Positions 1-43,286 of a stretch of 43,286 bases of DNA are shown in pieces (within the stretch, counting starts at the first letter, position 1; the number at the start of each line of letters is the position of its first letter). A program made the translations under genes and the position numbers. The notes under the pieces are model-generated. The model was not told the DNA's origin, made no database searches, and saw only the letters and a program-made list of their open reading frames with translations. The DNA lies in NCBI GenBank assembly GCA_017458675.1, contig JAFTAM010000178.1, positions 1 to 43,286 of the forward strand, given 5' to 3'. Source of the DNA: a bacterium. Its GTDB lineage: Bacteria > Vulcanimicrobiota > Xenobia > Xenobiales > Xenobiaceae.

Positions 1-421
1 AGAGCATGTTCTGCGTGTTTTCGTTATGCCGGTTTTGTTTTGCACTTCGCTCCGCGCTCGCCGCTGCCGGAGCTCGGACGCTCGCTTCAGAGCAAAACAA
101 AACCTGTGCAATAAAAGTATGCTTAAAGCTTGTTTTTGCTTAACTTACCGACAGTTTTCGTTATGCCGGTTTTCTTTGTCGCTGCCTCTCCGCGCGAAGC
201 TATGCTCGAATCTCCGCGTACGCGTCAAAGATAACCTTTTATAAGCGTGTTTGCAAAAAGCCTGTTTTCCTTAACTTACCGAAAGTGATAAAATGCCGCT
301 GCATTTAAACATTGTGAAGTATTTCTTTAACTTGCCGATGTAGTGACAGCAATTCTGCTCTGACATAAGGGGGGATTTCCGGAGTTCGGTTTAAAAAACG
401 GAAAGGTTGAATATATTGTAA
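1..421. repeat. Intergenic region with degenerate tandem repeat (about 131-137 bp period)
   Basis: No convincing gene lies here; the one open frame (26-244) is repeat-derived and low in quality. An identical 20-base stretch occurs at 17-36 and 154-173. A second motif (CTTAACTTACCGA) occurs at 139-151 and 270-282, with a weaker copy near 330-345. This gives about two and a half degenerate units. A segment at 50-88 (CTCCGCGCTCGCC, then CCGGAGCTC, then ACGCT) is also found at 39084-39123 near the other end of the window, so the unit belongs to a dispersed family. Function is unknown. Confidence 0.7.
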
Positions 422-1480
422 ATGCGGGAACGATCAGATATGGATACAGAAGCTGAGAAGCTGAAAAAATTATTGGCCGCCTTTAAGGAAAAGCGCCGTC
501 TGGCCGAGGCGGAACTCAGGGACGGGCTTGAGCGCGAATTTGAACGGCTGCAGATTATATTTGCAGATACAAATTTAAATGGGGATGAGCTGCGCTTTAT
601 ACATAAAGTTTTGCTTTGCGATCTCTTGTTAGAAGAAGGCGGCGGGGAGCTGTCTGCGGATATTTTGAACTTGAAAGGCTTTCTGGCCGCTCATGAAGGG
701 GCGCGCTTCGATCCTTTTGACCGGCTGCATCTGGCCTATGCCTTCCGCTGCTGCCGGGGAGAGGCGGCGGCGCCTGCGGAGGATTTTCAGAGGCTGTGCG
801 CCTTTATGCAGATATTAAGCGAAAGACGCGCCGAGGCCGGGACGGAAGCTGAGGCGGACGGGGCCGGGACTGAAGCGTCGGAAGAGCGCGGCTCAGCGGA
901 GAATAACGCGGCGTCCCAGGCCGAGCCTTTGGAGGCCGAGAAAGGAGCGGAAAATTCTTCTTCTGCGCTTCCGGAGGCTGCGTCTCGTGAAGATGAGCGT
1001 CAGGAGGCCGAGGAAGGGGATATTTTTGTTTGGGACCCGCTGCCCGAGGAAGAATTTTTCACAAAGCATACGCCTTCGGCGGTGCGCTTTTTCGGGCGCC
1101 CATTGGTTTGGGAGAAGCCTCCGGAAACTGAGTTTGAGAGCGGAGGCGGCTGGGACAAAATAATGGTTCTGCTGCTGCGCCTGATGACCGACAAGAACTG
1201 CTGCAGCCGCTATTGCTCTGAACACGGAATTTCGCTGCCTAAACTGTTCGCCGAAGACGCAGATTTCCGAAGTCGGCGTTTCAGAGGCATGGCCCGGCAG
1301 GACCGCTTCAATTCGCTGATAAAGAGCGAGCATAATTTTATGCGTCCCGAATATATCTGTGAGGGGGCCGTTCTGGAAAAAGCTGCGCCGCATCGGGAAA
1401 AATGGGAGCTTTTGCTCAAAATTCTGCATCTTCTGCAGGTGGACGGCGAAGATGTTGCCATAAAATTTGTCGAAATTTAA
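422..1480 (+). CDS. Hypothetical acidic protein, three-part layout
   Basis: I do not recognise this 352-residue protein. Residues 1-60 are charged and probably helical (Lys/Glu/Arg rich). Residues about 140-205 are a low-complexity Glu/Ala/Ser linker, likely disordered. The C-terminal third (about 205-352) looks folded and contains a short Cys cluster (NCCSRYC) and several Trp and Phe residues. No signal peptide or membrane segment is visible, so it is probably cytoplasmic. The ATG at 422 has no clear ribosome site; an in-frame ATG at 440, preceded by GGGA at 426-429, is a reasonable alternative. A zinc-ribbon gene in the same direction follows after about 75 bases. It is real by length, codon use and the lack of a better frame, but no function is claimed. 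Confidence 0.75.
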   Translation: MRERSDMDTEAEKLKKLLAAFKEKRRLAEAELRDGLEREFERLQIIFADTNLNGDELRFIHKVLLCDLLLEEGGGELSADILNLKGFLAAHEGARFDPFDRLHLAYAFRCCRGEAAAPAEDFQRLCAFMQILSERRAEAGTEAEADGAGTEASEERGSAENNAASQAEPLEAEKGAENSSSALPEAASREDERQEAEEGDIFVWDPLPEEEFFTKHTPSAVRFFGRPLVWEKPPETEFESGGGWDKIMVLLLRLMTDKNCCSRYCSEHGISLPKLFAEDADFRSRRFRGMARQDRFNSLIKSEHNFMRPEYICEGAVLEKAAPHREKWELLLKILHLLQVDGEDVAIKFVEI

Positions 1481-1555
1481 ATTTATGCGGATATTTGCTG
1501 ATTCTGTCGAATAACGCAGATATTTTTGCAGAAGAGGCTTTTAACGGTTTGTAAG

Positions 1556-2653
1556 ATGGACGAGCTGGAAAATATCAGAAAAGAAGATACTAAAAAAGAG
1601 ACCGACAAGAAGTGTCCCCAATGCGGCGCGGTAATGACCTACAAGCCTGGAGAGGCGTCTATGTACTGTCAGTTCTGCGAGCATGAGGAAAAAGTGGAGC
1701 TGGAGTTCAACTTTGACGAAGCCGCTCAGGAGACGGAATTTAATCCTACTATAGATTCCGGACAGTGCCAGTGGGGCTCCGAGACCAAGCTCATCATCTG
1801 CAAGTCCTGCGGCGCTGAGTCCGTATACGATTCCCTGCAGGTGGCGGAGAGCTGTCCTTACTGCGGTTCCGTTCAGGTAATGGAAGAAAAGGGGAAGGAC
1901 ACCCTTTCGCCCAGCGGCGTCTGTCCCTTTGAAATAAACAGGGAAAAAGCCGAAAAGCTTTTGAGAGAATACATCAAAGACGGCTGGTTTACGCCTTCGG
2001 AGTTTAAAGAGGCCCGCAATAAACCGATGCACGGCGTCTATCTGCCCTTCTGGACTTTCGACTCCAAAGTGGCCTGCCGCTACAGAGCCCGCTGCGGATT
2101 TGAAAAGACGATACCCAAAAGAGACGGAAGCACGCAAATTGAGGTTACCTGGAGAAATACCAGCGGCCATTATAAGAAGTTTATCGACGACTGGCTGGTC
2201 CTGGCTTCTACCAGATACAAGGACCCCGCCTTTAAGGATGTCAAGTTCGATACCAAAAAGAACGTCAAATACAAACCTGAATATTTGGCCGGCTTTACCG
2301 CCGAGCGCTACTCTCTGCCCCTGACCGATGGCTGGAAGGAAGCTCAGAAGGGGATTGAAGCCAAGCTTTCCAAGGATATAGAGAGTAAAATCCGCAGCGA
2401 AACAGACGCCGACAGAGTTGAGGATCTGAGTATAGAAAGCCGGTACCGCGATATCACCTACAAGTATCTGCTGCTGCCGGTTTGGATGTCTTCCTGCACG
2501 TATAAGGACAAGGTTTATAATTTTGTCGTCAACGGTCAGACCGGCAAAGTATACGGCGAAACGCCGACGAGCTGGTGCTGCTGCTGCGCCGCCGTCGCCG
2601 CCGTTATTATTTTGCTGATGCTCATTCTGCCTTTCTTCGGCATCCCCATTTAA
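1556..2653 (+). CDS. Double zinc-ribbon protein with C-terminal membrane anchor
   Basis: The protein is 365 residues from ATG 1556. An upstream TTG at 1526 would add ten residues, but neither start has a strong ribosome site. Two zinc ribbons are visible at the N-terminus: C20xxC23 with C38xxC41, and C82xxC85 with C100xxC103. A soluble middle domain of about 200 residues, rich in Lys, Tyr and Trp, follows. The protein ends in one hydrophobic segment (about 343-362) preceded by four consecutive cysteines (SWCCCCAA), with almost nothing after it, so it looks tail-anchored. Similar zinc-ribbon membrane proteins are often loosely annotated as TFIIB-type or PriA-like, but no helicase motif is present. 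A role in membrane-linked protein or nucleic-acid binding is only a guess. Confidence 0.8.
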   Translation: MDELENIRKEDTKKETDKKCPQCGAVMTYKPGEASMYCQFCEHEEKVELEFNFDEAAQETEFNPTIDSGQCQWGSETKLIICKSCGAESVYDSLQVAESCPYCGSVQVMEEKGKDTLSPSGVCPFEINREKAEKLLREYIKDGWFTPSEFKEARNKPMHGVYLPFWTFDSKVACRYRARCGFEKTIPKRDGSTQIEVTWRNTSGHYKKFIDDWLVLASTRYKDPAFKDVKFDTKKNVKYKPEYLAGFTAERYSLPLTDGWKEAQKGIEAKLSKDIESKIRSETDADRVEDLSIESRYRDITYKYLLLPVWMSSCTYKDKVYNFVVNGQTGKVYGETPTSWCCCCAAVAAVIILLMLILPFFGIPI

Positions 2654-2736
2654 TTCTGTACAAACGGCCCTTTGGCAGCGGTCTGTACCGCTGTTTTCCC
2701 GCAAAAAACAGAGAAAATTTCTGCAGTCTTATTTCC

Positions 2737-2767
2737 TTGAACAAGGAAAAAAGTTTTTAGGTATAAT
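2737..2767 (+). promoter_or_regulatory. Possible promoter of selD
   Basis: TTGAAC at 2737-2742 and TATAAT at 2762-2767 are separated by 19 bases, slightly long for a housekeeping promoter. They lie 40 bases before the selD start, and GAGGGTG precedes that ATG as a ribosome site. The -10 match is perfect; the spacing lowers confidence. Confidence 0.4.
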
Positions 2768-2806
2768 TCATAAATCAGTTTTTCTATTATACGAGGGTGT
2801 AAAAAA

Positions 2807-3859
2807 ATGTCTGAACAAAATGAAATGCGCTTGACGCAGATGTGCTCCTGCGCCGGATGCGCGGCTAAGATTAAGGCTAAGGATCTGGAAAAAGTTCTGC
2901 AGGCCGTCAATTATCCCTGTGATCCCAGGGCGCTGGCGGGACAGAGTTCGGGAGACGACGCCGTCGTGGTAAAGATCAGCGACGATCTGGCTTTGGTACA
3001 GACTATCGATTTTTTCACACCCGTCGTCGACGATCCGTTCCGATTCGGCAGAGTTGCGGCGGCCAACGCGCTTTCGGACGTATACGCCATGGGCGGAACT
3101 CCCTTCACGGCTATGAACGTCACCTGTTTTCCCATTAAGAGTATGGGGACCGAGCTTCTGAGCCTGATTTTAAAAGGCGGTCTGGAAAAGGTCCTGGAGT
3201 CCGGAGCGGTAATGGCCGGCGGTCATACTGTAGAAGACCCCGAGCCTAAATTCGGCCTGGCCGTGACCGGCTTAATCAATCCTAAAAACATGGTGCGCAA
3301 AGACGGAGCTAAGCCCGGCGATATTTTGGTCTTGACCAAGCCTCTGGGTACCGGTGTTCTCAATACCGCCCACAAGTTCAACGATATCGGCAAAGAGGAG
3401 CTGGAGGGCGTGCTTACCTCTATGGAAACTTTGAATAAGTATTCCTCCGAAGCCATGGTCTCCCTGGGCATTAAAGCCGGAACCGACGTGACCGGCTACG
3501 GACTTTTCGGACATGGTCTGGAAATGGCCCGCAATGCGGGAGTGTGCTTTGAATTCCAAAGCTCCGAGCTGCCTTTCCTGCCCGGAGCCCGCGAAGCGTA
3601 TCTGCGCGGCAACATTCCCGGCGGATCGGTCGCCAATTTGGAATATGCCAAGCCGTTTATGGAAGCTGAAGACGGCATTGCTCCCGAGGTTATCGGTCTC
3701 ATGGGCGACGCCCAGACCTCGGGCGGTCTCCTTATGGCGGTCAATCCGGAAAAGGTTGACGCGCTCTTAAAGCTTTTGAAGCCTCTCTTTGCGGCGCCTA
3801 AGGTGATCGGCAGAGTTAAAGTTCTGGAGGACGCCAAGTATCTGCGAGTGTTGAAATAG
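2807..3859 (+). CDS. selD: Selenide, water dikinase (selenophosphate synthetase)
   Basis: SelD makes selenophosphate from selenide and ATP, the selenium donor for selenocysteine and selenouridine tRNA modification. The 350-residue length is normal. The N-terminal catalytic loop is present as GCAAK with Cys18 and Lys21, matching the Cys17/Lys20 pair of E. coli SelD, so this is the Cys rather than the selenocysteine form. Other family landmarks follow: DFFTPVVDDPFRFGRVAAAN, ALSDVYAMGG, AGGHTVEDPEP and TKPLGTGVL, then a C-terminal ATP-binding half with GDAQTSGGLL. No selA, selB, selC or mnmH (ybbB) is in the window, so its partners are elsewhere. No in-frame UGA selenoprotein was noticed among the neighbours. 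Confidence 0.97.
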   Translation: MSEQNEMRLTQMCSCAGCAAKIKAKDLEKVLQAVNYPCDPRALAGQSSGDDAVVVKISDDLALVQTIDFFTPVVDDPFRFGRVAAANALSDVYAMGGTPFTAMNVTCFPIKSMGTELLSLILKGGLEKVLESGAVMAGGHTVEDPEPKFGLAVTGLINPKNMVRKDGAKPGDILVLTKPLGTGVLNTAHKFNDIGKEELEGVLTSMETLNKYSSEAMVSLGIKAGTDVTGYGLFGHGLEMARNAGVCFEFQSSELPFLPGAREAYLRGNIPGGSVANLEYAKPFMEAEDGIAPEVIGLMGDAQTSGGLLMAVNPEKVDALLKLLKPLFAAPKVIGRVKVLEDAKYLRVLK

Positions 3860-3899
3860 TTTTTCTCTCTTTATTTAAATTTTGATTCGGAGTCTAAAT

Positions 3900-4991
3900 A
3901 TGAGCAGCTTCAGGGGCCGCGAGCGAGTGTGGCAGTATTATTCGCAGAAAAATTGGGAGCGCATGATCAAGAATTGCCAGGCCGGCATGGTTGAGATACG
4001 CGCCAATTTGGACTGGTTCTATGAGCTGTTCCGAGCCAGAGAGGACTACCGCATCGACATGTTCGGGCAGAGCTATTCGGAGCTTATCGATAAGCTAAAG
4101 CCCTATAGCTGGGCCCGGGTGGTTCTGACGCTGGTTACGCTGATCTGCGGTCTGTGGGAAATTTATAAAATTTCCCTGCCTCTCTCGGCTAAGGCCGAGT
4201 GGGCGCCCTGGGTTCTGACGATCGCCGCTTTTGCGCTTTGGTGGTGCATCCTATCTCACCATATGTCCAAAGTGGCCGAGGACCCTAAGGATTTTCCCTT
4301 AATCTGGCTCTATGCTCTGGTTTTTATTATCTTTGTGGCCTGCTTCCATAAATACCATCTGTTGGTGGCGGCGATGCTGGCTTTTTTGCTGACGCTGCTG
4401 TCGGCCAACGTGGAATATTGGGTTCTGAGAGCTTTTGTCCTGGAAAAGGCCACTACCGAATATGAATTCTGCAAGCAGGTCTCCGGCCGTCCTTCCGAGG
4501 AAAATGAGTGTCCGCCTTTATGCTTTCTGCGCAGCATCTCCGAGGAGCTCACTCCCGTGCCCTGGGACGTCAATCCCGAGCCGGTGCTTACGCCTTATGC
4601 GGTTTCTACTCTAAGCAGCGTAATTTTCGGCAAGCGTTTCGATGTCTTTTTCTCAAAGATGGCCGACCATGTCTTTTGGGTTTTGATAGGCTGCTGGGCC
4701 ATTCTGCCTTATCAAAGCGTCAACTGGGCTGCTGTGGTCATCTGTGCGGTAGGCCTGACTTTATTTTGTACGTTTGTCTGCCCTTCCTGGTATTATGCCG
4801 ATTTCCGTCAGAAAAAAGAGCTGGAGCGCAGAGCTAAAAAGAAGTTTGAGGTGAGCGATAAAAGTATCACTATGCAATGGCTTTTGTTCAACAGCGTCAA
4901 AATTATGATTATTTCCGGCGCGCTGGCCTATATTATCAGCCTTTTTACCCGCGGCAAAGTGGTTATCAATATGGAAGGTTTGTGGTTTTAA
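3900..4991 (+). CDS. Multi-pass membrane protein, unknown function
   Basis: A protein of 363 residues from ATG 3900; a TTG at 3882 would add six. The first 65 residues are soluble and charged. About seven hydrophobic segments follow: near residues 68-90, 100-122, 132-150, 152-175, then after a hydrophilic loop two around 258-300, and one near 330-350. The loop between segments four and five (about 180-255) carries several Cys and Pro residues. No transporter or enzyme motif was recognised. It begins 40 bases after selD, so it may be co-transcribed with it, but no functional link is evident. Confidence 0.75.
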   Translation: MSSFRGRERVWQYYSQKNWERMIKNCQAGMVEIRANLDWFYELFRAREDYRIDMFGQSYSELIDKLKPYSWARVVLTLVTLICGLWEIYKISLPLSAKAEWAPWVLTIAAFALWWCILSHHMSKVAEDPKDFPLIWLYALVFIIFVACFHKYHLLVAAMLAFLLTLLSANVEYWVLRAFVLEKATTEYEFCKQVSGRPSEENECPPLCFLRSISEELTPVPWDVNPEPVLTPYAVSTLSSVIFGKRFDVFFSKMADHVFWVLIGCWAILPYQSVNWAAVVICAVGLTLFCTFVCPSWYYADFRQKKELERRAKKKFEVSDKSITMQWLLFNSVKIMIISGALAYIISLFTRGKVVINMEGLWF

Positions 4992-5051
4992 AACTGCCGT
5001 TCCTGCCGGTGCTGCTGCGCTGCCGGACTATGATATGACGCTGCTGAAGAT

Positions 5052-5115
5052 GTCATTCCGAGCGCAGCGAAGAATCTGTCGAATTAAGTTTCTTCGCCTT
5101 GCGGCTCAGGATGAC
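5052..5115. repeat. Dispersed imperfect palindrome (copy 1), with half copy 5127-5155
   Basis: The element starts GTCATTCCGAGCGCAGCGAA and ends in the inverted arm GGCTCAGGATGAC; the two arms are imperfect reverse complements around an AT-rich centre. A single left arm (GTCATTCCGAGCGCCGGCGAA) follows from 5127. It belongs to the family also found at 18010, 18084, 26653, 38210 and 38335. The rest of the 4992-5261 gap shows nothing else convincing. Confidence 0.85.
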
Positions 5116-5261
5116 GTGAAGCTGCCGTCATTCCGAGCGCCGGCGAAGATTCTTAAAATGTCGGCAATTATCGCATTTTGCAGGACAGAAAGATATTTCG
5201 GCGGAAGAAAACAGATAAAGTATATTCAGCAGAAAAGTTTTTTTCGTTTCAGGCGGATAAT

Positions 5262-6494
5262 ATGGATAATAAAGTTATTTTGGCAGTAGATGATGAAGAT
5301 TTGAACCGCAGATTGCTGGTTCGCCGTCTCAGCCGCGACGGCTATACGGTTCTGACCGCATCGGGAGGCCAGGAGGCTATTGATATAGTTGACACTGAGC
5401 ATGTGGATATGGTGCTTCTGGACGTGATGATGCCGGTTATGGACGGTTTTGAAACCTTAAAGGTTTTGAGAACTAACGCTCCGGATCTGCCGGTGGTCAT
5501 GACTACCGCTCTGGGCGACAGCGGCAGCATTGTCAAAGCTCTGAATTCAGGAGCCAGCGATTATGTCACCAAGCCTATCAATTTTGACGTCCTGAAAGCC
5601 CGCATGGAGGGCATTTTTACCCGCCTGGAAGCTGCGGCTAAAAAGAGCAGCGCGTTTAAAGTGGAGATAGGCTCCAAGCTCGGCTGCTACAAGGTTATGA
5701 GCGAAATCGGCAAGGGGGCCACTTCGGTCGTCTATCTGGCCAGGGATACGCGCTTAAACAGACCGGCGGCTCTGAAGGTGCTGCGTCAGTCGGTCTGCGA
5801 GGACCCCGTCAGTCTGGCCCGTTTTGTCAGAGAAGCCAAGGCCGTAGCCAAGGTCGATCATCCCGGCGTGGTGCAGATATACGATATTTTGGACAGCCCC
5901 TGCAATTTTATCGCTATGGAATATCTGCAGGGAAAGAATCTGGCAGACCTTATCGCCGAATATAACGGCCCTATGCCTGTCGAAAAGGCTATCAAATACA
6001 GTATGCAGATCGCCGATATTCTGGCGGCCATTCATAGGGCCGGGATTGTTCACCGCGATTTGAAGCCTCAGAATTTGCTCGTGGATAATGAAGATAAAGT
6101 CAGGCTTATGGATTTCGGCATTGTCAAAATAGTCGGTTCAGACGTAAATCTGACTACTGCCGGCACGGTTCTGGGCACGCCTAAATATATATCCCCCGAG
6201 CAGCTGGACAGCGATATCGGCGAGGTCAGCCCCTTATCCGATCTCTATGCTCTGGGTTTAATACTGTATGAGATGCTGACCGGTCGGACGGCGATCAAAG
6301 GCGACAGCCTCCATGCCGTAACCTATGAGGTGATGTTCCGCCAGCCTGAGGGACCGCGCGAACTCAATAAGGAGGTTCCGGAGGCTCTGAACAAGCTCTG
6401 TCTGCAGCTTCGGGCTTTAAATCCCTGCGATCGGCCCCAGACGGCAGAGGAGACGGTGAATAAGCTCAAGGCTGTTCTCAGCAGCCTGAAATGA
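5262..6494 (+). CDS. Response regulator receiver - Ser/Thr protein kinase fusion
   Basis: A 410-residue cytoplasmic protein joining a two-component receiver to a Hanks-type kinase. ATG 5262 is chosen because the receiver starts at once and GGCGGA lies 5-6 bases upstream; the longer frame from 5178 adds non-homologous sequence. Receiver (about 3-120): acidic pair D10/D11, phospho-acceptor D54 in LLDVMMP, and K104 in VTKP. Kinase (about 140-405): glycine loop GKGATSVVYLA, ATP lysine K172 in AALKVL, catalytic HRDLKPQN with D266, DFG with D284, and an APE-like SPEQL. Both halves keep their key residues, so it is predicted to be active. Phosphorylation of D54 by a histidine kinase may gate the kinase. 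No histidine kinase, phosphatase or obvious substrate is adjacent, and no PASTA, FHA or membrane segment is present. Confidence 0.95.
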   Translation: MDNKVILAVDDEDLNRRLLVRRLSRDGYTVLTASGGQEAIDIVDTEHVDMVLLDVMMPVMDGFETLKVLRTNAPDLPVVMTTALGDSGSIVKALNSGASDYVTKPINFDVLKARMEGIFTRLEAAAKKSSAFKVEIGSKLGCYKVMSEIGKGATSVVYLARDTRLNRPAALKVLRQSVCEDPVSLARFVREAKAVAKVDHPGVVQIYDILDSPCNFIAMEYLQGKNLADLIAEYNGPMPVEKAIKYSMQIADILAAIHRAGIVHRDLKPQNLLVDNEDKVRLMDFGIVKIVGSDVNLTTAGTVLGTPKYISPEQLDSDIGEVSPLSDLYALGLILYEMLTGRTAIKGDSLHAVTYEVMFRQPEGPRELNKEVPEALNKLCLQLRALNPCDRPQTAEETVNKLKAVLSSLK

Positions 6495-6632
6495 CGTAAT
6501 TGTGTGTATTTTTAGATAAAAATTGTAATATTTTACTAAAATACTAATTTAAAAATTTAATTTTTTGTTTATAAGATATCAACTGTTTTGATAGGCTGAG
6601 CTGCTTGCAGCAAGTAACTTAAGGAGAGATCA

Positions 6633-6944
6633 ATGGCTATTATCGAAGTAACGCAGGATAATTATGAAAATGAGGTCTTAAAAAGCCCTAAGACCGTTTT
6701 GCTGGATTTTTGGGCGACCTGGTGCGGACCCTGCCGCATGATTTCTCCTATCTTGGACGAGATATCCAAAGAGCGCGATGATGTTGTTATCGGCAAAATA
6801 AATGTGGATGAAGAGGGCGGACTGGCCGGGCAGTTCGGCGTGACCGCCATCCCTCTGCTGGCTGTCGTAAAGGACGGCAAGGTCGTCAGCAAAACCGCCG
6901 GCTACAGAAATAAGGAAGCTATTTTAGAGCTTCTGAATGTGTAA
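6633..6944 (+). CDS. trxA: Thioredoxin
   Basis: The 103-residue length and fold are typical of a stand-alone cytoplasmic thioredoxin, a dithiol-disulfide oxidoreductase reduced by thioredoxin reductase. The active site WCGPC has Cys31 and Cys34 after the strand VLLDFWAT. The cis-proline motif AIPLL and the C-terminal helix are present. An excellent ribosome site (AAGGAGAG) sits just before the ATG. The AT-rich gap 6495-6632 probably carries its promoter, but no single -10/-35 pair stands out. No reductase gene is nearby. Confidence 0.95.
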   Translation: MAIIEVTQDNYENEVLKSPKTVLLDFWATWCGPCRMISPILDEISKERDDVVIGKINVDEEGGLAGQFGVTAIPLLAVVKDGKVVSKTAGYRNKEAILELLNV

Positions 6945-7036
6945 GTCAGGCAAATAAATATTTTTTGCAGAGCCTTTTGAATCGGCTTTGCCGGAAGAAA
7001 GGCTTAATTTTTTTTGAGAGGTTAATAATATCGATC

Positions 7037-8713
7037 ATGTTTAAGAAAAATATTTTTGGTTTTGTGTCGTTTGTGGCTGTCGCCGGTTTAGGATTGAGCC
7101 TGATGGTGAGCGGCTGCGGTACCAGCGGCACTGTGCCGTATCCCGTTGTAAATCCTACGGTTGATCCTACTGTTGAACCTACTGTTGAGCCTACCGAAGA
7201 ACCCACCGATGAACCTACGGTCGAGCCTACCGGCGAACCGACGGCCGAGCCGACCGACGAGCCTACGCCTACCGGCAATACGATCACTTTCAATTATGAG
7301 GGCATCGCGGCCGCCGTAGCCAAGACTGCTGTTCCCGCCAATATTAAAACTGTAAAATACGCTTTTGTCGATGAAGATTATAATGTAATCGGCAAGACTA
7401 AGACTGTCGCCATAGAGAACAATTTGGTAGTTGACGACGAGGATATGGCCTCCGGAGAAATTGCTCCCGAAGCCGTTACCGCTACTGCCGTTTACTATGA
7501 CGCCGATAATAAGGTCGTCGCTCTGGGTATTGATGAAATTTCCTGGACGGCAACGGCTACTAATTCAGTCGGCTTGGTCGACAATCCAACCATTACCGAG
7601 TTAGGCGATAATTACACCTTCAGCGTCGGAACTTCCGCTTATGTAATTAAGCCCGGCGAAGGCCTCAATCTTACCGCCACAGTTACTACTGAAGGCGGCG
7701 AAACTATTGATTTGACTCCCTTTGTCGAGTTTACGATGAGTACTGGCGACGGCGGCGATCCTGCCAAAGTTTTGGTTCCTGACGGCAGCGGCGCTTATAC
7801 CGGCGGAGAATACGGCATAGTTGAGGTCAGCGGCAGCTTTGAAGACGGCGATATGGAAGGCGATTTGGACGGCGAAGTCTATGTTACCGATCAGACCATA
7901 ACCGGCATCACCGTCGAGCCCGAGGACGAGCTTACTCAGGTCGAATTCAGCGACACTGTCAGCGGCTATCCGGTAGTAGTCGTGTCGGATCCCATGGATC
8001 AAACCGGCGCTGATTTCTACGATGACAACGGCAATCTCACTAAGACGGACGTCAATACCGTACCATTTATCGTAAAGGCTAATTACAGCAATATCGAAGG
8101 TAAGGGCCCTTCCCCCGCAGGCGTAGACGTCACTTCTGACGCCAATATCAAGGTCGTTTTCGGCGACGACACCACAGGCGATCCTGATGTTACTGTCGAG
8201 GGCGGAAGTATCACCGTAAACGGTCTGACCAATAGCGACGGCGTCGGTCCCGATCTTTTTAAGGTTTCTGCTTCTTGCACTATCGACGGCAAAACTGTGA
8301 CTACGCCTGATGGTAAAGAGGTTTACCTGGTTGGTACCAAGGCCGGCTGCGGCGTAGTGCTTACCGCTAAAGATCCTTCCGCTCCTCAAGGCGTTTCCAT
8401 GTACGGAACGGCCGCTCCCGGCGACGACGTCGACCTGCACCTGATGGGCTTCATGGAAGGCAGATACGGCGTTTACTACTTCGAGATTCCCGACGATTAT
8501 GTTCCGGAGACCGCGCCTGAGGCTTCCATTGACTATGTCAGTCCCGACGGCGCCGATTTAGGCGAGATCAACCCCGTCGGCGGAGACAGCGCCGTCGATT
8601 ATACGCTCGGCATCGATGATGAAACCAAGGCTACCGGCGCTTCTATCGGCGTCGATACCGAAGGTACGGACCTGCCCGAGGCCAGCGTATTCACTCTGAC
8701 CGTTGAGCATTAA
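7037..8713 (+). CDS. Large acidic lipoprotein with PTxE-repeat stalk
   Basis: A surface or periplasmic lipoprotein of 558 residues from ATG 7037; the frame is open from 6965, but the signal peptide begins at MFKKNIFG. The signal sequence ends in a lipobox LMVSGC, so the mature protein should begin with a lipidated Cys at about residue 28. A stalk of about nine PTxE/D tetrapeptides follows (nucleotides 7154-7267). The remaining 480 residues are acidic, rich in Gly, Asp, Thr and Val, and beta-strand-like, resembling tandem bacterial Ig-like domains, though no specific family could be named. It may be an adhesin or surface-display protein. It lies 92 bases after trxA and is closed by the hairpin at 8720. 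Confidence 0.85.
   Translation: MFKKNIFGFVSFVAVAGLGLSLMVSGCGTSGTVPYPVVNPTVDPTVEPTVEPTEEPTDEPTVEPTGEPTAEPTDEPTPTGNTITFNYEGIAAAVAKTAVPANIKTVKYAFVDEDYNVIGKTKTVAIENNLVVDDEDMASGEIAPEAVTATAVYYDADNKVVALGIDEISWTATATNSVGLVDNPTITELGDNYTFSVGTSAYVIKPGEGLNLTATVTTEGGETIDLTPFVEFTMSTGDGGDPAKVLVPDGSGAYTGGEYGIVEVSGSFEDGDMEGDLDGEVYVTDQTITGITVEPEDELTQVEFSDTVSGYPVVVVSDPMDQTGADFYDDNGNLTKTDVNTVPFIVKANYSNIEGKGPSPAGVDVTSDANIKVVFGDDTTGDPDVTVEGGSITVNGLTNSDGVGPDLFKVSASCTIDGKTVTTPDGKEVYLVGTKAGCGVVLTAKDPSAPQGVSMYGTAAPGDDVDLHLMGFMEGRYGVYYFEIPDDYVPETAPEASIDYVSPDGADLGEINPVGGDSAVDYTLGIDDETKATGASIGVDTEGTDLPEASVFTLTVEH
7154..7267 (+). repeat. 12-bp tandem repeat encoding PTxE tetrapeptides
   Basis: Nine to ten in-frame 12-base units encode Pro-Thr-x-Glu/Asp. 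The units differ at silent and third-residue positions, so the array is fairly old. Length change by whole units would keep frame and only alter stalk length. Confidence 0.85.
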
Positions 8714-8719
8714 AGAAAA

Positions 8720-8756
8720 ATTAAAGACGGGTACAGGTTCTGTATCCGTCTTTAAT
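8720..8756 (+). terminator. Intrinsic terminator after the lipoprotein gene
   Basis: An inverted repeat with arms ATTAAAGACGGgTACAG and CTGTAtCCGTCTTTAAT closes on a three-base loop, starting 7 bases after the stop codon. The T run on the 3' side is short, but the stem is long and the placement is ideal. Confidence 0.8.
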
Positions 8757-8895
8757 GGCAGAATTATAAGCGGCGCTTTTTCGCTGTGAGAAGCGGCGGC
8801 GTCGGAAGAGATGAATATAAAAAGCTGACAGTTAAATTTGGAAGGCGTATAATATGCGCGTTGCGGATAGGAATTTCGGCTTTAGTCAGGACCAA

Positions 8896-8946
8896 AAAGA
8901 GGCACGATAGCCAGGTAATATTTCCGACCTGTTGTCGTGCCTTTTC
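8896..8946. terminator. Hairpin with A and T flanks upstream of mod
   Basis: AGGCACGA (8900-8907) pairs with TCGTGCCT (8935-8942), and inside it CAGGT (8912-8916) pairs with ACCTG (8927-8931). The stem is preceded by AAAAAG and followed by TTTTCT, as in a bidirectional terminator. It lies in the 391-base gap 8714-9104 between the lipoprotein and the restriction-modification operon. Apart from two hairpins nothing else is visible in that gap; open frames there cross the hairpin and look spurious. Confidence 0.6.
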
Positions 8947-9104
8947 TGTAAGACTGATTTTCGGCGCAGTCCAGATAATCAGGGGAAGAATTTCATGCAG
9001 ATGTTGACCGATTGTGCAGGAGCTTCCGCTCAAGGCTGATGGATTAAATTTTGACAATGTATATAAAAATTTCGCGCGGCAGATCGCCGGGGAGGCGCTT
9101 TGAT

Positions 9105-11081
9105 ATGGATAAAATGAGAATGGAAACGCAGGACCTGACGGCGGCCAATGTGGAGAAGATCGGCGAGCTGTTTCCCAACTGTATTACAGAGGCAAGGGAT
9201 GAAAACGGCAAGCTTAAGAAAGCCGTCAATTTTGATATGCTCCGTCAGATGCTTTCCGGAGACGTCGTCGAGGACGGCGAAGCCTATGAGTTTACCTGGG
9301 TAGGCAAAAAAGCCGCTATTATTGAGGCCAACAAGCCCATCCGCAAAACGCTGCGCCCCTGTCCTGAAGAAAGCGTGGATTGGGATACCACGGAGAACTT
9401 GTATATTGAGGGGGACAATCTTGATGTTTTAAAGCTTTTACAGGAGAGCTATTTAGGCAAGATTAAAGAAATTTTTATTGATCCGCCATATAATACCGGT
9501 TCAGACCGTTTTGTTTATCCGGATAATTATAGGATGAGCGTGGACAAATACGAGACGGAAGCTGGGTTTGTTGACGTATCTGGAAATACTCTTTTTGCTG
9601 AAAACGCTAACAGCAATCCGCGTTTTCATTCATTATGGTGCTCTATGATGTATTCCCGTTTAATGTTGGCAAGAAATTTGCTTACAGAAGACGGGATTAT
9701 TTTTATAACGCTTGATGACGGAGAAAATGCAAACGCAAGACATATATGTAACGAGATTTTCGGTGAAACCAATTTTATAACCGAGTTCATTTGGGAAAAG
9801 AAAAAGAAGCCGTCATTTTTGCATAGAAATGTCGGAAAACAGTTCGATTACATCTTATGCTATGCAAAAAACGCTTTAGCTACTAAAGCCTTTTCTGTTG
9901 ATAAAACAACACAGGGGAAAAAGTATCCGGTTAATAATGCTGGGAATGGGAGAAATGTCATTGTGTTTCCACCCAAAACAGTGCGCTTTTCGATGAAGGA
10001 GGCTATATTTGAACCTCAGGATATGTCTGAAGGAAACATTTATACTGTATTAAAAAATCGTGTTGAAGTTGAAGATTATTTCAATATCACAGAAATAATA
10101 CTTGACGGCGAGTGGAGATATTCTCAGGAGAAAATTAACGAGATTATTGCAAACGGGGAGGAATTCCTGATTAGTAAATCGCCGTTTAGACCCAATCATG
10201 TTAAAGTTGGCGGAGAGATTAAGAAAATGAAGAACGTCTTATCTCCAAGCTCTTATAGCTGTGAAACAAATGAAGATGCAGCTAAACAAATTATTGATTT
10301 GTGCGGGGCTACAGTATTTGATAACCCGAAGCCAGTTAAATTAGTAGAACTCCTTCTTGAAGCAACGACATACGATGACAAAGAAGCTACAGTGATGGAT
10401 TTTTTCTCTGGATCAGCTACAACTGCGCACGCAACATTTTCTCTCAATGCTAAAGACGACGGCAAACGAAGATTTATTATGGTTCAATTTCAGGAAAACC
10501 TTGATAAAGCGATGACATCGGCAAAGCCTGGTACAAAACAAGTTTTGTCCAACGCGATAGAGCTTTGTAATCAAATTGGCGTTTCTCATTTTCTGACTGA
10601 AATCGGCAAAGAACGCATTCGGCGCGCCGGGGCCAAAATTAAGGAAGAAAATCCGCTGACCGCACAAAATCTTGACACAGGCTTCCGCGTCTTTAAGCTG
10701 GACGAGAGCAATATGAACGACGTTTACTATACTGCCGGCGAGTACACCCAGGATATGCTGTCCATGATGGAATCCAATGTAAAATCAGATCGCACCGACC
10801 TGGATTTGCTCTTCGGCTGCCTGCTGGAGTGGGGCCTGCCTCTCTCTATGCCGTACAAATCTGAGAAGATCGAAGGCTTCACCGTTCATACTTATAATGA
10901 TGGCGATCTGATCGCCTGTTTCGACGAGAATATTCCGGAAGCGGCGATCAAGGAGATAGCCCGGCGGCAGCCGCTCCGCGCCGTTTTTCGCGACAGCAGC
11001 TTCAGTGACAGCCCAGCTAAAATCAATGTCGGCGAAATTTTCAAAATGCTTGCCCCGAATACTATTGTGAAGGTTCTCTGA
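9105..11081 (+). CDS. mod: Type III restriction-modification DNA methyltransferase (Mod)
   Basis: The modification and specificity subunit of a type III system, a probable N6-adenine methyltransferase; 658 residues. ATG 9105 is chosen because GGGGAGG (9089-9095) sits 9 bases upstream. The catalytic motif IV DPPYNTG is at residues 126-132, and the S-adenosylmethionine site (motif I, DFFSGSATTAHA) is at about 432-443. This beta-class order matches type III Mod proteins, with the target-recognition domain between the motifs. The central region (about 9530-10620) is clearly more AT-rich, with different codon choice from the two ends, suggesting domain exchange. The res gene follows after 98 bases in the same direction. 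No simple-sequence repeat that would drive phase variation was seen. Confidence 0.95.
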   Translation: MDKMRMETQDLTAANVEKIGELFPNCITEARDENGKLKKAVNFDMLRQMLSGDVVEDGEAYEFTWVGKKAAIIEANKPIRKTLRPCPEESVDWDTTENLYIEGDNLDVLKLLQESYLGKIKEIFIDPPYNTGSDRFVYPDNYRMSVDKYETEAGFVDVSGNTLFAENANSNPRFHSLWCSMMYSRLMLARNLLTEDGIIFITLDDGENANARHICNEIFGETNFITEFIWEKKKKPSFLHRNVGKQFDYILCYAKNALATKAFSVDKTTQGKKYPVNNAGNGRNVIVFPPKTVRFSMKEAIFEPQDMSEGNIYTVLKNRVEVEDYFNITEIILDGEWRYSQEKINEIIANGEEFLISKSPFRPNHVKVGGEIKKMKNVLSPSSYSCETNEDAAKQIIDLCGATVFDNPKPVKLVELLLEATTYDDKEATVMDFFSGSATTAHATFSLNAKDDGKRRFIMVQFQENLDKAMTSAKPGTKQVLSNAIELCNQIGVSHFLTEIGKERIRRAGAKIKEENPLTAQNLDTGFRVFKLDESNMNDVYYTAGEYTQDMLSMMESNVKSDRTDLDLLFGCLLEWGLPLSMPYKSEKIEGFTVHTYNDGDLIACFDENIPEAAIKEIARRQPLRAVFRDSSFSDSPAKINVGEIFKMLAPNTIVKVL

Positions 11082-11100
11082 TACTGACAAAAACCAAATA

Positions 11101-11117
11101 CGAACGCACTGCGTTCG
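11101..11117. repeat. Short palindrome in mod-res gap
   Basis: CGAACGCA, one base, TGCGTTCG: a perfect 8-bp inverted repeat 19 bases after the mod stop codon. It could be an mRNA hairpin or a protein-binding site balancing mod and res expression; there is no T run to make it a terminator. Confidence 0.55.
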
Positions 11118-11179
11118 CAATTGACATGTTCACATAATCGCGCTTGAAGAAGAGCGGCGGTGCATCGAGGAAAAGAAGA

Positions 11180-14100
11180 ATGAAAATTCAATTTAAGCAT
11201 CAGAAATTTCAGGCAGACGCCGCTAAAGCGGTGGTGGACGTTTTCGCCGGGCAGCCGTATCTGACGCCCACCTACATGATGGACCGGGGCGCGGGATATT
11301 ACCAAACGAGCCTTACTGATGAACGTGACTTTACCGGCTGGAGCAATCAGCGCATTATTTCCGCGCTGAATGACGAGATTATCCTGAATAATCTCAGAAA
11401 GGTCCAGAGAAACAACCAGATTGAGCCTTCTGAGAGGCTCGAAGGCCGCGCCGACGGATATAATCTGACCGTTGAGATGGAAACGGGAGTTGGCAAGACC
11501 TATACCTACATTAAGACCATGTATGAGCTGAACCGCGCCTACGGCTGGAGCAAGTTCATTATTGTAGTACCCAGCATAGCCATCCGCGAGGGCGTATATA
11601 AATCCTTCGAAATGACTCAGGAGCACTTTGCCGAAGAGTATGGGAAAAAGATCCGCTTCTTCATATATACCTCTTCACAGCTGACGGAGATCGACCGCTT
11701 TGCTTCGGACAGCTCAATAAACGTCATGATCATCAATTCTCAGGCGTTTAACGCCTCCGGCAAGGATGCGCGGCGCATTTACATGAAGCTGGACGAGTTC
11801 CGCTCCCGCAGGCCGATTGATATAATCGCCAAAACCAACCCTGTTTTGATCATAGACGAGCCGCAGTCCGTTGAGGGCAAGAAGACCAAAGAGAAGCTGA
11901 AGGAGTTCAACCCGCTGCTGACGCTGCGCTATTCCGCCACGCATAAATCCGACAGTATTTATAATATGGTCTATCGTCTGGACGCTATGGAGGCATACAA
12001 CAAGCGTCTGGTCAAAAAAATTGCCGTAAAGGGCATCTTCGTGTCCGGCGCCTCGGCGGCGAACGGTTATGTTTATTTGGAAAGCATCAACCTTTCCAAA
12101 AGCGATCCCACGGCAACTTTACAATTTGACGTAAAACAGACGGCAGGGGTCAAGGTCAAAAGCCGCATCGTCAAAATCGGCGACAACCTCTATGATTACT
12201 CGGGAGGTTTGGAGGAATACCGCGGCGGCTTTATAGTTAAATCCATTGACGGACGCGACGACTCCGTGGAATTCCTTAACGGAATCAAAATATATGCAGG
12301 CGAAGTGATCGGCAAGGACAATGAGGATCATCTGCGCCGCATTCAGATCCGCGAGACCATCCTTTCCCATATTGAGCGGGAGCGTAAGCTGTTTTATAAA
12401 GGGATCAAGGTCCTGAGCCTGTTCTTCATAGATGAAGTGGCAAATTATCGGCAGTATGACGCTGCAGGTCAGCCTGTAAACGGCAAATACGCCGATATGT
12501 TCGAAGAGGAATACAAGGATGTTGTCAACAGCCTCCAAATGTCCTTTGGCGAAGATGAATACTTCAAATATCTGAACAGCATTGAGGCTTCAGCAACTCA
12601 TGCCGGCTACTTTTCAGTAGACGGCAAAGGCAAAATGGTTAACGGCGATAAAAAGATCGATAAAAAAGAAAATATTAGTCAGGACGCCGGCGCCTATGAG
12701 CTGATTATGAAGAATAAGGAACTTCTTTTGGATAGGAATCCGCAAAAATCGCCGGTTCGCTTTATTTTTTCTCACTCTGCGCTGCGCGAAGGCTGGGACA
12801 ACCCTAATGTGTTCCAAATCTGTACGCTGAAGCAGAGCGGCAGCGATATCCGGAAGCGGCAGGAGGTGGGCCGTGGTCTGCGCCTGTGCGTTAATAAGAA
12901 CGGCGAACGCATGGACTCCAATGCTTTAGGCAAGGATGTTCACAATATCAACGTGCTTACCGTTATTGCCAGCGAAAGCTACGATTCTTTTGCAAAGGGC
13001 CTCCAGACTGAAATGGCCGAGGCGGTCGCCGACCGTTCGCGCGCGGTTACGCCCGAACTCTTTGAAGGCAAAGTTGTAACAGACAACCGGGGCGGCGAAC
13101 AAACAATCGACAAAGAAACCGCTCAAGCTATTCACTTTGATATGATTGTAAACGGTTATATCGACAAGAAAGGCGCACTTACAGACAAATATTACGAAGA
13201 CAAAGCCAACGGCGAAATCAAGATCGCTGAGGAAGCGGCGGATTATGCGGATGCTGTTATCAGAATTATTGATTCAATATATGATCCCGCGAGCATGCAG
13301 CCTGAAAACGCCCGCAGCAGCAACGTGGAGCTTCAGGTAAATGAAGATAAGCTTGCCATGCCTGAGTTTAAGGAGCTCTGGTCCAGGATCAATGCCAAGT
13401 CCGTATATGTAGTCAATTTTGATACAGACGAGCTGGTGCGGAAGTCGATTGCATCCTTGAACAGCACGCTCCGCGTTTCCAAGATGTTTTTCAAAGTGGA
13501 CACCGGCGTTATGGAGACTATTAAGTCTAAGGAAGACCTTATAAACGGCGCTTCTTTTGACAAGAAAAGCTCTGAAATCCGTAAAGTGAACGTTACGGCT
13601 AATTCCAGCGTGAAGTATGATTTAGTCGGAAAGCTGGTGGATGAAACCGGGCTGACGCGAAAAGCGATTATTTCTATTCTGCAAGGCATACGGCCTGACG
13701 TGTTTAATCAGTTCAAAGAGAATCCCGAGGAGTTTATTATTAAGGCCGCATCGCTGATCGACGATCAGAAGGCTACGGTCATTATTGAGCATATCACCTA
13801 TGATGTTCTCGACGATAAATATGGTACAAATGTCTTTACCGATCCGACGATCAAGGGTAAGCTGGGCTTAAATGCAATGAAAGCCGAAAAGCATTTGTAT
13901 GATCATATTGTTTACGACTCCGCCAATGAGCGCAATTTTGCAGAGGAGTTGGATAAAAGCGCGGATGTGGCTGTGTATGTGAAGCTGCCCGACGGATTTT
14001 ATATATCCACGCCGGTAGGCCGTTATAATCCGGACTGGGCGATTGCCTTCTATGAAGGCAATATAAAGCATATCTATTTTGTGGCCGAGACCAAGGGATC

Positions 14101-14242
14101 GATGAATTCCCTGCAGCTCAGGATGGTTGAAGAATCAAAGATTCACTGCGCCAGGGAGCATTTTAAAGCAATATCCGGCAATAATGTGATTTATGATGTT
14201 GTCGACAGCTATAAAGCTTTGCTTGAAAAGGTCATGAAATAA
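11180..14242 (+). CDS. res: Type III restriction enzyme, Res subunit (helicase-nuclease)
   Basis: The ATP-dependent cleavage subunit that works with Mod; 1020 residues from ATG 11180, which has GAGG 9 bases upstream. A TTG at 11144 opens the frame earlier but adds a basic non-family tail. Superfamily 2 helicase motifs appear in order: Walker A METGVGKT (K106), DEPQ box (VLIIDEPQ), SAT motif (RYSATHK), and motif VI (QEVGRGLRL). A PD-(D/E)xK endonuclease core lies near the C-terminus at about residues 950-970 (NPDWAIAF, then FVAETKG). All key residues appear intact, so the pair should be a working restriction system. Codon use resembles the flanking genome more than the Mod recognition region does. 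Confidence 0.96.
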   Translation: MKIQFKHQKFQADAAKAVVDVFAGQPYLTPTYMMDRGAGYYQTSLTDERDFTGWSNQRIISALNDEIILNNLRKVQRNNQIEPSERLEGRADGYNLTVEMETGVGKTYTYIKTMYELNRAYGWSKFIIVVPSIAIREGVYKSFEMTQEHFAEEYGKKIRFFIYTSSQLTEIDRFASDSSINVMIINSQAFNASGKDARRIYMKLDEFRSRRPIDIIAKTNPVLIIDEPQSVEGKKTKEKLKEFNPLLTLRYSATHKSDSIYNMVYRLDAMEAYNKRLVKKIAVKGIFVSGASAANGYVYLESINLSKSDPTATLQFDVKQTAGVKVKSRIVKIGDNLYDYSGGLEEYRGGFIVKSIDGRDDSVEFLNGIKIYAGEVIGKDNEDHLRRIQIRETILSHIERERKLFYKGIKVLSLFFIDEVANYRQYDAAGQPVNGKYADMFEEEYKDVVNSLQMSFGEDEYFKYLNSIEASATHAGYFSVDGKGKMVNGDKKIDKKENISQDAGAYELIMKNKELLLDRNPQKSPVRFIFSHSALREGWDNPNVFQICTLKQSGSDIRKRQEVGRGLRLCVNKNGERMDSNALGKDVHNINVLTVIASESYDSFAKGLQTEMAEAVADRSRAVTPELFEGKVVTDNRGGEQTIDKETAQAIHFDMIVNGYIDKKGALTDKYYEDKANGEIKIAEEAADYADAVIRIIDSIYDPASMQPENARSSNVELQVNEDKLAMPEFKELWSRINAKSVYVVNFDTDELVRKSIASLNSTLRVSKMFFKVDTGVMETIKSKEDLINGASFDKKSSEIRKVNVTANSSVKYDLVGKLVDETGLTRKAIISILQGIRPDVFNQFKENPEEFIIKAASLIDDQKATVIIEHITYDVLDDKYGTNVFTDPTIKGKLGLNAMKAEKHLYDHIVYDSANERNFAEELDKSADVAVYVKLPDGFYISTPVGRYNPDWAIAFYEGNIKHIYFVAETKGSMNSLQLRMVEESKIHCAREHFKAISGNNVIYDVVDSYKALLEKVMK

Positions 14243-14267
14243 AACATAAGCTGTCAAAGGCTCTGTT

Positions 14268-15176
14268 TTATTGACCGTGCAGCGGCTGAGGATAATTGCG
14301 GACTACCAGGTCGCTGTCCTCGAGGATGCTCTCAGTGATCATAATATGGGTCACTTTGTGCTGGTAAGCGCCGAAGTGAATGCCCTGAGCCCAGTAGTGG
14401 AGGACGTACTTCTCGTTATTGACGTCCTTATCGGCGACGCTGCTCGACTGGCTGGAATCGTAATTGCTGCCGAAGGTGCGCAGAACCAGGTCGATATCCG
14501 AGCCTACGTGGATAAAGCTGGTCTGGTCCTGGTTGGCGTCATTCTGGAGCTGTATGACAAAGCCGGGGTTGGTTATAAAAACCGAGGAGACGCGGTTGTT
14601 GGTTACGGAGACGTTGAGCATTCTGTCCTGAAAGAGGCAGATGAGACCGTCCTTCTGGGGGCGCATGGTGCAGGTTCCCAGGTTGGGCTCCAAAAAGGCC
14701 GAGTTCATGCCGATGGTAATGAAGCCCGCCCGGAAGCCGGGGATGATCCTGTTGTCGAAGGGGCCGGGGTTGATGGCGGGATGCACGGTCTGACTTTCCC
14801 AGTAGGTAGACCAGAGAATCATCGACGTTGAAGTTCCCAGCAGCATGGCCGCTGCCAGCATGATGGCCAGCAGGAGCGAGATCTTATCCGACGTCAGAAG
14901 AATATGGGGCTTTTTAAGCGCCGATTCCTTTTCAGCGTCGGAAGCTTCGCCGCCGGTTTCGTCGTTTGCAGGCGCAGGCTTCGGGGAAGGCTCTTCTTCG
15001 GCTGCGAGCGAATCGGTATCGGCAGAAGAAGGCTCCGTTTCCGCCTTCGCTTCCGGCTGAGCAATGTCTGCAGTTTCAGCTTGCCGCTTTTCGGCAGTAT
15101 CCGCAGGCGAACTGAAGGAAGCGGGAATCTCTTCCGTAATTATTATGTTATCTTCGTCAATCTTTGTTTTCGACAT
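14268..15176 (-). CDS. Single-pass membrane protein with disordered N-terminus
   Basis: A 302-residue unrecognised protein. Residues 1-90 are Glu/Ala/Ser/Pro-rich and probably disordered in the cytoplasm. One strong membrane helix spans about 97-120. The C-terminal 180 residues would be periplasmic and look folded, with Asn-rich and beta-prone stretches. The layout is that of a type II anchored periplasmic protein. It is convergent with res (stop codons 25 bases apart) and divergent from the acyltransferase at 15207. No catalytic motif was noticed. Confidence 0.78.
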   Translation of the reverse strand: MSKTKIDEDNIIITEEIPASFSSPADTAEKRQAETADIAQPEAKAETEPSSADTDSLAAEEEPSPKPAPANDETGGEASDAEKESALKKPHILLTSDKISLLLAIMLAAAMLLGTSTSMILWSTYWESQTVHPAINPGPFDNRIIPGFRAGFITIGMNSAFLEPNLGTCTMRPQKDGLICLFQDRMLNVSVTNNRVSSVFITNPGFVIQLQNDANQDQTSFIHVGSDIDLVLRTFGSNYDSSQSSSVADKDVNNEKYVLHYWAQGIHFGAYQHKVTHIMITESILEDSDLVVRNYPQPLHGQ

Positions 15177-15206
15177 CTTGCTAGCTTTTTTATTATATTA
15201 TAACGG
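15160..15206. promoter_or_regulatory. Compact divergent promoter region
   Basis: Only 30 bases separate the divergent starts at 15176 (minus) and 15207 (plus). For the minus strand, a TATAAT is read from 15202 down to 15197. For the plus strand, TTCGAC and TATTAT lie 16 bases apart within 15167-15196. The two promoters would overlap and may compete. Assignment is by pattern only. Confidence 0.35.
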
Positions 15207-15950
15207 ATGTTTCCAGATATGTATTTTGATATAAACAAACTGTCCCGTCAAGAGAGCGAGCCGCAGGGAGCGGCAAAATACTGTCAGATTCCCGAGGGAA
15301 TTAAAAGAGTTTTGATTTTGGGCGCAGGACAGGCGGCCATGCAGATCGCCGATATCCTCTGGCATGACCGCAGCTGTCAGTTGGTCGGCTGTCTGGACGA
15401 CAACGAGGACATGCAGGGGCAGGATCTCTTCGGCGTTCCCGTTTTAGGCCGAACCGAGCTGCTGCAGCCTTTATGGGAAAAAAAGTATTTTGACGCCGCT
15501 ATTGTGGGAGTAGGTCTGAACGTGAAGGTCCGCCACATGTTTTATGAGAGACTGGTCGGCATGGGCATTCCTCTGGTCAACGCTATCGATCCTACGGTGC
15601 GCATCAACCGGCAGGCCGTTCTGGGACAGGGCATAGTGCTGTGCAGTTTTGTCCACCTGGGAACCTGCGCCCGCATAGAGGACAACTGCTTTCTGGGAGC
15701 CCATACCAGCGTCGATCACCACTGCGTTTTAGAAAAGAGCGTTTTTATGGGGCCGGGCTGTCTGCTTTCGGGAACGGTTCGAATAGGCGAGGGAACTCTG
15801 TTCGGCGACGGTGTGATCGTTCAGCTGGGCCTGAAAGTGGGGCGCAGGTGCCGGATCGCCTCCGGCGCTATCGTCGTTAAGGACGTGCCTGACAACCGTT
15901 CCTTAAAGCATAAGCTCAATATGGAATTAAAAGAGATAGAGCCCTGGTGA
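15207..15950 (+). CDS. NeuD/PglD-type sugar O-acyltransferase
   Basis: A 247-residue acetyltransferase of the NeuD/PglD family, which acetylates sialic acids or bacillosamine-type amino sugars with acetyl-CoA. The N-terminal PglD-like Rossmann part begins at about residue 31 (VLILGAGQAAMQIADIL) with GCLDDNE, and ends near 110. A left-handed beta-helix follows (about 115-235) with hexapeptide repeats and the probable catalytic His in SVDHHCVL. A second in-frame ATG at 15219 is a possible start; neither has a good ribosome site. No sialic-acid or sugar-nucleotide gene is adjacent, so the substrate cannot be assigned; the nearest co-directional gene is a FabZ-like dehydratase. Confidence 0.88.
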   Translation: MFPDMYFDINKLSRQESEPQGAAKYCQIPEGIKRVLILGAGQAAMQIADILWHDRSCQLVGCLDDNEDMQGQDLFGVPVLGRTELLQPLWEKKYFDAAIVGVGLNVKVRHMFYERLVGMGIPLVNAIDPTVRINRQAVLGQGIVLCSFVHLGTCARIEDNCFLGAHTSVDHHCVLEKSVFMGPGCLLSGTVRIGEGTLFGDGVIVQLGLKVGRRCRIASGAIVVKDVPDNRSLKHKLNMELKEIEPW

Positions 15951-16049
15951 ATTGCCAAAAAGGGCAGGAAAAAGAGAGCTTTGCAACAATTTCAAAACGC
16001 TTTGTAAAAGTACGTTTGCAAATTATATGAATTCAGGTAATATAATACG

Positions 16050-16553
16050 ATGAGTGAAGAAAAAGAAGTAAAAAGCGCGGTCGGCGCCTACGGCAGCGAC
16101 TATGCCTTTGACGAGGCTACCGGTATGGACCTCCGCAAAATTATACAAGTGCTGCCTCACCGTTCGCCTTTTCTGCTGGTTGATAAAGTTTTATGGCGCG
16201 ACGGTCTGCAGTCTGCCCGAGGTATCAAAAACCTGACCGGCAATGAGTTTTTCTTTGAAAACCACTTCGGTGAGGACCCCGAGATTCCTAAGCCCATTCT
16301 CATTGAGATCATGGCTCAGATGGGCGCGGCCGTCATGCTGGACACTCCCGAAAATGCCGGGAAGCTCATTCTCTTCGCTTCCATTGACGACGTTAAATTC
16401 GGCAAGGCTCCGGTCCCCGGCGATATTCTAGACTTGAGAGTCGAATTGCGCAGTCTGCGCCGCGGCATGGGCAAGATGCTGGCCGAATGTTACGTCGACG
16501 GCGAAGTGAGAGCTTCCGGCGTTCTGATGTTTGCCCTGGCCGATCGCGATTAA
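16050..16553 (+). CDS. fabZ: 3-hydroxyacyl-ACP dehydratase, FabZ-like hot-dog protein
   Basis: Dehydrates 3-hydroxyacyl-ACP in fatty-acid elongation. The signature LPHRSPFLLVDKV is at about 35-47, followed by NEFFFENHF with the catalytic His72 and ILIEIMAQMG with the catalytic Glu86. The usual GHFP is NHFG here, and PGV is replaced by PKP, so it is a divergent member. The 25 residues before MDLRKIIQVL are not typical of the family: ATG 16125, with GAGG 8 bases upstream, is an alternative start. However, codon use from 16050 looks coding, and a TATAAT at 16041-16046 is too close to serve a 16050 start unless the mRNA is leaderless. It stands alone, without other fab genes. Confidence 0.88.
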   Translation: MSEEKEVKSAVGAYGSDYAFDEATGMDLRKIIQVLPHRSPFLLVDKVLWRDGLQSARGIKNLTGNEFFFENHFGEDPEIPKPILIEIMAQMGAAVMLDTPENAGKLILFASIDDVKFGKAPVPGDILDLRVELRSLRRGMGKMLAECYVDGEVRASGVLMFALADRD

Positions 16554-16577
16554 GCGAAGTTACGGTATTTTCATTTC

Positions 16578-16634
16578 AGCGCCCTTGACCGAGTTATGTT
16601 CATAGGCTCGGAAGGGGTGCTTTCATTTTGTTTT
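16578..16634 (+). terminator. Intrinsic terminator after fabZ
   Basis: AGCGCCCTTgaCCGAG (from 16578) pairs with CTCGGaAGGGgtGCT (to 16621) around a 13-base loop, followed by TTCATTTTGTTTT. It begins 25 bases after the fabZ stop and separates it from the PLP-enzyme gene. Confidence 0.75.
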
Positions 16635-16673
16635 GTGTGAAGGCTTTTGCCGATACATTTAAGGTATTTTGAT

Positions 16674-17960
16674 ATGTCGGATTGGAAACGCGCTTTAAGC
16701 GATTTAGGCATTGCGGCCGATTTGGCGGACTGCGGCTGGGAAGGATTGAAGGCTACGGCTTCTCTGCGCGAGGAAATTCGCAGCCGGGCTTCGATCAATC
16801 AGTGGAAGGTTCTGAAAGCTCTGCAGGATGTCGGCCTGATCGAGGGCCATTTTTTTCCTACTACCGGCTACGGCTTTACCGATATGGGCCGCGAAGCCTT
16901 GGACGAAGCCGTTGCTGAGATTTTTAAAACTGAAGCGGGCCTGATGCGCCTGCAGATCGTTTCCGGCACTCACGCCCTGGCGGCGGGCCTGTTCGGCAGC
17001 CTCAAGCCCGGCGACGAGCTTCTGAGCATAACCGGCCTGCCTTACGATACCATGCAGCCGGTCATAGGCATAGGCGAGGTCAAACGAGGTTCGCTGGCTT
17101 ATTGGGGCGTGAAATACCGCCAGCTGGACCTTCTGGAGGACGGCGGCATAGATATGGCGAGGCTGCCCGAATGTTTGAATGAGCGCACCGCTATGGTCAT
17201 GCTGCAGCGCTCCCGCGGCTACGCCTGGCGTCCTTCGCTTTCCCTGGAGGCTATGGGCGAGGCTATTAAGGAGGTCCGCAGACTGGCCCCTCAGGCCAAA
17301 GTGATGGTCGACAACTGCTACGGCGAGCTGGTCGGTCTGACTGAGCTTACCGAGCTGGGCGCTGATTTAGTGGCCGGCTCTCTGATTAAGAACCTGGGCG
17401 GCGGCATCGCTCCCTGCGGAGGCTATCTGGCCGGCAAGCGCGAGTGCGTCGAGGGCGCGGCCGAATGGCTGACCGCTCCCGGCATCGGTCCCGAAGAAGG
17501 GCCGACTCTGGGCTTCAACCGCAGCCTGGCTCAGGGCCTCTTTATGGCCCCCATTGTGGTGGGGGCGGCTCTGGAGGGAGCGGTCTGGGGCGCTTGGGTT
17601 ATGGAACAGCAGGGCCTTGAGGTCTTCCCTAAATGGAACGATCCCCGCAGCGACATCATTCAGGCGGTAAGGGTAGGCTCTCCCGAAGCTCAGCAGGCCT
17701 TCTGCCTGGGCATTCAAAAGGCAGGTCCCGTCGACCACAGCGCCTGTCCCACGCCCTGGCAGCAGCCCGGTTACGACGATCCGGTGATCATGGCCGGCGG
17801 CACGTTTATTCAGGGCTCTTCGATAGAGCTCTCCGCCGACTGCCCGGTTCGTCCGCCCTACGGCTGCTACATGCAGGGCGGCGTCAGCTTTGCCCATGTG
17901 CAGATCGGCGTCCTGCGCGCTCTGCAGGAGCTTAAGGCCGGCGGCCTTCTGCCGCATTAG
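16674..17960 (+). CDS. PLP-dependent enzyme, methionine gamma-lyase / aluminium-resistance family (YnbB-like)
   Basis: A 428-residue fold-type I PLP enzyme. ATG 16674 starts the family-like N-terminus; the frame is open from 16647. Family features: an N-terminal helix, the FFPTTGYGFTDMGREALD stretch, SGTHALAAGLFG, the conserved VMVDNCYGELV, the PLP lysine in GSLIKNLGGGIAP, and a C-terminal RPPYGCYMQGG. Members are annotated as methionine gamma-lyase-like or aluminium-resistance proteins, and the true substrate is generally unproven. It is monocistronic: a terminator lies before it, and palindromic repeats plus a new leader lie after it. Confidence 0.9.
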   Translation: MSDWKRALSDLGIAADLADCGWEGLKATASLREEIRSRASINQWKVLKALQDVGLIEGHFFPTTGYGFTDMGREALDEAVAEIFKTEAGLMRLQIVSGTHALAAGLFGSLKPGDELLSITGLPYDTMQPVIGIGEVKRGSLAYWGVKYRQLDLLEDGGIDMARLPECLNERTAMVMLQRSRGYAWRPSLSLEAMGEAIKEVRRLAPQAKVMVDNCYGELVGLTELTELGADLVAGSLIKNLGGGIAPCGGYLAGKRECVEGAAEWLTAPGIGPEEGPTLGFNRSLAQGLFMAPIVVGAALEGAVWGAWVMEQQGLEVFPKWNDPRSDIIQAVRVGSPEAQQAFCLGIQKAGPVDHSACPTPWQQPGYDDPVIMAGGTFIQGSSIELSADCPVRPPYGCYMQGGVSFAHVQIGVLRALQELKAGGLLPH

Positions 17961-18009
17961 GCAGGCGAGCCCCGCCAAGCAGTTTGTCATCCTGGCCCTG
18001 TCTTTTATT

Positions 18010-18145
18010 GTCATCCTGAGCCTTCGGCGAAAGATCTGCCGTTTAAAGATTCTTCGCTTCGCTCAGAATGACAGCGTTTTTAGGTATCCTGAGCCGCCGG
18101 CGAAGGATCTGTCGTTTATAGATTCTTCGCTTCGCTCAGAATGAC
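18010..18145. repeat. Two dispersed palindromes in tandem (18010-18072 and 18084-18145)
   Basis: Each copy runs from a GTCATCCTGAGCC-type left arm (GTATCCTGAGCC in the second) through GGCGAA(A/G)GATCT, an AT-rich centre, and a GATTCTTCGCTTCGCTCAGA right arm ending in ATGAC. The two are nearly the same and 11 bases apart. A further left half-arm lies near 17985 and a decayed right-arm fragment near 18150-18168. They fill most of the 319-base gap 17961-18279 between the PLP enzyme and murI. Confidence 0.85.
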
Positions 18146-18242
18146 AGAATAAGAGCTCAGAATAACAGAGTTAAGTCTCTTAATGACAGATAAAGAGGAA
18201 GTTTTTGCTTAAATTAAAATAGAAGCACCGGAAATTTTAGTA

Positions 18243-18265
18243 TTGAAGCGCATAATGTACTTCAA
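18243..18265. promoter_or_regulatory. Palindromic candidate operator just before murI
   Basis: A 23-base dyad of the form TTGAAGnnCATaATGnnCTTCAA ends 4 bases before the GAGGA ribosome site (18269-18273) of murI. The arms match except at two inner positions. Its place suggests a repressor site or an mRNA hairpin controlling murI-uppP. Confidence 0.45.
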
Positions 18266-18279
18266 TTTGAGGATAATAT

Positions 18280-19095
18280 ATGCAGCGCAGACTAATCGGC
18301 GTATTTGATTCGGGGGTGGGCGGCCTGAGCGTGGCCCGTCATATTGACAGAGATTTGCCCAACACCTCTTTTATATATTTCGGCGACACCTATTACGTGC
18401 CTTACGGAGAGCGCGAGCCTCAGGAGGTCGTTCGGCTGATCGACAAGATCTGTCATCACCTGCTGGAAAGCAAGGCCGAGGCTCTGGTCATGGCCTGCAA
18501 TACCTCTTCGGCTTTGGCTTACGATCATGTCAAGGCCTGGAGTCCGGTTCCGGTCATAGGCATCATCGAAGAAGCGGCGCAGGCGGCTCTGCAGGCTTCG
18601 CGCCATGGCAGGATCGGCGTTTTGGCCAACATGCTTACCGCTTCCAGCGGAGCTTACGAACGGGCCTGCGCCAAGCATAAAGACGAATCCGCCCATAAAA
18701 GCGCCGAGGTCTTCCCGGTCGGCTGTCCCAAACTGGTGCCTTTGATCGAAAAGGGACAGGTTTCCGGAGCAGAGGCGGAGGCGGCTTTGCGCGAATATTG
18801 GCAGCCTTTGCTGAATAACGGTGTAGATACAGTCATCTTCGGCTGCACGCATTATCCTTTCCTGCGCCCTCTGCTGGAAAAAATTGCCGGTCCCGATATC
18901 GCCATTATCGACCCCGCCTATTATGTGGCCGAGCATTTGAAGCGTCTGGGCTTTGAAGCTGAAAATGAAGGCGAAGGCTGTTACGAGCCTGCCGAGCGCA
19001 TTTATCAGGTGAGCGGAGACGCCGATAAATTTGCACAGACCGCCGAAATTCTTTTGGGTTATAAGATTGGCAGAGTTGACCATATCAATTTATAG
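18280..19095 (+). CDS. murI: Glutamate racemase
   Basis: Converts L-glutamate to D-glutamate for peptidoglycan; cofactor-independent, using two cysteines. The 271-residue length is normal. Asp10 in FDSGVGGLS, Cys73 in ACNTSSA and Cys189 in GCTHYPFL are present, as are FGDTYYVPYGER and the IIDPA motif near the end. The ATG is preceded by GAGGA with a 6-base gap. uppP follows after 23 bases with its own strong ribosome site, so the two form an operon supplying cell-wall precursors. Confidence 0.96.
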   Translation: MQRRLIGVFDSGVGGLSVARHIDRDLPNTSFIYFGDTYYVPYGEREPQEVVRLIDKICHHLLESKAEALVMACNTSSALAYDHVKAWSPVPVIGIIEEAAQAALQASRHGRIGVLANMLTASSGAYERACAKHKDESAHKSAEVFPVGCPKLVPLIEKGQVSGAEAEAALREYWQPLLNNGVDTVIFGCTHYPFLRPLLEKIAGPDIAIIDPAYYVAEHLKRLGFEAENEGEGCYEPAERIYQVSGDADKFAQTAEILLGYKIGRVDHINL

Positions 19096-19118
19096 TTATT
19101 TGAGCGGAGGAGTTAATT

Positions 19119-20000
19119 ATGCCTGAACAGATATCGGCTTTACAGGCTCTGATTTTAGGTATAGTGGAAGGCATTACCGAGTTTCTGCCTATTTCTTCCA
19201 CGGGCCATTTGCTGGTGACTTCGCAGCTTCTGGATGTGGCCAACAGCTCGGGCACTTTTGAGATCGTCATTCAGCTGGGCGCGATTATCGCCGTTGTCAT
19301 CTATTATTGGAAGCGGCTCTGGGCCAAGCTGCAGCTCACTTTAAAAGACCCTAAAAATTTTAATTTGAAGGACGCCGACAATCCCTATCATTTCTGGATC
19401 AATCTCTTTGCGGCTTTCTTCCCGGCGGCTTTTGTGGGACTGCTCTGCCACGATTTTATCGACATGCTGCTGGAAGACCGCCATATGCAGGCCTACGCCA
19501 TCGCCTTTACGCTCTTTGTCGGCGGCATTGTGCTCTGGTGGGTGGACCGCAATGGCGACGCGCCTGCCGGTGAAAATGGAGCTGAAAAGGTCGATATTGA
19601 AAAGACCGATTATAAGGTCAGCCTGAAGCAGGCGATTTGGATCGGCGTGGCTCAGTGCTTTGCCCTGATCCCCGGCGTTTCCCGTTCCGGATCGACCATT
19701 GTGGGCGGCCTTCTGGTTGGCTTGAACAGAGCTCAGGCTACCGATTTTTCCTTCTTCCTTTCCATTCCCACTTTGGGCGCGGCTACCGTTTACACTTTAA
19801 TTAAAAGCTATGACAAGATCATGACCGTAGTGGGCGGCGGGGCTCTGAGCATCGGCTTAATCGTATCTTTTATTGTGGCTTATCTTTCCATAGGCTGGCT
19901 GCTCAGATACGTTTCCGCCAACAATTTAAAGGGCTTTGCGATCTACAGGATGATCGCCGGCGTCTTCATTGCCGGCTGGGCTTATTGGTTCCTGGCTTAA
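19119..20000 (+). CDS. uppP: Undecaprenyl-diphosphate phosphatase (UppP/BacA)
   Basis: An inner-membrane enzyme recycling undecaprenyl diphosphate to the monophosphate carrier used for peptidoglycan and O-antigen; often linked to bacitracin tolerance. The 293 residues span multiple hydrophobic helices. The family motifs are clear: EGITEFLPISSTGHL near residues 15-30, and PGVSRSGSTIVGGLL near 187-201. GGAGGAG lies 7 bases before the ATG. A T-tailed hairpin starts 30 bases after the stop codon. Confidence 0.97.
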   Translation: MPEQISALQALILGIVEGITEFLPISSTGHLLVTSQLLDVANSSGTFEIVIQLGAIIAVVIYYWKRLWAKLQLTLKDPKNFNLKDADNPYHFWINLFAAFFPAAFVGLLCHDFIDMLLEDRHMQAYAIAFTLFVGGIVLWWVDRNGDAPAGENGAEKVDIEKTDYKVSLKQAIWIGVAQCFALIPGVSRSGSTIVGGLLVGLNRAQATDFSFFLSIPTLGAATVYTLIKSYDKIMTVVGGGALSIGLIVSFIVAYLSIGWLLRYVSANNLKGFAIYRMIAGVFIAGWAYWFLA

Positions 20001-20029
20001 TACCGCTATTTAATTAAAGGCTAAATTGG

Positions 20030-20061
20030 GCTTCGGCAAGAATTTTGCCGGAGCTTTTTTT
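20030..20061 (+). terminator. Intrinsic terminator between uppP and anmK
   Basis: GCTTCGGCAA pairs with TTGCCGGAGC (one wobble pair) around a short AATT-type loop and is followed directly by seven Ts (20055-20061). The anmK ribosome site (CGAGG, 20065-20069) begins three bases later, leaving no room for a promoter in between. Confidence 0.85.
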
Positions 20062-20076
20062 GCACGAGGTTACAGC

Positions 20077-21240
20077 ATGGACCTTTTGGAGCGTTACCGC
20101 AGTTTAGAGAATCCCAGAATTATCGGCCTGATGTCAGGCACCTCCGTCGACGCCATAGATGCGGCGCTGGTGGAGATAAAGCCGAAGCTGCGCCTTTTGA
20201 GGCTTGCCTCTTTGGATCTGCCTGACAAGGTGCGCCGCCGGCTCCATGATTTTTTTAAGAATAAAGCCGATACCGCCGATCTCTTGAAAATGCATTGGCT
20301 TTTCGGCGATCTTCTGGCCCGGGCAGCTCAAAAAGCCATGGGCGAACCGGGGACGGAAGGCTATATCAAAGCCGATTTAATCGCCTCGCACGGTCAGACG
20401 GTCTTTCACCTGCCGCAGGAAGAGGATTATCTGGGCTTTAAGGTCCGAGGCACTCTGCAGCTGGGCGAAGGCGCGGTCATAGCTGAAAAGACTCAGTGTC
20501 TTACGGTCTGCGATTTCCGTCCTCAGGATCTGGCCTCCGGAGGACAGGGCGCGCCTTTAGTTCCCTTTGTAGATAAAACTGTTTTTTATTCTCCCGACTG
20601 CGACAGAATAGCTCTCAATATCGGCGGCATGGCCAACATAACCTGGATACCCAAAGACAGAAACGCGCTTTGTCTGGCCTGCGATACCGGTCCCGGCAAC
20701 GTGCTTATGGATCGTCTGGCCGAGATTTATCTGCATGAAAGCTGCGATCGGGACGGCGCTCTGGCTATGCGGGGCAAGGTAATTGAGGAACTGCTCGCCG
20801 AGCTCATGCAGCATCCTTTCCTGCGCAAGAGCTGGCCTAAGTCGACCGGACGCGAAGAATTCGGAGAGGAAATGGCCGAAGGACTTTATGAACGGGCTTT
20901 GGCCAACGGCTGGCCCATTGAGGACCTGATGCGCACTCTGGCGGCCTTTACGGCGGCCTCAATAAGCATGCACATTAAGAGCGCGGCCAAAGGCAAGGTG
21001 GAAATTGTAACAGGAGGCGGCGGCGTCAACAATAAGGCCGTCATGCTGGAGCTGCGCCGATGCATGGGAGAGCAGGCGGAATTTCTCTCTATGGAGAGTC
21101 TGGGCGTTCCGGCTCAGGCCCGCGAGGCCATGGCCTTTGCCGTACTGGGCCACTGCTGCGCCATGGGCGTTCCCTGCAACCTGCCCAGCGCCACCGGAGC
21201 CGGCCGGGACTGCGTTTTAGGCAAGATCGTTCTGCCCTAG
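20077..21240 (+). CDS. anmK: Anhydro-N-acetylmuramic acid kinase
   Basis: Opens and phosphorylates 1,6-anhydroMurNAc from wall turnover to MurNAc-6-phosphate, feeding peptidoglycan recycling. It has 387 residues from ATG 20077, preferred over the upstream TTG at 20026, which lies inside the terminator hairpin; CGAGG is 7 bases before the ATG. Motifs: IIGLMSGTSVDAIDAAL (phosphate-binding start, 15-31), ASHGQTVFHLP, VCDFRPQDLASGGQGAPLVP, NIGGMANITWIP and CDTGPGNVLMD. It follows murI-uppP in the same direction, which fits a cell-wall role. MurQ, the usual next enzyme, is not in the window. Confidence 0.96.
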   Translation: MDLLERYRSLENPRIIGLMSGTSVDAIDAALVEIKPKLRLLRLASLDLPDKVRRRLHDFFKNKADTADLLKMHWLFGDLLARAAQKAMGEPGTEGYIKADLIASHGQTVFHLPQEEDYLGFKVRGTLQLGEGAVIAEKTQCLTVCDFRPQDLASGGQGAPLVPFVDKTVFYSPDCDRIALNIGGMANITWIPKDRNALCLACDTGPGNVLMDRLAEIYLHESCDRDGALAMRGKVIEELLAELMQHPFLRKSWPKSTGREEFGEEMAEGLYERALANGWPIEDLMRTLAAFTAASISMHIKSAAKGKVEIVTGGGGVNNKAVMLELRRCMGEQAEFLSMESLGVPAQAREAMAFAVLGHCCAMGVPCNLPSATGAGRDCVLGKIVLP

Positions 21241-21331
21241 ATTTCCCTGGCTGCTCTTTTATCTGACATTGAAATAGCAGCGAAGAACTATAATAGATAT
21301 TTTGCCTGAGGCTCATGATGACAGAAAGCGC

Positions 21332-21357
21332 TGTCATTCTGAGCGCAGCGAAGAATC
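21332..21357. repeat. Half copy of the dispersed palindrome
   Basis: GTCATTCTGAGCGCAGCGAA followed by GAATCT matches the left arm of the family. The expected right arm is broken: a rearranged TTCCTTCGCAGATTCTG and a stray GTCATGCTGAG (21403) follow. It lies in the gap between anmK and the convergent small secreted-protein gene. Confidence 0.75.
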
Positions 21358-21448
21358 TATAAACGACAGTTCCTTCGCAGATTCTGTGCGCAAGCCTCGT
21401 ACTGTCATGCTGAGTCATATGTGCTGCGCCGGAACAATATATAAGGCT

Positions 21449-21760
21449 TCAGTGTTCGTGGCGGCCGTGAGGGCTGTAGCTGCAGCTTCCGTAACCGTTG
21501 GATCCGCAGTAGCGGCAGCGGTTGGCTGTGTGCCCGTGGCGGTGCCTTTTAAACGGACTGTAGCTGCAGCTTCCATAGCCGTTGGAGCCGCAGAATTCAC
21601 AGCGGTCGGCGTAATCGACATGTTCATGGCAGCGGTTTGGACTGTAGCTGCAGCTTCCGTAACCGGTAGAGCCGCAGTAGCGGCATTCGGCGATCGCCGA
21701 AGCGGCCGTAAGACTGATAAAAGTTAATAAGCAGAGAACTGCTGCAGTTAGCCTGTTCAT
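21449..21760 (-). CDS. Small secreted protein with three CxxC / GYGSCSYSP repeats
   Basis: A 103-residue protein with a signal peptide (about 1-24, ending in SAIA) followed only by three near-identical units of about 28 residues. Each unit has the form C-x-[YF]-C-G-S-x-G-Y-G-S-C-S-Y-S-P, then a His-rich tail (HEH, HRHGH, HEH). Cysteines fall at 26/29/37, 54/57/65 and 82/85/93. The spaced Cys and His suggest a metal-binding or zinc-knuckle unit, exported. Similar CGSTxYG-SCPYSP-type repeats occur in other bacteria as small unstudied units; that recollection is not verified here. No strong ribosome site was found. The reverse strand is also open, but the clear signal peptide plus repeat argues for this frame. 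Confidence 0.72.
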   Translation of the reverse strand: MNRLTAAVLCLLTFISLTAASAIAECRYCGSTGYGSCSYSPNRCHEHVDYADRCEFCGSNGYGSCSYSPFKRHRHGHTANRCRYCGSNGYGSCSYSPHGRHEH

Positions 21761-21894
21761 GTTGTAAGCTCAACTTTCCGGAAAATAGAATTTTTTTACA
21801 AATTCGCAAACTATAAGGCAAATTCTTTCTGCTTTTTTATGTAAAATATAATTATTGATAAGCTTGTAAGAGCGGAAAGGTCTTTGCGGAAGAT

Positions 21895-23385
21895 ATGGAC
21901 GATAAAATAATAGGCGCCGACTGCGGCGGCGAAGACATGAATGATAAAGAACTGGCTGAATTATTTGTCAAAGCGAGCCATAATTTTTTCTTTGGCAAAG
22001 ACTGTTCAGCGGAGAATTGGAAAAAAGGCGTTATATGCTTGCATAAGGCTATTGAGCTTGGCTGTATAGCAGCTTACAGTATGTTAAGTTCGGCATACCT
22101 GCTTTCTGACAAGCAGGAAGATATAGAAAAAGGACTTGAGATTCTCAGGAAAGGCGCTGATTTAGGGAACGCTGACTGTCTGGCGGAATTGGGAAACCTG
22201 TATTTTGACGGTCGCCATGTTGAGAAAGATGCAGTCAAGGCCTTCGAATATTGGAGCAAAGCGGCTGAAAAGGGACATCCGGAGGCCATGTATAAGCTCG
22301 GATATACAGACGGCAATAACGAGCAGTCGGAAGCTATTGAAGCTTTGGTAAGACAGGCGGAAATGGGCAGCAGCCTCAGCTGCCTGGTGTTGGGATATAT
22401 GTATTACAGCGGCGGCGGTCCTGTTGAACAGGATTACAAGAAGGCTTACAGATACTTAAAAAAGTGCGCTGACTGCGACGATGCTATTAAATATAGCATT
22501 TTGGGGTTCATGTACTATCACGGACACTATGTCGCCCGAAATAGAAAGACAGCTTTAAGGTTTTTCAAAAAGGCTGTTAAATGCGGCCAGTCCGAATGTT
22601 TCAATTTATTCGGTGCGGACGTTACAGCAATGGTAGCCGAAGCTGAGCGTTATTTAGGGATGCTGTATTATACAGAAGAAGAACTGATTAAGCCGAATTT
22701 TAAAAAAGCCTTTGAATATTTCAGTTCCTCTTCAAAAAAAGGCTCCGGTGATGCTGAGTTTTTTGTAGGTTTCATGTACTTAAAGGGAGATTATGTCGAG
22801 GCAAACTCAGATGAAGCGGTTAAGCATTTTGAGCACGCGGCAGAAAACAGCACCATATCCGCTTATTTTGTCGGTTCGATGTATTTAGACGGCGCCTTTG
22901 GCGAACCGGACACGGAGAAGGCGGCTTATTATTTGCAAAAGGCTGCTGACGGCGGAAATGACGAGGCCCAATTCAAACTGGCCGGTCTTTTGCTTAATGA
23001 AGACTGCAGTGAGGAGAATATTGATAAGGTTTTGACTTTGCTTAAACGCTCAGCCGATCAGAATAATGTCGACGCTGAATACGCTTTGGGCGCCATATAT
23101 CTGATGCTGTCAGGCAGCATTGAAGAAAATACTGAAAATAACAGAGAAACCGGGCTGAAGTATTTAAAATCTGCAGCACTCCATGAACAGCCGAACGCAT
23201 GCTTTGACTTAGGCCGCATGTATTTGGAAGGCGACGGTATTGAGCAGGATCAGGTTAACGGCTTGAGCCTGATTACTAAGGCGGCTTGCAGCGGGAACAG
23301 CGACGCCATTAAATACATGATGAATTTGGGCAATGAAGAAAACGAAGATAACGATCTTTGTGAAGACGTTGAAGCCGATTCATGA
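21895..23385 (+). CDS. Sel1-like repeat (TPR-type) protein
   Basis: A 496-residue protein made almost wholly of Sel1 repeats, alpha-helical pairs of about 36 residues that form protein-interaction solenoids. About ten to twelve units are seen from residue 30 on, with repeated LGxMYxxG and KAxxYxxKAAxxGxxxA patterns. No signal peptide or membrane segment is present, so it is probably cytoplasmic. The acidic C-terminus (after about 480) is likely disordered. The segment EYWSKAAEKG...AMYKLGY closely matches the two Sel1 proteins at 34362 and 35730, so all three are paralogues. ATG 21895 is used; ATG 21937 is an alternative. A TATAAT at 21847-21852 may be its -10 element, without a clear -35. Confidence 0.88.
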   Translation: MDDKIIGADCGGEDMNDKELAELFVKASHNFFFGKDCSAENWKKGVICLHKAIELGCIAAYSMLSSAYLLSDKQEDIEKGLEILRKGADLGNADCLAELGNLYFDGRHVEKDAVKAFEYWSKAAEKGHPEAMYKLGYTDGNNEQSEAIEALVRQAEMGSSLSCLVLGYMYYSGGGPVEQDYKKAYRYLKKCADCDDAIKYSILGFMYYHGHYVARNRKTALRFFKKAVKCGQSECFNLFGADVTAMVAEAERYLGMLYYTEEELIKPNFKKAFEYFSSSSKKGSGDAEFFVGFMYLKGDYVEANSDEAVKHFEHAAENSTISAYFVGSMYLDGAFGEPDTEKAAYYLQKAADGGNDEAQFKLAGLLLNEDCSEENIDKVLTLLKRSADQNNVDAEYALGAIYLMLSGSIEENTENNRETGLKYLKSAALHEQPNACFDLGRMYLEGDGIEQDQVNGLSLITKAACSGNSDAIKYMMNLGNEENEDNDLCEDVEADS

Positions 23386-23450
23386 TACTTAGGCAGCGAC
23401 GGTACTGACGGCGGGGGAGCATTAGCAAAATCTGCTTCGGCAGCGTACTT

Positions 23451-23488
23451 AAAAAAAAGAGGCGGTCTGTCAAATTGAAGGCCGCCTC
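23451..23488 (-). terminator. Intrinsic terminator of the STAS gene
   Basis: Read leftward, GAGGCGGCC pairs with GACCGCCTC (23488-23459, one wobble pair) and is followed by eight Ts (23458-23451). It lies 35 bases beyond the STAS stop codon. It may also stop rightward transcripts from the Sel1 gene, though with a weak T run. Confidence 0.8.
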
Positions 23489-23523
23489 AAAAAATTTATG
23501 TACGAAAAACAGCTGCGAAAGCT

Positions 23524-23874
23524 TTATTCAGCTTTGAAAGCTTCTATGGCTTGATCGTTGTTTTCAAAAATTTTGAAGATCTTAATAAGTCCGGTAATAG
23601 TAAAAACCTTTTTAATCTGCTGATCGACACATACTAAGAAGATATGGCCGCTCTGCTCGCGCACCTTTTTGAGAGCGCCGATTAAAACTCCCAGGCCGGT
23701 ACTGTCTATATAGCGCACCTGCTCCAGATTGATAATCAAATTATAAGAGCCTTTTTCTATCAGCGCATTGATTACTTGCTTTACTTGAGGAGACGTGTAG
23801 ACGTCTATCTCTCCGTTAATACTTACAATCTCAGCTACATTTTCTACGGTGCTTGTGCTGACTTTAATATCCAA
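23524..23874 (-). CDS. STAS-domain anti-sigma factor antagonist
   Basis: A 116-residue single STAS domain of the SpoIIAA/RsbV type. These bind and neutralise an anti-sigma kinase when unphosphorylated. The phosphorylatable serine is Ser58 in YIDSTGLGVL; the N-terminal strand GEIDVYTSP is also typical. It starts with TTG, supported by a strong GGAGGA (23887-23882) 7 bases upstream. No anti-sigma kinase, PP2C phosphatase or sigma factor is adjacent, so the partner is elsewhere. It is followed by a T-tailed terminator and preceded by a 10-bp inverted repeat. Confidence 0.93.
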   Translation of the reverse strand: MDIKVSTSTVENVAEIVSINGEIDVYTSPQVKQVINALIEKGSYNLIINLEQVRYIDSTGLGVLIGALKKVREQSGHIFLVCVDQQIKKVFTITGLIKIFKIFENNDQAIEAFKAE

Positions 23875-23981
23875 AACAGAGTCCTCCGGAATATCTGCTG
23901 ACTGGAAGCTGCCATTGCCTGACAGCTGCAGCCTTTTATGCTATTGGTAAATCAGTTCGATAATTCGTATAAATTAACACT

Positions 23982-24009
23982 GCCTATGACAATTATATAT
24001 GTCATAGGC
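23982..24009. repeat. Perfect 10-bp inverted repeat upstream of the STAS gene
   Basis: GCCTATGACA, eight AT-only bases, TGTCATAGGC. It lies in the 189-base gap between the YtxH-like stop (24064) and the STAS start (23874). It has no T run in either direction, so it may be an operator, a processing hairpin or a weak terminator for the upstream gene. Confidence 0.6.
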
Positions 24010-24063
24010 CGTCATTCAAGTTACATCCGAAAAATATAATCCTCGGAAGCAAAAAACAAAAGC

Positions 24064-24381
24064 TTACTCAGCGTCAGCGGGAGCGTCAGCTTCTGCAGCT
24101 TCTTCGGTTACGGGAGCGTCCTCAACGGGAGCCTCTTCGGTTTCTGCAGCGGGCTCTTCCTCGCCTTTGTGCATGCGGTTGGTGAGTTCGGCGGCTTTCT
24201 GACGGTACTCGTTCCAGAGATCAGCCATTTTGGACTTATATTCTGATGTGCGGTCGTTGATAATGCGACGGTTTTCTTCACCTGAATTCGGAGATAAAAT
24301 CATGCCGATGGAAACTCCGACCGCCGTTCCGGCTGCCAGTCCTAAAATAAAACCTAATCCTGTACTGCAAGTTCTTTTCAT
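24064..24381 (-). CDS. YtxH-like (gas-vesicle-protein-like) small membrane protein
   Basis: A 105-residue protein. ATG 24381 is chosen over the 36-bases-longer frame because GAGAGGAAC lies just upstream and the hydrophobic segment then sits at the N-terminus. Residues about 7-30 form a Gly/Ala-rich membrane helix (GFILGLAAGTAVGVSIGMIL), followed by SPNSGEENRR and an amphipathic helical stretch, as in YtxH-domain proteins of the envelope stress type. The last 40 residues are an acidic Ala/Glu/Pro tail. The function of the family is unclear. A short dyad TGACTAATGTCA lies upstream (about 24405-24416). Confidence 0.8.
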   Translation of the reverse strand: MKRTCSTGLGFILGLAAGTAVGVSIGMILSPNSGEENRRIINDRTSEYKSKMADLWNEYRQKAAELTNRMHKGEEEPAAETEEAPVEDAPVTEEAAEADAPADAE

Positions 24382-24523
24382 AATGAAGTTCCTCTCGCTT
24401 ATTGTGACTAATGTCAATCTTTTAAAGATATGCCCGCTGATTTTAGCTTAACCTAAAATATTCACAGGCGCTATGAATAAAAAATATACCTTTTGCCCTT
24501 CTCTTGTAAGAGTAATAAACCTG

Positions 24524-25771
24524 CTAATTTAAAAAATTTATATTCAATTTTTGGGAGGCGGCTGTCTTTATAATGGGCAGAAGGCCGAAAAATACAGATG
24601 CGGCTATCCCCAGGAGAAATGCCTGCAGCAGCAGAGCAGAAGGGCATAGGAAGGGCTGAGGGCCGGCAGAGGTGATCATAGAGCGGCTGAGGCAGAACCT
24701 GTTGAGCAGATCTCCTGCGGTTATGCCTGCCGCAATACCCGTAATATTTCCGAGCAGTCCGATATACAGGCAGCGTATGCAGTAAATTTTAATTATGTCG
24801 CTCAGGGAAGCTCCCAACACTCTGTAAAGTACCAGCTGAGGCAGGTTTTGTCTGACCTCCAGGCTTATGCCTGCATACAGACTCATGCCGGTGCAGCAGG
24901 TCAAAAGCAGGCAGAAAAAGCCTGAACCGATTTTAAACCACTTGATTATTTCGCCGGTCTGTCCGGCGGCTTTCAGATCCGGGCTGAAGAGATGTTTGAC
25001 GGACGCTTTCTCCAGCACCTGAGGCACATGCTGCGGACTTTCCAATTTGAGGATCAGACCGTGGCAGATCAGAGGCTCAAGATTGTAAAGCTGCGCTTTC
25101 TCATAGGAGATAGCGGGGCCTCCTATGCCGATGAGAGGAGATATGCCCGCAATGCGGCACCTGAGCCTAAACGGCTTTTTGCCGTCGTTCCTAAAGCCGG
25201 ATCTGCCGATAAAGACGGAAAAATGATGATTTACCAAAACTTGAGGGTCTATAGCCGGAAGATGGGTATGTATGCTCAGGCCTGCATTTACGGTATCCAT
25301 GACCGCCGCCGGCAGGAGACAGTCCTCACAGCCGGGCTCGCCGCCGTATTCCAGACTGTTTTCCCTGCACAAGAGCTTGATAAAATCGGCGTCGACCGCT
25401 TCCGTTACAATATCGCTGCAGAATGACTGCTGCATGTAGTCGGCTTGCAGACGGGAGGGCCTGGTCAGACGGGCCTGACGGTAAACTTGCACTACGCCCG
25501 GTATGCCTTTTATGAAGTTAAAGGTCTCTTCGTCTATCTCTTCGCTTACCTTGACCGGTCCCAGAGTGACGGATTCCGGCTTAAGCCTGATAATCTCCGG
25601 CATTGAGCCTAATATTTTATGTCTGACGATATTCTGAACTCCGGCGGCGGTTCCGAAGATAATGATAAAGACGGCGACGGTAAAGGCCAGACAGAATATG
25701 GCGTTAAAATTTTTGTAGGGAGGATCTCCGATCTCTCCGGCTGCCAGGCGTATGATTCGGGAAAACAACAT
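24524..25771 (-). CDS. ABC transporter permease, FtsX/MacB type
   Basis: A 415-residue permease of the MacB/LolC/FtsX superfamily (type VII). One membrane helix lies near the N-terminus (about 26-48), a long extracytoplasmic domain of about 230 residues follows, and three helices close the protein (about 285-307, 333-360, 383-405). This four-helix layout is characteristic. It begins 4 bases after the ATPase stop codon, so the two are translationally coupled. Such pairs move lipoproteins, peptides or envelope signals without a typical channel. No adaptor or substrate gene is adjacent, so the cargo is unknown. Confidence 0.88.
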   Translation of the reverse strand: MLFSRIIRLAAGEIGDPPYKNFNAIFCLAFTVAVFIIIFGTAAGVQNIVRHKILGSMPEIIRLKPESVTLGPVKVSEEIDEETFNFIKGIPGVVQVYRQARLTRPSRLQADYMQQSFCSDIVTEAVDADFIKLLCRENSLEYGGEPGCEDCLLPAAVMDTVNAGLSIHTHLPAIDPQVLVNHHFSVFIGRSGFRNDGKKPFRLRCRIAGISPLIGIGGPAISYEKAQLYNLEPLICHGLILKLESPQHVPQVLEKASVKHLFSPDLKAAGQTGEIIKWFKIGSGFFCLLLTCCTGMSLYAGISLEVRQNLPQLVLYRVLGASLSDIIKIYCIRCLYIGLLGNITGIAAGITAGDLLNRFCLSRSMITSAGPQPFLCPSALLLQAFLLGIAASVFFGLLPIIKTAASQKLNINFLN

Positions 25772-25775
25772 ATTT

Positions 25776-26483
25776 TTAGTCGGCCTGCAGTTCTTTGATG
25801 TTTAAAATAACGGCGTCTTTCGGCAATATGGCTTCATCAGCGGTCATATGGGAGGTCATAATTACGGTATTGCCGCAGGATTCTCTCAAATTGCCGATGA
25901 GCTCGGTAAGGCCGAGAGCGTTTTCCCTGTCCAGATGGGCAAAGGGTTCGTCGGCCAGCAGAAGCGAGGGGCTGTTTAAAAGAGCTCTGGCGGCGGCGAT
26001 TCTCTGTTTTTGTCCTCCGGAAAGCTCGCTGACAGGTTTATTCAGATAATCCTGCATATTCAATTCCTTCAGCAGCTTAAGCGCGCCGGCGCGCCCTTCG
26101 GAGAGAGAGCGGCGGCCGAAGTAGAGCGGAAGCATGACATTCTGCAGCACGCTGCGCTTTTTGTCCAGATGCGGCTCCTGAAAGATAAAGCCGATATTGT
26201 CGCGGCGAAATTCGGAAAGCTCTCTGTCCTTCATCGAGCTTAAACTCCGGCCGGATACGCTCACCGTGCCTTCGACGGCCTGCAGCAGTCCGCCCAAGAG
26301 GTTCAGCAAAGTACTTTTGCCGCTGCCCGAAGGTCCCTTGATAATGACAAGCTGTCCCCGGCTCACTTTCAGGCTGAGTTTTTTTAAGATAAATTCCCGG
26401 CTGACGGCAAACCCGGACGCATAGGAAAAAGAGACCTTATCGCAGACGACGGCATAATTTTGCTTATTTTCAACTTCGTTCAT
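25776..26483 (-). CDS. ABC transporter ATP-binding protein, LolD/MacB type
   Basis: A 235-residue nucleotide-binding subunit partnered with the FtsX-type permease. Walker A GPSGSGKST (about 45-53), Q-loop FIFQEPH, signature LSGGQKQR, Walker B LLLADEP and the H-loop MTSHMT are all present. The length and motif context match the LolD/FtsE/MacB branch. It is the first gene of the two-gene leftward operon; no strong ribosome site or promoter was picked out in the 267-base gap 26484-26750, which carries a dispersed palindrome. Confidence 0.94.
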   Translation of the reverse strand: MNEVENKQNYAVVCDKVSFSYASGFAVSREFILKKLSLKVSRGQLVIIKGPSGSGKSTLLNLLGGLLQAVEGTVSVSGRSLSSMKDRELSEFRRDNIGFIFQEPHLDKKRSVLQNVMLPLYFGRRSLSEGRAGALKLLKELNMQDYLNKPVSELSGGQKQRIAAARALLNSPSLLLADEPFAHLDRENALGLTELIGNLRESCGNTVIMTSHMTADEAILPKDAVILNIKELQAD

Positions 26484-26652
26484 TCTCAGCGATACCTATG
26501 CGGACATTGATTGCCGTTCTTGCCGGCTGCCTTTGCCTCTGAAGTCCGCGCAGGCAGGCTTTGCGGCCGTTATGCTTTACATCAGTGGCGTCCCGGCGTC
26601 AGGCCAGTATCATTCCCAGCGTCGGCGCAATGCAGTCCCTGCGCCAAAATAT

Positions 26653-26721
26653 GTCATTCTGAGCGGCAGCGAAGAATCTTAATCAGTAAGCTTCTTCGCT
26701 GCCGGCACACGCTCTTATGAC
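26653..26721. repeat. Dispersed imperfect palindrome (copy between ABC genes and sppA)
   Basis: Left arm GTCATTCTGAGCGGCAGCGA followed by AGAATCTT, AT-rich centre, and right arm CTTCTTCGCTGCCGG ending in ATGAC. The right arm contains a small insertion relative to other copies. No other feature was seen in the surrounding gap 26484-26750. Confidence 0.8.
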
Positions 26722-26750
26722 AGGTATGCGGTGATGACCCGCGCCCGCCG

Positions 26751-28007
26751 TTAAGGCTTAATAATGTCGTCGGGCATAACGTACATGGGAGAGGCGGGGC
26801 AGGCGCCGTTCGAAACGGAACCGGGCGTCGACTTTGACATTATGCTGTTGAAATTGCCGCTGGCTTCGGTAATGTTGGTGCACATATAGCCCAGGCTGTC
26901 CAGCCAGCTTTCTTTCTTCGTGACGGAAACTATAGCGGCGTTGGGAGCTTTGGCTTTTTCTCTGGCCAGCTTGTAGAGGTCCTGCTTGTAGCCGATCTTG
27001 TCGATGAGCTTATGCTTCAAGGCCTGCTCGCTGTTATAGATGCGTCCGTCGGCCAATTTCTTGACCTGATCCGGGGTGAGCTTGCCTTTGCGTCCTTCCG
27101 CAACGATGCCTACGAAGCGCTGCCAGCTCTGAGTTACCAGAGTCTGCAGAAGCTCGCGCTCCTCGGGGCGCATCTTTCTGAAAGCGGAGCCGATATCCTT
27201 AAAGGACTTGCCTCCGTTGGCGTTCAGGGAGGTAATGGTATTTACGCTTACGCCGGCCTTGTCCATGAGCTTTTCAATTTCCGGAACTTCCATAATAACG
27301 CCTATGGAGCCGGTCCAGCAGGTGGGCAGAGCCATGATGGTGTCTGCGGCCATGGAAGCGTAGTATCCGCCCGAGCAGGCGGTTCCCTCAAACATGGCGA
27401 TAACGGGGATCTTGGTTTCCTCTTTGAATTCTTTAATTTCGTGATAAATGCAGTCCGAGGGGGTGACGCCTCCGCCGGGAGAATCGACGTCGATGATCAG
27501 AGCTTTGACATTGTCCTGGCTTTTAATGTATTTTAAGGCGTAGGTTACATATTCGTCGGTGACTACGTTGGTATTGGCCTTGCTGCCCAGGAAGCTGCCC
27601 GAGGTTATAGCGCCGTGCAGGGGCAGAACCATAATTTTGTCCTTTTTGCCGTCAGCGCTGTCGCTGTCGGGAGAAGCGTCCAGAATGTACTGCTCGAACT
27701 TGTTTCCCGAAGAGAGGTCTACTTCGCCCGAGGAGGCCGAGTCGGCGGCGGCAATTATTGTATAAATGCCGGCGCACATCGTAACCAGAATCAACACGAA
27801 AGCCATCAATATAATGCTTACTCCGATGGCTCCGCCCCAGAAGCAGCCGTTTCTGAAGGAATGATTGCTCATGCCCTGCTTCGAATTACAATCCGAAGCT
27901 GCGCCGTTTCTGTTTGCATTTTCTTTGTTCAGATATACAGGAGCGTACTGAGGCTGCTGAACCTGCGGGGGCGTTACTGCGCCGCTGTTAGTATTTTCAA
28001 TATCCAA
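26751..28007 (-). CDS. sppA: Signal peptide peptidase SppA (S49 serine protease)
   Basis: An inner-membrane protease that degrades released signal peptides; 418 residues. A hydrophilic N-terminus of about 55 residues precedes one membrane helix (about 58-88). The protease core has IIDVDSPGGGV, FEGTACSGGYYAS with the nucleophile Ser212, and TGSIGVIME; the general-base lysine should be in GGKSFKDIGS (267 or 270). The single-core size matches short-form SppA rather than the tandem E. coli type. The start is TTG 28007 without a good ribosome site; the next Met is 46 residues in, at the membrane helix. An extended -10 lies 49 bases upstream. Confidence 0.93.
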   Translation of the reverse strand: MDIENTNSGAVTPPQVQQPQYAPVYLNKENANRNGAASDCNSKQGMSNHSFRNGCFWGGAIGVSIILMAFVLILVTMCAGIYTIIAAADSASSGEVDLSSGNKFEQYILDASPDSDSADGKKDKIMVLPLHGAITSGSFLGSKANTNVVTDEYVTYALKYIKSQDNVKALIIDVDSPGGGVTPSDCIYHEIKEFKEETKIPVIAMFEGTACSGGYYASMAADTIMALPTCWTGSIGVIMEVPEIEKLMDKAGVSVNTITSLNANGGKSFKDIGSAFRKMRPEERELLQTLVTQSWQRFVGIVAEGRKGKLTPDQVKKLADGRIYNSEQALKHKLIDKIGYKQDLYKLAREKAKAPNAAIVSVTKKESWLDSLGYMCTNITEASGNFNSIMSKSTPGSVSNGACPASPMYVMPDDIIKP

Positions 28008-28352
28008 ATCAGTTACCAGTCCGATAAAATAAGATTAGTCTTAACTGTGAACTTCAGTATAACACAGATCCATAGGGATTTTATCACTATTATTGTGAAT
28101 ATTCCTCTGTTTTGACGCCGACAGCGAATGTAATATTCAAAGAAGATATGCTCACAAATAAATTTCGGCAGGCTCAAAGCGGTTTCCGCCGGCGGCCGGC
28201 TGCTTTCAGAGGACTTCAAACCGGCCGATTCATCAGTCCGGAGGCAGATTAAATCTGACCGTTTCCGCCTGATTTAAGGCTAAGCGGAGGGAGGCGGCGG
28301 CATAAAAATAGAATCTCCGCCGCTATATAGCTTTAGGGAGCGCAAATATTCG
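28008..28352. promoter_or_regulatory. Divergent intergenic region, sppA / glycosyltransferase-like gene
   Basis: 345 bases without a gene. On the minus strand, an extended -10 (TGTTATACT, read from 28064 down to 28056) fits the sppA start. Near 28293-28323, GCGGCGG and CCGCCGC flank a 16-base AT-rich loop about 30 bases before the plus-strand gene; that gene has AGGGAG as a ribosome site. The middle is GC-rich without recognisable sites. Confidence 0.45.
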
Positions 28353-29948
28353 ATGCCGGCAGAAAATGAACGCAGTACAGTAAATAATGTATTGGAAAAT
28401 CACCTGGGCCCCTGGCTATTTTTTGCTGCAGTCAGTTTTTTGATAGGCTCCTGGGTGCTGGCCGACAATTCTATTCCCAAAGAGCATTCGGGACGGACGC
28501 TTCTGGATACCTGGGCCCTGTTTAATTGGTTTAAGCACGGAGGACGGGCGCCTCTCAACGGTTATCCGCCTTTCTGCAACATGATCGCCTGTTTGGCCTA
28601 CGCTTTGAACGGCGGCTTTTCAGCCAAGGCGGCCATTTTATCGCAGCTGATTTTCCTGCTGCCGATGGGATACGGCGTCTTTTATATCGGCAGAAAGCTG
28701 GGCGGCCTGTGGGGAGGCGCCCTGGCTCTTTTGAGCGTCAGCGGCAACCTATGGCTGCATATTTACGCCCGAGGCTACTTTCTGGAAGTGGGCGAGAGCG
28801 CTCTGCTAATCTGCATAATTGCAGCTTTTATTTCCTGCGATAATTTTCGCTTGCTGAAGCCGTCGCTTTTATTCGGTCTGTTTTTAGGCATAGGCATGCT
28901 GGTAAAATGGGCAATACTGTTTTACTTGTTCCTAATTCTTGCTTATGCAGCGATTAAGGTTTTCTTCTTCGATAGAAGCGGCCCTTCTGCCGATTCGCAG
29001 CCTTCGACAAAGCGCGTTTTTCTGTATTCCATGGGGCTGGCCGCTTTAATCTGCGGCTGGTGGTATGCGGCGGCTTTCTTTGAGCTTATTAATAAGAGCG
29101 GGCGCGACGTTTCCCAGGCTTATTATTCCGGCGGAGAAATATTTATGCCGCTTTTTGCCGCTTTGGGCAATGGCTATTGGCTGGCGTTTGTCTGGTTCGG
29201 CATAGGCTGCTTTGCGCATATTAAATATAAATCTGAGCGATCGCCGTTTATCGTTTACTGTTCTTTGGCGATGCTTGCCGCTATGCTGATAATTTATACC
29301 GTTATGGGAGTTCCCGTAGTGAACAGATATGTTTTGCCTGGATCGCTGCTTATAGGTATAGTCGGATTTTCATCGGCGGGAAAGATAAATAATACATACA
29401 TTAAAACGGCGATATGCGCAGCGGTATTATTTATAAACCTTATTCAGCTTAACCTTGGCGGTATTGTTTTCGGTTATCAAATAAACGAAGGTCTCAGTAC
29501 GAAATGCAATACGTATATTTCTCATTTGGATAAAATTGATAAGAATAAAAACAGCGCAGACAGGGAGCTCAGGAATTTTGCCGACGGTATTTTAGCAGCG
29601 ATCGTCTCTAAGCTGCGGGAAAGCCATGAATGCCGTTTTACCGCTGTAACCGTGAGAGGGAGAAACGTCAGTTTAGACGCCGATATGTTTATACTCAGGG
29701 CTTTGGAAATATATGACCTGCCTATAGATATTGATATTTATGTGCCCGGACATTATGAATTTGAACCCAAAACTTCGCTGCTCTTGTTTTTAAGCCCCGA
29801 AGACGAGGCTTATCTGAGAGACAAAAACCTTAAGGGCTATCAGAAAATCGGCTCTTGGGAAAACAGTTTTGTAAAACAGTATGCCAGTCTTTATAAAAAC
29901 CGAGCCAAGCGTGATTCCAAGGCGGCTATGCCCAGCTTAGCCAGATAA
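28353..29948 (+). CDS. Polytopic membrane protein, glycosyltransferase-39/ArnT-like
   Basis: A 531-residue protein with about ten hydrophobic helices in residues 20-385 and a soluble C-terminal part of about 145 residues. The first loop after helix one carries acidic residues (LADNSIPKEHSG), followed by WALFNWFKHGGRAPLNGYPP. This is the layout of GT-C glycosyltransferases (PMT, ArnT, family 39), which use polyprenyl-phosphate sugars on the outer face of the membrane. The DE/DD catalytic pair cannot be placed with certainty. The flavoprotein gene at 29974 follows after 25 bases. Confidence 0.7.
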   Translation: MPAENERSTVNNVLENHLGPWLFFAAVSFLIGSWVLADNSIPKEHSGRTLLDTWALFNWFKHGGRAPLNGYPPFCNMIACLAYALNGGFSAKAAILSQLIFLLPMGYGVFYIGRKLGGLWGGALALLSVSGNLWLHIYARGYFLEVGESALLICIIAAFISCDNFRLLKPSLLFGLFLGIGMLVKWAILFYLFLILAYAAIKVFFFDRSGPSADSQPSTKRVFLYSMGLAALICGWWYAAAFFELINKSGRDVSQAYYSGGEIFMPLFAALGNGYWLAFVWFGIGCFAHIKYKSERSPFIVYCSLAMLAAMLIIYTVMGVPVVNRYVLPGSLLIGIVGFSSAGKINNTYIKTAICAAVLFINLIQLNLGGIVFGYQINEGLSTKCNTYISHLDKIDKNKNSADRELRNFADGILAAIVSKLRESHECRFTAVTVRGRNVSLDADMFILRALEIYDLPIDIDIYVPGHYEFEPKTSLLLFLSPEDEAYLRDKNLKGYQKIGSWENSFVKQYASLYKNRAKRDSKAAMPSLAR

Positions 29949-29973
29949 TCTTTTGAAATAATGGAGTGAACTA

Positions 29974-30486
29974 ATGAAAAAAATCATCATTTTAAACGGG
30001 TCTCCCAGAAAAAAAGGCAATACGTCTGCTTTGATCGGCGCTTTTGCCGAGGGAGCGAAGAGCGTCGGTCATGAAGTCAAAGAGTTCTATTTGTACGGCA
30101 TGAATATTAAGGGTTGTTTAGGCTGCAATGCCTGTCAAAGGAACGGCGGCGTCTGTGTACAGAAGGACGGCATGGCGGAAATTTATGACGCCTTTGCTGA
30201 CTGCGATATTGTCGTTTTTGCATCGCCCATTTATTTCTGGACGGTTACGGGAGTAATGAAAACGGCTGTAGACAGGCTCTATGCCGCTATCAATAAGTTT
30301 GGGCATGAAGGTTTCAAGCGCTCGGGCGTTTTGCTTGTGACTTCAGGCGGTTCCTTGAAGAGCCAGCCGGATTCGCTGAATTGGTACAGCCATTTTGCCG
30401 ATATATTGGGATGGACCGATTTAGGCAGAGTAGTGGGCGCCGATAAGGCTGAAGAGGCAAAAAAACTGGGAGCTTCGATTCGCTGA
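29974..30486 (+). CDS. Flavodoxin-fold iron-sulfur flavoprotein-like oxidoreductase
   Basis: A 170-residue NADPH-dependent FMN reductase-family protein. The FMN phosphate loop is NGSPRKKGNTSAL (8-20), and a second FMN motif is ASPIYFWTVTGVMK. Between them lies a compact cysteine motif C48xxC51xxC54(x6)C61, the pattern of archaeal and anaerobe iron-sulfur flavoproteins that hold a 4Fe-4S cluster. It is a little shorter than the usual 180-190 residues. GGAG lies 7-8 bases before the ATG. The electron-transfer partner is unknown. A similar protein is at 32552. Confidence 0.88.
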   Translation: MKKIIILNGSPRKKGNTSALIGAFAEGAKSVGHEVKEFYLYGMNIKGCLGCNACQRNGGVCVQKDGMAEIYDAFADCDIVVFASPIYFWTVTGVMKTAVDRLYAAINKFGHEGFKRSGVLLVTSGGSLKSQPDSLNWYSHFADILGWTDLGRVVGADKAEEAKKLGASIR

Positions 30487-30500
30487 GGCAAACTTAATTA

Positions 30501-30563
30501 TAAAAATGCGCTCATGCGTCCGTTTGAGTGAGATACTGTCTTACTTAACGGCGCTGAGCGCAT
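30501..30563 (-). terminator. Long hairpin terminator of gpsA
   Basis: ATGCGCTCA (30506-30514) pairs with TGAGCGCAT (30555-30563). Pairing continues inside through CCGTT/AACGG and AGTGAGA/TCTTACT to a small loop, giving an almost continuous stem. Read leftward it is followed by TTTTTATAA, so it suits termination of gpsA. It also lies just past the flavoprotein stop on the other strand. Confidence 0.75.
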
Positions 30564-30609
30564 AATACAAACTGCGGCAATGAGGCTTTTCGCAGAGAAA
30601 TTGCTTTAT

Positions 30610-31611
30610 TTATTCAAACTTTTGCGCTCTGGAGAATAAGTTGTCGATCGCTTCCTGCAGGTTGTGACGGCCGTCGACGACCTCCGTTATTTCCTTAATG
30701 ATAGGAGTTTCGATATTTAAGCTCTGAGCCAGCTGCAGACAGCTTTCGGCGCATTTGACGCCTTCGGCCACCTGATGCATCTCTCTCATAATGTCGTCGA
30801 GCTTGCGGCCTTTGCCAAGCATAACGCCAACCTGGTGGTTGCGGCTCAGCGTGCCTGTGGAGGTGAGCAGGAGGTCTCCCAGGCAGCTCAGTCCCTGTAC
30901 GGTGGCGGAACGGCCGCCCATAGCGGTAATAATGCGGCTCAGCTCAGCCAGGCCCCTGGTCATAAGAGCGGCTCTGGCGTTGTATCCCATGCCGGCCCCG
31001 TCCAGCATGCCGGCGGCCAGAGCAATGACGTTTTTAATGCTGCCTCCCAGCTCGACGCCGACGATATCCGAAGAGGTATAAACTCGGAAATTTTTGTAAT
31101 GGTAAAGAGCGGCCGCTTTGGCTGAAACTCGGGGGACGGCGCAGGCGATAGTTACGGCGGTGGGCAGTCCTTTGATGACTTCGGCGGCAAAGGAGGGACC
31201 GGATAATACGGCGATGCGCTCCAAGCGTCCCACGACGTCGGAAAGCACCTCGGACATGCGCATGAGAGTGCCGCTTTCCAATCCTTTGGCGGTGCTGATT
31301 ATAATAGTTTTGGGATCGAGGTGATCCTTCATCTGCTCGGATACGCTGCGCACCACGGCGGAGGGCACGGCGCAGACGATAAACTCGGCTCCCTCAATGG
31401 CCTTGAGAAGGTCGGCTTCGGTCTTTATTGCGCCGGGACTGCATATGGGCAGATCTCCGAAATAAGCGCGGTTTAAGCCGTTTTCTTTAATATCCGCCAA
31501 TACGTCGGTCTCAATTCCCCAAACCGTTACCTGGCATCCGCGTCTCTGCAAATGGGCGGCCTGAGCCGTACCCCAGCTGCCTGAACCTAAAACCGTAACC
31601 TTGCAGTCCAT
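30610..31611 (-). CDS. gpsA: Glycerol-3-phosphate dehydrogenase [NAD(P)+]
   Basis: Reduces dihydroxyacetone phosphate to sn-glycerol-3-phosphate for phospholipid synthesis. It has 333 residues from ATG 31611, preferred over ATG 31623 because GGAGA falls about 5 bases before it and the Rossmann strand (VTVLGSGSWGTAQ) then starts at residue 4. Other landmarks: FIVCAVPSAVVR, STAKGLESGTL, LSGPSFAAEV, and the catalytic-lysine helix GGSIKNVIALAAGM. Substrate-site residues NARAALMTRGLAE follow. It is the lone leftward gene between rightward flavoprotein genes, with its own hairpin terminator. Confidence 0.96.
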   Translation of the reverse strand: MDCKVTVLGSGSWGTAQAAHLQRRGCQVTVWGIETDVLADIKENGLNRAYFGDLPICSPGAIKTEADLLKAIEGAEFIVCAVPSAVVRSVSEQMKDHLDPKTIIISTAKGLESGTLMRMSEVLSDVVGRLERIAVLSGPSFAAEVIKGLPTAVTIACAVPRVSAKAAALYHYKNFRVYTSSDIVGVELGGSIKNVIALAAGMLDGAGMGYNARAALMTRGLAELSRIITAMGGRSATVQGLSCLGDLLLTSTGTLSRNHQVGVMLGKGRKLDDIMREMHQVAEGVKCAESCLQLAQSLNIETPIIKEITEVVDGRHNLQEAIDNLFSRAQKFE

Positions 31612-31777
31612 AATTTTCTCCATATTATGCTATTATGCACAAGATATTTGTAATAAAAAACAGGCAGGTATTTTTCCTATTTTGGTTTACTCCTTGTTTC
31701 ATACTGCAGACCGGCATTAAGCTGAAGCATTCGCGCCGCCGCCTGCACGGCAAAAAACTCCATTTATTTCGTTTTTT

Positions 31778-31810
31778 AACTTTACTTTGCAGTTCCGAAA
31801 AAGTAAAGTT
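31778..31810. repeat. Perfect 11-bp inverted repeat upstream of the flavin reductase
   Basis: AACTTTACTTT (31778-31788) and AAAGTAAAGTT (31800-31810) flank an 11-base spacer. T-rich stretches lie on both sides (TTTTTT before, TTTTTTTT after a GACG). It could be an operator, or a weak terminator in the 306-base gap 31612-31917 between divergent genes. Confidence 0.5.
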
Positions 31811-31863
31811 TTGACGTTTTTTTTGAGCTCAGCGAAGCAAATTAGGCAAAGACACGGTTTTTA

Positions 31864-31872
31864 TGCTAAAAT
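31864..31872 (+). promoter_or_regulatory. Extended -10 promoter of the flavin reductase gene
   Basis: TGCTAAAAT is an extended -10 element about 46 bases before the ATG at 31918. No clear -35 accompanies it. Confidence 0.4.
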
Positions 31873-31917
31873 TATAAAAGCGGCATGTGCCGCAATTTTT
31901 GAACGGCAGGCGGCATA

Positions 31918-32457
31918 ATGAAAGAGCATATAAATGTTTTCGATTACGCCCAGCAGATAATGCGCACTCTTCCCAAGGGAATTCTTCTGAATACGCACGG
32001 CGACAAATTCAACGCCATGGTCATAAGCTGGGGCAGTCTGGGAATAGAGTGGGGCATGCCCGTTTTTACGGCGTATGTCCGGGAAAACCGCTATACGAAA
32101 AAACAACTGGATAAAACCGGAGAATTTACTTTGAGTCTTCCTTTGGACGGTCCGGACCCAAAAATTACCGCAGTGTGCGGAATGCAGTCCGGCCATAAGA
32201 TAGATAAGGCTCAAACCGCCGGACTTACCCTTGAAGAACCGGAAGCGGTCGGGGCGGAGGGCGTCAGGGAGTACCCTCTGACTCTGGAATGCAGGGTTGT
32301 CTATGCTCAGAAGCAGGACCCGGAGCTTTTGCCCGAGGAAATACGCCATTCGATGTATCCCGAGCATATCGACGGCTCAGCTTCCGGCGCCAACTGCGAC
32401 GCGCATACGGCCTATATCGGTCAGATAGTCGGCGCTTATATAATTACCGATAAGTAA
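31918..32457 (+). CDS. Flavin reductase-like domain protein
   Basis: A 179-residue single-domain protein of the FMN-binding split-barrel flavin reductase family, which use NAD(P)H and FMN or act as flavoprotein redox modules. Evidence: the N-terminal GILLNTHGDKFNAMVISWGS stretch, the loop FTAYVRENRYTKKQLDKTGEFTLSLP, a central VCGMQSGHKIDKAQ, and the closing IGQIVGAYI. These positions correspond to the flavin-contacting strand and loop of the family. It starts a rightward pair with the flavodoxin-type protein at 32552, 94 bases on, so a flavin-based electron-transfer pair is plausible. Confidence 0.85.
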   Translation: MKEHINVFDYAQQIMRTLPKGILLNTHGDKFNAMVISWGSLGIEWGMPVFTAYVRENRYTKKQLDKTGEFTLSLPLDGPDPKITAVCGMQSGHKIDKAQTAGLTLEEPEAVGAEGVREYPLTLECRVVYAQKQDPELLPEEIRHSMYPEHIDGSASGANCDAHTAYIGQIVGAYIITDK

Positions 32458-32551
32458 CTTATGCTTTAAAGACAATATTTCAATTGATTTCATATATTGC
32501 AATATAGCAGCGCCGCTTGCAAATTACTTTTTAAGCCAGGAGAACTCGATT

Positions 32552-33229
32552 ATGAAAGCGTTATTTTTCAACGGCGGTCCCCGTAAGAACTGGACGACGG
32601 TTAAGATGCTCGACAGCGCCTTGAAGGGAGCCGCGGAGGCCGGGGCGGAGACGGAACTAATCCACCTTTACGATTACAGCTTCAAGGGCTGCGTCAGCTG
32701 CTTGGCCTGTAAGCTGAAAAACAGCAAGACCAACGGAATCTGCGCCGTTGGGGACGCGCTGCGTCCGATTCTTGAAAAAGCCTATGAGGCCGATGTGATT
32801 GTGATCGGAAGTCCGGTATATTTCAGTTATCCTACCGGAGTTGTCCGCGCATTTATGGAGCGTCTGATGTATCCGATTCTCTCATATAATCCGAAGACGG
32901 ATGCAGACGGCAAGATGCACTTTGCCTTGAGAGATAAGCTCGTTCCTACGGCAATGATCTATACGATGGGATGCACCGAGCAGATGTCCGCCGATTGGAA
33001 CTATCCGCTGATTTTCGGTGAGAATGCGAAATTCCTGGAGCGCCTTTTCGGTTATACGGAGACGCTGTGCACCTACAGCTCATATCAGTTCAGCGACTAT
33101 TCCAGGTACGATATTCTGGAAGGAACTGAGGAAGTCCGGGCCAGGTACCGCGGCGAGCAGCTTCCCAAAGATCTGCAGGCGGCGTTCGAGCTCGGCAAAA
33201 GGCTGGCGGAAAAAGCGAAATCTTTATAG
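32552..33229 (+). CDS. Flavodoxin-fold iron-sulfur flavoprotein-like oxidoreductase
   Basis: A 225-residue protein of the same superfamily as that at 29974. The FMN loop is NGGPRKNWTTVKML (7-20), and the second FMN motif is GSPVYFSYPTGVVRAFMERL. The cysteine motif is C47xxC50xxC53 then C64, so the last spacing is longer (ten residues) than in the compact form; cluster binding is likely but less certain. AGGAGAA lies 7 bases before the ATG. A strong bidirectional terminator follows the stop codon. Function beyond NAD(P)H- or ferredoxin-linked reduction cannot be assigned. Confidence 0.88.
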   Translation: MKALFFNGGPRKNWTTVKMLDSALKGAAEAGAETELIHLYDYSFKGCVSCLACKLKNSKTNGICAVGDALRPILEKAYEADVIVIGSPVYFSYPTGVVRAFMERLMYPILSYNPKTDADGKMHFALRDKLVPTAMIYTMGCTEQMSADWNYPLIFGENAKFLERLFGYTETLCTYSSYQFSDYSRYDILEGTEEVRARYRGEQLPKDLQAAFELGKRLAEKAKSL

Positions 33230-33275
33230 GCGGCTGTGCGCTTATCGGCATTCCCGCTTTCTGAAAGCAAAAATT

Positions 33276-33321
33276 AAAACGGCATATTTGAATATCTGCG
33301 GATATTCTTATACGCCGTTTT
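33276..33321. terminator. Bidirectional terminator between convergent genes
   Basis: AAAACGGC (33276-33283) pairs with GCCGTTTT (33314-33321), and inside it GAATATC/GATATTC forms a perfect 7-bp stem with a TGCG tetraloop (33290-33307). A and T runs lie outside both arms. It sits between the stops of the flavoprotein (33229, plus) and the 3D protein (33346, minus), serving both. Confidence 0.85.
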
Positions 33322-33345
33322 GTTTATTTATATAAAGGAGTCAAT

Positions 33346-33978
33346 TTACTGTACGGTAATTTTTACGGTTCTGACTCCCCATTGCATACATTCATAGTTT
33401 GATGGGAACCATACGTCAATGACGTTGCCTCTTATCGAACCGCCCGTATCCATGGCTTTGCCCCAGCCGTATCCGGGAATGTAGATTTTTGACCCCATCG
33501 GAATTACCCGGGGATCGACGGCTATACAGCCCTTTTGCGTATAAGAACCGGAAGCGGTTCTGCCGTTAATGCAGTACGCGTAGGCCGTTACCGTCAAGGC
33601 TCTGCCCTGCGGAGTCTGGGCCTGTTTTTTAGATTTTGCGGGCGCAGGTTTCGCAGCAGGTTTAGCGGCGGGTTTGGCGGCCGGCGCAGGCTTTGCAGCC
33701 GGTTTAGCGGCGGGCGCAGGCTCCGCAGCGGAAGAAGATATATCAGAGTTGAGTTTTGCCGTATCAGAATCGCGGTTTGCCGGGCCGCTGTCATTTTCCA
33801 GTATTTCTTCTGCAGCTTCAGGATTTGCAGCCAGGTCTTCGTCTTGCTGCACATTTATATCCACTACAGAGGGCACGGGCGTCTCTGAATTTTCGCTCAG
33901 AGCGTCGGGCGCTTCCGTCAAGAAAACGAAGCCCCAAACCAGAACGACCAATGCCCAAGCTGAAAGCTTACGCATCAT
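33346..33978 (-). CDS. Secreted 3D-domain (peptidoglycan hydrolase-like) protein
   Basis: A 210-residue exported protein. A signal peptide covers about 1-28. Residues 35-125 are a low-complexity linker ending in Ala/Lys/Pro repeats (AKPAAKPAP). The C-terminal 85 residues are a 3D domain, named for three conserved aspartates, shared with MltA and Rpf/Sps-like wall lytic proteins: VTAYAYC, IAVDPRVIPMGSKIYIPGYG, MDTGGSIRGNVIDVWF. The asparates in VDP, MDTGG and IDVW are all present. It probably cleaves or remodels peptidoglycan. Two consecutive Met codons start it; GGAGGA directly abuts the first, so the second (33975) may be used. Confidence 0.88.
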   Translation of the reverse strand: MMRKLSAWALVVLVWGFVFLTEAPDALSENSETPVPSVVDINVQQDEDLAANPEAAEEILENDSGPANRDSDTAKLNSDISSSAAEPAPAAKPAAKPAPAAKPAAKPAAKPAPAKSKKQAQTPQGRALTVTAYAYCINGRTASGSYTQKGCIAVDPRVIPMGSKIYIPGYGWGKAMDTGGSIRGNVIDVWFPSNYECMQWGVRTVKITVQ

Positions 33979-34100
33979 TCCTCCATACAGATTTGTACAA
34001 AAAATAAAAACAGAAAATGTAAATAATTACAATTTTAAGATTGCCTTCTGTTCTTAAAATCATATAAGCTTCCTTCTTTTGCCTAATTAAGGCGGATGTT

Positions 34101-34190
34101 TAGGCTTATTCCGGCGGTACAGTATTGGTAAACCGTCGATATTTTAACAAGTTTTTTCTTAAGTTTTTTGAGTGTTTTGTCCATAATATA
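34101..34190 (+). repeat. Upstream block duplicated at 35592-35681
   Basis: A 90-base block upstream of the LRR-Sel1 gene aligns without gaps to 35592-35681 upstream of the Sel1 paralogue. In the first 50 bases, 38 match, including TTATTCCGGC and ATTTTAACAA. A T-rich stretch of 30 bases then follows in both, and CCATAATATA is identical at 34181 and 35672. Promoter and gene were evidently duplicated together. Confidence 0.75.
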
Positions 34191-34284
34191 TAATGAAGGA
34201 GGATGTTATAAAAAACGGCGAGTGATAAGCTGAGTATTCAGCGTCCGCAGCGGATTGTTTTCAGGAGTGACTGACCGCTTTTTT
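34166..34284 (+). promoter_or_regulatory. Promoter plus structured leader, possible attenuator or small RNA
   Basis: TTTTGA (34166-34171) and TATAAT (34189-34194) are 17 bases apart. The transcript from about 34201 would contain hairpins GCTGAgtatTCAGC (34229-34242) and TCCGCaGCGGA (34244-34254), enclosed by AAAAAACGG (34210-34218) pairing with CCGCTTTTTT (34275-34284, one bulge). The T run at its end suggests termination or attenuation about 75 bases before the gene. A second TATAAT (34322-34327) lies downstream. The whole 383-base gap 33979-34361 otherwise has no gene. Confidence 0.4.
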
Positions 34285-34361
34285 CGTTTGTCAAAACATA
34301 TCTGATGGCTGAGGACTCAGATATAATACAAATAACATATTTTAAAAGTTGGAGGTGATAT

Positions 34362-35534
34362 ATGGATTCAGATGTCTTTTCTGCAGCTCGTGCAGGTAGA
34401 AACGGGGCTTATAAAGGACGCAGGGATTTAGTAAACGTTGTTATTCCTGACGGCCTGAATATTGTCAAAATAGGGAAATATGCTTTTGAAAACTGCAGCA
34501 GATTAACCTCCGTTGCAATAACTGACAGCGTCGTCTTTATAGGCGACAAAGCTTTTAAAGGCTGCAGCAGTCTGGTCTCCGTTGCGATCCCCGACGAAGT
34601 TTACTACATAGGCGAAAGCGCTTTTGAAGACTGCGGGAGCTTAACTTCCGTTAAGATTCCTGATAAAATTATCTCAATAGGCAAAAAAGCTTTTGACGGC
34701 TGCGGCCGTTTAACCGATATTTATTTTCGCGGCAGACACTGCTCGGATTTGTCTGAGTTTGAAAGCTTCGCTCAAAGCTGCGGCGTATCGTACAACTGCG
34801 ACTGTGAGACCTTATTCGATATCGGCATTTCAGAGTTTGTAAAAGGCGAAATTGACAGCGGCTTTGCAGCTTGGCGCAAGGCTCTGAAATATAACGATCC
34901 CGCGGTGTATTACAATTTAGGCCTGAATTACGTTATTCTGGATATTGATGTCAGCGAAGGCATAAAGCTTCTGCATAGAGGCGCCGACGCGCTGGACGAC
35001 AATCTCTGTCAGTATGCTTTGGGAAGTATTTATTTTATGGGGCTTAACGGTGAAGAACCGGATATAATGAAAGCCTATGAGTATTGGGCAAAAGCGGCAG
35101 ATCATAAGAACCCATATGCCTTATTTAAGCTCGGCTACTCGGAAAATATGCCGGAACTCGATATTGTGAAAAACGCTGAATTACTTGGCGGTCTGCGGGA
35201 ATCGGCCACATATACTATGCTGGGATTGATTTATTTAGACGGGTGTACAGAAACCGTAGGCATAAGCGAAGAAATCTTCAGGGAGTTTTATGACAACACC
35301 GTTGAAATAGAAAGAAATTTAAATAAAGCCGTCTGTTTCTTAAAGAAGGGCGTCGATAAAGGCAATACTACAGCTAAATTTTTTTTAGGACGTTTATATT
35401 ATAACGGTGAAGAAGACGTAATAGAAGCGGACCGGAAAAAGGGTCTGAAGCTTCTTTCCGAAGCAGCCGCCGAGGGCTGCGGCGCTGCTGTATATTTTCT
35501 GACCGAAATCGAAGATGACGGCGAGGATGACTAA
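34362..35534 (+). CDS. BspA-type LRR fused to Sel1-repeat protein
   Basis: A 390-residue protein with two interaction modules. Residues about 25-130 hold four LRR_5 (BspA/TpLRR) units of about 23 residues with the repeated pattern IGxxAFxxCxxLxxVxIPDxV. Residues about 155-385 are Sel1 repeats (LGxxYxxG, KAxxYWxKAA). There is no signal peptide, although BspA-type LRRs are usually surface-exposed, so this copy is probably cytoplasmic. An ideal ribosome site (GGAGGTGAT) precedes the ATG. The Sel1 half is clearly homologous to the next gene (35730) over its full length and to the protein at 21895. The LRR module was therefore gained here or lost there. Confidence 0.9.
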   Translation: MDSDVFSAARAGRNGAYKGRRDLVNVVIPDGLNIVKIGKYAFENCSRLTSVAITDSVVFIGDKAFKGCSSLVSVAIPDEVYYIGESAFEDCGSLTSVKIPDKIISIGKKAFDGCGRLTDIYFRGRHCSDLSEFESFAQSCGVSYNCDCETLFDIGISEFVKGEIDSGFAAWRKALKYNDPAVYYNLGLNYVILDIDVSEGIKLLHRGADALDDNLCQYALGSIYFMGLNGEEPDIMKAYEYWAKAADHKNPYALFKLGYSENMPELDIVKNAELLGGLRESATYTMLGLIYLDGCTETVGISEEIFREFYDNTVEIERNLNKAVCFLKKGVDKGNTTAKFFLGRLYYNGEEDVIEADRKKGLKLLSEAAAEGCGAAVYFLTEIEDDGEDD

Positions 35535-35579
35535 ACAGAAAATTATAAAATATTTTCAGTTCCCTTATTTGCCGCGGAT

Positions 35580-35598
35580 AAGGCTGGTTTTCAGCCTT
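35580..35598. repeat. Hairpin between the Sel1 paralogues
   Basis: AAGGCTG, loop GTTTT, CAGCCTT: a perfect 7-bp stem 45 bases after the LRR-Sel1 stop and overlapping the start of the duplicated upstream block. There is no T run, so termination would be weak. Confidence 0.55.
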
Positions 35599-35729
35599 AT
35601 TCCGGCAGTGCGGCGTCGGAAAAACGTCTGTATTTTAACAATATTTGAACCCATTTTTTTCTTATTGTCGGCCATAATATAACTATAAAACTGTATATCG
35701 GAAATTTTGCCGAAGAATGGAGAATACTG

Positions 35730-36566
35730 ATGGACTGTATGCCTGAGATGGGAGCCTCTTGTTTTGAGGATGAAAACTCTGAGCTCGAAGCGATATATAA
35801 ACTTGGCATTGAATATTTGAAGGAAAATGATATGGAAAAATTGGTCTCTTTATGGACCAAAGCGTTAAAATATAATGATTCTAGATTTTATTTATCGTTG
35901 GCAATGTATTATCTTTATAAGAATACTGAAGACAGCAGCCGTAAAGGAATGGAGCTTCTGCATAAGGCAGCCGATGAATTGAATTGTGATTTATGTCAGT
36001 TTGAACTGGGAAATATTTATTTTTCAGGAGCTGACGGTTCTGAACCTGATATTATGAAGGCTCATGAATATTGGTGCAAGGCTGCTGAGCAAGGCAACAA
36101 GGAAGCAATGTATAAGCTCGGCTATTCTGAAAAAGGCGAGAGGCTCGGACTTGCTGAACTTGCCGATACAGTTGAAGGTATCGAAGGAGCCGCCATAAAC
36201 TTGATGTTAGGCATGATCTATTATCATGGCGATGTTGAAGCTGCCGGAGTAAGCGAGAATTTATTCAGAAGCTTTTTCGACAGCGACATGGCGGTAGAAC
36301 GCGATGTTTCAAAAGCTTTATTTTACATACAGAGAGCCATCGATATGGGCTATTCCCAGGCAAAGCTTCAATTGGGAATCATATATTTAATCGGCGAGGA
36401 TGGCGTCATTGAACCGGATCGGGAAAAGGGAATCGGTCTGATTGCTGAAGCTGCGTCCGAAGGCAGCAAAGATGCGCTCGACTTATTGCTTGAGTTAGAC
36501 GAAGACGACTTTGACGGCGATGAAGACGAAGCTGGAGACGACGGCGAAAACGGTGAAAGCGAATAG
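35730..36566 (+). CDS. Sel1-like repeat protein, paralogue of the preceding gene
   Basis: A 278-residue Sel1 solenoid protein. GGAGAA lies 7 bases before the ATG. It aligns end to end with the Sel1 half of the 34362 product: shared segments include KALKYND, EPDIMKAxEYWxKAA, KLGYSE, and near the end EADRKKGLKLLSEAAxEG versus EPDREKGIGLIAEAASEG. The first 25 residues replace the LRR module and show no known motif. The last 30 residues are strongly acidic (Asp/Glu). It is likely a cytoplasmic scaffold with partners unknown. Confidence 0.9.
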   Translation: MDCMPEMGASCFEDENSELEAIYKLGIEYLKENDMEKLVSLWTKALKYNDSRFYLSLAMYYLYKNTEDSSRKGMELLHKAADELNCDLCQFELGNIYFSGADGSEPDIMKAHEYWCKAAEQGNKEAMYKLGYSEKGERLGLAELADTVEGIEGAAINLMLGMIYYHGDVEAAGVSENLFRSFFDSDMAVERDVSKALFYIQRAIDMGYSQAKLQLGIIYLIGEDGVIEPDREKGIGLIAEAASEGSKDALDLLLELDEDDFDGDEDEAGDDGENGESE

Positions 36567-36661
36567 CGCTGTTAAGCACTTATGTTGAGCCCGTTTCTGT
36601 CGGTTTGAACCGCAGACGCTATCTTTTCCTGCGGCGGAGCGATATTTTTGAGACTTTGTTT

Positions 36662-37387
36662 ATGGAATCCTATCAGCAATTTTTAGAGCGTATCAATCAA
36701 TTCGAGACCGCAGAACTGAATTTGGGGAGCGGGCCCTTTGAGGTCAGCCGCTCTTTGGCGGCGAAGGTCGGCTCAGACAATAAATTCAAACCCTTTTTCG
36801 GCGATACGTCAGTTTTCGATTTGGATGACGGGGCCAAGGATTACCTGGACGGCCTCATCAGCCGACTTTATTCCGAATGCGGGGAGTGCTTCTGCGAAAG
36901 GCTGGACCGAGATTATCTGCATATGACTCTGCACGATTTGAGCAGCTCTCCTGACTTTGCGGATGTCAAAGACACCCTGCGGAAGCGCGGGGAATATTTT
37001 GCTGTAAATCCCCTGCGGGACAAAACAGTTGATTTCAGCAGGCCTATAGTTATGAGGGCCAACAACATTCTTAACATGGTAAATATCAGTCTGGTTCTGG
37101 GCCTTTATCCAGCCGGCGATGATGACTATCGCCGCCTCTGCGCCCTGTATGCGGAACTGGAAAAGATTGTCGGACTGCCCTACGCCATGACGCCGCACAT
37201 CACTCTGGCCTACTATAACTGCCGGAGCTTCGGCGCAGAGAGCGCCGACAGGCTGAAGAAAACCGTAAAAGAGATGAACCTGCTGCAGGGTGTGAAGGAG
37301 CTTATCATGCGCCCCGAAAAACTGTTTTACGAACATTTCTTCAGCATGAACAATTATAAGAAAATTCAGCCTTTAATTAAATTATAG
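36662..37387 (+). CDS. 2H phosphoesterase-like protein
   Basis: A 241-residue protein from ATG 36662; the frame is open from a TTG-type start at 36605, but that segment is Arg-rich and unlike a domain start. Two H-x-T-x motifs, the hallmark of the 2H phosphoesterase/2'-5' RNA ligase superfamily, are present: H87-M-T-L and H179-I-T-L, about 92 residues apart as in the family. Members act on 2'-5' RNA, cyclic phosphates or cyclic nucleotides. Substrate cannot be inferred. It begins 95 bases after the Sel1 gene; co-transcription is possible. No signal peptide is seen. Confidence 0.78.
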   Translation: MESYQQFLERINQFETAELNLGSGPFEVSRSLAAKVGSDNKFKPFFGDTSVFDLDDGAKDYLDGLISRLYSECGECFCERLDRDYLHMTLHDLSSSPDFADVKDTLRKRGEYFAVNPLRDKTVDFSRPIVMRANNILNMVNISLVLGLYPAGDDDYRRLCALYAELEKIVGLPYAMTPHITLAYYNCRSFGAESADRLKKTVKEMNLLQGVKELIMRPEKLFYEHFFSMNNYKKIQPLIKL

Positions 37388-37449
37388 GCAATTATCTCTG
37401 TTTTTGCGGCTTATATGTTTTTATATTCTGCGGACTGCGAGGATTTTTT

Positions 37450-38160
37450 ATGAACGGGACCTTTAATAATATTATCTGCGGGCTGAGCCTGGCCTTTGCG
37501 CTGAGCGGCGCGGCCTGGGCCGATCCTGCCGGCACGGAGCTGGACAAGATCGATTGGGACAAGCTGGCCGTCAGCCAGAAAGCCGTCGATAAAGCGGTTA
37601 TTGAGAAGTACAAGCCGGTGCTTACCGGAAAAGAACCCTTCGTCTGGACCTTCGGCTATTACGACGATATTAAGAGCGTCCCCGATAAAAGCCCGGTCAG
37701 CATAGATCAGTTCAACAAAATTTTCGCCAAGGAAATTTTTGACAAGGAAAATTACGAGCAGAGCAAGCCTTTTATTGAGGCTATGACGGCTGTCGATTTG
37801 GACGGCGACGGAGCCAGAGAACTGATTCTGCTTCTGAGCAGCTGCCATGGACAGTATCTGATTCTGCACCGCGAGGGCGATAAGTTTTACGGTACCGACA
37901 AGGTGTTCCGCGGCTTCGGCTGTCTGCATACCAACGGCGTTTATTTCGCCTCCGGCGGCGCCTCATACACGGCCTACTGCAAGCTTTCCTGCAAAAACGG
38001 AGAGTTTAAAGAGAGCGTGATCGGCGAATACAAGCACGATACCGACGGCGAGTATTATATTTACCGCGGTCAGCTTTTCGACGAGCCCACCTGGAACAAA
38101 ATGCTTTTCGAAGGCTCGGGCGAAGCGGAATATTATCGCTTCGACGGCAATGCCAAATAA
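37450..38160 (+). CDS. Secreted protein with a DxDGDG motif, unknown function
   Basis: A 236-residue exported protein with a signal peptide (about 1-25, cleavage after AWA). The mature part contains AVDLDGDGARELILLL at about residues 115-130, a calcium-loop-like or VCBS-type motif followed by a strand, then a beta-rich C-terminus. The same short motif recurs in many hypothetical secreted proteins, so it gives little about function. GAGG sits 8 bases before the ATG. It is followed by an unusually dense patch of palindromic repeats. Confidence 0.75.
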   Translation: MNGTFNNIICGLSLAFALSGAAWADPAGTELDKIDWDKLAVSQKAVDKAVIEKYKPVLTGKEPFVWTFGYYDDIKSVPDKSPVSIDQFNKIFAKEIFDKENYEQSKPFIEAMTAVDLDGDGARELILLLSSCHGQYLILHREGDKFYGTDKVFRGFGCLHTNGVYFASGGASYTAYCKLSCKNGEFKESVIGEYKHDTDGEYYIYRGQLFDEPTWNKMLFEGSGEAEYYRFDGNAK

Positions 38161-38164
38161 TTTT

Positions 38165-38408
38165 TGTCATCCTGATCCTGGGCCCCTGTCATCCTGAGCC
38201 TGGATCCTTGTCATCCTGAGCCTTCAGGCGAAGGATCTATAAAATCCAGTCATTTAAGATTCTTCGCTGCCGCTCAGAATGACAGGACGCAGCGTCCTGA
38301 GCCAGGCCGTTTGTCGTCCTGAGCAGAACCATTTGTCATCCTGAGCCTTCAGGCGAAGGATCTATAAAGTCCAGACAGTTAAGATTCTTCGCTGCCGCTC
38401 AGAATGAC
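38165..38408. repeat. Cluster of dispersed palindromes (38210-38283 and 38335-38408) with extra left arms
   Basis: Two 74-base copies differ at only three positions. Each has the left arm GTCATCCTGAGCCTTCAGGC followed by GAAGGATCT, an AT-rich centre and the right arm GATTCTTCGCTGCCGCTCAG ending in AATGAC. Left arms alone (GTCATCCTGATCC, GTCATCCTGAGCC) lie in direct tandem at 38165 and 38187, and another (GTCGTCCTGAGC) at about 38313. They occupy nearly all of the 295-base gap before the GNAT gene. Confidence 0.9.
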
Positions 38409-38455
38409 AGGACGGCAGCGTCATTATTGTATCTGTCCAATTAGGGGAGCTACAG

Positions 38456-38947
38456 ATGAAAATCAGACATACGGAAATCGAAGACCTGCCGAGAATTGAG
38501 GAAATATACGCTTATGCACGCCGGTTTATGCGCGAGAGCGGCAATTCAGAACAGTGGAAGGACAGCAGGCCCTCCGCGGAGGCGATGCGGAGGGATATTG
38601 ACCGCGGAAACAGCTATGTCGTAGAGGACGATTCGGGCCGGATCTGCGGAGTCTTTGCCTTTGTAATCGGCGAGGACCCCACTTATGCTCATATTGAAGG
38701 CGGCCGGTGGCTCAACGATAGACCCTACGGCACGCTGCACCGCATCGCCGGAGACGGAACGTTCAAGGGGCTCTTTAAGCTTATTCTGGACTTCTGCGAA
38801 GCTCAGACAAGCGATATACGCATCGACACGCACAGGGACAATGCGATTATGCGCAGGCTGACAGAAAAGAACGGCTTTCGCTACTGCGGCGTTATTTACG
38901 TTGACGACGGCACGCCACGGCTGGCTTATCATAAAATCTGCCGATAA
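38456..38947 (+). CDS. GNAT-family N-acetyltransferase
   Basis: A 163-residue single-domain acetyl-CoA-dependent transferase. The start MKIRHTEIEDLPRIEEIY is a typical GNAT first strand and helix. The middle has VEDDSGRICGVFAFVIG (strands 2-4), and RIDTHRDNAIMRRLTEKNGFRYCGVIY is the classic C-terminal NxxMxxLxEKxGF motif. The usual RxxGxG/A acetyl-CoA loop is weak, as in the subgroup with HRIAGDGTFKGLF. A GGGGAG ribosome site precedes the ATG. The substrate is unknown and there is no operon partner. Confidence 0.9.
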   Translation: MKIRHTEIEDLPRIEEIYAYARRFMRESGNSEQWKDSRPSAEAMRRDIDRGNSYVVEDDSGRICGVFAFVIGEDPTYAHIEGGRWLNDRPYGTLHRIAGDGTFKGLFKLILDFCEAQTSDIRIDTHRDNAIMRRLTEKNGFRYCGVIYVDDGTPRLAYHKICR

Positions 38948-39049
38948 AAACTGAAGAAACGGTTTCGCTGTACAATGCCGCAGGTTAAGGCGATGTTTTG
39001 CTGAAAACGGAACAAATACCTGTCAAAATATATTTGCTTCTTTTCTGCA

Positions 39050-39123
39050 TATTGTTGTCATGTCGGTTCGCTTCTGCGTTTCTCTCCGCGCTCGCCTTAC
39101 CCGGAGCTCATACGCTTGCCTTC
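39050..39123. repeat. Distant copy of the 5'-end repeat unit
   Basis: The core CTCCGCGCTCGCC, four bases, CCGGAGCTC, two bases, ACGCT (39084-39116) matches 50-84. The upstream ATGTCGGTT (39059-39067) corresponds to ATGCCGGTT in the units at 27-35 and 163-171. It lies in the 280-base gap between the GNAT gene and the tolC-like gene. Confidence 0.6.
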
Positions 39124-39182
39124 GCGCCAAGTATTTTTTTCTGTAAAACTAATTGCGCCATGTTTCTATCTCAGCGGTAAAG

Positions 39183-39191
39183 TGTTATAAT
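39183..39191 (+). promoter_or_regulatory. Extended -10 promoter of the efflux operon
   Basis: TGTTATAAT is a perfect extended -10 element. Transcription from about 39198 gives a 30-base leader before the chosen ATG at 39228, which supports that start over the upstream in-frame ATG at 39153. No good -35 is needed or seen. Confidence 0.65.
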
Positions 39192-39227
39192 GGATGGCAA
39201 AAAAATCAAATTGCGAGTATATTGTCA

Positions 39228-40844
39228 ATGAAATTTAAAGAACGTTTCTTTTGCGCTTTGGCATGTCTGGCGCTATGTGCCGGTGGTCCTGCCTTATGCC
39301 GGGAAGACGGCGCGGACGACGGAAGCATTAAAGTTTCGGAACCTCAAAGCGCCGAAGTCGGTTCGGACGATCGGTATACCGATCAGCTCCCTGCCGATTC
39401 CCCTGATTCGGCAAAAAAATCGGTGGAAGCCAACATCGCCGAGAATCTGAAACAGGAAGCGGCCCAAAGGGGCTACGATTTAGATAATTCGGATATTAAA
39501 AGCGGAGAGGATGCGGTCAATCAGATGCTGCGCTCCGTCAGCGGTCAGTCCGAATTCGATATTGACGATGTTTCCAAAAGCTTTACTTTGGAAAAGAGTA
39601 TAAATTACGCTTTGGAAAACAATCCCGAAGTAAAGAACGCCGATGAAAATATCGTTCAGGCCGGAGCCAGATACAGGCAGGCTCAGAGTATGAAAAACCT
39701 GCAGTTTACGGTAGGGAACAGGCTGACCTATCAGCCGAAGGGCGTCAGCGGCGGCATCGTTACGAACGATCCTCTGGCCAACAGCCTTACCGCTTCGCTT
39801 AAGGCCCTGCTGACCACTTTCGGACGGGTCGAAAATCAGATTGCCGCGGCCTATCTGGAGATTGGCGTCGAATCCCTCAATGCCATGTCGGTGCGGCGCG
39901 AGCTGGTTTATCAAGTCAAGCAGGCTTTTTTCAACCGCGTCAAAGCCGGCTCCAATGTAGACGCGGCGCTGCTTAACGCGGATCTGTGCAAGCAGAGTCT
40001 GGTCGACGCCGATAAGATGTATAAATCCGGCGTCATGGCCTTATACGACGTCATTCAGGCCAATCTGCAGATTACCGACGCCGAGGAGCAGCTGGCTCAG
40101 GCCAATACCTCCCTGGACAGCGCGGACGCCGAATTTTTCAAGCTGCTGGCGCTGAATAACCCCACTGCCGACAGATATTCCCTGCATGTTATTTCTCCGC
40201 CGCCCATAGAGGTAGATCCTCAGTGCACGGTGGCGGATTTAAAGAAGCTGGCCGCGGCCAGGCGCTACGAGCTGCTCAGTCTGGATCGCAGCATTGAGGT
40301 CCTGAAGAAGAGCAGGGAAGCGGCTGAGGCCAACAACAGACCGGAAATTTATCTTTCCGCCGACTATATATTTTCACCGGGCTACCACACGCTGCCCTGC
40401 AGCAATTATCAGCTCAATCTGAACATCAACTGGAACGCCTGGGACGGCGGCGCCAAAAATGCTCAGCTCGACGAGATAGATTCTCAGATCGACGCTTTGA
40501 CCTATTCCCGCGAAAGTCTCTGCGATACTATCTATTTAGATGTCGAAAAGGCCTGGCTCAATTTTAATCTTACCGATATAACCATGAAGACCACCAAAAA
40601 CAAGGTCGAATCGGCCTGGGTCTTCCATGAAATGGCCCGTCAGCGTTTTCTCAACGGTTTGGGTACCTCTCTGGAAGTTCAGCAGGCTCTGACCAGCTTA
40701 AACAACGCCCGTCTGTCCTTTATTTCGGCCTGCTGCGACCGCGAGCTGGCCTTTGCGGCCCTTGAATACAGCGTGGGCGTGGATTTCCCCAACCGCAGAC
40801 TTTCCGTAACTCCGGAGCTTTTAAAGGCAGAGGAAATAGATTAG
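39228..40844 (+). CDS. TolC-family outer membrane efflux protein
   Basis: The outer-membrane channel of a tripartite efflux system; 538 residues. ATG 39228 starts a signal peptide (about 1-24, ending ALC). Residues 25-110 are an acidic, poorly structured extension. Two repeated outer-membrane-efflux halves follow: the first starts near SINYALENNPEVKNADENI, and the second near LAAARRYELLSLDRSIEVLK, with long helical stretches rich in Ala/Gln/Glu. The N-terminal extension is longer than in E. coli TolC. The adaptor gene follows after 22 bases. No ribosome site is obvious. Confidence 0.92.
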   Translation: MKFKERFFCALACLALCAGGPALCREDGADDGSIKVSEPQSAEVGSDDRYTDQLPADSPDSAKKSVEANIAENLKQEAAQRGYDLDNSDIKSGEDAVNQMLRSVSGQSEFDIDDVSKSFTLEKSINYALENNPEVKNADENIVQAGARYRQAQSMKNLQFTVGNRLTYQPKGVSGGIVTNDPLANSLTASLKALLTTFGRVENQIAAAYLEIGVESLNAMSVRRELVYQVKQAFFNRVKAGSNVDAALLNADLCKQSLVDADKMYKSGVMALYDVIQANLQITDAEEQLAQANTSLDSADAEFFKLLALNNPTADRYSLHVISPPPIEVDPQCTVADLKKLAAARRYELLSLDRSIEVLKKSREAAEANNRPEIYLSADYIFSPGYHTLPCSNYQLNLNINWNAWDGGAKNAQLDEIDSQIDALTYSRESLCDTIYLDVEKAWLNFNLTDITMKTTKNKVESAWVFHEMARQRFLNGLGTSLEVQQALTSLNNARLSFISACCDRELAFAALEYSVGVDFPNRRLSVTPELLKAEEID

Positions 40845-40866
40845 TGGAGAACATAAGGAGCTAAAA

Positions 40867-42267
40867 ATGAATTTAACAGATATTTTTTACGGTTCAAAGG
40901 GTAAGTTCTTCGGTGCCGCTCTGGCTCTGGCTCTGAGTACCGGCATGTTTGTCGGCGGCTGCAGCGGCGACGGCGGTTCCGGCAGCGGCGGTCAGGGGGA
41001 ACAGGGCGAGGCGAGGCAGGAAATTCCCGCGGCTGACGAGCAGTCCAATGTCGAAGGCGGCGAACAGGCTCAAGCTCAGGCTGCCGCTCCGATGGTGATA
41101 GCGGAGAAGGTGACAACTCAGGAAACTCATTTCAGCAAAGAATGGCCGGCAGAGACCAAATCAGGCGACGAGGTCAACGTACAGGCCAGAGTCGAGGGAA
41201 CGCTGGAGAGATTTAATTTTACAGAAGGTATGGGAGTAACGCAGGGGCAGGTGCTGTTTACCATTGACGACGCTCCCTACCGGGCGGCCCTTCAGGCCGC
41301 GCAGGCGCAGGTATCCAAGGCCAAGGCCGATCTGGAATATGCCAAAACTCAGGTTGACGTGCTTAAGGCCGAAGCCGATTTAGCTTCTGCCAAGACCGAG
41401 TTAAACAGAGCTCAGCAGGATGTGGACCGTTATAAGCCTTTGGTTGAGAGCGGCACTATTGCCAGACAGACTCTCGACAACGCTATAGCTCAGCGCGATG
41501 TGGCTCAGGCTCAGGTTAACGCCAGCAAGGCCACTCTGGAAAATACCAAACTTTCCGATCGCTCCAACATTGATATCGCCGCCGCCAATCTGGAAGCGGC
41601 CAGAGCCAATGTCACTCAGGCGGAATTAAATATCGGCTACTGCACGATAACCTCTCCCATAACCGGCGTAATCGGCAAGCTCAACGTCTATCCCGGAAAC
41701 CTGGTCGGCAAGGCCGGGAGCACCGAGCCTCTGGTTACCATTTCCAAGCTCGATCCCATGTATGTAACTTTCAGCTTAACTGAAAAAGAATACTTATATA
41801 TTATGGAGCATAGAAATGAAGAAGTCGGGGGCGCAGATATAGAGCTTCTGCTTTCCGACGGCTCGGTTTATCCTCATAAGGGTTCCTTCAATATGCTGGA
41901 GCGTACTATGGACTCGTCTACCGGTACTATCGGCGTCCGCATGGTCTTCCCCAACCCGGATTTCGTTCTGCGTGAGGGACAGTTCGGACGTCTGCGCATT
42001 ACCGCGCATCAAGCAGATAAAGTTATAGTAATTCCGCAGAAAGCGGTCGTTACCACTCAGTCCGATCATAGCGTCTATATCGTCGGTCCCAACAATATTG
42101 TGGAATCGCGCGCTATAAAGCTGGGAGAGCCTATAGACAGCAGCTTTATAGTTGAATCTGGTCTCAAAGAGGGCGAGACGATAATCGTGGACGGCATCCA
42201 GAAGGTCATGGTAGGCGCTCCCTGCAATCCTTCGATTTCTGAAAAACGGCCCGTTATCAATCCCTGA
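40867..42267 (+). CDS. RND efflux periplasmic adaptor (membrane fusion) lipoprotein
   Basis: The AcrA/MexA-type adaptor linking the inner-membrane pump to the TolC channel; 466 residues. The signal sequence ends in a lipobox (FVGGC) with the lipidated Cys32. A Gly/Gln-rich linker runs to about 75. The lipoyl half-motif QARVEGTLERFNFTEGMGVTQGQVLFTID is at about 103-135. A long alpha-hairpin of Ala/Gln/Lys helices follows (about 140-250), then TSPITGVIGKLNVYPGNLV, LDPMYVTFSLTEKEYL and the membrane-proximal domain. AAGGAG (40855-40860) lies 6 bases before the ATG. The pump gene begins 272 bases later, an unusually wide gap filled with repeats. Confidence 0.96.
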   Translation: MNLTDIFYGSKGKFFGAALALALSTGMFVGGCSGDGGSGSGGQGEQGEARQEIPAADEQSNVEGGEQAQAQAAAPMVIAEKVTTQETHFSKEWPAETKSGDEVNVQARVEGTLERFNFTEGMGVTQGQVLFTIDDAPYRAALQAAQAQVSKAKADLEYAKTQVDVLKAEADLASAKTELNRAQQDVDRYKPLVESGTIARQTLDNAIAQRDVAQAQVNASKATLENTKLSDRSNIDIAAANLEAARANVTQAELNIGYCTITSPITGVIGKLNVYPGNLVGKAGSTEPLVTISKLDPMYVTFSLTEKEYLYIMEHRNEEVGGADIELLLSDGSVYPHKGSFNMLERTMDSSTGTIGVRMVFPNPDFVLREGQFGRLRITAHQADKVIVIPQKAVVTTQSDHSVYIVGPNNIVESRAIKLGEPIDSSFIVESGLKEGETIIVDGIQKVMVGAPCNPSISEKRPVINP

Positions 42268-42271
42268 TTGT

Positions 42272-42462
42272 CAATACTGTCAGTTAAATAAGTCATTGAT
42301 ATTTACGTATTGAACATATCGTCAATATTATCGTGCTGAGCAAAGTTGCCAATGCTGTCAATTAAACAAATCGTTGATATTGTCGTATTGAACATATCGT
42401 CAATATTATCGTGCTGAGCAAAGTTGCCGATACTGTCAGTTAAGTAAGTTATCGATATTGTC
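42272..42462. repeat. 78-bp tandem repeat array (about 2.4 units) inside the efflux operon
   Basis: Units begin at 42272, 42350 and 42428. The first two are nearly identical along 78 bases (for example GAACATATCGTCAATATTAT in both); the third is a partial unit of about 35 bases. Each full unit contains TCGTGCTGAGCAAAG, which resembles the arm of the dispersed palindrome family. It starts 5 bases after the adaptor stop codon. Confidence 0.88.
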
Positions 42463-42473
42463 ATCCCGATTTT

Positions 42474-42500
42474 GTCATCCTGAGCGAAGCGAAGGATCTT
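42474..42500. repeat. Half copy of the dispersed palindrome before the pump gene
   Basis: GTCATCCTGAGCGAAGCGAA followed by GGATCTT matches the left arm. No right arm follows before the pump start at 42540. Confidence 0.75.
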
Positions 42501-42539
42501 AGTTCAGTTTTAAAATAAAATTTTCCGGTGAGAAAAGTT

Positions 42540-43286
42540 TTGGCTAAATTTTTTATTCACCGTCCGGTGCTGGCGATGGTGATTTCGCTGGTTATTCTGA
42601 TAGCCGGCGCGGTCTGTATACCGAATCTGCCCATCGCTCAATATCCTGACATCTGTCCTCCTGTAATTCAGGTGACCGCTTCCTACACCGGCGCAAACGC
42701 TCAGGTGCTGGAGGAAACGGTGGCTTCGCCGATTGAACAGCAGGTAAACGGCGCCGAAGGCATGCTGTACATGCGTTCTGTCTGCACTAACCAGGGCGTG
42801 TATGTTCTGCAGATCACTTTCGATCTATCCAGAGATCAGGACCTGGCGATGGTCGACGTGCAGAACCGGGTTAATCAGGCCGCGCCTCTGCTGCCGACCG
42901 AGGTAAGTCAGTCCGGCGTTACGGTAAAGAAGCAGTCTACGCAGAACCTGGTCTATATCAGTCTTTATTCAGAAGACGGCTCCCGTGACTCGCTGTTCCT
43001 GAGCAATTATGCCACGATCAATATTATCGACCAGTTGGCCCGTATTAACGGCGTAGGTTCGGCTTCGATCATGGTTGGACAGCGCGACTATTCGATGCGC
43101 TTATGGGTTGAGCCCGACAAGCTGGCCAAGCTGGGCGTCACCTGCGACGATATTCTTAATGCGGTACAGACTCAGAGCGTACAGGCCGCCGCCGGTACCA
43201 TCGGCGATCCGCCTCAGCCGCCGGGCGTTTCCTTTTCTTATCCTGTCAATGTACACGGACGTCTGACAACTCCTCAAGAATTTGGA
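42540..43286 (+). CDS. RND efflux pump inner-membrane permease, HAE1/AcrB family (5' part, runs off window)
   Basis: The first 249 codons of an AcrB-like proton-drug antiporter; the frame is open to the window end. TTG 42540 is the likely start, with GGTGAG (42527-42532) 7 bases upstream; GTG 42528 is in frame and would add four residues. The sequence follows AcrB closely: AKFFIHRPVLAMVI (first helix start), NLPIAQYPDICPPVIQVTASYTGANAQ, SPIEQQVNGAEGMLYM, VDVQNRVNQAAPLLPTEV, YSMRLWVEPDKLAKLGVT, and LTTPQEFG matching AcrB TSTEEFG. These form TM1 and the PN1/PN2 porter subdomains. The expected full length is about 1030-1050 residues, so about three quarters lie outside the window. Confidence 0.96.
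   Translation, partial: MAKFFIHRPVLAMVISLVILIAGAVCIPNLPIAQYPDICPPVIQVTASYTGANAQVLEETVASPIEQQVNGAEGMLYMRSVCTNQGVYVLQITFDLSRDQDLAMVDVQNRVNQAAPLLPTEVSQSGVTVKKQSTQNLVYISLYSEDGSRDSLFLSNYATINIIDQLARINGVGSASIMVGQRDYSMRLWVEPDKLAKLGVTCDDILNAVQTQSVQAAAGTIGDPPQPPGVSFSYPVNVHGRLTTPQEFG

Follow-up and report, generated by a model that had tools for sequence, protein, structure and literature searches.

Zinc ribbons and knuckles (e.g., Pfam PyrI_C and Zn_Ribbon_1) carry a C-x2-C-G knuckle, and bacterial metallothioneins are small proteins rich in Cys and His that hold a metal cluster rather than regularly spaced single sites. The window analyzed here is a stretch of 43,286 nucleotides from a genome of the Xenobiaceae (GCA_017458675.1, contig JAFTAM010000178.1, positions 1 to 43,286). 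It encodes a miniprotein that has the knuckle, and likely zinc, in common with the zinc ribbons and knuckles, and the small size and Cys/His-rich composition in common with the metallothioneins. In contrast to the ribbons and knuckles, the window protein uses a set of three Cys and one His (CCCH) with a P-x3-H tail; no model reaches its cut-off, and there is no structural match in the PDB. In contrast to the metallothioneins, it has no Pfam match and contains one regularly spaced site per unit.

Two groups of sequences contain the same module. The first is a three-module family of the Desulfovibrio type (L002, L007-L011, L033, L035), which is 48-59% identical to the window protein and has the same Cys/His spacing, extended by one residue in some. 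Unlike the window copy, these proteins have no leader and start 2-5 residues before the first Cys, and their third unit mostly ends in HER or HEK while that of the window protein ends in HEH. The second group comprises phage proteins (L019-L029, L057-L068) with two modules of the form CxxCGSxxYGxGC..(S/N/G)P..HxH, a helical C-terminal part (approximately 110-150 residues), and again no leader. Some of these C-terminal parts match phrog_2086, and no fold match was found for this part. The three-module family, as defined here, is unnamed.

Gene and Reading Frame

The gene is complete, with an ATG start, and encodes 103 amino acids and a stop on the minus strand (21449..21760), as judged from the open reading frame and homologues. 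An open frame of 141 amino acids with a TTG start lies antisense to it on the plus strand (21302..21727), and the initial annotation allowed that this could be the frame translated. Between the window gene and L002, substitutions at codon positions 1, 2, and 3 number 14, 13, and 25; between L008 and L009, the closest pair of relatives, they number 6, 3, and 15. A similar third-position excess is found among the window gene's own units. Together, the homologues and this third-position excess identify the minus frame as the one translated and under selection. The antisense frame is therefore a by-product, and we judge it non-coding on this codon-position pattern.

The ribosome site of the window gene is weak (...GGAAAGTTGAGCTTACAAC-ATG), as the initial annotation had noted, and several other genes in the window likewise lack a clear one. 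Because of this weak site, and because no consensus promoter was found upstream of the gene on the minus strand, its expression is uncertain. Its third-position GC content (0.65) is host-like, being close to that of the neighboring murI-, uppP-, and anmK-like genes (0.61-0.64). The neighboring anmK has copies 57-60% identical in other genomes of the same family, which indicates that the contig belongs to this genome and rules out misbinning.

The window also holds dispersed copies of a CATTCTGAGCGnAGCGAAGAATC element (at 5054, 18048, 18121, 21335, and 42476), one of them between anmK and the family gene. A Sel1-repeat protein (21895-23385) is divergent from the family gene, and two similar-looking ORFs lie at 34362-36566. 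Two adjacent ORFs at 9051-14242 resemble, by eye, a type III restriction-modification system (methylase; helicase/nuclease).

Leader, Units, and Putative Metal Sites

The first 24 residues, MNRLTAAVLCLLTFISLTAASAIA (21689..21760, minus strand), form a predicted Sec-type signal peptide, as judged from sequence and hydrophobicity. They include a basic start with one Arg, a hydrophobic core (best 12-residue Kyte-Doolittle mean 2.62), and AxA (A22-I23-A24) before the predicted cut at E25, all in keeping with the secreted leader that had been proposed. The protein does not look like a lipoprotein: there is no lipobox, and I23-A24-E25-C26 has no G, A, or S directly before the Cys.

The mature part (79 residues) contains three 22-residue units starting at residues 26, 54, and 82, all encoded on the minus strand. 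Unit 1, CRYCGSTGYGSCSYSPNRCHEH (21620..21685), has the proposed ligands C26, C29, C37, and H45 (and H47); unit 2, CEFCGSNGYGSCSYSPFKRHRH (21536..21601), has C54, C57, C65, and H73 (and H75); unit 3, CRYCGSNGYGSCSYSPHGRHEH (21452..21517), has C82, C85, C93, and H101 (and H103). The period is 28 amino acids or 84 bases, and identity between units is 68-82% at the protein level and 65-85% at the DNA level, so that both the three Cys/His units after the leader and the 84-base repeat of the initial annotation hold. At the best shift of 27-29 residues there are 34 self-matches, compared with a maximum of 18 in 20,000 shuffles, a periodicity that chance does not come close to explaining. The DNA array has diverged too far to be called by Tandem Repeats Finder at the default score. 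The protein contains eight His and 11 Cys, of which ten are in the mature part (three per unit and C44 in unit 1) and one, C10, is in the leader. The nine Cys counted originally are the regular ones, not the total.

We aligned 27 units, including those of a divergent branch in which CGY or CGW replaces CGS. Only C1, C4, C12, P16, and H20 are invariant (C-x2-C...C-x3-P-x3-H), and the ligand columns are invariant in 20 proteins. The second His is present as a rule, with exceptions: it is missing from the divergent branch, and in unit 3 its position (that of H103) is occupied by Lys or Arg in most relatives. The conserved three Cys and one His suggest that each unit is most probably a four-ligand CCCH metal site, most probably for zinc, which makes the metal binding proposed from the start likely.

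Disulfide knots were the other option raised initially. The Cys could pair after export and give a stable secreted peptide, acting, e.g., against competitors or on surfaces. The number of Cys in the mature part is even (10), the export leader is present, and relatives lack the extra C44 of unit 1, which leaves room for disulfides as an adaptation specific to the window copy. However, the conserved set per unit is an odd number of Cys (three) with an invariant His, and the relatives with the same Cys/His set are leaderless and would sit in the reducing cytoplasm. For these reasons we consider disulfides less likely than metal sites, and an exported disulfide-bonded peptide rather unlikely; it is nevertheless the main rival to a metal-loaded protein, and C44 would allow it.

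An AlphaFold model without metal, from a 20-row alignment, is confident for the mature part (pLDDT about 89-94). A Foldseek search with the model found no similar solved (PDB) or viral structure. The sole fold match to a solved structure has an E-value of 4.7 and a TM score of 0.16-0.18, and profile searches against PDB sequences, including one with the unit profile, gave nothing significant; we therefore rejected a zinc finger or ribbon of known fold. The module has no match above cut-off in Pfam, NCBIfam, PHROG, or PADLOC, and the best matches to the zinc-ribbon models of Pfam and NCBIfam are far below the curated cut-offs. An anti-phage defense protein was likewise rejected, as no PADLOC defense model matches. 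Literature searches on motif strings and terms returned nothing relevant. The family is uncharacterized, as had been supposed.

Leaderless Relatives, Neighborhoods, and Distribution

All bacterial relatives with an intact start begin 2-5 residues before the first Cys, and the phage members begin up to 22 residues before it; neither have an export signal. Strong ribosome sites precede the starts of several relatives (GGAGGTGATT-ATG; AGGAGG; GGGAGG and TAGGAG). Because the relatives are leaderless, start close to the first Cys, and in several cases have good ribosome sites, the family is presumably cytoplasmic. Leaderlessness is a common trait of the other members, although not one required for homology, and the window copy is the only member found with an export leader. 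The idea of a secreted family is therefore not borne out; we read the window copy as an apparently exported variant within an otherwise cytoplasmic family. Since our genome search comprised about 1,900 look-ups, with overlaps among them and mostly in two phyla, leader-bearing copies may exist elsewhere.

Could the leader of the window copy be unused for export? The protein would then work in the cytoplasm, as its relatives may do, and serve as a small zinc module with nucleic acid or another protein as its binding partner; every relative whose start is intact is leaderless. Genes for DNA modification, transposase-like genes, or toxin-antitoxin genes are found near some relatives; the neighbors include a TacA-like antitoxin accompanied by a GNAT protein, a PD-(D/E)XK transposase, a DnaA-C-like fragment, and an N6-methylase along with an AAA ATPase. 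Two phage versions, on long contigs, sit among helicase-, GIY-YIG endonuclease-, and kinase-like genes. However, the leader has the composition of a classical signal peptide, its AxA comes right before unit 1, and no ATG, GTG, or TTG that could serve as an in-frame start lies nearer to that unit. We consider this explanation quite unlikely. The mixed neighbors fit life in accessory regions rather than one pathway.

We accepted no conserved partner gene. A short Cys-containing stretch (PCPAGR-C-AGMNCPAN-ACVA) lies directly upstream of the family gene in L002 (1553-1747), where it overlaps the gene by ATGA, and in L003 (7589-7990); it was compared in these two, and the neighborhoods differ otherwise. 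An ORF downstream of L018, overlapping it by 11 bases, looks by eye like a restriction specificity subunit but has no Pfam match.

The window protein has the three units (C-x2-C-x7/8-C-x3-P-x3-H) that define the family. All bacterial members of the CGS type whose ORF is complete likewise have three, and two-unit forms are found in the phages and in a single weak relative (L055), so the variation in copy number that had been thought possible is nearly absent among bacterial members. The three units of the window copy are more alike than those of its relatives. Of the 22 residues of its unit 3, 18 are identical to its own unit 1 and 12 to unit 3 of L002, which points to homogenization of the units within this copy, with their number held constant.

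Contrary to a possible absence from related genomes, the protein does occur in others: two Desulfovibrio metagenome-assembled genomes with homologues were found in the initial scan. The gene is rare: it is present in one of 149 genomes of the window's own phylum, in 8 of 288 of the family to which the Desulfovibrio relatives belong, and in 4 of 395 in a sample of their phylum. Members of the three-module family are thus scattered through Desulfovibrionaceae and some other genomes. One genome has a tandem pair of three-module genes (L012, 9100-9797). In two genomes (G606, G885), the gene of the divergent branch (L051, L052), which also has three modules, follows immediately after a tRNA-like sequence. 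In the IMG/VR contigs, the three-module form occurs once (L018), close to the end of a prophage contig; two-module proteins that carry the helical C-terminal part are numerous there. Searches of plasmid and phage records (tblastn) with the bacterial proteins gave nothing significant; a phage version used as query yielded nothing beyond a weak match between its C-terminal part and phage Lw1. In E. coli there were only 22-base chance matches.

The patchy distribution suggests horizontal transfer, by which the window lineage probably gained the gene. The nearest sequences are two Desulfovibrio copies; in the tree, which is too weak to name a donor, the window copy is on a long branch, within no starred group, and not firmly placed. 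Presence in a single genome of the phylum, together with the weak ribosome site and the existence of truncated or frameshifted relatives (L032 and L003), might also indicate a transferred fragment that is decaying or accidental and no longer expressed. However, no stop interrupts the frame, each of the three units retains all its proposed ligands, and there is a third-position bias among the units and relative to L002; we regard decay as very unlikely. Two relatives carry no weight in our argument: L003, with a frameshift at its start, and L030, which is joined to an unrelated fragment.

An Exported Metal-Binding Miniprotein?

The explanation we favor, and consider probable, is that the gene product is an exported miniprotein with three metal-binding modules in an otherwise cytoplasmic family, probably gained horizontally and serving as a scaffold or metal buffer outside the cytoplasm. 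The predicted Sec signal peptide would take the chain across the inner membrane, and a cut after A24 would leave the 79-residue mature protein, which would fold as three near-identical modules. Each module would hold one zinc (or similar) ion, three per molecule, with the two Cys of C-x2-C, the third Cys, and the first of the two His in H-x-H as ligands. Outside the cytoplasm, the product would most likely be a rigid metal-loaded scaffold or a metal buffer. It is tempting to hypothesize further that, in one lineage, an otherwise intracellular zinc-module family with a fold absent from the PDB gained a signal peptide and so came to act outside the cell, as a miniprotein for metal capture or signaling; we consider this possible but doubtful.

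The compact module C-x2-C-G-S...C-x2-SP-x3-H is common to scattered bacteria and phages, is covered by none of the family libraries used, and has a confident model without a solved relative. Because one copy is apparently exported, the module can be compared in both settings, within the cell and beyond it, and its metal load and its role are directly testable.

What the first reader, a model, noticed from the sequence alone, without database searches (positions are those of the whole stretch)
42268..42539. 78-bp tandem array splits the adaptor and pump genes of an RND operon
In most RND operons the adaptor and pump genes are adjacent. Here 272 bases of tandem repeat plus a half palindrome intervene. 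Unit number could alter mRNA stability or read-through and so the ratio of adaptor to pump, and thus drug tolerance.
Basis: partly seen in the sequence, partly recalled or inferred. Interest (0 to 1): 0.5.

Follow-up and report, generated by a model that had tools for sequence, protein, structure and literature searches.

The report
Decayed REP-like repeat cluster in operon
The repeat array between the two efflux-pump genes is real, but it is most likely one worn-out cluster of a short palindrome that is scattered through this one bacterium's genome, so it looks more like repeat DNA in a tolerant gap than a purpose-built switch.

Summary
In detail: a 78-bp x 2.5 array (42268-42462) and an intact 27-bp imperfect palindrome (42473-42499) lie in the 272 bp between adaptor stop and pump start (TTG 42540). 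The "half palindrome" is a complete dispersed REP-like element, TGTCAT[T/C]CTGAGC...GCGAAG[A/G]ATCT: 368 copies at <=3 mismatches in this genome, none in seven family members. In 443 kb, 120 of 130 copies lie outside ORFs of 150+ aa, many in BIME-like clusters; other clusters form 72-, 73-, 78- and 127-bp arrays. Each 78-bp unit has three 26-bp sub-units, two still matching the element's front half, so the array is probably a decayed cluster of the same family. It did not split the operon: the two nearest relatives have a 133-134-bp spacer with neither array nor element, whereas 19 of 20 other loci have abutting genes. The array folds no better than shuffles and no terminator-like site was found. 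Regulation by unit number is untested. Most likely this is lineage-specific repeat DNA in an already open spacer, with at most a modest mRNA effect. The element resembles CGTC/TGTC-tagged REPs but differs in loop, tail and stem.

The parts
39153..40844 (+). outer-membrane efflux gene (OEP/TolC-like), upstream gene of the RND cluster
   Evidence: Pfam OEP E 1.7e-37; start codon as listed mechanically
40867..42267 (+). RND periplasmic adaptor (membrane fusion) gene, lipoprotein-like N-terminus
   Evidence: TIGR01730 251 bits over cut-off 94.9; the lipoprotein reading is by eye
42268..42462 (+). 78-bp tandem array, 2.5 copies, each of three 26-bp sub-units
   Evidence: TRF score 306 for period 78, plus a period-26 row of score 93; shuffles at most 63
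42379..42393 (+). sub-unit of copy 2 still resembling the front half of the dispersed element (ATTGTCGTATTGAAC); copy 1 counterpart 42301-42315
   Evidence: PWM 4.2 bits, but the copy 1 counterpart scores -6.2; independent PWM and permuted controls
42405..42419 (+). sub-unit of copy 2 resembling the front half of the element (ATTATCGTGCTGAGC); identical copy 1 counterpart 42327-42341
   Evidence: PWM 10.3 bits; controls
42457..42471 (+). degenerate half element (ATTGTCATCCCGATT) leading into the intact element
   Evidence: PWM 8.5 bits
42473..42499 (+). intact REP-like element TGTCATCCTGAGCGAAGCGAAGGATCT
   Evidence: matches to the family
42493..42539 (+). pump-proximal segment alignable to the spacer of the same-genus relative (its first 7 bp lie inside the element), with SD-like GGTGAG at 42527
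   Evidence: local alignment score 36, p 0.008 against G001, though the best of 500 shuffles reached 41; p 0.086 against G004; SD read by eye
42540..43286 (+). RND pump gene (AcrB-like), start TTG, runs off the end of the window
   Evidence: ACR_tran 233.9 bits; conserved start codon; window is contig C131 from its base 1 to 43286
38165..38415 (.). another cluster of the same element in the window, with 22-bp half-element arrays (limits approximate)
   Evidence: TRF, sequence
17983..18182 (.). another cluster of the same element in alternating orientation (limits approximate)
21310..21415 (.). another copy of the element with diverged neighbours (limits approximate)
5051..5154 (.). another cluster of diverged copies (limits approximate)

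Best explanation
The spacer holds a decayed, tandemly expanded cluster of a dispersed REP-like palindromic element, in the manner of a BIME. The element is abundant in this lineage and was found in none of its near relatives. Here it sits in a spacer that the near relatives also have, and the upstream ~95 bp of their spacer is no longer recognisable. Half elements repeated head to tail about every 26 bp, three of them were then duplicated as a 78-bp unit, and the array decayed, while one intact element remains next to the pump (inferred order). Functionally it is most likely a tolerated passenger. The operon is probably still read through; the intact hairpin could modestly protect or expose the adaptor mRNA end. 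Shown: element, copies, array, absence in relatives. Inferred: descent of the array from the element, order of events, neutrality, any RNA effect.
For: Element core: 197 exact copies in the own genome, 0 for the reversed control, 0 in all 17 other genomes of the same genus, family, order or class that were searched; 368 at <=3 mismatches against 0 in seven family members. The unit matches element PWMs built without the window: p 0.001 (best two) and 0.0005 (26-bp phase) in 2000 dinucleotide shuffles; with a second PWM, 0.05% (two sub-units 26 bp apart), 0.1% (best one) and 0.25% (three in phase) of 2000 column-permuted PWMs reach the score. Other clusters in the same genome form 72-, 73-, 78- and 127-bp arrays and 21-25-bp arrays; 10 of 21 same-strand neighbour spacings are 21-25 bp. 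26 of 47 classifiable clusters lie between co-directional genes, so such a site is usual; the baseline is 119 of 184 gaps. Array absent from the relatives' 133-134-bp spacers.
Against: One of the three 26-bp sub-units does not score as an element, and one of the two that do scores only in copy 2, not copy 1. The 78-bp unit has no second copy in the genome, so its descent rests on a short match tested after I had seen it. No mobilising enzyme was found: no Y1_Tnp in this 90%-complete genome; other transposases were not sought. Loss of the relatives' upstream spacer part could be divergence rather than replacement. The relatives are incomplete assemblies (G001 86%, G004 88%).
Confidence: 0.72

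Rival explanations
1. The spacer is a real mRNA-stability element: array plus hairpin set the adaptor:pump ratio as the structure between malE and malF does, and unit number tunes it. This does not exclude the origin given above, so the odds overlap.
For: An intergenic RNA structure protecting malE upstream of malF is established in E. coli (PMC5927463, passages; that it is a REP is recalled and fits a reference title there). The relatives' spacers are structured (z -1.76 and -2.92); the intact element can form a hairpin (-7.0 kcal/mol).
Against: Spacer with array not more structured than shuffles (z -0.57); one unit z 0.18 and the intact hairpin alone z -0.21; array copies 10% diverged; no data on variation.
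Confidence: 0.15
2. An unrelated minisatellite that arose by slippage inside an AT-rich spacer; the neighbouring palindrome is coincidental.
For: The unit has no other copy in the genome, and one sub-unit is unlike the element.
Against: Two sub-units in phase match the element PWM beyond permuted and shuffled controls; half-element runs leading into an intact element on the same strand occur elsewhere in the window.
Confidence: 0.2
3. The array gives the pump its own promoters: each of the two full copies holds TTNNCG-N18-TATTAT.
For: 9-of-12 promoter-like sites at 42302 and 42380; none in the relatives' junctions.
Against: Four sites against 1.5 +/- 1.4 in shuffles; two of the four overlap each other on the other strand; the two forward ones come from one duplicated motif. 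Whether this sigma-70 consensus holds in this phylum was not tested.
Confidence: 0.07

Closest known systems
CGTC-tagged REPs (Di Nocera et al. 2013, PMC3733652)
   Same: CGTC/TGTC tag, stem opening with A-T then T-A, intergenic, high copy in some genomes, pairs, several phyla, no dedicated transposase found
   Different: Here the innermost stretch is mostly 3, 5 or 6 nt, the ending is TCT not CCA, a tandem G.A mismatch interrupts the stem, and clusters are common rather than rare
BIMEs of E. coli and RAYT-associated REPs/REPINs
   Same: alternating or repeated palindromes in intergenic mosaics
   Different: No Y1/RAYT gene found here, and the tag is TGTC, not GTAG (class descriptions from PMC3733652 and the abstract start of PMC2817692 in a search listing)
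malE-malF intergenic structure
   Same: repeat or structure between two genes of a transporter operon
   Different: There a protective effect on malE is measured (PMC5927463, passages); here nothing is measured and the array is not specially structured

Membership tests
CGTC-tagged REP superfamily | unpaired tag CGTC (often TGTC) | tested here: met
   The consensus tag is TGTC. In one search first letters gave TGTC 76, CGTC 3, AGTC 1 of 80, but the search itself required GTCA, so only the first letter was free. Rule
CGTC-tagged REP superfamily | 8-9 bp stem starting A-T, T-A | tested here: inconclusive
   Stem begins A-T, T-A and spans 9 positions, but positions 6 and 7 are a tandem G.A mismatch (GA in 76 of 80 on each side; folds)
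CGTC-tagged REP superfamily | loop of 4-5 nt | tested here: not met
   Stretch between the fixed GC and GC: 3 nt in 34, 6 in 17, 5 in 16, 4 in 8, 7 in 3, 2 and 1 in one each, of 80; longer ones may hold further pairs
CGTC-tagged REP superfamily | tail fitting CCA | tested here: not met
   Last three bases TCT in 70 of 80, i.e. the final stem T followed by CT
CGTC-tagged REP superfamily | no associated transposase | tested here: inconclusive
   No PF01797 match in the own genome; other transposase families and the neighbours of the copies were not examined
REP/BIME (general) | short palindrome, high copy, mostly extragenic, clustered | tested here: met
   120 of 130 copies outside ORFs of >=150 aa, 33 of 62 clusters with two or more copies; third stem pair C-G 38, T-A 39, other 3 of 80. 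The fold of the window's copy is not better than shuffles
RAYT-mobilised GTAG REP (REPIN) | cognate RAYT gene | tested here: not met
   0 Y1_Tnp matches in G000, 90.38% complete
RAYT-mobilised GTAG REP (REPIN) | GTAG tag | tested here: not met
   tag is TGTC in the window copy and in the copies listed and counted
malE-malF-type stabiliser | measured protection of the upstream mRNA | not testable with these tools
   no expression data

The most novel reading that the evidence does not exclude
A REP-like family with tandem G.A mismatches and ultra-stable GNA loops, spreading without a RAYT, has overwritten a structured RNA spacer between RND adaptor and pump and now sets their ratio in this lineage, with array length as an adjustable part.
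Probability: 0.08. Interest if true: 0.6.

Novelty: new variant of a known kind. Interest (0 to 1): 0.3.

Why it matters
It moves the question from a drug-pump switch to a genome-wide repeat family in a little-studied lineage. The family has hundreds of copies in one species and none found in its same-genus relative, so its spread looks recent and its unknown mover could be sought. If in-operon copies do change mRNA balance, this spacer and its repeat-free relatives form a natural before-and-after pair.

Tried and rejected
Homology of the array to the relatives' spacer was not found: local alignments of the array part gave p 0.75 (G001) and 0.34 (G004); only the last 47 bp align, to G001 at p 0.008 and to G004 at 0.086. 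A specially folded array was rejected. No terminator-like site in the window spacer or in the G001 junction; one in the G004 junction starts at the ribosome-binding site and runs into the pump gene, so it is not in the spacer proper. A known RNA family: no Rfam match in window, L041 or L042. The 78-bp array elsewhere: no second copy in the genome, none among plasmids. The G001 spacer elsewhere: among seven genomes searched only in G001 itself, G004 not being among them. A RAYT mover: none. Enrichment between convergent genes: odds ratio 2.0, p 0.088, so not claimed. Conserved RNA pairs in the two relatives' spacers: 1 of 32 predicted pairs changed on both sides, and two sequences are too few. 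Literature: the element's letters were sought and peptide readings of it. One search found no paper and one unrelated paper; of 48 papers holding a term I saw 20 titles and abstract starts, none about repeats, and opened none. So I do not claim that the element is undescribed. Searches gave nothing that I used.

Full report
What is there. The window is bases 1-43,286 of contig C131 of a 196-contig, 90% complete assembly of 3.28 Mb. Of the two nearest loci by the adaptor protein, one record is titled goat rumen and the other RUG807 (rumen by recall); wider ones include records named UBP9. So the host is inferred to be a gut bacterium of that lineage. An OEP/TolC-like gene, an RND adaptor and an AcrB-like pump lie in order. 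Between adaptor stop (42267) and pump start (TTG 42540) lie 272 bp. TRF finds 42268-42462 as 78 bp x 2.5 copies, score 306, with a 26-bp sub-period; 1000 shuffles gave at most 63.

The palindrome is a dispersed element. TGTCATCCTGAGCGAAGCGAAGGATCT (42473-42499) belongs to a family. The 17-base core GTCATYCTGAGCGMAGC occurs 92 + 105 times in the own genome, against 0 for the reversed pattern. It is absent from all 17 other genomes of genus, family, order and class in that search, and present in 5 of the 40 further phylum members, in 1-13 copies. With up to 3 mismatches over 25 bases there are 368 copies, and none in seven family members. Similar sequence lies on eight plasmid records (Planktothrix, Phocaeicola, Spirosoma, Gloeothece) and in one phage record, at weak E-values (1e-3 to 6e-2).

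Anatomy. In 443 kb (window plus 20 stretches of 20 kb from long contigs named by earlier searches, a sample that leans towards copies) 130 copies at <=1 mismatch stand against 0 reversed; 10 lie in ORFs of 150 aa or more, which cover 79% of the bases. They form 62 clusters, 33 with two or more copies. Of 47 clusters between two ORFs, 26 are between co-directional, 13 convergent and 8 divergent genes (7 at edges and 8 inside ORFs set aside); all intergenic gaps of 60 nt or more divide 119, 29 and 36. Of 80 full elements, 76 begin TGTC (the search required GTCA); the third stem pair is C-G in 38, T-A in 39 and neither in 3; a tandem G.A step is kept in 76 of 80 on each side; 32 of the 34 three-base loops are GCA (23) or GAA (9). 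The filter there allowed two departures from the C-G form, so it did not favour the compensated pair; two subfamilies by descent would also give this pattern. d(GCGAAGC) and GNA loops are known as very stable DNA hairpins (passages and reference titles of PMC6895277), but the fold of the window's copy is not better than shuffles, as DNA (z -0.61, 53 of 200 as good) or RNA (z -0.21, 73 of 200).

Where the array comes from. In copy 2 of the 78-bp unit, ATTGTCGTATTGAAC and ATTATCGTGCTGAGC lie 26 bp apart and match the element's front half. With a PWM from 123 instances outside the window, the best site reached p 0.005, the best two 0.001 and the 26-bp phase sum 0.0005 against 2000 dinucleotide shuffles. 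With a second PWM from 113 instances in L119-L138, 0.05-0.25% of 2000 column-permuted PWMs reached the observed values, and the reversed PWM scored far lower. Against this: I had seen the resemblance before testing, I tested copy 2, the third sub-unit does not score, and in copy 1 the first of the two has decayed further (-6.2 bits). Elsewhere in the sample, clusters of the element form arrays of 127 x 2.5 (L119), 72 x 2.2 (L120), 78 x 4.2 (L122) and 73 x 3.4 (L132), and several of 21-25 bp, among 80 TRF rows of which most are other repeats (the 72-bp one was missed by the script's motif flag and is by eye). Of 21 same-strand neighbour spacings, 10 are 21-25 bp. In the window, 38165-38223 shows half elements every 22 bp running into a full element, the same layout as here.

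History of the junction. Outside the two nearest relatives, 19 of 20 loci examined have the pump start, or the codon aligned to it, at -1 to 11 bp from the adaptor stop; in L056 the pump hit was unusable. Seven more distant loci (L063-L069) were only: five without a pump hit, L066 abutting, L068 with a gap of about 18 bp or more. G001 (same genus) and G004 (same family) have 133 and 134 bp, with neither array nor element. Their two spacers align with each other (score 152, shuffles at most 38). The window aligns only over its last 47 bp, 7 of them inside the element: score 36, p 0.008 against G001 (best shuffle 41), p 0.086 against G004. So the spacer probably came first and the repeats later. 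The relatives' spacers are somewhat more structured than shuffles (G004 z -1.76, 16 of 200 as good; G001 z -2.92, 1 of 200); the window's is not (z 0.18 for one unit, 113 of 200 as good; z -0.57 for the whole, 25 of 100). The SD-like sequence differs too: GGGAGGAAAG in the relatives, GGTGAGAAAAG here (by eye).

Function. An intergenic RNA structure protects malE mRNA in E. coli (PMC5927463, passages), and REPs can lower translation when fewer than 16 nt from a stop codon (an earlier study as told in PMC12306157, section 8). Here the intact element begins 205 nt after the adaptor stop, so the translation effect is not expected. A protective effect is possible but unmeasured. The simplest reading is tolerated repeat DNA. 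Unit number is known from one assembly; with diverged copies in 195 bp a collapse seems unlikely but was not tested.

Family. The closest known class is the CGTC-tagged REPs: tag often TGTC, stem starting AT, no dedicated transposase, mostly intergenic (PMC3733652: abstract, passages and section 15). Loop length and tail do not meet that description, and the stem is interrupted, so I do not file it as a member. No Y1_Tnp gene was found in the own genome, whereas 4 of the 15 genomes searched had one. I call it a new variant of a known kind and give it moderate-to-low interest.

Noticed in passing
L041:2944-3077 and L042:2556-2688: In the two nearest relatives the adaptor-pump spacer is conserved and looks structured, with a predicted stem-loop that reaches into the pump's ribosome-binding site; a possible control element of its own.
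   Followed up: partly
window 42527-42540: The pump's SD-like sequence looks weaker here (GGTGAGAAAAG) than in relatives (GGGAGGAAAG).
   Followed up: no
L122:2711-3637 and neighbouring arrays: Long 69-bp tandem repeats that look like coding repeats, leucine-rich and BspA-like by eye; a similar ORF at window 34362-35534.
   Followed up: no
window 7154-7267: 12-bp coding repeat giving PTxEPT-type runs in a lipoprotein-like ORF.
   Followed up: no
window 21895-23385, 34362-35534, 35730-36566: Three ORFs with Sel1-like repeats by eye.
   Followed up: no
G000 against G001: The own assembly is 3.28 Mb and the same-genus one 1.9 Mb; the element is in hundreds of copies in one and was not found in the other.
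   Followed up: partly
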